A stretch of DNA of 49,118 nucleotides from contig PMTR01000191.1 of the NCBI GenBank assembly GCA_003167255.1, positions 1 through 49,118 of the forward strand, read 5' to 3'. The translations under genes were made by a program, and so were the position numbers. The notes under the pieces were generated by a model that saw only the letters and a list, made by a program, of their open reading frames with translations, was not told the DNA's origin and did no database searches. Positions 1 to 49,118 of this stretch are shown here, piece after piece (positions within the stretch are counted from its first letter, which is position 1; every line of letters begins with the position of its first letter). Origin of the DNA: Bryobacterales bacterium. Lineage in GTDB: Bacteria > Acidobacteriota > Terriglobia > Bryobacterales > Bryobacteraceae.

Positions 1-30
1 GATGGCGTGTGCATCAACAGCGATGCGCAT
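1..30 (-). CDS. Glycosyltransferase, N-terminal fragment cut by window edge
   Basis: The first ten codons read MRIAVDAHAI on the minus strand from an ATG at 28-30 and run off the window edge. This opening resembles the first beta strand of GT-B glycosyltransferases of the GT4 type. It lies 41 bases downstream of another glycosyltransferase on the same strand, so it is probably the third glycosyltransferase of the polysaccharide cluster. Only ten residues are visible, so the family call rests on the N-terminal pattern and the neighbourhood. Confidence 0.5.
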   Translation of the reverse strand, partial: MRIAVDAHAI

Positions 31-71
31 GGATCGTACCAGTATAACGGACCGTCATGCCGGCCGAAGCA

Positions 72-1244
72 TCAAAAGTCCAACTTTTCCCATGCTTTCT
101 CCCATGTAAATTCCCGTTCCAACAAGAGCCGTCCGGCCCTGCCCAATTCCTGCCGCAGCGTAGAAAAACTCAACAGCCGCGACACCGCCGATGCGAACGC
201 CGCGCCGCCTTCCGCCAACAGCAGGTTCTCGCCGTCGCGCCCCGGCAGGCCTTCGGCCCCGATAGGGGTCGAAACCACCGGCAGCCCGGCCGCCCATGCC
301 TCCAGGATCTTTAGTCGCGTGCCACTCGCCGCCAGCAGCGGAACCACCGCCACGCGGCACCGCGCCAGTTCCTTCACTGCGTCGTCAACCGGGCCCGTGG
401 CTTCAATTCGCGGGTCGCCCGAGATCCATTGCCGCACCGCCTGCGGGTTTTTCCCGATCAGCCTCCATACCACCCGCGGCCACACCTCCCGCAACCGCGG
501 CCAGACTTCCTGCCGGAAGAACCGCACCGCGCCCCGGTTGGGGTGGTATTCCATATTGCCCGAGAAAGCGATCGCTTCCTCATCCGCCCGCGCCGGCAAC
601 GCGACCGCCGGAATGGCATTCGGATACACCACCACGCGCGCCCCGGGCACGATCGCCCGCACCCGTTCGGCATCGCTCTCGGACGTCGCCAGCACCTCGG
701 AAAACTGCGGCAGCCAGCGCTGCTCCAATTTACGCGATGCCGCGGCAAAGACCCGATGGGCGAATCCCGTCGCGCCGCCTTCCACCGCTCCGCACCGTTC
801 GTGCAGCACCGATTCGATGTTGTGAAGATCCAGCACCGTCCGCGTGCAGGCCGCCCCCAACACCGCTCGGTACGGCGCGCACCAGGAGTGTTCCACCACT
901 CCAATTTCGTACCGCGCGCCGCCCATGGCCGCCCTTACTTCGCGTTCGAATCCGGCGAAGCGGTCGACCAGCGGGGGCACCTTGCGCGCCACTCGGCCCG
1001 CGTTCCTCGCCGCCCGCGCTGCCTCGCCGCGGGAATGCGCCGGCAAGTCGATCACCGTGATCTTTCGCACCAGGCCGGCCGGCAGTTCTTTCCCCGGGTC
1101 CGGCGCGCCCGGCTGGCGGAACACGATCAGGTCTACCGCGCCGCGCTTCGCCAGGTAGTGCACCAGCGAAGCCGTGCGCAACGCGCCGCCGCCCGCCAGC
1201 GGGTAGGGAGCTTCGGGGGCGAGCACCAAAGCCTCAGTTGCCAA
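72..1244 (-). CDS. Glycosyltransferase, GT4-like
   Basis: A 390-residue GT-B glycosyltransferase, inferred to add a sugar to a lipid-linked surface polysaccharide at the cytoplasmic face of the membrane. The N-terminus has the acceptor-loop pattern APEAPYPLAGGGALR. The C-terminal half carries the usual nucleotide-sugar-binding elements: the strand IAFSGNMEYHPNR (about residue 225), VVPLLAASGTRLKILEAWAAG with the conserved glutamate (about 310-330), and GLPVVSTPIGAEGL. The start used is TTG at 1244, overlapping the stop of the upstream gene. In-frame TTG 1229 or GTG 1226 would remove the overlap and begin nearer the first strand. It is the last complete gene of the minus-strand rfb cluster. 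Donor and acceptor sugars cannot be told from sequence. Confidence 0.85.
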   Translation of the reverse strand: MATEALVLAPEAPYPLAGGGALRTASLVHYLAKRGAVDLIVFRQPGAPDPGKELPAGLVRKITVIDLPAHSRGEAARAARNAGRVARKVPPLVDRFAGFEREVRAAMGGARYEIGVVEHSWCAPYRAVLGAACTRTVLDLHNIESVLHERCGAVEGGATGFAHRVFAAASRKLEQRWLPQFSEVLATSESDAERVRAIVPGARVVVYPNAIPAVALPARADEEAIAFSGNMEYHPNRGAVRFFRQEVWPRLREVWPRVVWRLIGKNPQAVRQWISGDPRIEATGPVDDAVKELARCRVAVVPLLAASGTRLKILEAWAAGLPVVSTPIGAEGLPGRDGENLLLAEGGAAFASAVSRLLSFSTLRQELGRAGRLLLEREFTWEKAWEKLDF

Positions 1245-2301
1245 AACGCCTCCGCGCCTCTTCGTAAACCTCGCGCGTCAGCCGGGCGGTGCGTTCCCAG
1301 GTGAACTCCCGCGCCCGTTCGAGCGAAAGTGCTCGCCGCTCCGCGCGCCACTCGGGCCGCTCCACCGCATCGCACATGGCGCGCGCCAGTTCCTCCACGC
1401 CATCGGCGTAAATCGCCGCGCTGCCGGCCGCCTCCGCCACCGCGCGCGAAGCGATCACCCCCGCGCCGCACTGCATGGCCTCCATCACCGGCAGCCCGAA
1501 GCCCTCATAGAGCGACGGGTAAACAAATGCCAGCGCTCCCGAATACAAGCCCGCCAGTTGCGCGTCCGGCACTTCACCGGCCAGCCGCAACCCGGGCTCC
1601 TCCTCAAAATCCGGCGCATCCTTGCGCCGCCTGCCCGCCAGCACCAGGTCGATCGGGTGCCGCCGCCGCACCTCGCGCCAAGCCTCCACCAGGATCTCCA
1701 GATTCTTGCGCGGTTCCAAAGTCCCCACAAACAGAAAATAGGGCGCGTCGCCGCCGGTCTCCACCGGCCGCGGCTCCACTGGCCGCAACCACGGCGCAGC
1801 CGCTTCCGGTACGGCCACTACGCGGTCCGGGCGCAAGTGGAACCGCTCGATGGCTTCCTTGCGCACCCCTTCGCCCGGCGTGACGATCATCGTGGCAATC
1901 CCCAACTCCAGCAGCACCGGCGTGCGCCGGCGCACCCGTTCCGCGGCGTGATGCCAGCGCCGCTTCATCCAGGGGGAAAGGTCGTGGATCGTCAGCACGC
2001 TGGGGCGGCGCGGAATGTAGGGCACCGCGAAGTCCGGACCGTGCACCAGGTCCGCGCCCAGGCGGCTCATCTCGCGCGCCAGGCCCCAGATCCACCAGCG
2101 CCGCTCCATGGCGTTGCGCGGGCCGCCGCCGCGCCGCAAATTCGGCGGGCCGCCTTCCGGCATGCGGAACGGCTGGTCCGAGACCAGGTAGAACTCATCG
2201 TCCGCGAAGCAACGCGCTAGCGCCAGGCTCAATTCGCCCGTGTATCGAGCCAGCCCTCCGCTGGTCAGGCCCAACGACGACGCTTCAATCGCGACGCGCA
2301 T
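1234..2301 (-). CDS. Glycosyltransferase, GT4 (mannosyltransferase-like)
   Basis: A 355-residue GT4-type glycosyltransferase beginning MRVAIEASSLGLTSGGLARY, where the glycine-rich acceptor loop follows the first strand. Further GT-B landmarks are DLVHGPDFAVPY, SVLTIHDLSPW, YFLFVGTLEPRKNLEILVEAW (C-terminal domain strand and the RKN motif), and FVYPSLYEGFGLPVMEAMQCG with the diagnostic EGFGLPxxEA, all in the expected order. It overlaps the next gene by 11 bases and lies 173 bases downstream of rfbB, with a REP-like repeat between. Its probable role is transfer of rhamnose, mannose or a related sugar to a growing surface glycan. The specific linkage is unknown. Confidence 0.9.
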   Translation of the reverse strand: MRVAIEASSLGLTSGGLARYTGELSLALARCFADDEFYLVSDQPFRMPEGGPPNLRRGGGPRNAMERRWWIWGLAREMSRLGADLVHGPDFAVPYIPRRPSVLTIHDLSPWMKRRWHHAAERVRRRTPVLLELGIATMIVTPGEGVRKEAIERFHLRPDRVVAVPEAAAPWLRPVEPRPVETGGDAPYFLFVGTLEPRKNLEILVEAWREVRRRHPIDLVLAGRRRKDAPDFEEEPGLRLAGEVPDAQLAGLYSGALAFVYPSLYEGFGLPVMEAMQCGAGVIASRAVAEAAGSAAIYADGVEELARAMCDAVERPEWRAERRALSLERAREFTWERTARLTREVYEEARRRFGN

Positions 2302-2341
2302 TCTAGTCCGCTAGCCACTCGTGGGAAACAAGTTGTCAAAA

Positions 2342-2458
2342 GTGGGGCGGCCAATTCTGGCCGCAGCCGGCTTTAGCCGGCTCAGCCGGTCGCGAGGATT
2401 CTCGCCGATCCCGAACAGCCGCCTGAAAGGCGGCTGCGGGCAAAATTGCCCGCCCCAC
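2342..2458. repeat. Composite REP-like element with four hairpins
   Basis: The element opens with gtggggcggcc and closes with the complement (gccccac). Between these lie several short perfect hairpins: gcggccaattctggccgc, agccggctttagccggct, agccgcctgaaaggcggct and gcgggcaaaattgcccgc. The same GTGGGGC head occurs at 6739 and 26464, so this is one member of an interspersed family. It separates rfbB from the downstream glycosyltransferases and could act as an RNA-level stem-loop within the operon. Confidence 0.85.
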
Positions 2459-2474
2459 AACGATAGCCAGCACG

Positions 2475-3494
2475 CTACCCCACCGTCTCCCGGCTCCCAT
2501 AATTCTTTTCGTAATACTCGCGATACGCGCCGCTCCGCACCCGCGCCACCCACTCGCCGTTCGCCCGGTACCACGCGATCGTCCGCTGCAGGCCGGTTTC
2601 AAAACCCATCGCCGGCGCCCATCCCGTCTCGCGCATCAGTTTCTCGCTCGATAGCGCGTAGCGCCGGTCGTGCCCCGGCCGGTCGGTCACGTATTGAATC
2701 AGGCTTTCCGGCTTCCCCGTCAACGCCAGAACCTGGCGCACCACGTCCAGGTTCGGCAGCGACCGGTTCCCGCCGATATTGTAGATCTCGCCTTCCCGCC
2801 CCTTTCGCAGCACCGCCAGAATCCCCCGGCAATGATCGTCCACATACAGCCAGTCGCGCACCTGCTGTCCGTCGCCATAGACCGGCAGCGGCCGGTCGTC
2901 GAACGCGTTGGTGATCATCAGCGGAATCAGCTTCTCCGGAAAATGGTGCGGTCCGTAGTTGTTGGATGCCCGCGTGATCACCGCCGGCAGCTTGAACGTC
3001 ACGAAATAGGACCGCACCAGCAGGTCGCTCCCCGCCTTGGAAGCCGAATACGGGCTGCTGGCGTTCAGCGGAAACTCCTCGGTGGCTTCGAGCGGCGCTT
3101 CCAGGCTGCCATAGACTTCGTCGGTGGAGACGTGCACGAAGCGGCCCACCTTGTGCTTGCGCGCCCCTTCCAGCATCGTGAACGTGCCGTTCAGATTGGT
3201 GCGGATCACCGGCTCGGGCGAAAGGATGCTGCGGTCCACGTGCGATTCCGCGGCGAAATGCACAATCGCTTCGGGCTTCTCTTCCTCGATTAGCCCGTCC
3301 ACCAGCGCCCGATCGCAGATATCTCCGTGGACAAACCGGTACCGCTCGCTCCGCTCCACCGCCTGCAGGTTTTCCAGGTTGCCCGCGTAGGTCAGCTTGT
3401 CCAGGTTGACCACGCCGAGATCGGTCTCCGCAATCGCCATGCGCACGAACGCCGATCCGATGAACCCGGCGCCGCCCGTTACCAGAATCTTCAC
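2475..3494 (-). CDS. rfbB: dTDP-glucose 4,6-dehydratase
   Basis: RmlB converts dTDP-glucose to dTDP-4-keto-6-deoxyglucose, the second step of dTDP-rhamnose synthesis. The 339-residue protein is a full-length extended SDR. The NAD-binding glycine motif is at the N-terminus (TGGAGFIGS), followed by DKLTYAGNLENL and FAAESHVDRS. The active-site region has STDEVYG, and the catalytic pair is in YSASKAGSD. Later come ASNNYGPHHFPEKLIPL and GDGQQVRDWLYVDDHCRGI, both family signatures. The start is GTG at 3494; no in-frame ATG lies closer to the glycine motif. It sits 30 bases downstream of rfbC on the same strand. The final reductase rfbD is not in this window. Confidence 0.96.
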   Translation of the reverse strand: MKILVTGGAGFIGSAFVRMAIAETDLGVVNLDKLTYAGNLENLQAVERSERYRFVHGDICDRALVDGLIEEEKPEAIVHFAAESHVDRSILSPEPVIRTNLNGTFTMLEGARKHKVGRFVHVSTDEVYGSLEAPLEATEEFPLNASSPYSASKAGSDLLVRSYFVTFKLPAVITRASNNYGPHHFPEKLIPLMITNAFDDRPLPVYGDGQQVRDWLYVDDHCRGILAVLRKGREGEIYNIGGNRSLPNLDVVRQVLALTGKPESLIQYVTDRPGHDRRYALSSEKLMRETGWAPAMGFETGLQRTIAWYRANGEWVARVRSGAYREYYEKNYGSRETVG

Positions 3495-3524
3495 AAATCG
3501 TCTGCCTTTATCGACGGGCCGCGG

Positions 3525-4106
3525 CTACTTCCGCTGCGTCTCCCAATCGTAATTAATGGATGGGTCGTTGTACGGCAGGCGCCCTTCGTCCGCGGGATTG
3601 TAGAGCTGGTCGGTCATATAAACCAACATCGCGTCCTCGCTTCCGATCACTTTGTAGCCGTGCGCCACGCCGCGCGGGATCAGCACCTGCCAGGGCCGCA
3701 ACTCGCCCACGTACATCGTATTGCGCTTTCCAAAGGTGGGCGAAGCGAGCCGCAGATCCACCAGGGCCACCTGCAGCATGCCTTTCGCCGGCGTCCAGCA
3801 ATCGGTCTGATGGAGGTGGAAGTGAAACGCCTTGATGGTGCCGGCGAAATTCATGGCCGCCGCAACTTGCGTGGTGGCCGACGGAAACGCCGCCGCCAGC
3901 CCCTGGCCCATGCGCTGCACTTCCAGGAAGTATCCCCGGTCGTCCGGATAAATCGAAAACGGCTGGATCCGCACGCCGTCGATGAGTTCCGGCGAATTCG
4001 CTTTGAGGATCACCGCTCCGATTCCCAGGGCGCACTCCGGCACCCCCAACTGCAGGTCGGGTGTGGATGCCACCCGGCGCGAAGCCGCGATCGATTCCGC
4101 CGCCAT
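3525..4106 (-). CDS. rfbC: dTDP-4-dehydrorhamnose 3,5-epimerase family protein
   Basis: RmlC-type cupin epimerase, acting on dTDP-4-keto-6-deoxyglucose. From the ATG at 4104-4106, which overlaps the rfbA stop by one base (TGATG), it is 193 residues, close to the usual length of about 180-200. Family landmarks are DDRGYFLEV, the metal-free cupin strand with AFHFHLHQTD where RmlC normally has LRGLHYQ, IPRGVAHGYKV, SEDAMLVYMTDQLYNPADE and the closing DPSINYDW. The GLHYQ-equivalent segment is divergent (KAFHFHLHQ), so it may be a paralogue acting on a related dTDP-sugar, although the operon position directly after rfbA favours the rhamnose pathway. Confidence 0.88.
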   Translation of the reverse strand: MAAESIAASRRVASTPDLQLGVPECALGIGAVILKANSPELIDGVRIQPFSIYPDDRGYFLEVQRMGQGLAAAFPSATTQVAAAMNFAGTIKAFHFHLHQTDCWTPAKGMLQVALVDLRLASPTFGKRNTMYVGELRPWQVLIPRGVAHGYKVIGSEDAMLVYMTDQLYNPADEGRLPYNDPSINYDWETQRK

Positions 4107-4879
4107 CAGGCCCTGACCGTTCCTTCCACGGCGCTCGCCGGCGAGCCCGCTTCCGCCTCCCGCCCCGCCGATTGCGCCACCAGGTTCGCCGCCCGCAGCA
4201 ACGAATCGAACGTCCCCGCGTCCGTCCACCAGCCGTGGAGCAACGAGTGCGTCATGGTTCCTTCGCGGATGTAGGCGTTGTTGACGTCCGTAATTTCCAG
4301 CTCGCCGCGCCGCGAAGGCACCAGCGTCCGGATCTTTTCGAACACCGTGGCATCGTACATATAGATGCCCGTCACCGCGAAGTTCGATTTCGGACGCTTG
4401 GGCTTCTCTTCGATCCCCACCACTTTGCCGCCATCCACTTCGGCCACGCCGAAGCGCTCCGCGTCGGTGACTTCCTTGAGCAGGATGTGGGCGCCTTTTT
4501 CCTGTGCGCGAAATTGCTCCACCGCGCTCTTCACATCGCCTTCGATGATGTTGTCGCCCAGCACCACGCAGATTTTCTGCCCGTCGGCGAAATGTTCCGC
4601 CAGCGCCAGCGCGTCGGCGATCCCGCCCTCGCCTTCCTGGTACGTGTAATTGATGTGCTTCAATCCGAATTCTTTCCCGTTCGCCAGCAGCCGCAGGAAG
4701 TCGCCCGAGTTGCGCCCCCCGGTGACGATCATAATGTCGCGAATCCCCGCATCCACCAGCGTCTGAATCGGGTAATAAATCATCGGCCGGTCGAAAATCG
4801 GCAGCAGATGTTTGTTGGTGATCTTGGTCAGAGGAAACAGCCTGCTCCCCGACCCGCCCGCGAGCACAATGCCCTTCAT
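4106..4879 (-). CDS. rfbA: Glucose-1-phosphate thymidylyltransferase
   Basis: RmlA makes dTDP-glucose from dTTP and glucose-1-phosphate, the first step of the rhamnose pathway. At 257 residues it is shorter than the classical enzyme of about 290, because it lacks most of the C-terminal allosteric helices; short RmlA forms are known. The N-terminus holds the nucleotidyltransferase signature (LAGGSGSRLFPLT, then KHLLPIFDRPMIYYP). Further on are EGEGGIADALALAEHF, LGDNIIEGD with the metal-binding aspartate, IEEKPKRPKSNFAVTGIYMYD and GTFDSLLRAA. It is the first gene of the minus-strand cluster, and the 196-base divergent region 4880-5075 should hold its promoter. Confidence 0.95.
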   Translation of the reverse strand: MKGIVLAGGSGSRLFPLTKITNKHLLPIFDRPMIYYPIQTLVDAGIRDIMIVTGGRNSGDFLRLLANGKEFGLKHINYTYQEGEGGIADALALAEHFADGQKICVVLGDNIIEGDVKSAVEQFRAQEKGAHILLKEVTDAERFGVAEVDGGKVVGIEEKPKRPKSNFAVTGIYMYDATVFEKIRTLVPSRRGELEITDVNNAYIREGTMTHSLLHGWWTDAGTFDSLLRAANLVAQSAGREAEAGSPASAVEGTVRA

Positions 4880-5075
4880 AAGTTTTCATCATACAATACC
4901 GCTCCGGCGGCCCGGCGAAATCTGCAATGCGTCCCAGGCGATTCCGGCCGGAACAAGACTCCAGGTCAGGGTGCGCCGCTTCTCCTTGCCTCTAGGCCTG
5001 CGGTACAGTCTTAGTTGCCGGAGACCCAACAACATGGAATTCCTGGCCAACAATAGCTTACCTGCAAGATAGTTT

Positions 5076-6374
5076 ATGACGCCACGGAAGCCCCGCACCG
5101 GACCTAGCGTTTTTCTTGAACTGGCAGTGGCGCTGGGACTGATCGCGCTGATCATGCCGTTGTTATTCTCGGTAGCCTACGGCGGGTTGCTCGGGAACAT
5201 CGGAAACAACCCTATACTCGCTTTCGCGGTTGCTGGCGCATTCATTATCCATCTCGCGTCCGGCCCATCGCGTCGAGAAGTGTTGATCACACTGGTTCTG
5301 GCGGCTGTCTTGCATTTTCTGTACCAACGGATCACAGGCGGCTTCGCGCGTTACTTCGGCTACATGATCATCAACTGGGGAAGCTTTCTGGGGATATCGA
5401 GCCTTCTGGTGTTGGCGGTCCGCGCCATTCGCAAACGGGGCGAGCAGCGCAAATCCGCCCTATCCAACCTGATTGCCGGTGGCGCCTTTTTCTATTACTG
5501 GATCGTTCTGGGATTCGCGCTTACCCTCACGGATTACCTGATCCCACGCGTCTACGACCAGTTTCTCTACGCGTTTGACGGATCGCTTGGCTTCCAGCCC
5601 AGCTTCGTTCTGGGGCGGTTGATTTATGGCCGCCCCTTTGCTTGGGACCTGGTGCGCACTCTGTACTTCGCCATTGCGTTGCCGGTCGCGATGCTTTACG
5701 CCTCCCAGAGGCGCGGCCGCTACGCTCTCGGATACAAGATTTTTCCGCTGCTGATCGCCGCGTCGACGGGCGGATATCTGCTCTATTTCGTACTGCCCGG
5801 CACCGGTCCCATCTATGAATTTCGCGGTTTGTTCCCGTTCCACATCCCCCCGGTGGCGCCGCACCTCGGGAAGATTGAGCCGATGCTGGAGCGCGCTGTC
5901 CGCAACGGTATGCCCTCGCTGCATTTCGGCACGGCGCTGCTTCTCTGGTGGAATTGCCGGATCTGGCCCAAGGCGGGACGCGCCGTCATATTGTTATTCT
6001 TGCTCGCGACGGCCTTCGCCACACTGGCGCTGGGACAGCACTACTTAATCGACCTGGTCGTTGCCTTTCCAGTGATGCTCATTTTTCAGGCCGCTGCCAT
6101 CACCGCCGTGCCGTTGTCGGCGCGTGAGCGCTGGGTGCCACTGGCAGTGGGAGTCTGCGGTACCTTCGCCTGGCTGGCATTCCTCCGTTATGGGGTAGCG
6201 CTGTGGCTAGGACGGCACGCGCTTTCCTGGATACTGATATCGGGAACGATGATCGGGTGCTGCTTGCTGGAGAGCCGCCTCTGGAACAAGGCGCGCGCGT
6301 CGAGCGAGCGCCAGGAAGAGCGAAACTTCGCGCCCGGCCAGTTCCAGTTGCCTGGATCTGGTCGAGCGGACTAG
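5076..6374 (+). CDS. PAP2-superfamily integral membrane protein
   Basis: A 432-residue polytopic membrane protein with about ten or more hydrophobic segments. The phosphatase-like core is near residues 265-335: GPIYEFRGLFPF, then NGMPSLHFGTALLLWW with the PSxxH motif, then LALGQHYLIDLVVAFPV with the second histidine and aspartate (HYLxD). This arrangement is that of the PAP2_3 subgroup, which includes inositolphosphotransferase-like enzymes and lipid phosphatases acting at the membrane. It is divergent from the rfb operon. A role in lipid-carrier or phospholipid head-group chemistry is plausible but not shown. The C-terminal 30 residues are charged and not conserved-looking. It ends in TAG. 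Confidence 0.8.
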   Translation: MTPRKPRTGPSVFLELAVALGLIALIMPLLFSVAYGGLLGNIGNNPILAFAVAGAFIIHLASGPSRREVLITLVLAAVLHFLYQRITGGFARYFGYMIINWGSFLGISSLLVLAVRAIRKRGEQRKSALSNLIAGGAFFYYWIVLGFALTLTDYLIPRVYDQFLYAFDGSLGFQPSFVLGRLIYGRPFAWDLVRTLYFAIALPVAMLYASQRRGRYALGYKIFPLLIAASTGGYLLYFVLPGTGPIYEFRGLFPFHIPPVAPHLGKIEPMLERAVRNGMPSLHFGTALLLWWNCRIWPKAGRAVILLFLLATAFATLALGQHYLIDLVVAFPVMLIFQAAAITAVPLSARERWVPLAVGVCGTFAWLAFLRYGVALWLGRHALSWILISGTMIGCCLLESRLWNKARASSERQEERNFAPGQFQLPGSGRAD

Positions 6375-6384
6375 AATACTCCGC

Positions 6385-6732
6385 ATGCAGCTCTACGATT
6401 GGAACCAGTTGCCGGCCGAGCAGTTGAATCCGCTCATCACGCGGCGCATGATTCACAGCGGCCAGATGACCGTCGCCCGCCTGGAGTTACAAAGGGACGC
6501 AGTAGTCCCCGAGCACGCCCACGTCAACGAGCAGATCTGCACGGTGGAGCGCGGCGCGCTCGAATTCTCGATCGATGGCCGCCGCCAGGTGGTCCGTGCC
6601 GGCGAGTCCCTGGTGATCCCGCCGAACGTGCCTCACGGCGTCGTAGCGCTCGAAGATAGCCTGGCGGTGGACATCTTCACCCCGCGCCGCGAAGATTGGA
6701 TCAGCGGCGACGACGCCTATCTGCGCAAGTGA
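6385..6732 (+). CDS. Single-domain cupin protein
   Basis: A 115-residue cupin_2 protein starting ten bases after the preceding stop. The first cupin motif is present as PEHAHVNEQICTVERGALEF (two histidines and a glutamate spaced as metal ligands), and the second as GESLVIPPNVPHGVVAL with one histidine. A bound divalent metal is therefore likely. Such small cupins act as isomerases, dioxygenase-like enzymes or metabolite sensors, and sequence alone does not separate these. It converges on polA with a REP-like hairpin between the two genes. Confidence 0.85.
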   Translation: MQLYDWNQLPAEQLNPLITRRMIHSGQMTVARLELQRDAVVPEHAHVNEQICTVERGALEFSIDGRRQVVRAGESLVIPPNVPHGVVALEDSLAVDIFTPRREDWISGDDAYLRK

Positions 6733-6738
6733 ACCAGG

Positions 6739-6760
6739 TGGGGCGGACGCCCTCGTCCGC
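6739..6760. repeat. Short REP-like hairpin between convergent genes
   Basis: The sequence gtggggcggacg is followed by ccct and cgtccgc, giving a perfect 7-bp stem with a four-base loop. It shares the GTGGGGC head with the larger elements at 2342 and 26464. Its position between the convergent cupin gene and polA suggests it could work as a bidirectional terminator-like structure, although no clear T-run follows. Confidence 0.6.
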
Positions 6761-6799
6761 GCGCGATCCCCTGGTCGCGCTCTTGCTGCTGGGTCATGG

Positions 6800-9391
6800 T
6801 TACTTGGCATCCCGCCAGTTGTCTCCCACGCCCACATCCACCACCATCGGCACTTTCAACTCGCAGGCGCCTTCCATCTCGCGGCGCGCCAGTTCCGAGA
6901 CCGCTTCCACTTCCTCCGGCGGGCACTCGAACACCAGCTCGTCGTGAACCTGCAGCAGCATGGCGCTCCGCCGCCCTTCGGCTTCAAGCGCTCGCGCGAT
7001 GCGCACCATCGCCAGCTTGATCAGGTCGGCCGCCGTCCCTTGTAGCGGCGAGTTCACCGCCACGCGCTCCGCGAAGCCGCGCGCGTTGGGATTCCGCGCA
7101 TTGATATCGGGGATGGGCCGTTCGCGTCCGAAAAGCGTTCGTGCCACTCCCGTCCGCCGCACTTCCGCGATGGTCTCATCGATGAAGCGGCGCACGCCCG
7201 CGTAGCGCGCGAAATAATTCTTGATGTATTTTTCCGCCTCGCCGCGCCCGATTCCCAACTGCGCCGCCAGTCCGAACGCGCTGATGCCGTACACGATGCC
7301 AAAGTTCACCGCCTTGGCGTCGCGCCGCGCGTCCGGCGTCACCAGCATGGGCGGCACGCCCAGCACTTCCGACGCCGTCCTTGTGTGAATGTCCTCGCCA
7401 TTGCGGAACGCTTCCACCAGCAGCGGATCGTCCGACATGTGCGCCAGCAGGCGCAACTCGATCTGCGAATAATCCGCCACCAGCAGCTTCCATCCCTCCC
7501 TGGGCACGAAGGCCGCGCGGATCTCGCGCCCCAGCGCCGTGCGGATGGGAATGTTCTGCAGGTTCGGATTGGAGGACGACAGCCGCCCCGTGGCCGCGCC
7601 CGCCTGGTTGAAGCTGGTGTGCAGCCGCCCGGTCCGCGCGTCGATCAGCGCCGGCAGCGCGTCCACGTACGTGCCCTTCAGTTTGGTGAGCTGGCGGTAC
7701 TCGAGCACCATGCGCACAATCTCGTGCTCCGTCGCCAGTTCTTCCAGAATCTCCGCCGCCGTGGAGCGCTGCTTGCCCTTGCCGTACCGCACCGGCGCCT
7801 GGAGCTTCAGATCGTCGAACAACACCTCGGCCAGTTGCTGCGGCGAGCTGATATTGAAGACGCGGTTCGCCAGAGCGTGAATGCTCGCGGTCAAACGCGC
7901 GATCTCGCTCTCCATCAGCACCGAAAGCCGCTTCAATTCCGTGGAATCGATGCGTATGCCGGTGCGCTCCATGCGCGCCAGCACCCCCGCTAGCGGCAGT
8001 TCGATGTTGCGGTACAGATCGCCTAAACCGCGCGATTCGATGGCCGGCGCCAGTTGCTGCCAAAGTTCCAGGCTGATATCGGCGTGCTGTTCCGGCGAAG
8101 CCCCCAGCTTCAAATCCAGACGCCGTTGCGCCTGCGCTTCCAGCGTGACGCCGCCCGGGTCGGCATCCAGCAGGAAGGCATAGAGCATGACGTCGTGCTC
8201 GAAGCCGCCGCCCGCAATCCCCAGCCGGTCCAGTTCCAGCAGCGCCGCCTTTACGTCGCACGCGATCTTCGGCGCGCCCGCGTCCTCCAGCCACGGCTTC
8301 AACTCCGCCAGGCTCTCCGCGTTCACCGCGCGCGCTTCCCCCGCGCGCCACGCCATGCCCACCGTATCCAGCGCAAACTCTCCTTCCGCCGATTTCAAAA
8401 TTGCGACCGCCACCGGAGCGCCCTTGGCCTCCGCCAGCCAGGCCATCAACTCCTCCACCGACTCCACCACGCGGTAATCCCGCGCCCGCGTGTCGTCACT
8501 CGGCCCCAGTTCCTTCAGCAGGCTGTGGAACTCCATCTCCTGAAACACGGCTTTGAGCGCCGCTTCATCGGGCGGCTGCGTTTTCAAGGCATCGAGCGAA
8601 AACTCGATCGGCACATCCGTCGAAATGGTCGCCAGGCGCTTGCTCATGCGGATCTGCTCGACGTGGTTCTGCAAGCTCTCGCGGTAGGACTTCCGCTCCA
8701 CTTCGGCGGCATGCTCCATGGCTGCTTCCACCGACCCGAAGCGCTCGATCAAATCCTTCGCGCCCTTGTCGCCGATTCCCGGCGCGCCCGGAATGTTATC
8801 CACCGCGTCGCCCTTGAGCGCCAGCAGGTCTGTAACCTGGTCCGGCCGCACTCCCAGAAACTCTTTCACCTTGGCCGGGTCGTACCATTCGTCGTCCTTG
8901 GCGGGGTTCAGCATCGACACACGCTCCGTCACGAGCTGCATCATGTCCTTGTCGCTCGAGACGATCACCACCTCGCAGCCGCTTTGTTCCGCCCGCCGCG
9001 CCAGCGTGCCGATCACGTCGTCCGCCTCGTAGCCGGGGTACTCCAACACCGGAATGCGCATAGCTTCGAGCAACCGCCGTACCGCCGGAATCTGCTCCAG
9101 CAGGTCGGGCGGCGTCTCCACACGGTTAGCCTTGTACTGGGCAAATTCCTGCAATCGGAGGGTCGGCTCTTCGCTTTCGAAGACCGCCGATAGGTAGCCC
9201 GGCTCGTACTGCTTGGCGAGCTTGCGCAACATGTTGTTGAAGATGAAGACCACTTCGGTCGCGAGCCCGGTTGACGTCCGCATCGGCGGCGCTCCGCTGC
9301 GGGCGCGGGCATGGTACGCGCGAAAGATAAATCCGAAAGAGTCGATCAGGAACAACCGCGGCATCGGCACAGCGCCCATCATAACCCCCAA
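6800..9391 (-). CDS. polA: DNA polymerase I, proofreading domain degenerate
   Basis: Repair and Okazaki-fragment polymerase of 863 residues. The N-terminal 5'-3' nuclease is intact: LFLIDSFGFIFRAYHA, EADDVIGTLA, SSDKDMMQLV and the helix-hairpin-helix GAPGIGDKGAKDLI (residues about 10-290). The polymerase is intact: motif A DYSQIELRLLAHMSDD (about 637), motif B RRDAKAVNFGIVYG with the conserved Phe (about 690), and motif C VHDELVFE (about 815). The middle 3'-5' exonuclease-like domain lacks all carboxylate motifs: DxE is replaced around VAILKSAEG, the second-motif Asp by Ala (VKAALLEL), and the YxxxD motif by SPEQHAD. Proofreading should be absent. Starts at 9391, 9382, 9379 or 9364 are possible; the last gives MPRLFLID, the usual opening. 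Confidence 0.96.
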   Translation of the reverse strand: MGVMMGAVPMPRLFLIDSFGFIFRAYHARARSGAPPMRTSTGLATEVVFIFNNMLRKLAKQYEPGYLSAVFESEEPTLRLQEFAQYKANRVETPPDLLEQIPAVRRLLEAMRIPVLEYPGYEADDVIGTLARRAEQSGCEVVIVSSDKDMMQLVTERVSMLNPAKDDEWYDPAKVKEFLGVRPDQVTDLLALKGDAVDNIPGAPGIGDKGAKDLIERFGSVEAAMEHAAEVERKSYRESLQNHVEQIRMSKRLATISTDVPIEFSLDALKTQPPDEAALKAVFQEMEFHSLLKELGPSDDTRARDYRVVESVEELMAWLAEAKGAPVAVAILKSAEGEFALDTVGMAWRAGEARAVNAESLAELKPWLEDAGAPKIACDVKAALLELDRLGIAGGGFEHDVMLYAFLLDADPGGVTLEAQAQRRLDLKLGASPEQHADISLELWQQLAPAIESRGLGDLYRNIELPLAGVLARMERTGIRIDSTELKRLSVLMESEIARLTASIHALANRVFNISSPQQLAEVLFDDLKLQAPVRYGKGKQRSTAAEILEELATEHEIVRMVLEYRQLTKLKGTYVDALPALIDARTGRLHTSFNQAGAATGRLSSSNPNLQNIPIRTALGREIRAAFVPREGWKLLVADYSQIELRLLAHMSDDPLLVEAFRNGEDIHTRTASEVLGVPPMLVTPDARRDAKAVNFGIVYGISAFGLAAQLGIGRGEAEKYIKNYFARYAGVRRFIDETIAEVRRTGVARTLFGRERPIPDINARNPNARGFAERVAVNSPLQGTAADLIKLAMVRIARALEAEGRRSAMLLQVHDELVFECPPEEVEAVSELARREMEGACELKVPMVVDVGVGDNWRDAK

Positions 9392-9408
9392 AAGCCAATC
9401 AATTGCCG

Positions 9409-9482
9409 GCCGCCGATGAACGCAGATAAACGCGGATAGAAAAGAATCGTATTATCTGCGTTGATCGGCGTTCATCGGCGGC
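9409..9482. repeat. Palindromic intergenic repeat, GATGAACGC family, copy 1
   Basis: Two imperfect inverted arms of about 30 bases (9409-9438 and 9453-9482), beginning gccgccgatgaacgc and ending gcgttcatcggcggc, flank a short AT-rich loop. Each arm contains nested copies of the core GATNAACGC. A second copy with the same arms lies at 16621-16697, so this is an interspersed family. It lies between polA and garD, which are on the same strand. Confidence 0.85.
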
Positions 9483-9502
9483 CCAAAATGTTTACAGTTA
9501 CC

Positions 9503-11014
9503 TCACGTCACCGGCCCGGGATTAAACGGCGCCAATCCGTTCGCCAGGCCCCAGTGCTCGGCCCAGGTCTTCCGGCGCCCGCTGGCTGTCTCCAGGATGA
9601 ATTGGAAGATCTCCCAGCCCACCTCCTCGACGGTGGCGCGTCCCGTGGCAATGCGCCCCGCGTCGATATCGATCAGGTCGTGCCACTTCTCCGCCAGCGC
9701 CGTTCGCGAAGAGACCTTAACTACCGGAACCATCGCCAGCCCATACGGGCTGCCTTCGCCGGTCGTGAAGACATGCACGTTCATAAAAGCAAGCTGCTGC
9801 GTGCCGCAAATGAAATCGCTGGCCGGTGTGGCCGCGAACACCAGCCCTCTGGTCGAGATTTTTTCTCCATGCGTAGCCACCGCCCGCAGCGCCGTCGTGC
9901 CGGACTTGGCCACGCTGCCCAGCGCCTTTTCGACAATGTTGGCCAGCCCCCCGCGCTTGTTGCCCGGAGTGGTGTTGGCGCTGCGGTCCGCCATGCCACG
10001 CGCCAGATACTCGTCGTACCATCGCATCTCGCGAATTAGCGCGCGGCCGATTTCCGGCGTCTCCGCGCGCGGCGTCAGCAGGTGCACCGCATCGCGCACT
10101 TCCGTGACTTCCGAAAACGCCACCGTCGCCCCCGCGCGCACCAGCAGATCGGCCGCGTACCCCACCGCCGGATTGCAGGTCACCCCGGAGAAGGCGTCGC
10201 TGCCGCCGCATTGCAGCCCCACCACCAGCTCCGACGCCGGCACGCTCTCGCGCCGCCGCCGGTCCAGTTCCGCCAGCCGCTTCTCCGCCGCGCGCAGTAT
10301 CGCCGCCACCATCTCCGCAAAGCCGCGCTCATCCTGCAGCCGGATCACGTTGGCTTCTCCCAGCACCGGCAGCTCGTTCGCGAACAGCCGCGCCGGCTGC
10401 ATTTTCTCGCAGCCCAGGCTGACGATCAGCGGAACGCCGCCCGCGTTGGCGTGCAGCGAGATGTGCTTCAAGGTGCGGATGGGAATCTCCGCGCCGGGCG
10501 CATCGATGGCTACCCCGCAGCCATAAGAGTGCGTCACCGCCACCACGTCGTCGACATTCGGGAAGTGCGGCAACAGCTCCGTCTTGATGCGCCGCGCCGC
10601 ATACTCCACCGTCGGCGCTACGCACTGCACGGTCGTCGCAATCCCCAGAATATTCCGCGTTCCCACCCCGCCGTCTGCGTTCCGGTATCCTTCGAACCTG
10701 TAGCCTTCGAGCGGAACCGGCCGCGGCGGCACCGCCGTGGAGAGCGGAAGATCGTCGAGCGGCGGTGCCGCCGGCATGCGGATCATCTCTTCCCGCACCC
10801 AGGCTCCCACCGGAATGGCCCGCTCCGCGAATCCAATCGTGTGGCCATACCTCAACACCGGTTCGCCCGCCTCCATCGCGCCCAGCGCCACTTTGTGGCC
10901 TTGCGGAATTGCCTCCCGCGCCGTAATTGCCCCGGGTAGAGCCTGCCCCGCCCCAACCCCCTCCGGATCCACGATGATCCCGACGTTGTCCCGCTCATTC
11001 ACGCGGATATACAT
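9503..11014 (-). CDS. garD: Galactarate dehydratase
   Basis: Removes water from galactarate (mucate) to give 5-keto-4-deoxyglucarate, an entry step in pectin-derived sugar-acid breakdown. From the ATG at 11012-11014 (opening [15 protein letters not shown]) it is 503 residues. The N-terminal SAF-like domain includes IPQGHKVAL. The UxaA/GarD core follows: [104 protein letters not shown] and the near-invariant C-terminal end [19 protein letters not shown]. These match GarD better than altronate dehydratase UxaA. Conserved cysteines and histidines are consistent with the metal-dependent mechanism of the family. It is divergent from lpxC. Confidence 0.93.
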
Positions 11015-11201
11015 TACTCGATTATGGACTCGCCACCACCCGAAGCGAAACCCACCGGCCAACCGCCCCATTTGGGGCACAATCGTACAGCAAAGTGTTG
11101 CATTCTAGCCACACCGCAACCAGATCAAGTCTTTCTGCATCAAATGTTTGCAGTAGCGAGGGCCAGTACTTAATGAGATGCTACAATGCCCCTGAATAGC
11201 C

Positions 11202-12089
11202 GTGCGATTTGAAACCACTTTACAACGGCCGGTCGAAGCCAGCGGCGTAGGGCTTCATAGCGGCGTGCCGGTTCAGATCCGCCTGTTGCCCGCCCCCGTC
11301 TCTACCGGAATCGTCTTTGTGCGCACCGACCTGGAGAGATTCGAGATTCCAGCCAGTTGGCGCCACGTCGCCCGCGTCAGTTATGCCACCAGTCTGATGC
11401 GCCAAGGCGTCCTGATTTCCACCACCGAGCACCTCCTCAGCGTCCTCTATTCGATGGGCATCGACAACGCCTATATCGAAATCGACAACCTGGAAGTGCC
11501 CATCCTGGACGGCAGCGGCCTGCCGTTCGTTCGGTTGATCGAACAGGCCGGCATCCGCCAGTATCGCCGCAAACGCCGCTACCTCCGCATCCGGCGGCCC
11601 ATTTGCGTGGAAGACAAAGGCAAACGCATCTCCATCCTGCCCGCCGAAAGCTTCCGCCTCACCTGCGATACCGATTACCCGGCGCCCGTCGGCCGCCAGT
11701 CCCTGGAACTCGAAGTGACCCCCGAAAGCTATGCCGCCGAAATCGCCTTCGCCCGCACCTTCGGCTGGGAATCCGATCTCGACCAGATGCGCAACATGGG
11801 GCTGATTCGCGGCGCTTCCCTGGAGAACGCCGTCTGCTTCACGACCGCCGGTGTCCTCAACCCCGGCGGTCTCCGCGCGCCCGACGAGTGTTGCCGCCAC
11901 AAGGCCCTCGACCTCATTGGCGATCTGGCCCTTCTCGGCCGCCCGTTGCTCGGCCACGTCATCGCCGAACGCGCCGGCCACGCCATGCACGCCGCCCTGG
12001 TGGCGCGCATCATGCAAGACCCCTCGTTCTACGAAATCCTGACCTTTGACCAACTGGCCTCGCGTGTCACGCAGGCTCTGATCGCCTGA
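11202..12089 (+). CDS. lpxC: UDP-3-O-acyl-N-acetylglucosamine deacetylase
   Basis: LpxC performs the committed zinc-dependent deacetylation in lipid A synthesis, so the organism makes an LPS-type outer membrane. At 295 residues it is full length. Zinc ligands are visible as His77 in TTEHLLS and His233/Asp237 in RHKALDLIGD. The catalytic-base region Glu76 and the His260 region (AGHAMHAAL) are present. EVPILDGSGLPFV and IAFARTFGWESD...GLIRGASLENAV complete the family pattern. The start is GTG at 11202; a TACAAT hexamer at 11182 lies just upstream and could be a -10 element. It is a stand-alone gene here, divergent from garD, not in an lpx operon. Confidence 0.95.
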   Translation: MRFETTLQRPVEASGVGLHSGVPVQIRLLPAPVSTGIVFVRTDLERFEIPASWRHVARVSYATSLMRQGVLISTTEHLLSVLYSMGIDNAYIEIDNLEVPILDGSGLPFVRLIEQAGIRQYRRKRRYLRIRRPICVEDKGKRISILPAESFRLTCDTDYPAPVGRQSLELEVTPESYAAEIAFARTFGWESDLDQMRNMGLIRGASLENAVCFTTAGVLNPGGLRAPDECCRHKALDLIGDLALLGRPLLGHVIAERAGHAMHAALVARIMQDPSFYEILTFDQLASRVTQALIA

Positions 12090-12258
12090 CCGGCGTACTT
12101 TTTCAAACCATCCCCCGATTCGAATCAGAGCCGCGACCGTCAGGGAGCGTCATGTCGTGCCCCCCCCCGATTCCCCACCGCAACCTTCTTCGCTCGCTCC
12201 GTGTTCTAATGATCGGTAAGCCGGGCTCCCGCGTCATCCCGGAAACAGGAGAAATATA

Positions 12259-12810
12259 ATGAAAAGTACAGGTTTGTTCAGTCTGACGCTGGCTGGCTTC
12301 TTTGCCTTCGCGGCGCAATCCATGGCACAGAATGCCATCGTCGCTGAGCCGATGGCGATGGTACAGCCGGCCGTCACCACCGGCATGGCCGGGCTCACAA
12401 CCAATCAGACCGCCCGGCTCAGCGTTTTGAATCTGAATTCCACCTCCATCACCACCGCCACCCTCACCCCACCGATCAATTGCACCGTCGAGTTGCAATT
12501 CTTCGACGCACAGAACAAATCGTTGAAGCAGGCCGTGGTCCCCAATTTCGCTCCGCAGACGGCCACCACCCTCGATCTGAAGCGCTCCGAGATTACCACC
12601 CAGACCGCCAACCGCGCCGAGATCCGCGGCCAGATCAACGTCAATCCGACTTCCACTCCCGTGGCCAACCCAACCGTTCCCGGCTATTGCACCATCTTCA
12701 CCACGCTGCAGATCTTCGACGAGACTACCGGCTCCACGGTAGTGCTCACCAGCGACACGCGCGTGACCAACGCCGGCCCGTTCGTCATCCCTCTCATCGC
12801 ACAACGCTAA
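12259..12810 (+). CDS. Secreted protein of unknown function
   Basis: A 183-residue protein with a clear Sec signal peptide (MKSTG followed by a hydrophobic core and cleavage near SMAQ/NA, residue 24). A strong ribosome site (aggag) precedes the ATG by seven bases. The mature part is rich in Thr, Ser and Val with predicted beta-strand character, and has two cysteines (NCTVEL and GYCTIF) that could form one disulfide. No catalytic motif was recognised. Repeated short beta segments with TGSTVVLTSDTRV suggest an immunoglobulin-like fold, but this is only inference. It has no operon partner: lpxC lies 169 bases upstream and the next gene is convergent. Confidence 0.75.
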   Translation: MKSTGLFSLTLAGFFAFAAQSMAQNAIVAEPMAMVQPAVTTGMAGLTTNQTARLSVLNLNSTSITTATLTPPINCTVELQFFDAQNKSLKQAVVPNFAPQTATTLDLKRSEITTQTANRAEIRGQINVNPTSTPVANPTVPGYCTIFTTLQIFDETTGSTVVLTSDTRVTNAGPFVIPLIAQR

Positions 12811-12856
12811 GCGCCACTGAGAAGCCCGCAATCGCGAGGAGCGCGCCGTTCGCTCC

Positions 12857-12899
12857 TAACTTCTGACTTCTGACTTCTGTCTTCTAACTTCTAACTTCT
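12857..12899. repeat. Tandem heptamer repeat (ACTTCTG-like)
   Basis: About six consecutive copies of a seven-base unit of the form acttctg or acttcta run from 12857 to 12899. The reverse complement of the same unit (cagaagt) recurs in the intergenic elements at 31014 and 46740. It separates two convergent secreted-protein genes. Confidence 0.75.
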
Positions 12900-12900
12900 C

Positions 12901-12921
12901 AACATCGACAACGTCGATGTT
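12901..12921. terminator. Perfect 9-bp hairpin between convergent genes
   Basis: The bases aacatcgac, a three-base loop aac and gtcgatgtt form a perfect 9-bp stem directly after the heptamer repeat and 15 bases before the end of the minus-strand gene. The location suits a bidirectional terminator or stabilising 3' hairpin; there is no strong U-tract on either side. Confidence 0.45.
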
Positions 12922-12935
12922 GGCGTCGCAGGCGC

Positions 12936-13763
12936 CTACTGCACCGTGAAGTTGAACTTCCCTTCGTAGGTCTGCTTGCCCACGGCGTCCTTCACCGCGA
13001 CCGACATCGTGTAGACGCCCGGCTGGAAGTTCTTCTGCAGTGAAATGCCGAACTCACCCGTTACATAAGGCTTCGGATAGAACGAAGCGCTCTGCTCCAC
13101 CGCCGGTTCCGGCTGCGTCCAGATCGCCTTGCCGCTCGCCAGCACCAACGACGCCACGTAGCTCACGTCCACTTTGTTTTCCGCGCCGTACTTGTAGCCC
13201 ACCATGTCGAACTTCATCCACATGTTGTCGCCGGGGTGGTACACCGGCCGCGCCATCGGTCTCTCTTCCTCGTCGGTGTGGAACCATTGGAAGTTATGCA
13301 CCGTCAGGGTGGCGCTGGTCGCCACATCCCTGGCATGCACCTGGAACGGCACCGCCAGTTCCGCAGTAGCCTTGGCCAGCACATCCTCCACTTTCACCAG
13401 CACCTTGTATGCGCCGCCCCGCAGAATCGCCGGAAGGTCCACCTGGGTCTCGATCTTCGGCAGCCAGTCTTTGTCCTGTGGGCCCACTTCTTCTTCCATC
13501 TCGTTCTGGTAAATCTCGCTCAACGCCACGCCCTTGGGATCGAAGGCCTGCACCGAGTACTTGAGATGGATCTGTTCTTTCGCCGATTTCGTGAAGCCTG
13601 CGATCCGGCAAGTGAAAAACAGCGTCTCCCCGGGTGCGTGCTGAAAATCGGCCGGCAGCGCCTCGCCGCCCTCCATTTGGGCAATCACCGCTTGAACCAC
13701 GCCCAGCGGTTCGGCCGCGGGCGCCAGGGCCGGCAGCAAGGCAAGCAGAAGAAGAGAACGCAT
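12936..13763 (-). CDS. Secreted protein of unknown function, beta-rich
   Basis: A 275-residue protein with a signal peptide (MRSLLLLALLPALAPAAEP, cleavage near residue 16). The mature chain alternates strands and turns with phrases such as GETLFFTCRIAGF, GGAYKVLVKVEDVLAK and QPGVYTMSVAVKDAVGKQTYEGKFNFTV, which resemble repeated Ig-like or DUF4625/CARDB-like beta domains that build extracellular sandwiches. Two such domains are likely, roughly residues 35-145 and 150-275. No catalytic residues were recognised. It sits alone between convergent and same-strand neighbours. It ends in TAG, showing that TAG is an ordinary stop in this genome. Confidence 0.75.
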   Translation of the reverse strand: MRSLLLLALLPALAPAAEPLGVVQAVIAQMEGGEALPADFQHAPGETLFFTCRIAGFTKSAKEQIHLKYSVQAFDPKGVALSEIYQNEMEEEVGPQDKDWLPKIETQVDLPAILRGGAYKVLVKVEDVLAKATAELAVPFQVHARDVATSATLTVHNFQWFHTDEEERPMARPVYHPGDNMWMKFDMVGYKYGAENKVDVSYVASLVLASGKAIWTQPEPAVEQSASFYPKPYVTGEFGISLQKNFQPGVYTMSVAVKDAVGKQTYEGKFNFTVQ

Positions 13764-13918
13764 CGGACCTCCTGGTACGATTCTAGCCTGCTTTCCTCAG
13801 CAGGGGTTCGCCGCGATCCGTTCTGATTTCTGACAATCCCGGTTGCTCCGATGTATTACACCAGCTCAATTTCGTCGATCGCAGCGGGAGAAGAATTCAA
13901 AGAAGTGTAATACCCAGG

Positions 13919-16384
13919 TCAGCGCGGTGCGCGTCCGAAGACCCGGATGCGCAGCACGAAGTGGCGGCCTTCGTCGCCGAAGAATTGCAGATATTGGGGC
14001 GCGCCGATCACGCTGTTGACGGCGGTGGGGTTGCGGTGGCCCGTGAGATTGTTGGTGCCGGCGCGAATGGCGAGGCGATAGCCGGCGAAGGTGAACCGGC
14101 GCTCGATGGCGAGATTGAGATCGAAGCTCGACGGATAGCGGTGCCCATCGACGGGGCCTACTACCATGCCGGAATCACTGGTCACGGCGAAGGGGAAGCC
14201 GGTGCGGTAGTCCGCCAGAAAGGCGACGGCCCAGTTCTTGAACGGCAGCGGGAAGTAACCCCAACCGAGGACGCGGTTGGGCGCGTCCCAGGGCATGCGG
14301 CCGAAGTTGTTGAGCACCTGCAGGGGCTGATCGACACTGACATCCAGAACGGCGTTCGAGGCGGCGCGCGAGCGGACGTAGCTGGCCATCCAACCGTACT
14401 GATCGCCGAACGTCTGCCGCGCGGTGAACGCCACTTCGTCGTAGGCGTCGCGGCGCTGATTGGTGAGCGCATAGGCTCCGCCGAATCCGTAGCTCAGCAG
14501 AACCGGCTGCACGGTGAGCGGGGCGGCGGTGCCCTCGGGTGCGTACACAAAGCCGTCGCGGCCGCGCTTGCGCAGCCACTCGGCGCGCCCGGCAATGCGA
14601 TGCCGGAATTCATGTTCGATGCCGCTGCTCCACTTGTCGTAGCGTGGGAGCCGGAGGTTTTGGCCGGAGGCGAGGGTGGTGACCAGCGGCGCTTCCGGCG
14701 CTCCGGTGGAAGAATAGGGAACCGTGACGGCCTGTTGATCGAGCGGCCGGCTGAACAGCGCGAGGTTGGTGGCATCGTGCAGAATGGCGTAACCGGCGGT
14801 GAGCTTGGTGCGGGCGTCGGCGAAGGGCGCATACGAAACCGCGATGCGCGGCGAGATGGCTACATGGCGCACCAGTTCGTTCCAGTCCTCGCGGACTCCG
14901 GCATCGATAGCCAGCCGCGGGGCCGGCTGCCAGTGATCGGTGACGTAAGTGGCGACGGAGGCGCCCGGGCGGTCGAAATCACCGCTTCCCTGAAAAGTGG
15001 TTTGGAAGAGCGGCTGGCCCGTGAGGCTGAGCAGTTCGTATGTGGTGCGCTGGAATTGCGCGGTGTAATCTAGGCGCTGCGCGTCGGCGCCGAGCTGAAG
15101 CTGGTGGCGTCCGGCGAAATGGCGCACGCGCGGAAAGTAGTTGACGAAGAGCTGATCGCGGCGGCCGTGTTCACGCGAGCGCACGAAGTAATCTCCGCTG
15201 CGGCCGGCCGGCGCCACGAGGTAAGGCAGGCCGCCTTGCGGAGTGCGATCGCGATCGACGCTCTGCCATGCGAAGCCGGTTTCGAGTACGGCGCCGCCCG
15301 CCTAGGCGTGCGATTCCTTGACGGCGGCGAGCCACTGGCGATCGCTCAGCGCGGTGGTGGTGGATATGGGATCGAGCACGCCGAGGCCGTAGTGCGCCTG
15401 GTGATCGAAATCCGCCAGCAGGTCGGCGAACAGGATATTGGTGGGGGTTAGGTTGACCTGCGCGTGCAACAGGTTGCCGGCGACCCAGGTGGGATTGGTG
15501 TTCTGGCCATTCGGCAAACCGGAAACGTAACCGCTGTTGTATTCGCCGTCGAAGCTGTCGGAGAACCAGGCGCGGCCTTTGACGATAGGTCCGGAGACGC
15601 CGGCGCGCGGGGTCCAATCGCCGAAGCGCACGCCGGAGTGGATGTCCAGACCGGGAATGAAGTTGGTGGCGGTGGAGTGAAACTGGTCGGCGCCGTTTTC
15701 GGGTTGAATGGCGAGGGTGCCGGCCGAGCCGTTGCCCAGGTTGGCGGATTCGCGCGAATCGACCAGATCGAGCGAGCGGACGCCCTCGACGGCGAGGCGC
15801 GTGGAGTAGCGGCCATCGATGGGATCGGTGATGTCGAAGCCATCGAGCGTGTAGCGGGTCTGGTATTCGGCGCCGCCTTGAAAGTGAAGGCCGCCGGTGG
15901 GGTCCTGGATCACGCCGGGCATCAGCTTCATGGCGTTGCGCAGGCTGTGACTGGCGGGATAAGGGATGTCGTTGACTTCGGTCCCACTGAGCCGCTGCTC
16001 GCCCTGGGTCTCGGCCGGCTCGACGGGCGCGGGCAGGGCGCCCACGGTGACGCTTTGGAAGACTTCGTGCTGCGGGTTGAGTGTCACCGTCACTTCGGTT
16101 GGGCCGTTGCCAATGTGGAGCGGGCGGTCGCGCAGCTCGAAGAAGCCGGCATGGTCGACATTCAGCGTGCAATCTCCCGGTGGGAGGGACAGCTCGAAAT
16201 CGCCGGCGGGCCCGGTTTGGGCCCCGACCGCGGGCGCCGCGCCGCAGTGGACCGCGACGCGCGTGGCCGGGACGGGCGCTCCGTCCTCGTCAATCACACG
16301 TCCGGCGACTCTCACCTGGGCGGCGGCCGCAGATGTGAAGACCAGCACCAGGGAGAACGTGGTGGAGAGTCGCATGATGTTCAC
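13919..16384 (-). pseudogene. TonB-dependent receptor split by one in-frame amber codon
   Basis: Outer-membrane receptor gene of 822 codons. Residues 1-360 hold a signal peptide (cleavage near AAAQ), a carboxypeptidase-regulatory-like beta domain (RVAGRVIDEDGAPVPATRV to GDCTLNVDHAGFFEL), and a plug domain (NDIPYPASHSLRNAMKLMPG, TRYTLDGFDITDP). Codon 361 is TAG (15302-15304). The same frame then continues without another stop for 460 codons of beta-barrel sequence ending FVLRIRVFGRAPR at 13919. Both halves lie in one frame, so a single base change (for example CAG to TAG) explains the break; no insertion or deletion is needed. Without suppression the product would lack its barrel. The alternative is a base error in the assembly. 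The substrate is unknown. Confidence 0.85.
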
Positions 16385-16439
16385 AGACTACACCCTAGGC
16401 GTAGGGGTGCACGACATAGAAGTGGACGAGAAGGAAGCC

Positions 16440-16522
16440 CCAATCGGAGCCGCGACCGTAAGGGAGCGTTGCTGGCGTTGCCCATAGACCTAACGCTCCC
16501 TTACGGTCGCGGCTCCGATTGG
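16440..16522. repeat. Perfect 31-bp inverted repeat with 21-base loop
   Basis: The left arm 16440-16470 starts ccaatcggagccgcgaccg. The right arm 16492-16522 is its exact reverse complement over all 31 bases. The arm core GAGCCGCGACCGTAAGGGAGCG recurs, with changes, near 12121, 21901 and 22034, so the palindrome is built from an interspersed unit in opposite orientations. Confidence 0.92.
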
Positions 16523-16594
16523 AGTACTCCCTACGCTAGGATTCTCTCAATTGGCCGGCATTTGCGTAAAGCTCTCTTATGTGTCGTGCACCCT

Positions 16595-16719
16595 AGCAGG
16601 ATGCTGAAAAATTCAATTTCAGCCGCCGATGAACGCTGATCAACGCGGATAACTTTCTTTGTTTTCAATCTGCGTTCATCGGCGTTCATCGGCGGCTAAG
16701 CCTTTTTCATCAGCCTGCT
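16595..16719. repeat. Nested palindrome containing GATGAACGC family, copy 2
   Basis: Outer arms agcaggatgctgaaaaa (16595-16611) and tttttcatcagcctgct (16703-16719) enclose inner arms 16621-16650 and 16668-16697 beginning agccgccgatgaacgc. The inner arms match the copy at 9409-9482 closely. The outer AGCAGG..TGAAAAA motif is partly repeated near 19863-19905, downstream of the rhomboid promoter side. Confidence 0.85.
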
Positions 16720-16772
16720 AGGTGTAGAGGCACAAACCCACCCGCGGGGAAGCCTGCTAGAATCGGAGATTC

Positions 16773-17360
16773 ATGTCGTCCCGCAGAATGGCTTGCCTGC
16801 TCCTCGGTTTGTGGCTGGGCGCCGGAGTCTTGATGGCTTGGGTGGCCACCCAGGACCTTCGCTCGGCCGACCGCCTGGCAGCCCACCCCGATCTCGCGGC
16901 CGCCTTGCAACTCAAGAGCCTGGGCGCCAACCAGACCCTGCCGCTCTTGCGTTACCTGGCGGCCGAACAGACCCGCAACAACCTGGAAACCTGGGGCACC
17001 GTCCAGCTTTTTGTAGGCTCTTTCTTTTTCTTCTTCCTGCTGTTCGGTACCAATCAGGGCAAGCCCTCCCTGGCTCTGGCCTTGCTGATGGCGCTGATTG
17101 CGTTCGGCCAGCGGCTTGTCCTCATCCCGGAAATCCTCAGCCGCGGGCGCGCGATGGATTTCCTGGCGCAGATCCCGATCCGCCAACAGACACAGTTGGG
17201 CGTGCTGCATTATGCCTATAGTCTGACGGAAGTGGTGAAGGGCGGGCTGGGATTGATTCTGGCGGGGATCCTGATCTGGCGGACCGGCGGGCGGTCACTC
17301 AACGCCGGGCAAGAGGTCCACATGGTCGATAAAGCCGATCACCGCCATGTCAATCGGTGA
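16773..17360 (+). CDS. Hypothetical inner-membrane protein (DUF4149-like)
   Basis: A 195-residue protein with four hydrophobic segments: the N-terminal one (residues about 7-25), one around LFVGSFFFFFLLFGT, one around ALALLMALIAFGQRLVLIP, and one around GLGLILAGILIW. A soluble helical stretch with ARG/ASP-rich character lies after the first. The topology resembles small DUF4149-type membrane proteins, but no functional motif is present. Its last 66 bases overlap, tail to tail, the end of the convergent microcompartment gene at 17295. The final 30 residues after the last membrane helix look unconserved, so the C-terminus may be accidental read-through. Confidence 0.6.
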   Translation: MSSRRMACLLLGLWLGAGVLMAWVATQDLRSADRLAAHPDLAAALQLKSLGANQTLPLLRYLAAEQTRNNLETWGTVQLFVGSFFFFFLLFGTNQGKPSLALALLMALIAFGQRLVLIPEILSRGRAMDFLAQIPIRQQTQLGVLHYAYSLTEVVKGGLGLILAGILIWRTGGRSLNAGQEVHMVDKADHRHVNR

Positions 17361-17576
17361 TTGAGGACGGCCGACGGCGGTCATGGCGCTGAAGCCTTCG
17401 GTGGTCACGAGCACGCGGTCGCCGGTGCCGGCATCCACGGAATCGAGCGCCACCACGGGGTCGCCGCGATCGCTTCCATTCAGATTCAGCGGCTGCACCA
17501 GCAGCAGCTTGCGGCCCTCATGGCTGGGGTGCTTCTGAGTGGCCACGAGTTCGCCGACCACGCGGGCAATCAGCAT
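17295..17576 (-). CDS. EutN/CcmL-type microcompartment vertex protein 1
   Basis: A 93-residue BMC-P pentamer subunit that would cap the vertices of a protein-shelled organelle. The family signature is clear: MLIARVVGELVATQKHPSHEGRKLLLVQPL at the N-terminus, the middle VALDSVDAGTGDRVLV, and the closing AVIGFIDHVD. The ATG at 17574-17576 overlaps the previous gene's stop by one base (TGATG), so the two are translationally coupled. Compared with the other two copies it has a longer insertion after the VTTEG strand (MTAVGRPQSP). It is the last gene of the minus-strand operon. Confidence 0.93.
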   Translation of the reverse strand: MLIARVVGELVATQKHPSHEGRKLLLVQPLNLNGSDRGDPVVALDSVDAGTGDRVLVTTEGFSAMTAVGRPQSPIDMAVIGFIDHVDLLPGVE

Positions 17577-17950
17577 CAGCGGCCTTTCCGCGCGGCGCTG
17601 GCGCGGCCCTGGCGTGGCGATGCAGCGGGCACCGCTTTGTCGGGCACTGCTTTGGCGAGCGTTGCTTTGACGGGCGCGGCGGCCTTGGCCAGGTGAATGG
17701 AATCGACAATTCCCACCACGGTGGTATCGGCGATCACTTCGGCGGGTCCAAACGGAAAGCTGGCTTCCTTGCCTTTCACCCAGTAGATGGTTTCGCCGGC
17801 GCCCGCACCGGTCGAGTCCAGGCAGATCAGTTGCTTGCCGCTGTCGCGCAAATCGGGAGTCATGGGTTGGATCACCAGAAGCCGCTGTCCCACGAGGCTG
17901 GGGTCCTTGACGGTCGACCACACGCAACCCACCACGCGGCCCAGGTACAT
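17576..17950 (-). CDS. EutN/CcmL-type vertex protein 2 with Ala/Lys-rich tail
   Basis: BMC-P pentamer subunit of 124 residues. Residues 1-86 are a complete EutN domain: MYLGRVVGCVWSTVKDP, GQRLLVIQPM, LDSTGAGAGETIYWVKG, and TTVVGIVDSIHL. Residues about 87-124 form a low-complexity Ala/Pro/Lys/Arg-rich tail (KAAAPVKATLAKAVPDKAVP and on) that is not part of the usual 85-100 residue fold. The tail is basic and probably disordered; it would point to one face of the pentamer and could contact cargo, nucleic acid or neighbouring shell proteins. It follows the third EutN gene after a three-base gap. Confidence 0.92.
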   Translation of the reverse strand: MYLGRVVGCVWSTVKDPSLVGQRLLVIQPMTPDLRDSGKQLICLDSTGAGAGETIYWVKGKEASFPFGPAEVIADTTVVGIVDSIHLAKAAAPVKATLAKAVPDKAVPAASPRQGRASAARKGR

Positions 17951-17953
17951 GGT

Positions 17954-18220
17954 TTAATCCAGACTGACTTCGTCGACAATTCCGACGATGGCGCTGTCCA
18001 CGGGTTTGTCTTTGCAGCCTTCCGCCATGCGGGCGGAACTGCCGGCGACCACAATCACGCGCTCGCCCGTCCCAGCACCCACCGTGTCCACGGAGACCAC
18101 ATAACCGGATTCATCCTTGCCGTCCGGAGCGACCGGTTTGACGACAAGGAGCTTCTTGCCTTCGAGGCGCGGGTCCTTCCGTGTGGCAACCACGGTGCCC
18201 ACTACGCGGGCCAGAATCAT
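17954..18220 (-). CDS. EutN/CcmL-type microcompartment vertex protein 3
   Basis: BMC-P pentamer subunit of 88 residues, the closest to the canonical length. It reads MILARVVGTVVATRKDPRLEGKKLLVVKPV, then VVSVDTVGAGTGERVIVVAGSSAR and DSAIVGIVDEVSLD, all diagnostic of the EutN/CcmL fold. It starts 11 bases after the hexameric shell gene and is followed three bases later by the tailed EutN copy. Three distinct pentamer genes in a row is the arrangement described for the PVM-type microcompartments of Planctomycetes and Verrucomicrobia. Confidence 0.95.
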   Translation of the reverse strand: MILARVVGTVVATRKDPRLEGKKLLVVKPVAPDGKDESGYVVSVDTVGAGTGERVIVVAGSSARMAEGCKDKPVDSAIVGIVDEVSLD

Positions 18221-18231
18221 GGCGGTACCGG

Positions 18232-18531
18232 TTACTTCCCGGCGCTCTGGGCCTGCGACTTGCCGATCGGCAGGATGTCTTCCAGGCTCTGGTGCGGCCG
18301 CGGAATCACGTGCACGGCAATCAGTTCGCCCACGCGGCGGGCCGCGGCGGCGCCGGCATCGGTAGCGGCGCGAACCGCCGCCACATCGCCGCGCACCATG
18401 GCCGTCACGTAGCCGGATCCTATTTTTTCCCAGCCCACCAGGTTCACCTTGGCGGCCTTCACCATCGCGTCGGCGGCTTCGATCATGGCCACCAGCCCGC
18501 GTGTTTCGATCATTCCTAACGCTTCACCCAT
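18232..18531 (-). CDS. BMC-domain hexameric shell protein
   Basis: A 99-residue single-BMC-domain protein forming the flat facets of a microcompartment shell. It opens [23 protein letters not shown], the standard first strand and helix, then has [26 protein letters not shown], where the GSG loop lines the central pore, and ends the domain with VHVIPRPH. It is the only facet protein in the operon, so the shell would be built from one hexamer type unless more are encoded elsewhere. It lies 21 bases after the aldolase stop. Confidence 0.97.
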
Positions 18532-18552
18532 CTCTGGTCTCCCAACTCTTGT

Positions 18553-19329
18553 TTATGCCAAACTGCGCGCTTTGAGCGCTTCATCCACCAGGCCGATCAG
18601 TTCCGAGCGCGTCACATAAAACCGGTCTTCTCCGCCCGTATCCTCGGCGGCCACCGGACACCCCGGCTCGCCGGCCGATTTCGCCTTCACGCCGTAGCGC
18701 GTACGCGCATCCAACAATTTGTCCACTTCGGTCCGCGGCAGCACCTGCGGCCCGCCCAGCAGTTCCGCCACCAGTTGGATGCGCGCGAAATGCTCCATGG
18801 TCTCCATACGGAAGTAGGCCTTGTACACATCCTCGCCATAGCAGACCGCGCCATGGTTGGCCATCATCAGCGCATCATATTTCGGGATCAGCGGCAACAT
18901 GGGCTCGGTGAGCGCCGCCGTTCCGGGCAGGCCGTAGGCGGCCAGCGGCACACAGCCGAGGCCGATGACCACTTCCGGCAGCAGCGCCAGGTTGAGCGGC
19001 TTGCCGGCGGTGGCGAAGCCTGTGGCGACCGGCGGATGCGCATGCACTACGGCTTTGATATCGGGACGCATTTCGTACACCGTGAGGTGCATGGCGATTT
19101 CGCTGGTGCGCTCGGCACGGCCGGAAATCTTATTGCCCTTCATGTCCACAATGATCAGATCGTCGACGTGCATCATCCCCTTGCACACGCCCGTGGGAGT
19201 GGCCAGAATCCGTTCGGCATCCATCCGGACGGTGATATTGCCGTCGTTGGCGGCTACCCAGCCCTTCTGGAACACCAGTTGGCCGATGCGGACGATATCT
19301 TCGCGATGCTCGCGCTCGGTTTTCACCAT
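18553..19329 (-). CDS. Class II (fuculose-phosphate type) aldolase, likely shell-targeted
   Basis: A 258-residue zinc aldolase of the FucA/RhaD-like family, expected to split a deoxyketose-1-phosphate (L-fuculose or L-rhamnulose type) into dihydroxyacetone phosphate and lactaldehyde. Ligands are visible: Glu77 in RTSEIAM, His96 and His98 in VVHAHPPVA, and His159 in MANHGAV; the phosphate-binding loop is ANDGNITVR. Residues beyond about 215 are extra to the fold: a flexible Gly/Ala/Glu linker (SAGEPGCPVAAEDTGG) followed by an amphipathic helix FYVTRSELIGLVDEALKARS. A linker plus C-terminal helix is the form of encapsulation peptides that direct enzymes into microcompartments. First of the tight shell-gene set on the minus strand. 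Confidence 0.9.
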   Translation of the reverse strand: MVKTEREHREDIVRIGQLVFQKGWVAANDGNITVRMDAERILATPTGVCKGMMHVDDLIIVDMKGNKISGRAERTSEIAMHLTVYEMRPDIKAVVHAHPPVATGFATAGKPLNLALLPEVVIGLGCVPLAAYGLPGTAALTEPMLPLIPKYDALMMANHGAVCYGEDVYKAYFRMETMEHFARIQLVAELLGGPQVLPRTEVDKLLDARTRYGVKAKSAGEPGCPVAAEDTGGEDRFYVTRSELIGLVDEALKARSLA

Positions 19330-19353
19330 GGCGGGACCTTCGATTGTAGCAAA

Positions 19354-19836
19354 TCACTCGGGATTAGCCAGCTTATAGGCGGCGGCGAATCGGTCGGCGA
19401 GCTGATCGGCGGTTTCGAATGACGCCGCCGGCACCTGCTTAGGGTCGGCCATCAGGATGGATTCCACCTCCCAGGTTTGCGTGGCCGTGCGTACCTCATG
19501 GTCTCTCGACAGCAGCACCGGTTGGTAGAGGCCGATGGTCAGCGATAAGGCGAAGGGTCCACGGTTGCCCCGCACCGAGGTGATGCGGAAGCCGATGAAC
19601 TCGGCGGCGGTCCGGTCGACCGGGATCTGCGCGGCGGCGAGGCGCGCCAGCAGGTGCGTTTCGAGCGCGTCCGCCGTGACCCCCAACTCTTCGAGCGCCG
19701 GATCGAGCTGGTCGATAACGATATTGACCGCCTTCAGGCCGTGCAGCGTGGCGCGGTCGAGCGGGGCGTCACCGGCGCCGTTCGTCAGGAACGGCAGCAG
19801 CAGAAGCAGCGCAACCGGGATGATTCTCCAGTTCAT
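19354..19836 (-). CDS. Secreted protein of unknown function
   Basis: A 160-residue protein starting at the ATG 19834-19836, with a signal peptide (MNWRIIPVALLLLLPFLTNGAGDA). The mature chain reads like a small alpha/beta domain: LKAVNIVIDQLDPALEELGV, HLLARLAAAQIPV, then two long strands and SFETADQLADRFAAAYKLANPE. No catalytic motif was recognised. It lies 24 bases upstream of the aldolase on the same strand and may be the first gene of that transcript, but export makes a role in the cytoplasmic shell unlikely. Confidence 0.7.
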   Translation of the reverse strand: MNWRIIPVALLLLLPFLTNGAGDAPLDRATLHGLKAVNIVIDQLDPALEELGVTADALETHLLARLAAAQIPVDRTAAEFIGFRITSVRGNRGPFALSLTIGLYQPVLLSRDHEVRTATQTWEVESILMADPKQVPAASFETADQLADRFAAAYKLANPE

Positions 19837-19939
19837 AACACTAGATGTTACGCCTTTCCGGGATGCCGAAAAAACAACTTGAGCCTCTTTCACCAACCTG
19901 CTAAAGTTCCGGGCCGAAAACACCGAGGTTGTATGATGG

Positions 19940-20791
19940 ATGCAGATGGATTCACGCCGCATGTGCCCGCACTGCCGGGCATTCATCACTATTGACGACC
20001 GCATTTGCCCGTACTGCCATGAAGAAGTCGGGCCGCGCGCAGCCGATATACGCAACGCCGGCTCGGTGATCGGTGGCTTCATCCCCCGCGCGCGTTTCAA
20101 CACGATGCTCATCCTGTTGATCAACGCGGGGCTGTACGTGGCCACGGTGATCTTCAGCATGAAGGCCGGCCGCGGCAACGGCATGGACCTGGATTCCGAA
20201 ACGCTCATCATTTTCGGCGCCAAGGTGGGGCTGGGCTTCCTCCACGGCCAGTGGTGGCGGCTGGTCACGGCCGGGTTTCTGCACGGAGGACTTTTCCATA
20301 TCCTCATGAACTCCTGGGTGCTGTTCGATCTGGGCGCCCAGGTGGAAGAGATCTATGGCCCCAGCCGCATGTGGGTGATCTACTTCCTCGGCAGTTGCTC
20401 CGGCTTTCTGCTCAGCGCCTGGTGGAACCCCGCCCCGTCGATTGGCGCCTCGGCGGGACTCTGCGGCCTGATCGGGGCCATGATCGCGCTGGGCGTGCGG
20501 CACCGCAATCCCATGGGCAACGCGATCCGCGGCATGTATGTGCGCTGGGCGGTCTACATTCTGTTGATGGGGCTGCTGCCGTTTTTCAATATAGATAACG
20601 CTGCCCACATGGGCGGGCTGGTGGGAGGTTTTTGCATCGGCTACATCGCCGAGACGCCCGGCCGGCAGGGCTCGGCCGGCGAAGGGCTGTGGCGCGCAGC
20701 CGCCTGGCTCTGTATCATATTGACCGTAGTTAGCTTCGTGAAGTGGTGGATGTGGTTCAGCCTGGTGCTGCCTGAGATTAACCGTAGTTAG
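19940..20791 (+). CDS. Rhomboid-family membrane protease with N-terminal zinc ribbon
   Basis: A 283-residue intramembrane serine protease. Residues 9-30 form a small zinc-ribbon (CPHC and CPYC pairs). Six or more membrane segments follow. The rhomboid active site is present: the serine in GASAGLCGLIGAM and the histidine in DNAAHMGGLVGG, with the supporting HGGLFHILMNSW segment (HxxxN). It acts on membrane-protein substrates in the inner membrane. Several closely spaced ATG codons exist (19933, 19940, 19946); the start used gives MQMDSRRMCPHC. The last 19 codons are affected by a 40-base duplication, so the present stop comes from the second repeat copy. Confidence 0.92.
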   Translation: MQMDSRRMCPHCRAFITIDDRICPYCHEEVGPRAADIRNAGSVIGGFIPRARFNTMLILLINAGLYVATVIFSMKAGRGNGMDLDSETLIIFGAKVGLGFLHGQWWRLVTAGFLHGGLFHILMNSWVLFDLGAQVEEIYGPSRMWVIYFLGSCSGFLLSAWWNPAPSIGASAGLCGLIGAMIALGVRHRNPMGNAIRGMYVRWAVYILLMGLLPFFNIDNAAHMGGLVGGFCIGYIAETPGRQGSAGEGLWRAAAWLCIILTVVSFVKWWMWFSLVLPEINRS

Positions 20792-20820
20792 CTTCCTAAA
20801 GTGGTGGTTGTGGTTCAGCC
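20723..20820. repeat. Direct repeat of 40 bases at rhomboid gene end
   Basis: Copy 1 (20723-20762) and copy 2 (20781-20820) both begin accgtagttagcttc and end tggttcagcc, with three mismatches. The period is 58 bases, not a multiple of three, so copy 2 is read in a shifted frame and supplies the TAG stop. Copy 2 is itself open in the original frame up to a TAA at 20833, encoding a similar Trp/Phe-rich end. Confidence 0.9.
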
Positions 20821-20844
20821 ACGGAACGGACTAAGATAAACGAC

Positions 20845-21102
20845 ATGAAGATGCGCACTTTGGTGTTGGCTCTGGCGCTGGCGGTGACCGGGTCGTTCGG
20901 CGTGGCCCAGGCCGCGGCCCCCAAGCACGCCAAAGCACCCAAAGCGGCTAAATTCAAAAGCACCAAGATCAATACCAGGAACCAACGCAAGTTTCAGACG
21001 TCCCACAACATCGCTAAGCGCCCGAAGGTGAAAGCGCCCGCGAAGCACACCGCCCGAAAGGCCGCGGTTCACAAGTTCGTCAAACCCAAGAAACACGCTT
21101 GA
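20845..21102 (+). CDS. Small basic secreted protein (Lys/Ala/His-rich)
   Basis: An 85-residue protein with a good signal peptide (MKMRTLVLALALAVTGSFGVAQAA, cleavage after about residue 24). The mature 60 residues are extremely basic and low in complexity, with Lys, Ala, His and Pro (PKHAKAPKAAKFKSTK, KRPKVKAPAKHTARK). No enzyme fold is expected. Such a chain could bind DNA, LPS or other polyanions outside the cytoplasmic membrane, but that is inference from charge. It lies 19 bases before the DUF1223 gene and is probably cotranscribed with it. Confidence 0.65.
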   Translation: MKMRTLVLALALAVTGSFGVAQAAAPKHAKAPKAAKFKSTKINTRNQRKFQTSHNIAKRPKVKAPAKHTARKAAVHKFVKPKKHA

Positions 21103-21121
21103 CCGGGAAGTACACGTGACG

Positions 21122-21859
21122 ATGTCGCGCCGCCTGGCCCTCGCTGCCTGTTCCGCCCTGCTGTTGACGGCTGCCTCTTCGGATTCATCCCGCGCACCCA
21201 TCCTGGTGGAACTCTTCACCTCCGAAGGGTGTTCCAGTTGTCCGCCCGCCGACCGGCTCTTGCAGCGGCTCGATTCCGAAGCCATCGTGCTGAGCGAGCA
21301 CGTCGACTACTGGGATCATCAGGGCTGGAAGGACCGTTTCTCCTCACACGCCTTCACCGTTCGGCAGGAATTGTACGCGCGCCTCTTCGGCCTCGACAGC
21401 TCCTACACGCCCGAAATGGTGATCGATGGGGCGGCTGAATTTAACGGCAGCGATTCCGCCCGCGCGGCCCAGGAAATCGCGAAAGCCGCACGCCGGCCGA
21501 AAGCCCAGGTGGTTCTCGCGCGCACGCCGGCCGGCGGCCTGCGCATCGAAGTGGACTCCGCCCCCGCTCCCGGCGACGTGATGCTGGCGCTGGCCGACCC
21601 GGCCGCGCAATCGCAGGTTGCCGCCGGGGAAAACAAAGGCCACAGCCTGACGCACGTGGCGGTCGTGCGCAGTCTGCGCAAGATCGGTTCGGTGAAGCGC
21701 GGCGTTGCGTTTCGGAGCGAAATCAGCCTGCCGCCCGAAGCCGCGGTGCAACGGATCGTGGTCTTCGTTCAGGAAGACGGCCAGGCGCGGGTTTCCGGCG
21801 CAGCGATGCTGGCTGAAAGAAGCCAAGGCATGGCTAGTCCCATGACCGCGAGGTTTTAG
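21122..21859 (+). CDS. DUF1223 secreted thioredoxin-fold protein
   Basis: A 245-residue exported protein. The signal peptide ends near residue 19 (ALLLTAASSD). The DUF1223 hallmark follows immediately: VELFTSEGCSSCPPADRLL with Cys37 and Cys40, then VDYWDHQGWKDRFSS and YTPEMVIDG. The N-terminal half has a thioredoxin-like fold with a CxxC; the C-terminal half is a beta domain. The biochemical function of the family is not established. A GTG six bases upstream is an alternative start. The last residues (ASPMTARF) are encoded by sequence that matches the intergenic tandem repeat which follows, so the original C-terminus may have been replaced. Confidence 0.88.
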   Translation: MSRRLALAACSALLLTAASSDSSRAPILVELFTSEGCSSCPPADRLLQRLDSEAIVLSEHVDYWDHQGWKDRFSSHAFTVRQELYARLFGLDSSYTPEMVIDGAAEFNGSDSARAAQEIAKAARRPKAQVVLARTPAGGLRIEVDSAPAPGDVMLALADPAAQSQVAAGENKGHSLTHVAVVRSLRKIGSVKRGVAFRSEISLPPEAAVQRIVVFVQEDGQARVSGAAMLAERSQGMASPMTARF

Positions 21860-22119
21860 CCCATTGGAATACCGCTTCCTGAAGCGCGCGGCTCGGATCA
21901 GAGCCGCGAACGTAAGAGAGCGTTGCCGGCCGGCGGAACAACTTCTAGCGGTCAAAGCACTACTGCCCTGACCGGGTGGTTTAGTGCCTTTCCGCGGTCG
22001 TTCAATCGCGCTTGCAACTCCGATGCGAGATGCGAGCCACGACCGTAAGGGAGTGGTTTCCCCGAGAAGAACAACATCAGCCGGTCAAAGCCCTAGTGCC
22101 CTGACCGCGAGATTTAGTT
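21841..22119. repeat. Tandem intergenic repeat, 133-base period
   Basis: gagccgcgaacgtaagagag at 21901 and gagccacgaccgtaaggg at 22034 are 133 bases apart. ctgaccgggtggtttag at 21968 and ctgaccgcgagatttag at 22101 are also 133 apart, so two full diverged units stand in tandem. A third, partial unit (atgaccgcgaggttttag, 21842) overlaps the end of the DUF1223 gene. The unit contains the same GAGCCGCGACCGTAAGGGAG core as the palindrome at 16440. The stretch has no other coding evidence. Confidence 0.85.
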
Positions 22120-22137
22120 CTGTCGGAACACCGCGCA

Positions 22138-25100
22138 CTAATACAGCTTGTCGCCTTCCCGCGCTACCCAGACGTAAAGGACGGGGAGCAGGAAGACACC
22201 GATGATCAGGGCGGCCACCAGGCCGCCGACGATCACGATAGCGAAGGGACGCTGCGAATCGGAACCGATGCCGCGCGAGAGGGCGGCGGGGACCAGGCCC
22301 AGGCTCGCTACCAGCATGGTCATCATGATGGGGCGGAGACGCTCGACCGAGCCATCGATAGCGGCGTCCAGCACGGATTGGCCGCGCGCGCGGAGCTGGT
22401 TGATGTATTCCAACATGATGACGCCGGTCTGCACCGAAACGCCGAAGAGGGCCAGGAAACCGACGCCGGATGAAACGCTGAAATGAGTGTGGGTGAGGAC
22501 CAGCGCCAACAGGCCGCCGATGGGCGCCATGGCCACGTTGGCCAAAATCAGAGACACCCACTTGAAGGACTGGAACATGGTGTAGAGAATCATGCAGATC
22601 ACCATGATGGTGATGGGCAGCACGAACATCAGGCGGCGGGACGAGCGCTTCTGGCTTTCGTATTCGCCGGCCCACTCCAGGCGGTAGCCGGTGGGCAGCT
22701 TGACCTGCTTCGAGACCTTGGCCATGGCCTCTTCCACGGTGCTGCCGAGATCGCGGACCGGGATGCTGTACTTGATGGCGACGTAGCGGGAATTGCCTTC
22801 GCGGTAGATTTCGGACGCGCGGTCGAGCACTTTGATCTCGCAAAGCTGGGCGAGCGAGACGCGCTCGCCGGAAGGCGAGAGCAGGCGGATATTCTGGATG
22901 GCCTGGCGGGTATCGCGGTAAGGAGCCTGGTAACGGACCATCAGGTCATAGCGCTGCTCGCCTTGCAAAACCTGGCTGACGGCCTTGCCGCCGACGGCGG
23001 TTTCGATGGCGTCCTGCACGTCGGCAACATTGATACCGAAGCGCGCGGCCTGGGCGCGATCGACGTGAAATTCGAGGTTGGGTTGGCCGATCACGCGGAA
23101 CAGGCCGAGATCGGCGACGCCCGGAACGGTGCGCATGACGCCGACGATTTCGTCGCCTTTGGCTTCCAGGGTCTTGAGGTCCTCGCCGTAAATCTTGATG
23201 GCGAGCTCGCCCTTGACGCCGCTGACGGCTTCTTCCATGTTGTCGGCAATGGGTTGGGAGTAGTTCCAGAGTGCGCCGGGGATTTTCTCCAACTCGCGAT
23301 CCATGGCCGAAATCAGGGCTTCCTTGTTCTGCTGGAAGACGGGGCGCCACTGGTCTTTGGGTTTGAGATCGACGAAATATTCGGTGTTGAAGAAGCCGGT
23401 GGTGTCGGTGCCGTCGTCCGGGCGGCCCACCTGGCTGACCACCTTGGTGACTTCCGGGAACGTGGCCAGCACGACGCGCGCCGTATCCATGACGCGCTGC
23501 CCTTCGGTGGGGCCGGTGGAGGGCGCGAGCGTGGCGCGGGCCCAGATGGCGCCTTCGTCCAGGTGCGGCAGGAACTCCGAGCCGATCACGCCGCTGAAGA
23601 GGAGATAGGCCGAGAGCGCCAGCGCGGCGGCGGCGCCGGCAATCGTGGGCCAGCGCAGGCGGATGGCCAGGCGCAGCGCGGCGCGATAGGCGCGCGTGAT
23701 CCATTCCATGACGGGGTTGTGCCACTCCTTCACATTCTTCCCGAACAGGAAGCTGGAAAGGACCGGCGCAATGGCCATGGAGAAAATCAGCGAGCCCAGC
23801 AGAGCGAAGGAGACGGTCCAGGCCATGGGTTTGAAGAGGCGGCCTTCCACGCGCTGCAAAGTGAAGATGGGGATGTAGGCGGTGATGATGATGCCGATGG
23901 AATAGACCACCGGGCGCTGCACTTCGTGCGCGGCGTTGCGAACGGTGTCGAGGCTATTGGCGGTGGCCGGCCGGGGACGGCCGAGGTAACGGATGATGTT
24001 TTCGACCATCACCACGGCGCCTTCCACCACCATGCCGAAATCCAGCGCGCCGAGCGAAAGCAGGTTGGCCGGAATGTGATTCAAGTTGAGGCAGATGGCC
24101 GCGAACAGCAGCGAAAACGGTATGGTGAGCGCCACGATCAGCGCTCCACGCGCATTTCCCAGAAACATGAAAAGGATCAGGGCCACCAGGATGATGCCCT
24201 CGGTCAGGTTGTGAAGGACGGTGTGAGTAGTAAGGTGAACCAGGACGCTGCGGTCGAGAAACGGAACAATTTTCACGCCGGGGGGCAGGATGCGATTGTT
24301 GAGTTCGTCCACCTTGCGGTGAATGGAGTCGAGGGTTTCGTCGGAGTTGGCGCCTTTGCGCAGAAGGACGATGCCTTCCACGACGTCGCCGTTATCGACC
24401 ACTTTGCCATTGGCGTAGTGGATGGCCTTGCCGATCTGGCCCAGGCGGATCTTGGGGCCCTGCGTGACCGTTGCGATATCGGAGACGCGAATGGCGGTGC
24501 CGTTTTGCGACTTGATGACGGTTTGTTCGATGTCGCGAACGGTCTTGAACTGGCCCACGGCGCGGATGTTGATCTGCTGCAAACCGGCCTCGACAAAGCT
24601 GCCGCCGGCGTTGACATTGTTGGCGGCCAACTGCTGCTCCACTTGGCTCATGCCGAGGCCGTAGGAAATCAACTTGCCGGGATCGACCTGGACCTGATAC
24701 TCGCGCGTGATGCCGCCGAAGCTGACGACATCGACGACGTTGGGAACGGATTTGAATTGCTTTTCGAGGACCCAGTCCTCGATGCTCTTGAGCTCCATCA
24801 GGTCGAAACTGGGGTTGGTGCTGTGGAGCGTATACCAGTAAATCTGGCCGACCGGGCTGTAATCGGAGCCGATCTGCGGCTGGAGGTTGTTGGGGAGGCT
24901 GGCCTGGTTGATGCGCTCCAGGACCTTCTGGCGATTCCAATCGTTGGTGGATTCGTCGTCGAAGATGAGCATCACGCTGGAGAGTCCGAACAGCGAAGTG
25001 GACCGCAAATACTCCAGGTGCGGGATGCCGTTCATGACGATTTCCAGAGGAATGGTGACCTGCTGTTCGACCTCTTCGGCGGCGCGGCCGGGCCACTGCG

Positions 25101-25251
25101 TGATGACCTGGACGTAGTTGTTAGCGACGTCGGGATAGGCCTCGACGGGGAGATTGTGGAACGAGATGGCGCCCCAGACCAGCAGCAGCAGAGCGGCCAG
25201 CGTGACCAGGAAGCGGTTATCGAGGGCGTAATCGACCAGGGCGCGAATCAT
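22138..25251 (-). CDS. Heavy-metal efflux RND transporter, CzcA type
   Basis: Inner-membrane proton-driven pump of 1037 residues, the normal length for HME-RND proteins. It opens MIRALVDYALDNRFLVTLAA and continues with the porter-domain phrase LPVEAYPDVANNYVQVITQWPG, TIPLEIVMNGIPHLEYLRSTS, and the transmembrane-4 motif LGALDFGMVVEGAVVMVENI (Asp near 402). DFGxxx(D/E)GA is the form associated with divalent cations (Co, Zn, Ni, Cd) in the CzcA group and not the Cu/Ag CusA form; Glu replaces the usual second Asp. The second half repeats the fold (VGFLALFGVSVQTGVIMLEYINQL). It is 11 bases downstream of its adaptor gene. No outer-membrane factor is encoded nearby. Confidence 0.94.
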   Translation of the reverse strand: MIRALVDYALDNRFLVTLAALLLLVWGAISFHNLPVEAYPDVANNYVQVITQWPGRAAEEVEQQVTIPLEIVMNGIPHLEYLRSTSLFGLSSVMLIFDDESTNDWNRQKVLERINQASLPNNLQPQIGSDYSPVGQIYWYTLHSTNPSFDLMELKSIEDWVLEKQFKSVPNVVDVVSFGGITREYQVQVDPGKLISYGLGMSQVEQQLAANNVNAGGSFVEAGLQQINIRAVGQFKTVRDIEQTVIKSQNGTAIRVSDIATVTQGPKIRLGQIGKAIHYANGKVVDNGDVVEGIVLLRKGANSDETLDSIHRKVDELNNRILPPGVKIVPFLDRSVLVHLTTHTVLHNLTEGIILVALILFMFLGNARGALIVALTIPFSLLFAAICLNLNHIPANLLSLGALDFGMVVEGAVVMVENIIRYLGRPRPATANSLDTVRNAAHEVQRPVVYSIGIIITAYIPIFTLQRVEGRLFKPMAWTVSFALLGSLIFSMAIAPVLSSFLFGKNVKEWHNPVMEWITRAYRAALRLAIRLRWPTIAGAAAALALSAYLLFSGVIGSEFLPHLDEGAIWARATLAPSTGPTEGQRVMDTARVVLATFPEVTKVVSQVGRPDDGTDTTGFFNTEYFVDLKPKDQWRPVFQQNKEALISAMDRELEKIPGALWNYSQPIADNMEEAVSGVKGELAIKIYGEDLKTLEAKGDEIVGVMRTVPGVADLGLFRVIGQPNLEFHVDRAQAARFGINVADVQDAIETAVGGKAVSQVLQGEQRYDLMVRYQAPYRDTRQAIQNIRLLSPSGERVSLAQLCEIKVLDRASEIYREGNSRYVAIKYSIPVRDLGSTVEEAMAKVSKQVKLPTGYRLEWAGEYESQKRSSRRLMFVLPITIMVICMILYTMFQSFKWVSLILANVAMAPIGGLLALVLTHTHFSVSSGVGFLALFGVSVQTGVIMLEYINQLRARGQSVLDAAIDGSVERLRPIMMTMLVASLGLVPAALSRGIGSDSQRPFAIVIVGGLVAALIIGVFLLPVLYVWVAREGDKLY

Positions 25252-25262
25252 CGGGCTGCCCG

Positions 25263-26426
25263 CTATTGCTCCACCGTGTTTTCGAGGACCAGGGCGTTCG
25301 TGACGACGCGATCGCCCGGCTTGATTCCCGAAATAATCTCCTGCAGGTTGGGCGGCACCATCCGGCCGCCGACCACTTCGACGCGGCGGAAGCTGTTGTT
25401 GGCCGCGGGCGTGTAGACCCAGTCGCGGTCGTGCAAGTGAAGGACGGCGCTTGCGGGAACCAGCGCGCGGGTTTGCGACTCCTGCCCGTGAAAGGTGGCG
25501 GTGACGAACATGCCGAGCCGCAGGAAGCCGGGATTATCGACCTCGAGCCGCACTTTGGCGGTGCGAAGGTTGGTGTCCAGAATGGGGCCCATGTTATCGA
25601 TGCGGCCGCGCAGCACGCGGTTGGGATAAGCGTTGACATGGATGTCGGCGTACTGGCCTTCGTGGACGCCGGCGAGATCGTTTTCGTAGACGTCGCAGAG
25701 TATCCAGACCTGGGAGAGATCGGCGATGGTGAAGAGGTTGGGAGAATTGTCGAGCGTCTTCACGCCGGACGCGGCGGTGACGTTTTGCTCGATGACGACG
25801 CCGGAGACCGGGGCGAAAATATCGACGGCGGCGGTGGGATGGTCGATATCGCCGCCCAGCACGTGGATGTGTTCGGAGGCGGTCTCGACATCGACGCGGG
25901 CCTTATCGGCGGCGTCCTGGGCGACTTCGAGATCCTTCTGGGGAACGGCGCCGTGATCGAACAGAAGCTTGGCGCGGTCCAGTTGGGCGCGGGCCAGTTT
26001 TTCGCCGGAGACGGCCTTGCGGTAATCGGAAAAGGCTCCGGAAATGTCGGCGCTCTGTACGCGCATGAGGAGCTGGCCCTTGGAGACCTGATCGCCAAGC
26101 CGCGCGTGAATTTCAAGGACCCGGCCGGAAGCCAGCGAAATGACGGGGACGTTGCGGGAGACGTCGGCGGCCACCACGCCGGTGACCGCAAGCTCCGGCA
26201 CGGAATCGCGGCGGGTTGCGGTGGCCAGCGGGAACTGCTCGGGGTGATCCACTTTCACCAGCGAGGCGTCGCCTTCTTTTTCGACTTCGGTGGCCGGAGG
26301 CGCGCCGGCGGCCGGATCGGTCTGTCCCTTGGCGCCACAGCCGAGGAGGAGCGCGGAGAGAGACGTTAAGAGGATCGCTGCGGAGACGCGGAGGCGCGGA
26401 GAAAAACCAAACGTCTCATTACTCAA
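25263..26426 (-). CDS. RND efflux periplasmic adaptor lipoprotein, CzcB type
   Basis: Membrane-fusion protein linking the RND pump to an outer-membrane channel. From the TTG at 26424-26426 it is 387 residues; the lipoprotein signal SLSALLLGCGAKG puts the lipidated Cys near residue 30. Domains: barrel-sandwich half (VVAADVSRNVPVISLASGRVLEIHARLGDQVSKGQLLMRVQS), helical hairpin (AQLDRAKLLFDHGAVPQKDLEVAQDAADKA), second lipoyl half (VDIFAPVSGVVIEQNVTAASGV), beta barrel (QVWILCDVYENDLAGVHEGQ), and membrane-proximal domain. No in-frame ATG lies near the signal peptide; more upstream starts would run into the REP element at 26464, so the TTG is preferred but not certain. It ends in TAG. Confidence 0.88.
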   Translation of the reverse strand: MSNETFGFSPRLRVSAAILLTSLSALLLGCGAKGQTDPAAGAPPATEVEKEGDASLVKVDHPEQFPLATATRRDSVPELAVTGVVAADVSRNVPVISLASGRVLEIHARLGDQVSKGQLLMRVQSADISGAFSDYRKAVSGEKLARAQLDRAKLLFDHGAVPQKDLEVAQDAADKARVDVETASEHIHVLGGDIDHPTAAVDIFAPVSGVVIEQNVTAASGVKTLDNSPNLFTIADLSQVWILCDVYENDLAGVHEGQYADIHVNAYPNRVLRGRIDNMGPILDTNLRTAKVRLEVDNPGFLRLGMFVTATFHGQESQTRALVPASAVLHLHDRDWVYTPAANNSFRRVEVVGGRMVPPNLQEIISGIKPGDRVVTNALVLENTVEQ

Positions 26427-26764
26427 TGAGGCTCGCGGAATGCAGTCACACCCGGCGGGCTTGGTGGGGCAGGATGGTATCCTACGCGCCGGTTGGCAAC
26501 CGGCGCCTGGTGGCCATTGGCACGCGTCGGCAGGCGGGTTACCAACCCGCCGCAGGTTGCCAACCTGCCCCACAAGCCGGCACCTTTCGTCACGGTATTC
26601 GGGGCGCCGCATGAGACCTCCGGCGAAAACAACGTAGAATTTGAATGTAGCGGTTTCAGGCCGGCCGCCGTAACCCATCTTTTGGTCAGAATCAACCTAT
26701 CTTTTGGCCGGGCGCCTTGGCGCGCGGGAGAATTGCTCTTACTATCGAAGAGGGGTGCCCGACC
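26427..26764. other. Divergent intergenic region, 338 bases, with REP element
   Basis: No gene is supported. The left third carries the upstream region of the adaptor gene, the middle is a composite REP element, and the right part should carry the promoter of the histidine kinase operon. An ATG-started frame (26417 leftward, MRRLVFLRASAS) overlaps the adaptor start in another frame and soon stops. Confidence 0.6.
26464..26573. repeat. Composite REP-like element with hairpins
   Basis: It begins gtggggcagg and ends cctgccccac, the two ends being complementary. Inside are hairpins with the related loops gcgccggttggcaaccggcgc, ggcgggttaccaacccgcc and gcaggttgccaacctgc. The architecture equals that of the element at 2342-2458, with different stem sequences but the same GTGGGGC end. 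Confidence 0.85.
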
Positions 26765-28201
26765 ATGATCTACCGCTACCTGTACGGAACCAGGCGCGCG
26801 GTACTGGCGCGGGCGGGGCTGCTGATCGCGGTGATCGCGCTGATCGATTGGCGCGTCGACCTCAACATCTCATTCGGTTTCCTTTATTTATTCCCGATTC
26901 TCCTGGTGGGGATGGTGTCGCCGCGGTGGCAGATTCTGGCCACGGCGCTGGTCTGTACGGCGCTTTCGGATGTTTTCTCGCCACTGCCGTTCACGATGGC
27001 GAATTCGTTGCCGCAGGACATTCTGGTTTTCACGTCGCTGGCGGGAACCGGGCTGTTCGCATTCGAAATCAGCCGGAGCCGGCAACTGGAGCGGGAAAGC
27101 CGGGAGCGCGTGGAACGGGAATCGGCGGCGCGGCGGGAGGCCGAGGAGCAACTGGAATTTTTGATTGGCAGCAGCCCGGCGGCTATCGTGACGATGTCGT
27201 CGGACTGCCTGATCCTGCGCGCCAACTTGGCGGCGCACCGGTTGTTCGGCGTCGAGCCGGGAGAGCTGCCGGGAAAGAGCATCCGCCGCTACGTGCCTGC
27301 GCTGGGACGCGTGCCGTTCCTGGGAGACACGCCGCAGGCCTTCCGCACCGAAATGCAGTGCCGCGGCGAGCGGGAACATGGCGACGTCTTTCTAGCGAAC
27401 GTCTTCTTTTCCACATACCAGACGGCCGTGGGGCCGCGGCTGGCGGCGTTGGTGGTGGACGCGTCGGAGGGTCTGCGGGAACGCGAAGAGACCAGCCTGG
27501 AGCAACTGATGGCGGGGTCGCGCATTCTGGTGGGCGCGGTGTCGCACGAAGTGCGCAACGTATGTGGCGCCATCACGGTGATCTACGAAAACCTGGTGCG
27601 TAGCGGCACGCTCAAAGGCAGCAAAGATTTCGAAGCGCTGGGCGCGCTGGTGGAAACGCTCAATAAGATTGCGTCGCTCGAATTGAAGCAGAGCGCCAGC
27701 ACCTCGCACATGGAGGGAATCGACCTGGCGGAAACTCTGGACGATCTGCGGATCGTGCTGGAACCCTACTGCCAGGAGGCCGGCATCGAAATGCGGTGGG
27801 ATATTCCGCGGGAGATTCCGCCGGTGTGGGCCGACCGGCACAGCCTGTTGCAGGTGCTGCTAAACCTGACGAAAAACAGCGAGCGGGCCTTGCAAGAGGC
27901 CGACGAAAAGCGCATCGAAATCTCGGTCGCGGCCGGCGGCAATCTGGTATCGATCCGGGTGACGGATTCGGGGCCGGGGATCGAAGCGGTGGACACCTTG
28001 TTCCAGCCGTTTCAAAAAGGGGCCGATTCGACGGGCCTGGGGCTGTATCTTTCGCGCGCTTTTGTGCGCTCATTCCGCGGAGAGCTGCGTCACGACCCGG
28101 CGGTGAAAGGCTGTTGTTTTGTGATCGAACTGGCGGTGGCCGCGCCGGGCGCGGCGCGCACGGAGAAATATGGAACGTATCCGACTGCTCTTGCTCGATG
28201 A
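26765..28201 (+). CDS. Membrane sensor histidine kinase with PAS domain
   Basis: A 478-residue kinase starting MIYRYLYG at 26765. The first 105 residues hold about four membrane helices. A short coiled coil (LERESRERVERESAARREAEEQL) leads to a PAS domain (LEFLIGSSPAAIVTMSSDCLILRANLAAHRLFG). The H-box is AVSHEVRN with His261. The ATPase has the N-box NLTKNSERAL, G1 DSGPGIE, and G2 STGLGLYLSRAFV. It is followed with a 32-base overlap by the LuxR-type regulator, its likely partner. It is divergent from the CzcAB-type pump, so it may respond to the same stress, but no metal-binding sensor is visible. Confidence 0.93.
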   Translation: MIYRYLYGTRRAVLARAGLLIAVIALIDWRVDLNISFGFLYLFPILLVGMVSPRWQILATALVCTALSDVFSPLPFTMANSLPQDILVFTSLAGTGLFAFEISRSRQLERESRERVERESAARREAEEQLEFLIGSSPAAIVTMSSDCLILRANLAAHRLFGVEPGELPGKSIRRYVPALGRVPFLGDTPQAFRTEMQCRGEREHGDVFLANVFFSTYQTAVGPRLAALVVDASEGLREREETSLEQLMAGSRILVGAVSHEVRNVCGAITVIYENLVRSGTLKGSKDFEALGALVETLNKIASLELKQSASTSHMEGIDLAETLDDLRIVLEPYCQEAGIEMRWDIPREIPPVWADRHSLLQVLLNLTKNSERALQEADEKRIEISVAAGGNLVSIRVTDSGPGIEAVDTLFQPFQKGADSTGLGLYLSRAFVRSFRGELRHDPAVKGCCFVIELAVAAPGAARTEKYGTYPTALAR

Positions 28202-28817
28202 TCACGTGCTGTTCCGCGAGAGCCTGAGCCGGCTGCTCGAATCGGAACCGGACTTTGAAATGTCCGGACATTGCGGCACGGGGGCGGAAGCTCTGGAGTT
28301 GCTGCGACGCGCGGCGGTGGACGTGATCCTGCTGGACTTCGATCTGGGCGAGGATCACGGCAGCCAGTTCATTTCATCTGCGCGCAACGCCGGGTATAAG
28401 GGCAAAATCCTGATGGTGACGGCCGGGATGAGCGCCATGGAATCTTCCTACGCGCTGCAAATGGGCGCTTCAGGCATTTTCCTGAAGCACAATTCGCCAG
28501 GGAACCTGGCCAAGGCCATCCGCATGGTGGCGGCGGGCGAGATGTGGGTGGACCAGCGGGTGATCCGCGCGATGGCCGACGGCGTCCGGTTCGGCGAAGA
28601 GCAGAGTATCCGCCAGTTCCTGACGGAGCGCGAGCAGGAAGTGCTGCGAGGCATTTTCGAGGGACTCAGCAACAAGGAAATCGCGGCGCAGATCGGCGTA
28701 TCGGAGAGCGCGGTGAAAGCAACTCTGCAGCAACTGTTCCAGAAGACGCGGGTGCGGACCAGAAGCCAACTGGTGCGGATCGCGCTGGAGACATCGCTGG
28801 GGACGCCGCGGAAGTGA
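28170..28817 (+). CDS. Response regulator, NarL/LuxR family
   Basis: A 215-residue DNA-binding regulator. The receiver has the acidic pair Asp10-Asp11, the phospho-acceptor Asp56 in VDVILLDFDLG, and the conserved Lys near 106 (GIFLKHNSP). The C-terminal GerE/LuxR helix-turn-helix is LTEREQEVLRGIFEGLSNKEIAAQIGVSESAVKATLQQLFQKT. The ATG lies within the end of the kinase gene, with an aggag-like site (cggagaa) just before it, indicating translational coupling. Phosphotransfer from the upstream kinase is the expected activation. Confidence 0.95.
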   Translation: MERIRLLLLDDHVLFRESLSRLLESEPDFEMSGHCGTGAEALELLRRAAVDVILLDFDLGEDHGSQFISSARNAGYKGKILMVTAGMSAMESSYALQMGASGIFLKHNSPGNLAKAIRMVAAGEMWVDQRVIRAMADGVRFGEEQSIRQFLTEREQEVLRGIFEGLSNKEIAAQIGVSESAVKATLQQLFQKTRVRTRSQLVRIALETSLGTPRK

Positions 28818-28903
28818 GGCGGTGGGCGGCTAGGGGTCGGAGGCTGGTCATGGCAAACGGCGCCGTCAACAAGATTCAAACCGCAACAATGCCAACTCAG
28901 GTA

Positions 28904-29323
28904 TTAGCCTCCTTCGAGGTAGGCGCGTAGCGCCGCCATCACCGCGTCCCTGACCCGGCGGGCGATGTCGAAGGCCTCGGTCTCACCGCCTGGAGGCAAC
29001 TCCGGCGCATCGCTTGGGTACCGCACTTCCACGCCGAATGGCGTGAGCGTGTCGGCTTCGCGCAGCAACTGCGCCAAGTGCGGATCGATGGTTGCCACCG
29101 ACTCCAGCAGCCTTCTGATGTCGTGGGTCTTTGGAAACTCGACCCGGCGCTGAACGAGCACCGCCTTCAAGTATTTCTCCGCGGCCTACTGACAGTGAAA
29201 CGCGACGATTTCTCGAAACCGATCAGCCTGAGAAACCAGGTGCGCGGCGGCTGCAAAGTCTTGATCGGCCTTCTGTAGCCATTGGATGACTAGCTCGCGT
29301 AATACGGTCTCAGGCGGCTTCAT
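28904..29323 (-). pseudogene. HEPN-domain protein interrupted by amber codon 46
   Basis: From ATG 29321-29323 the frame encodes a HEPN protein of 139 residues, the usual size: MKPPETVLRELVIQWLQKAD, AAAAHLVSQADRFREIVAFHCQ, then TAG at 29186-29188, then AAEKYLKAVLVQRRVEFPKTHDIRRL and a C-terminal four-helix half. The block FHCQ-x-AAEKYLKA is nearly invariant in the family with Gln at the stop position, so a CAG to TAG change is the simplest cause. The RNase motif RX6H (RVEFPKTH) lies downstream of the stop. It overlaps the MNT gene by 14 bases. A TTG at 29170 could reinitiate a truncated 88-residue product that still holds the motif. HEPN proteins are RNase toxins in MNT-HEPN pairs. Confidence 0.85.
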
Positions 29324-29639
29324 AAAGGACGCGTCCGTACTTGTGGGCGGGGTAGGCGATGCCGCCGAAAATATTCTTGGTTTCTTCGAAGCGCTCGGTG
29401 GATATCACGATGACGTCGACGGGATATCCCACGTCGCCCAACGCCCGCCGGATCCGGACACTCTCTTGGCGAGTGTTCGCCGGGTTCGGCTCCACAACCA
29501 GCAAATCGATGTCGCTATCGCGGTTCATGTTTCCCCCGGCGCCGGAGCCGAAGAGGATGATCCGATCGGGCGCGGCGGCTGCGAGGATCCTCCGCACCAG
29601 TTCGTGTGCCAAGGTTTGGTCGATGCCCATCACTGACAT
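29310..29639 (-). CDS. MNT-type nucleotidyltransferase (antitoxin of HEPN pair)
   Basis: A 109-residue minimal nucleotidyltransferase. The Pol-beta signature GSX10DXD is present as GSGAGGNMNRDSDIDLLVV near residues 30-48, with a later carboxylate in VDVIVIST. In characterised MntA-HepT pairs this enzyme transfers AMP groups from ATP to the HEPN toxin and silences it. Here the gene precedes and overlaps the HEPN gene by 14 bases, the standard organisation. With its partner interrupted by a stop, it may now be an orphan. The start MSVMGIDQ could instead begin at the second Met. Confidence 0.9.
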   Translation of the reverse strand: MSVMGIDQTLAHELVRRILAAAAPDRIILFGSGAGGNMNRDSDIDLLVVEPNPANTRQESVRIRRALGDVGYPVDVIVISTERFEETKNIFGGIAYPAHKYGRVLYEAA

Positions 29640-29756
29640 GATATGGGAGATACGGGCTGACTTCCACCGTACGTAAGGTGGTGTGGGAGGGGCGGAGGAG
29701 CGATCCCTCCCCCTATCCCGATCAGGATTGGCTGCCCCACTGTTGCGGTCAGGGCA

Positions 29757-30959
29757 TCAGGCCTGGAGGACGGCCAGATCGCGTAAGGTGGCTTTGGCTT
29801 GGTCGATGGCTTGCCAATAGGCGTCGCGCAGCAGGGTGGCATCGATTCCGCAATGCTCCAGCGCTTGCATGTCGCCGGATTCGTAAGCTAAAGCGGAAGC
29901 CAGCAGTTGCCCGAGCTCACCGCCGTGCCGGGCGAGCGCCTCGCGGATGTCGCCGTCCAGACGAACCCGTTTCAGGATTTCCGCCATGGGCACATCCAGA
30001 ATGGAATCGAGCGTCGAGAGAAGCCCCACCAGAAAGCTGGTGCCCGCGCCCTCGGCGCCGCGCGCCGCCGCCAGGGACTCGCACATATACCCCCGCTGCA
30101 GAGCCGCTTCCAGATACGTCACGGGGCATCCGCGGTTCGAGGCCAGCGCCAGCAGGATGGCCCAGCGCGCCAGATATTCCCTTCCCAGCCAGGTGACCAC
30201 TCCCTCCACCGATTTCACCGGCCGGCTTCTCCCAAACAGCGCGGAATTCGCCAGCCGCAGCAGACTGTAGGTCATCGAAACATCCACCGTGACGGTGGCC
30301 GAGACCTCCTGCGCCGACGAAGCCGGATCCTGGCAGGCCCCGATCAGCCGTAGAGCCGCCAGTTTCCCGGTGGGGATACAGTCGCCTCTCAGCACTTCCG
30401 GGTGCCGTAGGAAATAGCCCTGGAACAGGTCGAATCCCAAATCGCGGCAGCGTTCCATCAGGCTTTCGGAGTCGATCTTCTCGGCAATCAGCAGCAGGCC
30501 CGGCCGCCGCAGCTTGACATGCCGGTCCAACTCCGCTTCCGTCAGGGCGAGCACGTCGAGTTTGATGTAGTCGGCCAGAGGAACAGCCGCGGCCAGTTTG
30601 CCATCGAGCGTGAAATCGTCCAATGCCACGCGATAGCCTCGCTGCCGCAACCAGCGGATTCGGTCCAACACCTCAGCGTCGATGTCCACGTCTTCCAGAA
30701 TTTCCAGAACACAGCGGCCCGGTGGGAGGAACGGATCCAACATCAGAACGTCGCGGGTGCAGTTGATGAACAGCGGTTCCGCCGCGGAGATTTTGTCCAG
30801 CCCAATGTCCACCACCGCGTTCAGCAACACTTGGGCTGTCGCGGCATTCCCGTCGTGCACATCAGCGGCCTCAGTGGCCGCCCGGCGGAACAGCAGTTCG
30901 TAGGCGTGAATCCTTCGATCGGCGTCATAGATCGCCTGGCGGGCCAGGAATACATTCAC
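29757..30959 (-). CDS. EAL-HDOD signalling protein (YuxH-like)
   Basis: A 400-residue cytoplasmic regulator. Residues 1-200 are an EAL-like domain with the YuxH-type opening FLARQAIYDADRRIHAYELLFR, then CVLEILEDVDID, VALDDFT, YIKLDVLAL and LLIAEKIDS. The signature is degenerate: the EAL triplet is not kept as such, so cyclic-di-GMP cleavage is doubtful and a binding or scaffolding role more likely. Residues 200-400 are an HDOD domain (VDVSMTYSLLRLANSALFG, VEGVVTWLG, LVGLLSTLDSILDVPM), a non-enzymatic HD relative. Such proteins usually regulate motility, type IV pili or stress signalling. It stands alone, convergent to nothing, with a 117-base gap to the MNT gene. Confidence 0.9.
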   Translation of the reverse strand: MNVFLARQAIYDADRRIHAYELLFRRAATEAADVHDGNAATAQVLLNAVVDIGLDKISAAEPLFINCTRDVLMLDPFLPPGRCVLEILEDVDIDAEVLDRIRWLRQRGYRVALDDFTLDGKLAAAVPLADYIKLDVLALTEAELDRHVKLRRPGLLLIAEKIDSESLMERCRDLGFDLFQGYFLRHPEVLRGDCIPTGKLAALRLIGACQDPASSAQEVSATVTVDVSMTYSLLRLANSALFGRSRPVKSVEGVVTWLGREYLARWAILLALASNRGCPVTYLEAALQRGYMCESLAAARGAEGAGTSFLVGLLSTLDSILDVPMAEILKRVRLDGDIREALARHGGELGQLLASALAYESGDMQALEHCGIDATLLRDAYWQAIDQAKATLRDLAVLQA

Positions 30960-31013
30960 AACGCGCTTATCGGCCGGTTTCGGAAAAGCGTTAGCTTGGG
31001 CCCAAGCCCAGCC

Positions 31014-31060
31014 CTGGATCCCTTCGGGATATGAGAGTCAAGGAGTCAGAAGCGAGAAGT
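31014..31060. repeat. Interspersed intergenic repeat, copy 1 (CTTCGGGATATG family)
   Basis: The stretch atcccttcgggatatgagag followed by cagaag/gagaag-like repeats recurs at 46740-46790 with the same order (palindrome atcccttcgggat, then gagtcagaagtcag-like repeats, then agaatgc). It lies in the 214-base gap between the EAL-HDOD gene and the next minus-strand gene; no gene is seen in that gap. Confidence 0.75.
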
Positions 31061-31173
31061 GAGAATGCTTCGGCCATGCGGCTGGGCGCAACGAGAACAA
31101 AATTCCCGTTGGGGCGCGTATAACGGCAACGAAAGTCCGCGCCAACGAAGTAAGCGTGGGAAGGCCCGCGGGG

Positions 31174-31974
31174 TCACCGTGCCGCGGGAGGTTCCTGGTC
31201 TGTCGGAATGCCTGCCAAGTGCCTGTAGAAGGCCACAGCGCGGTTGATGGCAGATGCCTCATGGCCCGCCAGAAGTCCCCCGGCTTTTCCGCTGGTGCGC
31301 GCGATACCGTAGTACCGCCAAAGACCCGGAGCCTCCTGTTCGAGGTAATAGATGGACTGGACCTGGCCCGGCTCAAACACTGGGATCAAAAGGTATCGGA
31401 TGGTGGTGGCATTTTCGACGTCAAACACAAGGCGCCCCGTCGAAGCACTTCGAATGCGCATTCGGTAGGTCACCTTGCCGAACCGGTTGTCCTCCTGCTG
31501 AAAGAAGAGTGTCCGCCCTTCCGCGATCTCATCCACGGAGAAGTCCGGGCGGTGTTGATTGCTGTCTGGCCCCGGCGAGGCATATGCTTCGAGAATCAAC
31601 TTCTGCCATCGTTTCTCGGTGGTAGACCAATAGAGCATTCCCTTGGTTTCGGATACTGCGCCGATGCGGCGGCGCAGTCCATCGGCGCCCGCGGTGAAGC
31701 GAAAGCGCGCGGCCACAGCGACGATAGTTGGGAAGTCGGACGCGCCCCAGCCGGTACAGGCCGGAGGTTTCCAGTCCGCCTCGAGATTGGACGCGTTCCA
31801 TACTCTCACGACGGGAGAGGCATCCAGCGTGGGAAAGGGTGGGAGCGGCTCGGGTCCACAAGGTGGCTGTGGTCCGGACTGAGCACGGAGCGAGTTCCCC
31901 CACCAGAGGACCGTGGTGAACAAAGCCATGGCAGCCAGGCGGGGCAACCTGCGACGAAGAAGCGAGCCGGACAT
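31174..31974 (-). CDS. Secreted protein of unknown function (DUF6675-like)
   Basis: A 266-residue exported protein starting MSGSLLRRRLPRLAAMALFTTVLWW with a basic N-terminus and hydrophobic core, cleavage probably near SLRAQ (residue 30). The mature chain has Trp- and Tyr-rich beta segments (SPVVRVWNASNLEADWKPP, GKVTYRMRIRSASTGRLVFDVENATTIRY, VQSIYYLEQEAPGLWRYYGIARTSGK). Two nearby cysteines (PPCGPEP, PACTGW) may pair. The closing part resembles conserved acidobacterial exported proteins of about this size, but I do not recognise a biochemical function. It is 95 bases downstream of the DUF5107/TPR remnant on the same strand. Confidence 0.65.
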   Translation of the reverse strand: MSGSLLRRRLPRLAAMALFTTVLWWGNSLRAQSGPQPPCGPEPLPPFPTLDASPVVRVWNASNLEADWKPPACTGWGASDFPTIVAVAARFRFTAGADGLRRRIGAVSETKGMLYWSTTEKRWQKLILEAYASPGPDSNQHRPDFSVDEIAEGRTLFFQQEDNRFGKVTYRMRIRSASTGRLVFDVENATTIRYLLIPVFEPGQVQSIYYLEQEAPGLWRYYGIARTSGKAGGLLAGHEASAINRAVAFYRHLAGIPTDQEPPAAR

Positions 31975-32068
31975 CTTTGGAAAACCTTCCTTCCGCTCGT
32001 ATTTTAGCCGTCGCTTCGGGTACGCCTGCGGTTTTCTGGCGCGGCGGCCTTTCGTGCGACGGGCCTGC

Positions 32069-33918
32069 TTACCGGGGCAAAGGTGGATCGTATTGCGCGG
32101 ATCCATTCAAATAGCGGGCGAAGGGCGATTCGGTTTTGGCGCCTTCCGCAAAGCGCTTGATGGCTTCTTCTTCGCGCCCGGCGGCCCGCAGCAAGATGCC
32201 TTCCGAATATAGGAGAAGGCCTTTGTCTGTTGAGTTACCGCTGGTGCGAATGCTCTCCTGGGCGGTTTCGATGGCCCGCGAGGACCCTGTCGGGTTGGTC
32301 AAGCTGGCCGCCAATAGCGGAAATGCGTGGTCGGGGGACGATAGCGGAGCGCTGGCTTTGGCGATTCTGCCCCATCTCGCCGCGGCGGCCTTTTTGGAGC
32401 CGCAGAGAGATTCGACAGCCCCGAAATAGAATTGGATGCGGAGTTGCTTCGTCAAGTCGCCGAATCCGTGAAAGGTAAAAGGCAAGGCTTGATTCTCGGG
32501 AGCAAAATCGTCGATGAGCGCGCCCAGGTTGGCGCAGTTGCGCGCGGAGGCAGCCGAGAGAAGTGCCCGCAGTTGCAGTTCGGCGTAAGCCTGGCGGACC
32601 TCCGGCGGCTGCTTCTGCTCGGGAAAGTTCTTCTTCTGAAACACACTAGCCGCGCCGTCCAGGTCGTTTTTCGCCAGCAACACCAATGCAAAGTTGGCGG
32701 CTTCGGTGGGTGTGGAGAAGGACGGGGGAGGCGGCCCTGCCGGCCAACTGCCGCCGGAACTGTTCAGGACGCCATCGAGCAACTGCTTCAAACCGCTATC
32801 ACTCGGGTGCGCGGCGAGGGCTTCCCGGATGAGGTCCCCGGCGAGCTTATTCTTCTTGACCCCCACCAGAACGCGCGCCACGGTGTCGTAATAGGCGGGG
32901 ATGGTGTCTGCCGCGGGCCGCGCCTTTTGCCATTCCGCGAGAGCCTCTTCGGTCATGCGGCGGTTGAGGAGAAGGCCGCCGAGCAGATAATGAGCGGTGG
33001 CATCCTGGGGATTGAGTTCGATGGCGGCGCGCAAAACGGGATACGTAGAGGTCCGGTAAGGATGCACGTAGAGTGTGGACTGGGTGGAGGCTTTTCGAAA
33101 ATCGTCGGCGGGCGATTGTCCCAGGCGGGCTCGCGCGTAGCCGCGGTAGTAGGCGATCAGCGGATAGGCCTGCGGCAGGACGGCGCCGGGCTCGGTCTCC
33201 AGTTCGTCCAGTGAGGGATAGTTGCGGTCGAGCAGAGCGATGGCGTCTTCATGGAGTCCGATCGCGAAATAGTCATCGGCAAGGTCCAGCACCCATTCCG
33301 GATCGGCCGCCAGGTGTCGCCAGATGCCTGAATCTTCCCGCCCGAGCAGGGTGCCTTCCACACGCAGCAGGGGGTCCATGGGATCGGCGGCGAGGTATGG
33401 GGCGAGTGCGGCCTGGGCGTCGGCGGTCCGGTCCAGGCGACGGAGCAAAGCGATCTCCAGCCCCGCGGCATGGCCGGCGCCGTGGGCCGCCACGGCATGC
33501 ATCATCTCCACGGCATTTTTCCGGTCGCCCGCCCGCGCGGTGGCGCAGACCAGTTGGTATTGAGCCGCCAGACCGAATCGCGAATCACTCGACACGGATC
33601 GCCACAACAGCCGGGCGACGCTATCGTCACCTGATTCCGACCGCGCCACGCCGAGGTAGTAAGTGACTTCCGCGTCGGACGGATCCTCCTTGCGTCGTAC
33701 TTCTCGCTGGTCATGTTCGTGCGCAGGGTGTAGGGGTATACGGAATAGTTGCCGATGCCTGCCAGGGCCAGTTGGTCAAACGGAGGTATGGCGTCAGGCG
33801 GGTGCTCGCGGTAAGTGGGGAGGGTGATGCTGTCCTGCCACACGCGGACGCGATCCACCTGGGCCCACAACGTGGACGACAGGAAAGCGAGCGCTAGAAT
33901 TCCGCCAGGACGAAGCAT
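32069..33918 (-). pseudogene. DUF5107-TPR protein with core deleted and frame shifted
   Basis: From the ATG at 33916-33918 the frame encodes a signal peptide (MLRPGGILALAFLSSTLWAQ) and the typical N-terminus of DUF5107 proteins (VDRVRVWQDSITLPTYREHP, PPFDQLA, YPYTLRTNMT). Near 33690-33705 this joins, in a different frame, a long helical-repeat region (RKEDPSDAEVTYYLGVARSE onward, about 540 residues to 32069) with TPR-like phrases LYELVCATARAGDR-type, DDYFAIGLHEDAIALLDR, AHYLLGGLLLNRRMTEEAL. Complete family members of about 1000 residues have a several-hundred-residue beta/catalytic-like core between these parts, absent here. Internal deletion plus frameshift is the likely history. The TPR part is long and open, so it may still be translated from an internal start. 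Confidence 0.65.
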
Positions 33919-33966
33919 GCTGCCAGAGAGCGAATGTAGAATAACACAAGTTCGGCCGCCGGATCT

Positions 33967-33999
33967 CGGTTGGACATCGGTTGGACATCGGTTGGACAA
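33967..33999. repeat. Three tandem 11-base units
   Basis: The unit cggttggacat stands three times in a row (33967-33977, 33978-33988, and 33989-33999 with one change at the end). It is just upstream of the DUF5107 remnant start and in the divergent region before the 616-residue secreted protein. Confidence 0.8.
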
Positions 34000-34120
34000 G
34001 GGCGTTGCGGAAGACCGAGACCAGGGGCGGTTACGCCAAGTTGGGCGGCAATCCGGTGCCTGTCAGGGTATGATTGTCGTTCATGATCATGCATCGTCAC
34101 CTTTTCGCGGGAGGACTCGT

Positions 34121-35971
34121 ATGAAGCGCTTGACACTGGCGCTGTTTGCTCTGGGCCTAGTCACGGTAGCGGTTACATGTCTGGTGGCAGGGCGACCCGC
34201 TACAACGACCGGCGCCGAAAGGACGCCCGCGCTGGCCACGCGCGCCGCGGTGGCCTTCGATACGTCCCCGCCGTTGAGCTGGACGGAGCAGTTTATCCCC
34301 GATAAGCCGGTGGTCATTCATCCCGCAGTGGAGAGCAAGCCGGAACGGCAAGGCGCGACGGAAGGACCGGGCACGGGTTTGGGCACGACTCCGCCGACAC
34401 CGCCAGCAGCGCGGGGCGGAACCGGCGCGGCCCGAGCGGGCGGCCGTGCGGCACGGGCGGGCGGGCCTCCGCCGATTCCGCCTCCGCCACCCGAGCCCGA
34501 GATCAACGCCGCTGGCGCCGCCGTCGAGCAGACGACGCAGGGCGCGCGTGCCGCCGTTGAGCCGGTGGCCAGCTTCGACGGCTTGGGCCAGGGCTTTACC
34601 GGCCAGGAGTTCCCCGGCGCGGGCAACGCAGCCGATGCCAACGGAGGCCGCGGCGGCGGGGGACGTGGCGGCATCGACATCAGCCTGGCGGCCGGTCCCG
34701 ACCATATCTTCGAGATCCTGGGCGGCAACATGGCCGTCTTCACCAAGAAGGGTAAGAAGTACGACACCACCGGCAAGCTGCTCTATGGCCCCGCGCCCAA
34801 CAACACCGTTTTTGCCGGCTTCGGCGTTCGCTGCGGCGTGAGCAACAACAGCGACTCGGTAGTGCGCTACGACCAGTTGGCCGACCGCTGGCTGATCGTG
34901 GTTCCGGTCTTCTCGCGGCCGCCGGACAATCCGCAAGGCCCCTATGCCATGTGCTATGCCGTGAGCGCGACGTCCGACCCGCTGGGGCCGTACTACCGTT
35001 ATGAGTTCCAACGGCCGCTGTTTCCCGATTATCCCCGTCCGGCGGTCTGGCCCGACGGCTATTACAACCCCACCAGCACGAGTGACAACCTGCTGCCGGA
35101 TGTGATCACGCAGAAGCACGATTGCATCGCCGACCGCAACAAGATGCTCAAGGGTCTGCCGGCGGCCGAGCAGTGCGTGGTGATTGACGGCGGTGTTTTC
35201 ATGTTGAACACCGACGTGGATGGCAAGCGGCCGCCGCCGCCGGGCGCGCCCAACATCATGATGTCGACGGGCGGCACGCAGCTCATGAAGATCTTCGAGG
35301 ACGACGGAATCTACTTCTACAAAGTGCACGTAGATTGGAGCGATGCCTCCAAGACCACCGTCTCGGCGCCGCAAAAGATCGCGGTGGCGCCCTATCATTA
35401 TCTCTGCGACGGCCAATTGAGCAACTGCGTCTCGCAGCCGGCGACCGACCGCCGCCTCGATTCGCAAGGCGACAAGCTGATCCAGCGGCTGGTGTACCGC
35501 AACTTCGGCGGTCACGAGTCCATCCTGGCGGAGCATTCCGTCGCTACGGCCGCGCACGGCGGCGGAGTGCGCTGGTACGAGTTCCGGCTCAACAAACAGC
35601 GCGACCCGGTGTTGTACCAGCAGGGGACGTACGCCCCCGGTGGATTCTATCGTTGGTTGGGAAGCATGGCCATGGACCGCAAAGGCGACATCGGCATCGG
35701 CTATTCGTTCGGCGGCGATCCCAACTATCCCGGCCAGCGCTTCGCGGCGCGTATGGCTAACGACCCTAAGGGCCAACTTACCTTCCACGAGTCGGTGCTG
35801 GCTGAAGGCCGAGCCTCGCAAACGGGAAGCTTGCGCTGGGAGGACTACACCAACATCATCGTCGATCCCTCCGACGATTGTACCTTTTGGTTCGTCGGGA
35901 ACTACCTCAAAAGCGGCGCTGCATCCTCGACTACGCGCATCGGATCGTTTGTGCTGCGCGGCTGCAAGTGA
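34121..35971 (+). CDS. Large secreted protein with Pro/Ala/Gly linker, beta-propeller-like
   Basis: A 616-residue exported protein; the ATG at 34121 has a gggaggact ribosome site and gives a signal peptide MKRLTLALFALGLVTVAVTCL. Residues about 85-135 are a low-complexity Pro/Gly/Ala/Arg linker (PPTPPAARGGTGAARAGG, PPPIPPPPPEPE). The remaining 450 residues read like a blade-type beta domain: ISLAAGPDHIFEILGGNMAVFTKKG, DQLADRWLIVVPVFSRPP, YYRYEFQRPLFPDYPRPAVWPDGYYN, YRWLGSMAMDRKGDIGIGYSFGG and DDCTFWFVGNYL. Six or more cysteines suggest disulfides. Similar proteins annotated only as hypothetical occur in acidobacteria. It is followed 97 bases later by the MacAB-type exporter on the same strand. 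Confidence 0.75.
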   Translation: MKRLTLALFALGLVTVAVTCLVAGRPATTTGAERTPALATRAAVAFDTSPPLSWTEQFIPDKPVVIHPAVESKPERQGATEGPGTGLGTTPPTPPAARGGTGAARAGGRAARAGGPPPIPPPPPEPEINAAGAAVEQTTQGARAAVEPVASFDGLGQGFTGQEFPGAGNAADANGGRGGGGRGGIDISLAAGPDHIFEILGGNMAVFTKKGKKYDTTGKLLYGPAPNNTVFAGFGVRCGVSNNSDSVVRYDQLADRWLIVVPVFSRPPDNPQGPYAMCYAVSATSDPLGPYYRYEFQRPLFPDYPRPAVWPDGYYNPTSTSDNLLPDVITQKHDCIADRNKMLKGLPAAEQCVVIDGGVFMLNTDVDGKRPPPPGAPNIMMSTGGTQLMKIFEDDGIYFYKVHVDWSDASKTTVSAPQKIAVAPYHYLCDGQLSNCVSQPATDRRLDSQGDKLIQRLVYRNFGGHESILAEHSVATAAHGGGVRWYEFRLNKQRDPVLYQQGTYAPGGFYRWLGSMAMDRKGDIGIGYSFGGDPNYPGQRFAARMANDPKGQLTFHESVLAEGRASQTGSLRWEDYTNIIVDPSDDCTFWFVGNYLKSGAASSTTRIGSFVLRGCK

Positions 35972-36068
35972 CCACGACTGCGCACCGGTGTCCGGCCCGG
36001 TCCCGGGAGCAGGGTGAATGGGGTTATGCTCGTGTGGTGGCATCGATCATGCTTCTCGATCAGTGAGT

Positions 36069-37460
36069 ATGCAGAGGAAAACAGCTATTCTCGCCGTGTC
36101 AACCTCGTGTGTCGTGGTGGGGTTGGTGACTTGGGTTTTGCTCCGAGGTCAAGCCGGCATTCAATACCGGACGGCGACAGTCGGACACGGCGACATTAAT
36201 ATGGCCGTCTCGGCTACCGGCAACCCGAACGCCGTCGTAACCGTACAGGTCGGCACGCAAGTATCGGGCGCTATCCTGGCCTTGTACGCCGACTTCAATT
36301 CCAAGGTGACCAAGGACCAGTTGATCGCGCGGATCGATCCGGCGGCTTTCCAGGCCAAGGTCGATCAGGCTCAGGCAACCCTCGACGCGGCGGGGGCCGG
36401 CGTGGCCAATGCCGAAGCCGGCGTGCAGAAGGCCCAGGCGGGAATCCAGGCTGCCAACGCCGCTGTGGCAACCGCGGTGGCGAACGTAACGAAGGCGCAG
36501 GTCTCGGCTCAGGATGCCAAGGCCAAGGCTGACCGGAGCGTGGCGATGAACAAAGTGGGTGTATTGTCGAAGGAAGACTTAGAGACCTCCCAGGCGGCGT
36601 TCAATACTGCCACCGCCGATCAGGACGCCATCGTCGCACAGCAGCGCGCGGCAGAGGATAACGTGAAGGTGGCGCAGGCCGAGCTGACGGTGGCGAACAC
36701 GCAACTCGCAGCCAACCAGGCCCAGGTGAAGCAGTCCCAGGCAGCGCTGCGCTCCACCCAGATCGACCTGGATCACACCTACATCAAAGCACCGGTGGCC
36801 GGGGTGGTGGTGGCGCGCAGTGTGGACGTCGGACAGACCGTGGCGGCGAGCCTCGCGACCCCCACACTGTTCGAGATCGCCCAGGACCTGACCAAGATGC
36901 AAGTGGACACGAACGTGTCGGAAGCCGACGTGGGCCGCGTGCGCGTGGCCCAGCCCGTAACTTTCACTGTGGATGCGTATCCCGGGCAGGTGTTCAAAGG
37001 GGCCGTGACCGAAATCCGCGAGGCGCCCATCAACGTGCAGAACGTGATTACATATGACGTGGTGATCGGCGTTTCGAATCCGGACTTGAAGTTGTTTCCG
37101 GGAATGACGGCGAATGTGAAGATTCTGGTGGATCAGCGCCCGCACGTGCTAAGGGTGCTCAACGCGGCTCTGCGGTATCATCCGGCATCCGCGACTTCGC
37201 TGCCGGCCAGTGGCGGCAAGGGGGGATCCAAGGGCGCCGCATCGGAGAAGGCTGTCTGGACCCTGGACGCGAACAACAAGCCGCAGCGCGTGGTGGTCAC
37301 TACGGGCGAAAGCGATGGCACGTACACGGAGGTTACCTCGGGCGCGCTGAAGGACGGAGACCGCGTGATTGTCGCGGAGGTGGCAAAGGCGGCTACCGTT
37401 TCGGGCGGCAGCCCCGTCCCCCAGGGCGGCAGCAAGGGCGGCAGGGGGCCGGGATTCTAA
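36069..37460 (+). CDS. macA: Periplasmic adaptor of ABC efflux system, MacA type
   Basis: A 463-residue HlyD/MacA-family adaptor anchored by one N-terminal helix (TAILAVSTSCVVVGLVTWVLL). The first lipoyl half is VVTVQVGTQVSGAILALYADFNSKVTKDQLIARIDP. A long Ala/Gln/Lys-rich coiled-coil hairpin follows (about residues 95-240). The second lipoyl half is IDLDHTYIKAPVAGVVVARSVDVGQTVAAS, and the barrel includes TKMQVDTNVSEADVGRVRVAQPVTFTVDAYPGQVFKG. The C-terminus has a Gly/Ser/Lys-rich insertion (SGGKGGSKGAASEK) and a Gly-rich end. The hairpin is longer than in RND adaptors, as expected for MacA. The ATPase gene begins at the base after its stop. Confidence 0.9.
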   Translation: MQRKTAILAVSTSCVVVGLVTWVLLRGQAGIQYRTATVGHGDINMAVSATGNPNAVVTVQVGTQVSGAILALYADFNSKVTKDQLIARIDPAAFQAKVDQAQATLDAAGAGVANAEAGVQKAQAGIQAANAAVATAVANVTKAQVSAQDAKAKADRSVAMNKVGVLSKEDLETSQAAFNTATADQDAIVAQQRAAEDNVKVAQAELTVANTQLAANQAQVKQSQAALRSTQIDLDHTYIKAPVAGVVVARSVDVGQTVAASLATPTLFEIAQDLTKMQVDTNVSEADVGRVRVAQPVTFTVDAYPGQVFKGAVTEIREAPINVQNVITYDVVIGVSNPDLKLFPGMTANVKILVDQRPHVLRVLNAALRYHPASATSLPASGGKGGSKGAASEKAVWTLDANNKPQRVVVTTGESDGTYTEVTSGALKDGDRVIVAEVAKAATVSGGSPVPQGGSKGGRGPGF

Positions 37461-38228
37461 GTGAGCGGCATGCCAGCGGTAATTCAGATTAAGGATCTGG
37501 TGAAAGATTACAAGCTGGGGGAGGTGCCGGTACACGTGTTGAAGGACATCTCGTTCGAGATCGAGCGCGGGGATTTCGTCTCGATCATGGGGCCATCCGG
37601 ATCCGGCAAGTCCACCCTCATGAACATTCTCGGTTGCCTCGACAAGCCTACGTCGGGGAGTTACGAGCTGGACGGAATCAGCGTCGCAAAGCTAAATCGC
37701 GACCAACTGGCGGAGATACGGAACAAGAAGATCGGCTTCGTATTCCAGCAGTTCAACCTGCTGGCGCGGACGAGCGCGGAGGAGAATGTCGAACTACCGC
37801 TGATGTATACCGATGCGCCCGCCCGCGAGCGGCACGAGCGGGCCATGAAGGCGCTGCTCGCGGTGGGTCTGGCCGGACGCGAGGGACATCAGCCAAGCCA
37901 GCTTTCCGGCGGCCAACAGCAGCGCGTGGCCATCGCGCGGTCGCTGGTGAACGATCCCAAAATCATCCTGGCGGACGAGCCCACCGGAGCGCTGGACTCA
38001 AGGACCAGCATCGAGATCATGGCGATCTTCCAGCGGCTGAACCGCGAGGAGGGGATCACCATGATTGTGGTGACGCACGATCCGGATATCGCGAGTTACT
38101 CCAACCGAAAGATTCACTTCAAAGATGGCAGGTTGCAGGCGGATGAGCGGGTCGCGCACCCGCGCGAAGCACGGAAAGACCTGGAGCAGCTTCCCGCCGA
38201 GCAACCGGAGGAGTTAGAGTCGGCATGA
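37461..38228 (+). CDS. macB: ABC transporter ATP-binding protein, MacB/LolD type
   Basis: A 255-residue ATPase. Walker A is GPSGSGKST, the Q-loop FVFQQFNLLART, the signature LSGGQQQRVAIARSL, Walker B KIILADEPTGALDS, and the H-loop VVTHD. This is the MacB/LolD/FtsE pattern with the EPTGALD phrase. It starts either at GTG 37461, directly after the adaptor's TAA, or at ATG 37470. The permease gene starts inside its last codon region (38225 ATG versus stop at 38228). In E. coli MacB the ATPase and permease are one chain; here they are split, as in many related operons. The C-terminal 30 residues are charged and extra. Confidence 0.94.
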   Translation: MSGMPAVIQIKDLVKDYKLGEVPVHVLKDISFEIERGDFVSIMGPSGSGKSTLMNILGCLDKPTSGSYELDGISVAKLNRDQLAEIRNKKIGFVFQQFNLLARTSAEENVELPLMYTDAPARERHERAMKALLAVGLAGREGHQPSQLSGGQQQRVAIARSLVNDPKIILADEPTGALDSRTSIEIMAIFQRLNREEGITMIVVTHDPDIASYSNRKIHFKDGRLQADERVAHPREARKDLEQLPAEQPEELESA

Positions 38229-39460
38229 ACAAGCTTATCGCAAGCATCAGGATCGCCCTGCGGGCGCTGACAGTGAACCGCACGCGCTCGGCGCTCACGA
38301 TGCTGGGCATCATCATCGGCGTAGCGGCGGTGATCGCCATGGTGGGTGTCGGCGCGGGCGCCACCGCCAGGATTCAGGCGCAGATTCAGAGTATCGGGAG
38401 CAACCTGATTATGGTCTCGCCGGGCAGCCTGAGCAGTAACGGCGTTCGGCTTGGCTCCGGCGCGATGGCGAGCCTGACGGAGGATGACGCCACGGCCATC
38501 GCCGCGGAGTGCCCTTCCGTATCGGCGGTCTCTCCGACCGTGCGCGGCGGAGTACAAGTGGTGTACGGAAACAGCAACTGGGCTACCAACGCCCAAGGAG
38601 TGACCCCGGATTACATGACGATCCGCGATGCCACGATGCTGTACGGCCAGTTCTTCACAGCCGAGGATGTGGACGCGGCCGCCAAAGTCGCCGTGCTGGG
38701 TGAAACCGTGGCGCAGAACCTGTTTGGCGACAGCGATCCCACCGGTCAGGTGGTGATTATCAAGAACGTGCCGTTCACCGTGGCGGGCGTGCTTACGCCG
38801 AAGGGCCAGTCACCAACGGGCCAGGACCAGGACGACGTGATCCTCCTGCCGATCTCCACGGCCATGCAAAAGGTGATCGGGACCAACAAGGCCAACGCGA
38901 AGGCGGTGAGCTCCCTCATGGTGCAGGCCATCGGGCCGCAGGCGATGGACCAGGCGCTGCAGGAGGTGACGGAACTGCTGCGGGAACGGCACAGGATCCT
39001 GCCCGGCCTGGACGACGACTTCACGGTCCGCAATCTGACCGAGGTGTTCGCGGCCCAGGAAAGCTCGGCGCAAGTAATGTCGATTCTGCTGGGCGCTATC
39101 GCGTCGGTGTCGCTGATCGTGGGCGGTATCGGGATCATGAACATCATGCTGGTCTCGGTAACCGAAAGGACACGCGAGATCGGCCTGCGGCAGGCCGTGG
39201 GCGCCAAGACGCGCGACATCCTCTCGCAGTTCCTGGTGGAAGCGGTAACGCTCTCGCTGCTGGGTGGGATTATCGGGATTGTCGTGGGGTTGGCGGCTTC
39301 GTTGCTGATCTCGCACTTCGCGCAATGGTCGACGAAGGTGAGTCCGCTGTCGGTCCTGATGGCGTTTGTGTTCTCTGCGCTGGTGGGAGTGTTCTTTGGC
39401 TACTACCCGGCGCGCAAGGCGGCGTTCCTGGATCCGATCGAGGCTCTCAGGTACGAATGA
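38225..39460 (+). CDS. ABC transporter permease, MacB/FtsX type
   Basis: A 411-residue permease with the four-helix MacB topology. The first helix is in RTRSALTMLGIIIGVAAVIAMVGVG, followed by a large periplasmic domain of about 220 residues (the MacB_PCD domain) with VAVLGETVAQNLFGDSDPTGQ. The C-terminal three helices carry the FtsX signature (LGAIASVSLIVGGIGIMNIMLVSVTERTREIGLRQAVGAKTRDI, then PARKAAFLDPIEALRYE). With the ATPase and adaptor it forms a tripartite exporter for peptides, lipids, siderophores or drugs; no substrate is indicated. An outer-membrane TolC-like partner is not in the window. Confidence 0.94.
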   Translation: MNKLIASIRIALRALTVNRTRSALTMLGIIIGVAAVIAMVGVGAGATARIQAQIQSIGSNLIMVSPGSLSSNGVRLGSGAMASLTEDDATAIAAECPSVSAVSPTVRGGVQVVYGNSNWATNAQGVTPDYMTIRDATMLYGQFFTAEDVDAAAKVAVLGETVAQNLFGDSDPTGQVVIIKNVPFTVAGVLTPKGQSPTGQDQDDVILLPISTAMQKVIGTNKANAKAVSSLMVQAIGPQAMDQALQEVTELLRERHRILPGLDDDFTVRNLTEVFAAQESSAQVMSILLGAIASVSLIVGGIGIMNIMLVSVTERTREIGLRQAVGAKTRDILSQFLVEAVTLSLLGGIIGIVVGLAASLLISHFAQWSTKVSPLSVLMAFVFSALVGVFFGYYPARKAAFLDPIEALRYE

Positions 39461-39560
39461 GGTTCGCTGAAATAACAGCGGCCACAACATCCGGCGGAAC
39501 CGCATCATTACGCTCAATATCGGCAGCCCTGCCGGCCGGCGGAGGGTTCCGGGAGCACAC

Positions 39561-40670
39561 TCACCGCCCCAGCGTAATTGTCCGCCCCGTCCGCGCCGAT
39601 TCGCGCGCGGCGTCGAGGATCTCGATGACGATCATGTTGTTCTCAAGCGACGAGAGGCCGTATGGCTTGAACTGGCCGCGGGCTACGCCGATCAGATACG
39701 AAATCGAGCCGGCTTCCTGCGGCTTCAGTTCCGGCGGCGTGCGCGCCTCTTCGGCCTGCGCGCCCGGCAGGCGCACGCGCAGGCTGTCGCCGCCGGTCGC
39801 GATGGCGTAGCCCTTCGCGCCGTAGACTTCGAAATCCTTGCGGCCCACCGGCCAGTTCCACGACGCCTGAATGATGCCCTGCGCTTTGGGATATTGCAAC
39901 AGCACGGTGGCTTCGTCATCGACGTGCGCGTAGATGCCGGGCTTGTCGGTCCGGGTCAGCGCCGTCACCTTCAGCGGACGCTGATTGTCCATCATCCACG
40001 TCATCAGGTTGGCGCCGTAGCAGCCGAAATCGAAGAGGGCGCCGGCGCCGTTTTTCACGGGGTCGCTGAGCCAGGCCAAAAACTCCGGCTGCACGTTGAT
40101 CTCCTTGGGACCCTGGTGGCCGTCCATCGCCACCATTTTGCGGATGTCGCCGGCGGCCTTCTGTTCGTGCAGCAGGGTCCAGATCTCGCCGTGGCTGCGG
40201 TACCAGGTAGTCTCGTAGTTGACGATGACGGGCGTGTGGTATCTCTCCGAGGCCTGCTGGATGGCGCGCGCCTGCTTCATGTCCACGGCCAGCGGCTTCT
40301 CCATCATTACGGGTATGTGGCGAGGGGCGCACGCCTCGACGACCTTGGCGTGAGAGTAAGTATCGGTGAACGTCGCGACGGCCTCGGGCTTCGCCGTATC
40401 GAGCATCTTGTTGAGATCGGTGTAGATCTGATCGCCGGCGAAGTGGTTCGATCCGGCGTATTTTGCCAGTAGCTTGGGATCGGGATCCCAAACCGCGACG
40501 ATGACGACATCCGCCGCGCGGCGCTGCGCGCTGCCCAGAAACCCGGAAACGTGGCCGTGGTTCAGCCCGGCGATGGCGATGCGCAGCGGCTTTACCTGGG
40601 GCGACTGCGGGCTGGCGGATGTGGTCGAGATCACAGATGCGGCGAGTGCGAACGACAATAGGCGAGTCAT
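39561..40670 (-). CDS. Exported Gfo/Idh/MocA-family oxidoreductase
   Basis: A 369-residue NAD(P)-dependent oxidoreductase preceded by a signal peptide (MTRLLSFALAASVISTTSAS). The Rossmann strand LRIAIAGLNHGHVSGFL follows with GxxHGH in place of the classic GxGxxG. The substrate-site signature is PVMMEKPLAVDMKQA (EKP near 127), then VNYETTWYRS and GAGALFDFGCYGANLMTWMM, both typical. These enzymes oxidise or reduce sugars and cyclitols using tightly bound cofactor, and exported members such as periplasmic glucose-fructose oxidoreductase carry their cofactor through the Tat system; the present leader is Sec-like, with no twin arginine. It is 117 bases from the PPC-domain gene on the same strand. 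Confidence 0.88.
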   Translation of the reverse strand: MTRLLSFALAASVISTTSASPQSPQVKPLRIAIAGLNHGHVSGFLGSAQRRAADVVIVAVWDPDPKLLAKYAGSNHFAGDQIYTDLNKMLDTAKPEAVATFTDTYSHAKVVEACAPRHIPVMMEKPLAVDMKQARAIQQASERYHTPVIVNYETTWYRSHGEIWTLLHEQKAAGDIRKMVAMDGHQGPKEINVQPEFLAWLSDPVKNGAGALFDFGCYGANLMTWMMDNQRPLKVTALTRTDKPGIYAHVDDEATVLLQYPKAQGIIQASWNWPVGRKDFEVYGAKGYAIATGGDSLRVRLPGAQAEEARTPPELKPQEAGSISYLIGVARGQFKPYGLSSLENNMIVIEILDAARESARTGRTITLGR

Positions 40671-40787
40671 GGCGATGTTTGCATCATATCGCGCGTATCA
40701 TCACTTCGGGACTTTGCCCAGTGCCGGCACGCGGATCCGCCGCGCACCGAAGCGGAGCGCCCGTTTGCCGCCACACAAGAATGCGGC

Positions 40788-41321
40788 CTAGCGATAGTTC
40801 TTGTCGTCTACCCGGCTCAGATCCCCGTCGAATACTCCCAGCGTCACGATCGCGAAGGTGAACACGTTGGTCCCCGGCTCCAGATGCCCGCCGAAGGCGC
40901 GATCGGGATTGGCCATCGTCAAATGCGCGTGTACCCGGCCATCGATCACGTACCCGTTCATGCTCACGATGTCCGCCGGCGCACTGGGATCCTGCACGAA
41001 CGTGTTCTTCGACGGAAATGTCCGATTGCTCACCTGGTGCACCTGGTAGTTCCGTACCGACCCCGCTCCCGCGAGGATCACCGCGCTGCGAATCTTCTGT
41101 TCCTTCACCATCTTCTCGATTCCCGCCAGCAAGTCGGCCTGGTATTTGAATCGCAACACCACCACGCGGTCGAACTTTCCGGTAATGGCATAAACGTCCG
41201 GGACGGCCGGGTTGTTGGGCTTCGCATCCTCGGCCGGAGTCGTCGCATTGGTAATCTCTTTCCGCGTCTGCTGCGCTACTGCGATTCCAGCGCACGCCAG
41301 CGCAACCATCATCCATCTCAT
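40788..41321 (-). CDS. Exported PPC-domain (DUF296) protein
   Basis: A 177-residue protein with a signal peptide (MRWMMVALACAGIAVAQQ). Residues about 45-165 match the PPC/DUF296 fold: FDRVVVLRFKYQADLLAGIEKMVKEQKIRSAVILAGAGSVRN, then INGYVIDGRVHAHLTMANPD-type sequence (GRVHAHLTMANPDRAFGGHL) and TFAIVTLGVF. The GxVHxHxxxxxxxxxxxGGHL histidines are conserved and may bind metal in the trimer. PPC domains are best known from plant AT-hook proteins and bacterial cytoplasmic proteins, so export is unusual. No function can be assigned. It ends in TAG. Confidence 0.88.
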   Translation of the reverse strand: MRWMMVALACAGIAVAQQTRKEITNATTPAEDAKPNNPAVPDVYAITGKFDRVVVLRFKYQADLLAGIEKMVKEQKIRSAVILAGAGSVRNYQVHQVSNRTFPSKNTFVQDPSAPADIVSMNGYVIDGRVHAHLTMANPDRAFGGHLEPGTNVFTFAIVTLGVFDGDLSRVDDKNYR

Positions 41322-41341
41322 AGGCGTTCTCCTTTCCCACT

Positions 41342-42077
41342 TCAGGTCACAGTATAACTGGCGCTCCGTTCGGCTTCCAATCAGCGACGCTGAAGAACTG
41401 GGAACAGGGTCGAACGCGGCCGGATGGTCCGGCGCGTGTGCTTTTGGCTGTGATTGCCCGTCACCCCGAGGCTGTGGAAGATGCGCTGCGAAAGGCCGGT
41501 TAGCTAATCCTTGGGCAGCGGATACAGGTCGAGCTCCTTCATCGGGTAGTGCTTGAGGCTGTCGGTGATGAGGGTCAGTTCATTATAAAGAGCCACGGCG
41601 GCGACGGTTACATCCGTGGTGGCCAGGGTGATGCCCTTACGGCCGTAGTCGCGTTTCAGGTCGCCAGCCAGGCGCGCCACTGGCCAGGCGATGGGATAGT
41701 ATTGCAGGCTTTGGAGAAGGTTCAGGGCTTGCCGTATGGCAACTTTTTCAGCAACCCACCCCCTTGAGGCCATCCGAATCAAGGGACATCCTACCAGCCG
41801 GGGATGGTTTCCGATAACGAAGAGCATTCTATCGGTAGTGCCCGCAGGGACGAATCTTGAGGAATGGCTCAAAAGCCTGGTTGCGGGCAGGGCACAGCGG
41901 AACAGTGGATCAAGGAAGGCAAAGCAGGCGGCGAGTAATATTAAATTTGTTTAATGAATGTGGCAACGCGACTGGTGTGGATGTACCATTACCGAGAAAG
42001 CGGACGCCGAAATGGGAAATGGTCTAGTGTAACAGAGTGTAATAGCGCCCATACGAACTTAGCGTCCGGAGGACACC
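41342..42077. other. Gene-poor region, about 730 bases, with gene remnants
   Basis: Apart from a broken PIN gene (41504-41827) no complete gene is visible. On the plus strand 41395-41503 encodes an open tail ending VIARHPEAVEDALRKAG and TAG, which looks like the C-terminus of a lost protein. The right part, 41830-42077, is more AT-rich than the surroundings and ends with the strong ribosome site ggagga before the next gene. The appearance is that of decayed accessory DNA next to an acquired two-gene unit. Confidence 0.6.
41504..41827 (-). pseudogene. PIN-domain (VapC-like) toxin remnant, N-terminal half lost
   Basis: The C-terminal two thirds read like a VapC ribonuclease toxin: ALNLLQSLQYYPIAWPVARLAGDLKRDYGRKGITLATTDVTVAAVALYNELTLITDSLKHYPM. 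TTDVTVAAVAL holds the central Asp and LTLITDSLKHY the last acidic residue of the PIN active site. The N-terminus should contain the first Asp in a phrase such as VLDTNVLID and about 40 more residues; instead it reads MLFVIGNHPRLVGCPLIRMASR, so an internal deletion or rearrangement has removed it. No VapB antitoxin is recognisable upstream. A functional nuclease is not expected. Confidence 0.65.
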
Positions 42078-43559
42078 GTGCCGGAAATATTAGTTCTGCT
42101 CAGCCGCGCTCTCCTGGCCCTCGTTTTTGCGGCATCGGGAGCGGCAAAGCTCATCGCGCAGGCGAGAACGCGCGATAGCCTGGTTGAGTTCGGTGTGCCG
42201 CTCCGTGTCGCTGCCGCAGCTGCCGTTGTTCTCGTTCTGTCTGAGCTCGCGGTCCCCGCACTACTCCTTCCCATTGCCACAATCTGGTATGGCGGTATCG
42301 GGGCGCTTGCTCTTCTCGTCGTGTTTACTGCGGCCATCGCGGTCAATCTCCTTCGGCATCGCAAGCCAAACTGCAACTGTTTCGGTCAACTGCATTCTGC
42401 GCCGATTGGCTGGCCCACCCTTGCACGCAATGTCTTTCTTGGCGGGATCGCAGGCTTGGTCGTTTTGAAGGGGCGTGACCCAAACGCTCTCAGCTTCCTA
42501 GCCTGGACACATTCTTTAACCATAGCCGAATCCCTTTCCGTTGCCTTCTCAGTTATCGACTTCCTCCTGCTCGTAGCCGTTGCGGCGTTCCTTCTGCAGA
42601 TCATGCGCCAACAGGGCCGTGTGCTCCTGCGGCTCGAGTCTCTCGAATCCGGTGCCGGCACACAGGCCAGCTCGCCGGCGGCTTCGTCTGTTCCCGAGGC
42701 CGGGCTGCTTCTGGGGACTCCAGCGCCTGAGTTCGAATTGGGCCGTCTCGACGGTGGCCGCTCGAGTTTGACCACTCTTCTGGCGGCGCAAAAACCTGTC
42801 TTGTTGCTGTTTTCCCATCCGGACTGTGGCCCATGCCAAGCCCTTCTTCCAGATATCTCGGGCTGGCAGCGTGATCTTGCCGGGGATGTGACGATTGCGG
42901 TTGTCGCCGAAGGTTCGGCTGCGGAGAATCGTGCGAAGCTGGAACCGTTCGGCATTACTCGTGTGCTCCTTCAGAAAAGCCGGGAGGTCGCCGAGCGCTA
43001 CCAGGCGTACGGTACGCCAGCGGCAGTGGTTGTCGCCGCCTCCGGCGCCGTCGAGAGTCATGTAGCCTCGGGCCGGGATGCTATCCGGACTTTGGTCAGC
43101 ACCATGTACGCCCGCCGCCAGACGCCCATCTCCAATGGCGCGGAAGTTACCTTGGGGGAGCCGGCGCCGGATTTGTCATTCAAGTCCCTTTCCGGCAAGA
43201 AGATCTCCCTTTCGGGTCTCCGCGATAGAGAAACCCTGCTTTTATTCTGGAACCCTCAGTGCGGCTTCTGTCAGAAGATGCTCCCCGATCTCAAGGCTTG
43301 GGAAGCCGCCGCGTCGCCTGACGCTCCACGGCTTCTCGTGATCTCTAATGGCAGTTTGAGTGAGAACCGCGCCATGGCTTTGCGTTCCACCATTGTTTTT
43401 GACGCTCATTCTCAGGCGAGCCGGGCGTTTTCTGCTAACGGAACACCAATGGCCGTTCTGCTTGACCGCGACGGACGGGTGTCATCCCGTGTTGCCGCCG
43501 GAGCTCAAGCCATTTTCGCTCTCGCCAATTCGCACGAGGGCTCCCCGTCGCTCCGCTGA
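42078..43559 (+). CDS. MauE/DoxX-like membrane protein fused to two thioredoxin domains
   Basis: A 493-residue fusion starting GTG, with aggagga eight bases upstream. Residues 1-190 are a MauE-like domain: helices around LLALVFAASGAAKLI, AAAAVVLVLSELAVPALLL, IGALALLVVFTAAIAVNLL, then the extracytoplasmic CNCFGQ (about 98) and two more helices. Residues 205-345 are a first thioredoxin/peroxiredoxin-like domain with HPDCGPCQALL (Cys about 250); residues 355-493 a second with NPQCGFCQKML (Cys about 395) and a cis-Pro loop (NGTPMAVLLD; GTPAAVVVA in the first). MauE and MauD are separate in methylamine utilisation and oxidise the disulfide-rich MauA. The neighbour's product is a Tat-exported, very Cys-rich protein 25 bases downstream, an obvious client. 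Methylamine genes themselves are absent. Confidence 0.88.
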   Translation: MPEILVLLSRALLALVFAASGAAKLIAQARTRDSLVEFGVPLRVAAAAAVVLVLSELAVPALLLPIATIWYGGIGALALLVVFTAAIAVNLLRHRKPNCNCFGQLHSAPIGWPTLARNVFLGGIAGLVVLKGRDPNALSFLAWTHSLTIAESLSVAFSVIDFLLLVAVAAFLLQIMRQQGRVLLRLESLESGAGTQASSPAASSVPEAGLLLGTPAPEFELGRLDGGRSSLTTLLAAQKPVLLLFSHPDCGPCQALLPDISGWQRDLAGDVTIAVVAEGSAAENRAKLEPFGITRVLLQKSREVAERYQAYGTPAAVVVAASGAVESHVASGRDAIRTLVSTMYARRQTPISNGAEVTLGEPAPDLSFKSLSGKKISLSGLRDRETLLLFWNPQCGFCQKMLPDLKAWEAAASPDAPRLLVISNGSLSENRAMALRSTIVFDAHSQASRAFSANGTPMAVLLDRDGRVSSRVAAGAQAIFALANSHEGSPSLR

Positions 43560-43584
43560 AACTGGCCATAAGGAGGCCTTAGCC

Positions 43585-45117
43585 ATGGAACATTGGTTTG
43601 ACGATGTAGCCAAGAAGCTGGCCTCTGGGGACCGTTCCCGCAGGACATTTTTGGGAGGGATTTTCGCCGCGGTCGGTGCAGCTGGTTTTCAGTCTCCGGT
43701 TCGCACAGAGAAGCGCGGCTCTTGCACCATCGACTACAGCCCCCAGCCCACCCTTCATCACAGCGTTCAATCCACCTTCAACGGAAAAACTCTTACTCAT
43801 ACCACGGAACTCACGCTCACCCGCCCAGACCGAAAGGGTCAAGCGGCACATATAGCCAGCACCAGAACGATAACGCTGGGTAGTGATCTCCTGGTTCGCA
43901 TCCAAAGTGATTCGCGCGAAGGCTCGACTAAGGTCAACCTCTCTTACGGTGCGGCATTCCGAGGCGTTCGCCAGGCCTCGTACACAACAGACGGTAAGGT
44001 AATCGAGGGGACGATCGACGGCCGCCGCATTTCTCCGCTTCCCGTTGGAGCCGACGTTAAGTCGCTCAGATTTGCTGACCGTAACCCGCCTCCCTCAGTG
44101 ACGCTCGACCCTGCCCTCGAAAGGGCCCTTACCGCAATCTTGCAGAAGGCACATGACGACATCTCGTCTTGCAGGCAGGCGGAACTGCGCCGTGATGCGA
44201 AGGGCGCACCTAAGGCAAGAACGATCCCTCAGAACAGTGACTCTTGCCAAAACTGCCAGAACAGCTGTGCCGCCGCTGCGGCGACTTGCGATGCCGCAGG
44301 CGCCGCGGGTTCCGCTGCTTGCTTCATTTTCTTTGGGGCCTGCGCTGCCGCGGCTATTGTTGCCTGCGCGGTTGCTGGGGGTGTCTGTGTCAACAATTGC
44401 GACAATCCGGGCACCCGTAACCAGCCGGGAGGCGCTTGTTGCCCGGTGGGCTGCCCAAATGTAAATGGTTGTTGCTACGCGGATCAACAGTGCAGTGGCA
44501 CCGCAAACGTCTGTTGCGCATCGAACGTGTCCGTGTGCGCCGGCGTCTGCTGCCCCCCTGGGTTTATCTGCAAAGATGGCATTTGCTGTACCACGGATCG
44601 GCCGGTGTGTCACGGTGTCTGTTGTTCCAATGGCCAGGCATGCTCGTCGGAGGGTATCTGCTGCCGCCAGCTCGAGTTCAACACAAAGCCCGTGTCGTGC
44701 GGCGGTAGCTGCTGCGCCAAAGACCAGAAGTGTGCGAAGTCTGCCCCAAATTTACAAGCCACCTGCTGCCCCAAAGAGCACGTTTGCGGACAAAATTGCT
44801 GCCCGGGCGGATGCGTGAACGGCGACAAGTGTCAGCCTCTCTGCCTGACCGGCGTACACTGCGGCGCCAACTGCTGCCCCTGGGGGTGCGCCGATGCAGC
44901 GACGTCTACTTGTAGCAAGCCGCAAAACTGCGCAAAAGATCAATATGTGTGCTTATCGGAACAGTCTGGGGCGCCGAATGTCTGCTGCCCCAACGGCACG
45001 GGGTGCCTCAACGGAAAGTGCTGCCCCCCGAATACGGTGAGTTGCAACAATAAGAGTACTGGAGTAATGGGCTGCTGGCCGAAATCGAATTGTGCTGTTC
45101 CACCGCCTCCGAGGTAA
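43585..45117 (+). CDS. Tat-exported, extremely cysteine-rich protein
   Basis: A 510-residue protein from ATG 43585, with aaggagg upstream. The N-terminus MEHWFDDVAKKLASGDRSRRTFLGG has a twin-arginine signal (SRRTFL, Arg19-Arg20) plus hydrophobic stretch, so it is exported folded. Residues about 45-205 are a beta-rich domain almost without Cys. An Ala/Cys segment follows (SCQNCQNSCAAAAATCDAAG, nine Cys), partly hydrophobic. Residues about 265-510 repeat short CC-bearing modules (VCCPPGFICKDGICC, VCHGVCCSNGQACSSEGICC, HCGANCCPWGC). By hand count there are about 58 cysteines, most in CC pairs. The repeats recall granulin/Stig1-like cystine knots; no family is certain. It is probably cotranscribed with the MauE-thioredoxin gene. 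Confidence 0.88.
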   Translation: MEHWFDDVAKKLASGDRSRRTFLGGIFAAVGAAGFQSPVRTEKRGSCTIDYSPQPTLHHSVQSTFNGKTLTHTTELTLTRPDRKGQAAHIASTRTITLGSDLLVRIQSDSREGSTKVNLSYGAAFRGVRQASYTTDGKVIEGTIDGRRISPLPVGADVKSLRFADRNPPPSVTLDPALERALTAILQKAHDDISSCRQAELRRDAKGAPKARTIPQNSDSCQNCQNSCAAAAATCDAAGAAGSAACFIFFGACAAAAIVACAVAGGVCVNNCDNPGTRNQPGGACCPVGCPNVNGCCYADQQCSGTANVCCASNVSVCAGVCCPPGFICKDGICCTTDRPVCHGVCCSNGQACSSEGICCRQLEFNTKPVSCGGSCCAKDQKCAKSAPNLQATCCPKEHVCGQNCCPGGCVNGDKCQPLCLTGVHCGANCCPWGCADAATSTCSKPQNCAKDQYVCLSEQSGAPNVCCPNGTGCLNGKCCPPNTVSCNNKSTGVMGCWPKSNCAVPPPPR

Positions 45118-45338
45118 GCGAGGCGCTGGAGCGCGCCGCGAAGGGGAACCGAGCCTTACTCAGCTTGAAGTTCAAAGGCCAACACCGAGAACATCGTTAA
45201 ATTCGTTGACTCCGGCGGCGCCTCGGGGCGGACAAGGGCGCCGGGAAGTTGGTGGAATCGCGAGGAGGCCACGTCTACAGAATCGACCTCAGCACTTTCC
45301 CGCCAGAGCCCAAAATTACTCATGAAGGAAAAAGCTGG

Positions 45339-45413
45339 TCGGGCTGCCGAGATTTGAACTCGGGACCTCTTGCACCCCAAGCAAGCGCGCTAGCCAGGCT
45401 GCGCCACAGCCCG
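45339..45413 (-). tRNA. tRNA-Pro (anticodon GGG)
   Basis: On the minus strand the sequence folds as a standard tRNA: acceptor stem CGGGCTG/CAGCCCG with discriminator A, D-arm GCGCAGCCTGGCTAGCGC, anticodon stem CTTGC/GCAAG around loop TTGGGGT (anticodon GGG), and T-arm CCGAGTTCAAATCTCGG. CCA is not encoded. It sits right after the low-GC accessory segment 41.3-45.1 kb; tRNA 3' ends are frequent integration sites, but no integrase or duplicated tRNA end was found. Confidence 0.96.
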
Positions 45414-45434
45414 AACCCTCAATTTAACACGGTT

Positions 45435-45752
45435 TCAGTCGCCCAGGATGTCCAAAGCCGTTTGCATCTCTCCCCGCGTGTGCAAATCGCCTTTGCGCGT
45501 GGCCGCGGCGATCCCTTCGCGATACATCGCGCGCGCTTCGTCCAGGCGCCCCAACCGTTCCAGCGTCTGGCCGCCGTGAAAATAGGCCGCCGAATAATCC
45601 GGGTTCACCGCCAGCAGCGCGTGGAATTCCGCCAGGGCCGCCTCCAGGTTGTTGGCATTCCGATACTCCATCGCCAGGCCATAGCGCAGAAAGCTGTCGG
45701 TGGGGCTCTGCGCCACCATGCCCTTGAGGATGTCCAAACGGGTGCTCGCCAT
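45435..45752 (-). CDS. Small TPR protein
   Basis: A 105-residue all-helical protein starting MASTRLDILKGMVAQSP at 45752. Two to three tetratricopeptide repeats are visible: SFLRYGLAMEYRNANNLEAALAEFHALLAVNPDY, then SAAYFHGGQTLERLGRLDEARAMYREGIAAATRKGD, with the usual small/aromatic residues at TPR positions 8, 20, 24 and 27. Such short proteins act as protein-interaction adaptors. It is divergent from the next gene, with 24 bases between the two start codons, and lies 21 bases upstream of the tRNA on the same strand. Confidence 0.85.
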   Translation of the reverse strand: MASTRLDILKGMVAQSPTDSFLRYGLAMEYRNANNLEAALAEFHALLAVNPDYSAAYFHGGQTLERLGRLDEARAMYREGIAAATRKGDLHTRGEMQTALDILGD

Positions 45753-45776
45753 GTCTCGTGCTACTATACCTCCGAA

Positions 45777-46214
45777 ATGGCTTGCCCGTATTTCGACCCC
45801 GTACGGCCGCGCACCATTGCCATCGGCGCGCCGGGCGCCATGCTGCCGCTGGGAGACGATTGGGTGGGCCTCTGCCGTGCCACAACCGGCCAGCCGTGGG
45901 AGCCCGACGAAGCCTCGCTCGCGACGCTCTGCAACCTGGGCTATGCCCGGGGCTCCTGCCCGCGTTTCCCGGCGGATAAAGAGGATCGAGGGCCGGACGC
46001 CGTTCGCTTCACCATTTCGCGCGACGACGGCGGCTCGGTCGAGGTCTACTACGTGGTCGAGCGCGACCACCATCCGTTCGCGCACGGCGGGCTCGAATTC
46101 TCGCGCGCGGCCGCGGCCTTCACGGCGCCGCCGCCGGCGGAAACCCTGCACCGCCAGGCGCGCGCCTACGTGACCAGCTATTTGCGGCGAAAAGCCGAAG
46201 CGGCGGGCAGTTGA
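45777..46214 (+). CDS. Conserved-looking cysteine-containing protein of unknown function
   Basis: A 145-residue soluble protein beginning MACPYFDPVRPRTIAIGAPGAMLPLGDDWVG. It has four cysteines, Cys3 (ACPYF), one in GLCRAT, one in TLCNLGYARG and one in SCPRFP, spaced over the first 65 residues; this could be a metal or Fe-S site. The second half is FTISRDDGGSVEVYYVVERDHHPFAHGGLEFS, then a helical end TLHRQARAYVTSYLRRKAEAAG. I do not recognise the family. It is divergent from the TPR protein and is followed 24 bases later by the thioesterase, so the last two may be one transcript. Confidence 0.75.
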   Translation: MACPYFDPVRPRTIAIGAPGAMLPLGDDWVGLCRATTGQPWEPDEASLATLCNLGYARGSCPRFPADKEDRGPDAVRFTISRDDGGSVEVYYVVERDHHPFAHGGLEFSRAAAAFTAPPPAETLHRQARAYVTSYLRRKAEAAGS

Positions 46215-46238
46215 GCCGCATCAGAAAGAGTCAGCACG

Positions 46239-46724
46239 ATGGAAGGCAAAACAGTCAAGGAATCCGTCTCCGAGTATTTAGAGTTGGCGCTCCCCAACGA
46301 CGCCAATGGCCACGGCAACGTCCTGGGCGGAAAAGTGATGCACCTGGTGGATCTTGCGGCGGCCATGGCCGCGATGCGCCACGGGCGGCGGGCGGTGGTT
46401 ACCGCCTCCGTCGACAGCCTCCACTTTCACCACCCGGTGCACATTTCGGAGTTGATGATTCTGCGCTCCTCGGTCAACCGCGTGTTCCGCACGTCGATGG
46501 AGGTCGGTGTCAGGGTAGAGACCGAGAATCTCATCACCGGCAAGCGATTGCATACCTGCTCGGCCTACCTGACGTTCGTGGCGTTGGACGAGCAGGGCAA
46601 AACCGCCGCGATTCCCGCGGTAATTCCGGAAAACGAAGACGAGCAGCGGCGCTTCCGTGAGGCGGGAGAACGACGGGAATACCGTTTAGCCTTGCGCAAC
46701 CGGGTGAGGGCCGATCGCGGCTAG
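46239..46724 (+). CDS. Acyl-CoA thioesterase, hotdog fold (YciA/ACOT type)
   Basis: A 161-residue hydrolase of acyl-CoA esters. The hotdog signature is NDANGHGNVLGGKVMHLVDLAAAMAAMRH, with the catalytic Asn/Asp-containing start (where YciA has N..G.I.GG.lm..mD) and the long central helix. Next are VVTASVDSLHFHHPVHISELMILRSSVNRVFRTSMEVGVRVETEN and a last strand TCSAYLTFVALDEQG. Such proteins form hexamers in the cytoplasm and set the CoA/acyl-CoA balance. The ATG is preceded by a weak site (agcacg). The intergenic repeat that follows separates it from the Hfq-like gene. Confidence 0.9.
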   Translation: MEGKTVKESVSEYLELALPNDANGHGNVLGGKVMHLVDLAAAMAAMRHGRRAVVTASVDSLHFHHPVHISELMILRSSVNRVFRTSMEVGVRVETENLITGKRLHTCSAYLTFVALDEQGKTAAIPAVIPENEDEQRRFREAGERREYRLALRNRVRADRG

Positions 46725-46739
46725 GCAAGGGCTCCGCCC

Positions 46740-46790
46740 TTGATATCCCTTCGGGATATGGGAGTCAGAAGTCAGGAGCCAGAAGTCAGA
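46740..46790. repeat. Interspersed intergenic repeat, copy 2 (CTTCGGGATATG family)
   Basis: tatcccttcgggatatgg is followed by gagtcagaagtcaggag and ccagaagtcagaatgcc, the same layout as 31014-31060. It lies between convergent genes (thioesterase and Hfq-like). Confidence 0.75.
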
Positions 46791-46834
46791 ATGCCCCAAA
46801 GATTCGCACAGCGAGAACAGAATGCTCGTCGGGC

Positions 46835-47143
46835 TCAGGACTCTTTGTACATGTACTTGATGCTGGGCTTGTAGAGCAGGAGATTGGGGCCTTCGGAGCG
46901 ATTGACCTTGAGGCAGCACTTGTCGTACCACTCGATCACGCCATGCAGCGTCTCGCCATCCTTCAGCACAAAAACCATCGGGGTCTTGGCCTGCATCTGC
47001 TTGACGTAGTAAAAGTTCTCCGCATTGGTCTGGTCGGGCGGCACAGGCTTTTTTTGCGCTGCGGCGGCTCTCCGCGGCGGCGTGATCTGCTCCTTGATTT
47101 CGTTCAGAGACGGACGAATGAGTTTACGATTAAGGGCTTCCAC
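46835..47143 (-). CDS. Hfq-like RNA-binding protein with N-terminal extension
   Basis: A 102-residue protein. Residues about 50-102 resemble an Sm/Hfq fold: AKTPMVFVLKDGETLHGVIEWYDKCCLKVNRSEGPNLLLYKPSIKYMYK, comparable to the Sm1 strand of Hfq (VxxxLxxGxxLxGxIxxFDxxxxxL) and its YKHAIS Sm2 segment, here YKPSIKY. Residues 1-50 are an added basic and proline-containing region (MEALNRKLIRPSLNEIKEQI, PPRRAAAAQKKPVPPDQ), ending NAENFYYVKQMQ, which matches the position of the Hfq N-terminal helix. Hfq hexamers pair small RNAs with messages. It is not next to miaA or hflX as in proteobacteria. Confidence 0.8.
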   Translation of the reverse strand: MEALNRKLIRPSLNEIKEQITPPRRAAAAQKKPVPPDQTNAENFYYVKQMQAKTPMVFVLKDGETLHGVIEWYDKCCLKVNRSEGPNLLLYKPSIKYMYKES

Positions 47144-47284
47144 GGGACCCCATCCTTTAGAAGAGAATATGATTGGCCGTCGCGTCTTGGCGGGGCGGCT
47201 TTAGTTGGATCCAAATGTCCGACTTGAACCCATAAATAGCACAATGGATGCGCCGCCGCAACGTCGAGCGGCGTGGACTCAATT

Positions 47285-48553
47285 TCACAACCAGCCGTGC
47301 GTCAGCGCCTTGAGCCGCCTCTTGAAGCGCTGTGCAAAAGTCTCCGTTGGCGCGGGGGCGGTCTGCGCCGCGGGGGCCCCTGACGGGGGCGTCAGGCCAA
47401 ATTCCGGGGGTTGCGGCGCCTCGCAGGCGCGGTCGGCGGCGAACCGGATGGAAGTGTTCACCAGCGCGTACGCGCGCCGGTAGCGCAGGCCGTCCTTCTT
47501 CTCCACGCACAAGGAAAATCCCGGGTGCTGGCCCTCCACGGTCTTTCCCTTGCCCGCCGCCAACGCCACCGGCTCAATCAGCACCGGCCCATACCCTTTG
47601 AGATTGCGCTCGATGTATTGGGTCTCATAGCGGTGCCGGCGCAGGCTCCAGACGAACACCCGAAAGCTGTCGAAATCGTACGGCTGCTGGCCCTGAAGCG
47701 TGGTCCAAAGCCAGATATCTTTCTTCTCACCGCCATCCTGCACCGTGCCCAGCGAAAAGTAAGAGACGATGCGGTGGCCCTCGGCCCATTGCGCCACCTC
47801 GTCGGGAATCGCCATGCGGAGGCGGCGCGTCAACACCCAGCCGGACTGCCCATCGGCGGCGCGCACCAGGCTCCAGTCGTCGCTGAGCGAGGGCGCTTCG
47901 GGATTCGCCCCCTGTGGCGACGGCGCCTCCGGCAGATCGGGCCTGGAAAGATGCAGCCAGTTGTCGGGCGGAGGGGGTGGCTTGGGCGCGGGCGGCGGCG
48001 GAATCCCCGGCTCCTTCCTGGAGTGCTTCTTCGCGGCTACGGTCTGCTTCTTGGGCGGCGGGAGAACCAGCGGCGCGCGCGGCAAATCGGTTCGCGGCCT
48101 GGTGATGTGCGTGAGCACGTCCACCTTCTCATTGGCCTGCAAGGCGAGAAAGCTGGGCGATTTCGCGGCCGGCTGGATGTGAACGCGAAGGTCCGCATCG
48201 GCGATGGCCCTGCCTTGGGAAGGCATCCGCGCCGCGCGCGCCGCCAGGTCCTTCAGCGAGGCCATATCGGAGGCCGCCAGCAACTGGCGCTCGTCGGTCC
48301 AACCCTCGGCGCCATTGGGCGCGCGCACCTTCAGGAAGGAGCGGCGGTGCTGCAGAATCTGCAGCCGGTCTCCGTGCCGCACCACCGCCACGGCGGCGGA
48401 TTGCGTGGGAATATCGCTTCTCAGGTTGAGCGTGGACGGTCCCACGAAGGCTTCGCCCAGCGAAGGTGTGGCTTGGGGAGTGCCGCGGCAGGCGAAGAGC
48501 AGCACGGCCAGAGCGGCGGCCATGCCAACCTTCGTTATGGAACTCTGCTGCAC
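47285..48553 (-). CDS. Lipoprotein with SH3-like domains
   Basis: A 422-residue lipoprotein: signal peptide MQQSSITKVGMAAALAVLLFACRG with lipidated Cys22 in FAC. Residues about 35-95 are a bacterial SH3 domain (STLNLRSDIPTQSAAVAVVRHGDRLQILQHRRSFLKVRAPNGAEGWTDERQLL). A second, longer SH3-like unit spans about 115-255 with a proline-rich disordered insertion (PPPPAPKPPPPPDNW) and ends DGQSGWVLTRRLRM. Residues 260-370 form a beta domain (VSYFSLGTVQDGGEKKDIWLWTTL). The C-terminus is Pro/Ala-rich, then basic (RFKRRLKAL). SH3b domains bind peptidoglycan or peptides, so cell-wall attachment is likely. Confidence 0.85.
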   Translation of the reverse strand: MQQSSITKVGMAAALAVLLFACRGTPQATPSLGEAFVGPSTLNLRSDIPTQSAAVAVVRHGDRLQILQHRRSFLKVRAPNGAEGWTDERQLLAASDMASLKDLAARAARMPSQGRAIADADLRVHIQPAAKSPSFLALQANEKVDVLTHITRPRTDLPRAPLVLPPPKKQTVAAKKHSRKEPGIPPPPAPKPPPPPDNWLHLSRPDLPEAPSPQGANPEAPSLSDDWSLVRAADGQSGWVLTRRLRMAIPDEVAQWAEGHRIVSYFSLGTVQDGGEKKDIWLWTTLQGQQPYDFDSFRVFVWSLRRHRYETQYIERNLKGYGPVLIEPVALAAGKGKTVEGQHPGFSLCVEKKDGLRYRRAYALVNTSIRFAADRACEAPQPPEFGLTPPSGAPAAQTAPAPTETFAQRFKRRLKALTHGWL

Positions 48554-48592
48554 ACTTGCCTACTATCTTAGCAGCAGCCGCGCGAATACAAT

Positions 48593-48829
48593 GTGCGCGT
48601 GAGGTGGTTCTTCAACCGCCGGATGGTGCAGATCGGCGGCGCTGCGTTAACCTGCGTGGCGCTGGTGTTACTGATCTTGTGGGTGCTTCCCAGGCCGCAC
48701 CGGCCGCTGGAGTACATGATCGCCGGTACCGCCGGCACGATCGTGTGGCTTGGCCTGGTGCTCGCCATCCTGCTGCGCGGTTCACGCCCTGCCATTCGCA
48801 TCGTGCGACGAAGCGAGCGGCCGGGCTAG
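48593..48829 (+). CDS. Small membrane protein, two helices
   Basis: A 78-residue protein, starting GTG at 48593 (or GTG 48599). It has a basic N-terminus (RVRWFFNRR), helix 1 IGGAALTCVALVLLILWVL, a short PRPHRPLEY loop, helix 2 MIAGTAGTIVWLGLVLAILL and a basic end. Both ends would be cytoplasmic by the positive-inside rule. No family was recognised. It is divergent from the SH3 lipoprotein gene, with 39 bases between the starts. Confidence 0.6.
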   Translation: MRVRWFFNRRMVQIGGAALTCVALVLLILWVLPRPHRPLEYMIAGTAGTIVWLGLVLAILLRGSRPAIRIVRRSERPG

Positions 48830-48869
48830 TCTAGTTAGCCCGCATTTCTCACATGTGTCCCAGTGAAGT

Positions 48870-49013
48870 GACGCACGCACTCGTGCGTGCCATGTCGAGA
48901 CCTTCTCGACACCTTGCTGGGATACGAACAGCCTGTAGGGACCGGGCGTCGGCATGAGTGCCTGTCAATACCGAGACATCGTGAACGACGCGGAACGCAC
49001 GAGTGCGTGCGCC
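48870..49013. repeat. Widely spaced inverted repeat (GCACGCACTCGTGCG)
   Basis: The left arm 48870-48891 (gacgcacgcactcgtgcgtg and cc) and right arm 48992-49013 are reverse complements at 19 of 22 positions, with 100 bases between. Each arm is itself partly palindromic around cactcgtg. The 289-base end of the window has no gene that I can support. Confidence 0.8.
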
Positions 49014-49088
49014 ACATCGTCACTGCCGAATAGCCCCAATATTGTTCAGTTCAGTGGGACAGGCCATCGCCTTTCGTGGCCTGTTGCA

Positions 49089-49105
49089 GCGGGCCTTCGG
49101 CCCGC
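49089..49105. repeat. Short perfect hairpin, 7-bp stem
   Basis: gcgggcc, loop ttc, ggcccgc forms a perfect stem at the window edge, of the type seen in REP-like elements and rho-independent terminators. No U-tract is visible in the 13 bases that remain. Confidence 0.6.
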
Positions 49106-49118
49106 GAAATTTCATGAA

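Follow-up and report, generated by a model that had tools for sequence, protein, structure and literature searches.

MauE and MauD mature methylamine dehydrogenase in Paracoccus, and MauA is exported by the Tat pathway. Other systems of disulfide formation, such as DsbA/DsbB and VKOR-Trx, join a membrane cysteine pair to a thioredoxin (Trx) partner. Separately, the passages of PMC7794033 that deal with the decRiPPter families mention the MauE/MauD maturation of methylamine dehydrogenase, describe clusters that combine mauE, and in one family mauD as well, with a predicted precursor containing 8 or more cysteines, and suggest a role in modification. The cases covered there differ from the one reported here in that they come from Streptomyces, have separate genes, and are viewed as RiPP precursors; these passages mention no fusion, no Tat signal set, and no genome-wide set (PMC7794033).

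Here we analyzed a window of 49,118 nucleotides, the whole stretch of DNA from the Bryobacterales contig PMTR01000191.1, in which a gene joining a MauE-like domain to two Trx modules is followed by a gene for a twin-arginine protein packed with cysteines, its proposed substrate (cargo). This arrangement resembles the mau system in its MauE membrane domain, its MauD-like anchored thioredoxin, and its putatively disulfide-rich substrate, but differs from it in that the fusion unites the membrane domain and two to four Trx modules in a single polypeptide and in that its substrates are unrelated and variable, with a common extended signal. Like DsbA/DsbB and VKOR-Trx, the fusion pairs membrane cysteines with a Trx partner; unlike them, it shows no DsbB/VKOR match in the protein or the genome, and its distribution follows the cargo that carries the signal ("tagged" cargo). 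The Trx modules have the fold of ResA/TlpA/CcmG but are arranged in tandem, joined to MauE, and have other genomic partners.

Table 1. Features of the gene pair and its products in the window
Feature	Coordinates	Strand	Details and basis
MauE-Trx-Trx fusion gene	42078..43559	+	493 aa, GTG start; ORF, Pfam MauE/AhpC-TSA/Thioredoxin_2, 43-row alignment
Ribosome-binding site GGAGG of fusion (GTG 42078)	42068..42072	+	Sequence
MauE/DoxX-like membrane domain, residues 4-129	42087..42464	+	PF07291 E 3.5e-24; model helices 2-131
CNCFG motif, residues 99-103	42372..42386	+	Both Cys invariant
Long membrane-anchor/linker helix, residues 149-193, C-terminal end LLQIMRQQGRVLLRLE	42522..42656	+	Model
First thioredoxin module, ResA/TlpA/CcmG-like fold	42696..43121	+	CGPC at 42825-42836, residues 250-253
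Second thioredoxin module	43155..43523	+	CGFC at 43260-43271, residues 395-398
Twin-arginine Cys-rich protein gene, proposed substrate (cargo)	43585..45117	+	510 aa; ORF
Ribosome-binding site AAGGAGG of cargo gene	43570..43576	+	Sequence
Extended Tat signal MEHWFDDVAKKLASGDRSRRTFLGG... of cargo	43585..43692	+	RR at 43639-43644; alignment, genome searches
N-terminal beta domain of cargo, residues 40-153	43702..44043	+	Predicted model
Hydrophobic helical segment with spaced Cys, residues 218-273	44236..44403	+	Sequence, alignment, model
CC-repeat region, residues 285-505	44437..45099	+	Sequence, alignment, model

ORF calling recovered both genes of the pair where the original prediction, made from the sequence alone, had placed them, with the 25-base gap and the separate ribosome-binding site of the cargo gene; the fusion architecture of MauE plus two Trx domains with CNCFG, CGPC, and CGFC was likewise confirmed, and the cysteines of the Tat-type protein, estimated at about 58, number exactly 58, with 13 CC. 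The lower GC content that had been taken as a sign of an acquired cassette in decayed DNA is real but slight (0.59 to 0.61 in the 42- to 45-kb bins versus mostly 0.61 to 0.68 elsewhere), and equally low dips exist elsewhere in the window. Upstream of the fusion lies a partial PIN-domain ORF, and a tRNA-Pro gene is found 218 bases downstream of the pair. The idea of an acquired cassette is favored by a tree of the fusions, in which the nearest relative belongs to another phylum, as such a cassette would give; this tree omits L043, L100, L108, and L111, leaves most inner forks of its non-Blastocatellia-type part unsupported, and labels as positive L066 and L119, whose Cys-rich neighbors are smaller. 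A promoter scan found none on the + strand, and a terminator scan found no excess over shuffles.

The membrane domain of the fusion belongs to PF07291 (86 bits versus a curated cutoff of 27), while the stretch 155-341 stays below the cutoff of the MauD equivalog TIGR02661 (84.1 versus 188.6 bits). A Cys-x-Cys pair in the membrane domain is typical of the MauE family, and here neither C99 nor C101 varies across the 43 aligned rows, one of which is the window protein; all six motif cysteines, P314, and P457 are likewise invariant. The AlphaFold model (pLDDT 90.2, pTM 0.55) has structure matches mainly over residues 207-351, and the first Trx module aligns with 3gl3_A (VIA-align Z 18.9, 136 residues, rmsd 2.0). 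There is no DsbB/VKOR chain among the matches listed and no Pfam match of the fusion to DsbB/VKOR at E ≤ 1. In analogy to known systems, we propose that the fusion acts as a membrane thiol oxidase/isomerase, with two to four Trx modules per polypeptide among its relatives.

The window cargo matches no family of Pfam (STIG1 and PLA2G12 included) or NCBIfam at E ≤ 1. Its SRRTFL at residues 18-23 conforms to S-R-R-x-F-L, the consensus of Tat signals, and together with the hydrophobic stretch (SRRTFLGGIFAAVGAAG, residues 18-34) qualifies as a Tat signal; the Pfam TAT_signal model does not match it, and our model of the extended signal finds it at E 4.8e-14, with the window cargo itself a row of that model. 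Neither the cargo nor its beta domain has a PDB match at E ≤ 0.001 (model pLDDT only 67.7), and YGAxFxG and GxIDGR are conserved in the beta domain within a set of eight.

To what extent does the pairing recur? When the fusion was used as a single-protein query against genome contigs, no relative emerged from 27 pattern matches; a profile scan then gave 134 relatives, of which the best 80 were analyzed, comprising 59 loci from several phyla and 21 of a Blastocatellia type. Several of these 80 loci belong to a genome shared with others, and the contigs of L052, L055, L062, L075, and L113 are identical to those of loci in G028, G161, G116, G161, and G199, respectively. Cys-rich neighbors were called on cysteine density and counted in bins of distance, an approach that replaced a stricter Tat filter that had missed PLA2-type neighbors and cases behind antisense ORFs. 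In the 59 loci, 24 of the 30 Cys-rich ORFs within 8 kb sit at most 500 bp from the fusion: the density of such ORFs is 0.434 per kb within 500 bp versus 0 to 0.03 per kb beyond. This control led us to reject a chance pairing, and since the pairing recurs and the motif cysteines and both prolines are invariant, the pair appears to be more than a coincidence. A Cys-rich ORF lies within 1.5 kb in 26 of the 59 loci (25 by script, L086 by eye), whereas the other 33, some on contigs that end nearby, lack one and thus speak against our reading. The original prediction had named as its refutation that fusions occur mostly without a Cys-rich neighbor. By raw count this is so, as 54 of 80 lack one within 1.5 kb; however, a housekeeping operon is the setting of 21 of these 54, which constitute a clade apart. 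The neighbors are unrelated proteins: PLA2G12, i.e., phospholipase A2-like, in L062, L069, and G046, STIG1-like in L071 and L115, and otherwise unclassified CC-repeat proteins. Culturable, non-pathogenic bacteria with such a pair include Ktedonobacter racemifer (L066) and Nonomuraea typhae (L093).

What most of these unrelated neighbors have in common in the alignment is a signal of the form FDxLxKxLAx(4-5)RRxxL, whose n-region FDxLxKxLA is probably an amphipathic helix. The signal was located by hmmsearch, as a regular-expression locator missed many loci. When searched with the signal only, 43 of 50 proteins outside the model had at least 8% Cys, compared to none of 28 other, mostly Tat-like matches. 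Against a strict link, 7 of the 50 fall below 8% Cys, and two of the 28 non-Cys-rich matches (L138 and L148) cover the greater part of the signal model, while two others (L132 and L136) are short spurious matches; in G025, G028, and G046 the signals are degenerate and the link is looser. The possibility that these phyla simply use this as their ordinary Tat signal was rejected, since full-length matches at E ≤ 1e-5 are absent from 252 of 257 genomes. The search of these 257 genomes yielded seven strong places, six of them rows of the model; the sole new one (G161:C495) codes for a protein of just 85 aa, in which the 50 residues that follow the signal contain 4 Cys.

Signal and fusion also co-occur across genomes. 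Among 281 Chloroflexota genomes, the signal is present in 8 of 9 with the fusion (called at 1e-50) versus 4 of 272 without (Fisher 5e-12). In this count, which covers up to 27 scored candidates per genome, the positives include at least one row of the model (G315), and the sole match of G386 leads into a Trx module instead of a cargo. All four genomes with the signal and no fusion have a MauE-less anchored Trx beside a tagged gene. More generally, only an anchored tandem or single Trx lies beside the tagged gene in G042, G306, G314, G384, and G449 (where the Trx gene is cut by the contig), so that, judging from gene content, the MauE domain is optional in the system. G405, in turn, has three fusions, each adjoining tagged genes with 16 Cys. 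For the stand-alone fusions, 22 of the 33 cargo-less non-Blastocatellia-type loci (21 genomes) were put to the signal search, and 18 of the 21 genomes hold tagged proteins elsewhere at E ≤ 1e-5, against 0 of 12 Blastocatellia-type genomes, with G276 and probably G262 positive through rows of the model itself. Such genomes carry up to 60 tagged proteins; with up to 150 candidates scored per genome here, the numbers per genome are lower bounds, as they are in Chloroflexota. G270 and G275 carry the fusion yet lack signal proteins at E ≤ 0.001, and those of G271 are all weak.

Taken together, adjacency, common signal, and genome co-occurrence uphold the predicted link of the fusion to Tat-type Cys-rich proteins, but the idea of one enzyme maturing one protein was too narrow, as the unit is wider than a pair. 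We consider it probable that the fusion is a dedicated thiol-disulfide enzyme of an export branch for cystine-packed proteins. Cargos with the unusually long twin-arginine signal, in which the conserved n-region seen in the alignment precedes RR, would be exported by Tat, and the tethered Trx modules would exchange disulfides with them at the outer membrane face, one module probably oxidizing and the CGFC/CGYC module probably isomerizing. MauE/DoxX and DsbB are analogues for electron hand-over to quinones, and by this analogy the MauE CxC pair may take up the electrons and pass them to the membrane quinone pool. Fusion and cargo lie in one apparent operon in the lineage of the window, and a single fusion would act on tagged proteins encoded across the genome in many Thermomicrobiales. 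We infer both the disulfide chemistry and its direction; Tat prefers folded proteins, so oxidation after export sits oddly with this route. We reject a role in methylamine utilization only tentatively, given that a search of the window genome with PF02975 found no MauA, a weak test because control genomes are also blank.

An alternative, which we regard as unlikely, is a reductive link. MauE would send electrons outward, and the CGPC/CGFC modules would maintain the cargo cysteines in reduced form or correct wrong disulfides, as might be needed for the installation of metals or peptide cross-links. CGPC, the motif of 48 of 60 first modules, is also that of reducing thioredoxins, and the closest solved folds of the Trx modules (ResA, CcmG/DsbE, and TlpA) include reductases, which counts against an oxidative role. 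Moreover, PqqD and SPASM radical SAM genes lie near a tagged Cys-rich gene in two Acidobacteriota loci, the only two where such genes were recognized in an unsystematic inspection. In contrast, of 47 complete cargos, 42 have an even number of cysteines (p 2.7e-5 relative to control ORFs, of which 263 of 425 are even; there are paralogues among the cargos and overlapping loci among the controls), suggesting from composition that they are fully paired in disulfides, and the PLA2G12 and STIG1-like cargos belong to families that we take to be disulfide proteins.

A still weaker contender is that the fusion serves as the general disulfide machinery of the periplasm in place of DsbA/DsbB, for every exported protein, and lies near Cys-rich genes simply because their need is greatest. 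No Pfam match to DsbB or VKOR was found in the window genome, whereas control genomes were positive, a result that also accords with our main reading. The 21 Blastocatellia-type fusions, which form the separate clade without Cys-rich cargo nearby, also fit such a general role: they sit in a der-tgt-yajC-secD context (der/tgt assigned by sequence motif, with a Pfam check in L098 only), and 15 of the 21 second modules carry CP[FHY]C, a DsbA/DsbG-like type of motif. These loci imply that the fusion architecture can work without such cargo. Elsewhere, however, the distribution of the fusion follows the tagged cargo, and its rarity (12 of 257 genomes of the window's order at 1e-20 and 9 of 281 Chloroflexota at 1e-50) indicates that it is not a household gene there. 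That the Cys-rich proteins are modified ribosomal natural products with the fusion as one modifying enzyme is highly improbable: in G161 (C456) and G042, genes for PqqD and SPASM radical SAM proteins do adjoin those of short tagged proteins with CC repeats, joined by NTP_transf_5 in G042, and mauE/mauD homologues flank precursors of at least 8 Cys in the Streptomyces clusters covered in PMC7794033, but adjacent cargos are mostly longer than 200 aa, several with recognized globular domains, and no modifying-enzyme gene was seen by eye among the ORFs adjoining the window pair.

If the fusion is indeed dedicated to cystine-packed exports, this would explain how proteins with tens of disulfides are exported in large, mostly uncultured bacterial groups and would assign a substrate class to MauE-Trx fusions. 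It would also provide a signal by which many unannotated secreted proteins could be searched for, phospholipase-like ones included, allow a test of whether Tat can supply an oxidation station that works after export, and suggest an enzyme for producing highly disulfide-bonded proteins. It is tempting to go further, although we hold this only tentatively, and to see the n-region as an address tag that routes unrelated Cys-packed proteins through a Tat branch to an anchored MauE-(Trx)2-4, where disulfides would be assembled at the translocon exit; such a branch would be a bacterial counterpart of the oxidation station of the ER, with dozens of cargos in some genomes. As a side observation, a TatA/B-like gene adjoins the fusion in a Rubrobacter contig, an arrangement that would fit a physical coupling to Tat.

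The two adjoining genes singled out by the original prediction, one for a MauE-Trx-Trx fusion and one for a twin-arginine, cysteine-rich protein (the cargo), are present as claimed in coordinates, domains and the 58 cysteines of the cargo, whose gene starts 25 bases past the fusion gene behind an AAGGAGG site. The source assembly comprises 7.35 Mb at 98.85% completeness. The fusion (493 aa) consists of a MauE domain (PF07291, 86 bits; Pfam cut-off 27), an extended anchor helix and a pair of thioredoxin (Trx) modules, and its predicted structure has a mean pLDDT of 90.2 and a pTM of 0.55; the MauD equivalog model covers residues 155 to 341 at 84.1 bits, far under its cut-off of 188.6. The cargo (510 aa, with SRRTFL and 13 CC pairs) matched no Pfam or NCBIfam family at E ≤ 1, and its predicted structure (pLDDT 67.7) matched no PDB entry at E ≤ 0.001. 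Elsewhere in the genome we found no close second fusion, only four Trx-part matches at E 2.8e-8 or weaker, and no other match to the cargo. The partial PIN-domain ORF upstream is perhaps a decayed toxin-antitoxin remnant.

Coordinates of features in the window and at related loci
Sequence	Position	Strand	Feature
Window	41504-41872		Partial PIN-domain ORF (PF01850, profile 44-109 of 120)
Window	42078-43559	+	MauE-Trx-Trx fusion
Window	43585-45117	+	Cargo
Window	45336-45413	-	tRNA-Pro (GGG), 218 bases behind the cargo gene
L098	5466-12776		MauE-Trx-Trx between der and tgt(-yajC-secD), Blastocatellia-type Acidobacteria; 20 similar loci
L072	2875-3150		TatA/B-like gene (PF02416)
L062	2034-3065		Group XII-like phospholipase A2 (PLA2G12)
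L069	7256-7945		Group XII-like phospholipase A2
L032	4626-5522		Group XII-like phospholipase A2
L178	613-1200		Group XII-like phospholipase A2
L030	2367-6930		Tagged Cys-rich genes with PqqD, SPASM radical SAM
L038	5009-9828		Tagged Cys-rich genes with PqqD, SPASM radical SAM, NTP_transf_5
L225 (G306)	564-4270		Tagged frame of 846 aa with 150 Cys, then directly a MauE-less anchored tandem-Trx frame
L188 (G386)	407-1573		Extended signal in frame with the middle of a Trx module
L095	12744-13163		Tagged protein, 4 Cys in 102 residues
L179	2710-3105		Tagged protein, 6 Cys in 82 residues

Within the order, 12 of 257 genomes matched the fusion at E ≤ 1e-20, and seven full-length forms from six genomes, window included, were aligned. 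All seven have a Cys-rich gene nearby, six adjoining or at most about 1.1 kb off and one at 3.4 kb (G161, contig C436), with a degenerate Tat signal on the neighbor in genomes G028 and G046. Single-Trx MauE genes in three genomes (G163, G170 and G172, the last on a short contig) had no Cys-rich gene near. A profile scan of contigs from 84,980 species, one genome each, gave 134 relatives, the best 80 of which were analyzed; these come from Acidobacteria, Eremiobacterota/WPS-2, Chloroflexi including Thermomicrobiales, Actinobacteria, Nitrospira and Deltaproteobacteria. After 21 loci of a distinct type were set aside, 59 remained for counting Cys-rich ORFs, defined by at least 15 Cys with at least 10 within some 60-residue stretch. 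Grouped by distance from the fusion, with the amount of DNA covered, the counts of such ORFs were 24 (up to 500 bp; 55 kb of DNA), 3 (0.5 to 1.5 kb; 102 kb), 0 (1.5 to 3 kb; 129 kb), 3 (3 to 5 kb; 147 kb) and 0 (5 to 8 kb; 190 kb). The proposed link is supported in part: Cys-rich genes are enriched within 500 bp and occur within 1.5 kb at 26 of the 59 loci (25 by script, L086 by eye); the other 33 have none at that distance, which counts against this reading. Upstream cargos occur at 17 loci and downstream ones at 9, with L069 counted in both; at 3 loci the cargo is on the opposite strand. On a Rubrobacter contig (L072) with Cys-rich ORFs upstream, a TatA/B-like gene follows directly behind the fusion.

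The 21 loci set aside (Blastocatellia-type) form one clade with 100/100 support. A der-type GTPase gene lies upstream in all 21 and a tgt-type gene downstream in 20, the remaining contig ending 199 bases on, and neither neighbor occurs at any of the other 59 loci; at L098, Pfam identifies EngA, TGT, YajC and SecD. The analyzed DNA around these loci holds no Cys-rich ORF, and the second Trx motif is CPHC, CPFC or CPYC in 15 of the 21 proteins; in the 60 proteins of other type, window included, it is CGFC (52), CGYC (7) or CGHC (1). The Blastocatellia-type fusion appears to be a housekeeping version inherited vertically and is possibly a general disulfide oxidase of its hosts. An alignment of 43 two-Trx forms shows no variation at the two MauE cysteines, all four Trx cysteines, P314 and P457, and hardly any at T313 and T456. 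Many Thermomicrobiales forms have three Trx modules, and L063 has four.

The cargos are several families, not one. Three neighbors (L062, L069 and G046) exceed the cut-off of the group XII phospholipase A2 model and two (L071 and L115) match STIG1; of the other five scanned, one matched weakly and four not at all. The window cargo can be aligned with seven others that have a CC-repeat end. Most cargos share their N terminus, FDxLxKxLA followed by 4 to 5 residues, RRxxL and a hydrophobic stretch; it is missing from the neighbors at L052, L093, L094, L097 and in G025, and the upstream protein of L069 has QR, not RR. The bacterial phospholipases in the table carry the same or a degenerate signal, and the Acidobacteriota loci L030 and L038 each look like a RiPP-like cluster sharing the tag.

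We ran a model of this extended signal (a 37-residue segment from 26 sequences) over whole genomes. In the order, full-length matches at E ≤ 1e-5 were confined to five of the 257 genomes (G000, G042, G116, G161 and G199), all of which have the fusion or, in G042, a MauE-less form; the remaining matches were weak or fell on the ordinary Tat segment of the model, and the search missed G025, G028 and G046, which have a fusion or shortened fusion. Since six of the seven strongly matching sites had gone into the model itself, the weight rests on the 252 negative genomes. Among 33 genomes searched next, 21 account for 22 of the 33 fusions lacking a near cargo; 18 of these 21 had a match at E ≤ 1e-5, and 12 of the 21 had from at least 11 to at least 60 matches at E ≤ 0.001; none of the 12 Blastocatellia-type genomes reached E ≤ 1e-5, one having a match at 2.7e-4. 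In 281 Chloroflexota genomes, the fusion profile matched 9 at E ≤ 1e-50 (G324 and G386 match in the Trx part alone) and the full-length signal 12 at E ≤ 1e-5, with 8 shared (Fisher 5e-12). The four signal genomes without the fusion (G306, G314, G384 and G449) all have Trx-type homologues (best E 1e-30 to 1e-38), and in three of them the end of the Trx match lies no more than 30 bases from the signal match. An anchor helix is encoded wherever the start of these genes is present (the G449 gene is cut by the contig), and the available DNA there contains no MauE domain. Contig C39 of G405 (L223, L224) carries three fusions and four tagged genes of 16 Cys each, every fusion adjoining a tagged gene. 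The signal-Trx frame of L188 results from recombination or from a chimeric assembly.

We obtained 77 distinct signal proteins, 75 of them extending for 40 or more residues past the signal; 66 of these 75 are Cys-rich (at least 8% Cys), as are 43 of the 50 outside the model. The seven exceptions are L188, where the signal reads into the Trx module, L214 (21 Cys in 455), L177 (10 in 252), L201 (10 in 240), L200 (1 in 100, next to a second tagged frame), L095 and L179. None of 28 other matches from the order and Chloroflexota searches, mostly ordinary Tat signals, reached 8%, including L138 and L148, which span most of the model. The Cys number behind the signal is even in 42 of 47 complete Cys-rich cargos versus 263 of 425 control ORFs having 8 Cys or more, which fits what full disulfide pairing predicts; among the five odd-count cargos, L047 has a lipobox-like Cys for which no pairing partner is required.

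Starting from the established domain anatomy, invariant redox motifs, signal and linkage, we propose that the cargo would be exported by Tat, that the tethered Trx modules would form and reshuffle its disulfides outside the membrane, and that the MauE domain would re-oxidize these modules. Pfam detected neither DsbB nor VKOR in the window's genome, with positive controls. Both the CGFC/CGYC motif and the Thr before the cis-Pro resemble features of DsbC-type isomerases, and by this analogy both would suit cargos rich in cysteines. Alternatively, the same linkage may be reductive, the fusion keeping cargo cysteines reduced or repairing wrong disulfides; the nearest folds of its Trx modules, ResA, CcmG/DsbE and TlpA, speak for this reading, which we nevertheless consider unlikely.

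As to the history of the pair, the tree sister of the fusion is an Eremiobacterota protein (58% identity, support 100/99), likewise with a cargo directly downstream, whereas full-length relatives in the window's own family are 36 to 45% identical to the window fusion. The window cargo, however, is closer to that of L044 (57%) than to that of L042 (35%). These identities are compatible with the two genes having moved together and with their having changed partners. A tRNA gene is a classic insertion place for acquired DNA, and a slight GC drop and the adjoining tRNA-Pro gene are compatible with acquisition; the acquired cassette first suggested fits these features and the sister in another phylum, which are not proof of it.

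The matches listed in our search of mostly open literature included no published account of the fusion-cargo linkage or the extended signal, and PMC6083913 proved unrelated in the part available. The one related work recognized among the titles listed was decRiPPter (PMC7794033), whose available part describes three candidate families from Streptomyces in which clusters combine mauE, and in one family mauD as well, with precursors containing 8 or more Cys; the window differs in pairing its cargo with a fused MauE-Trx-Trx.
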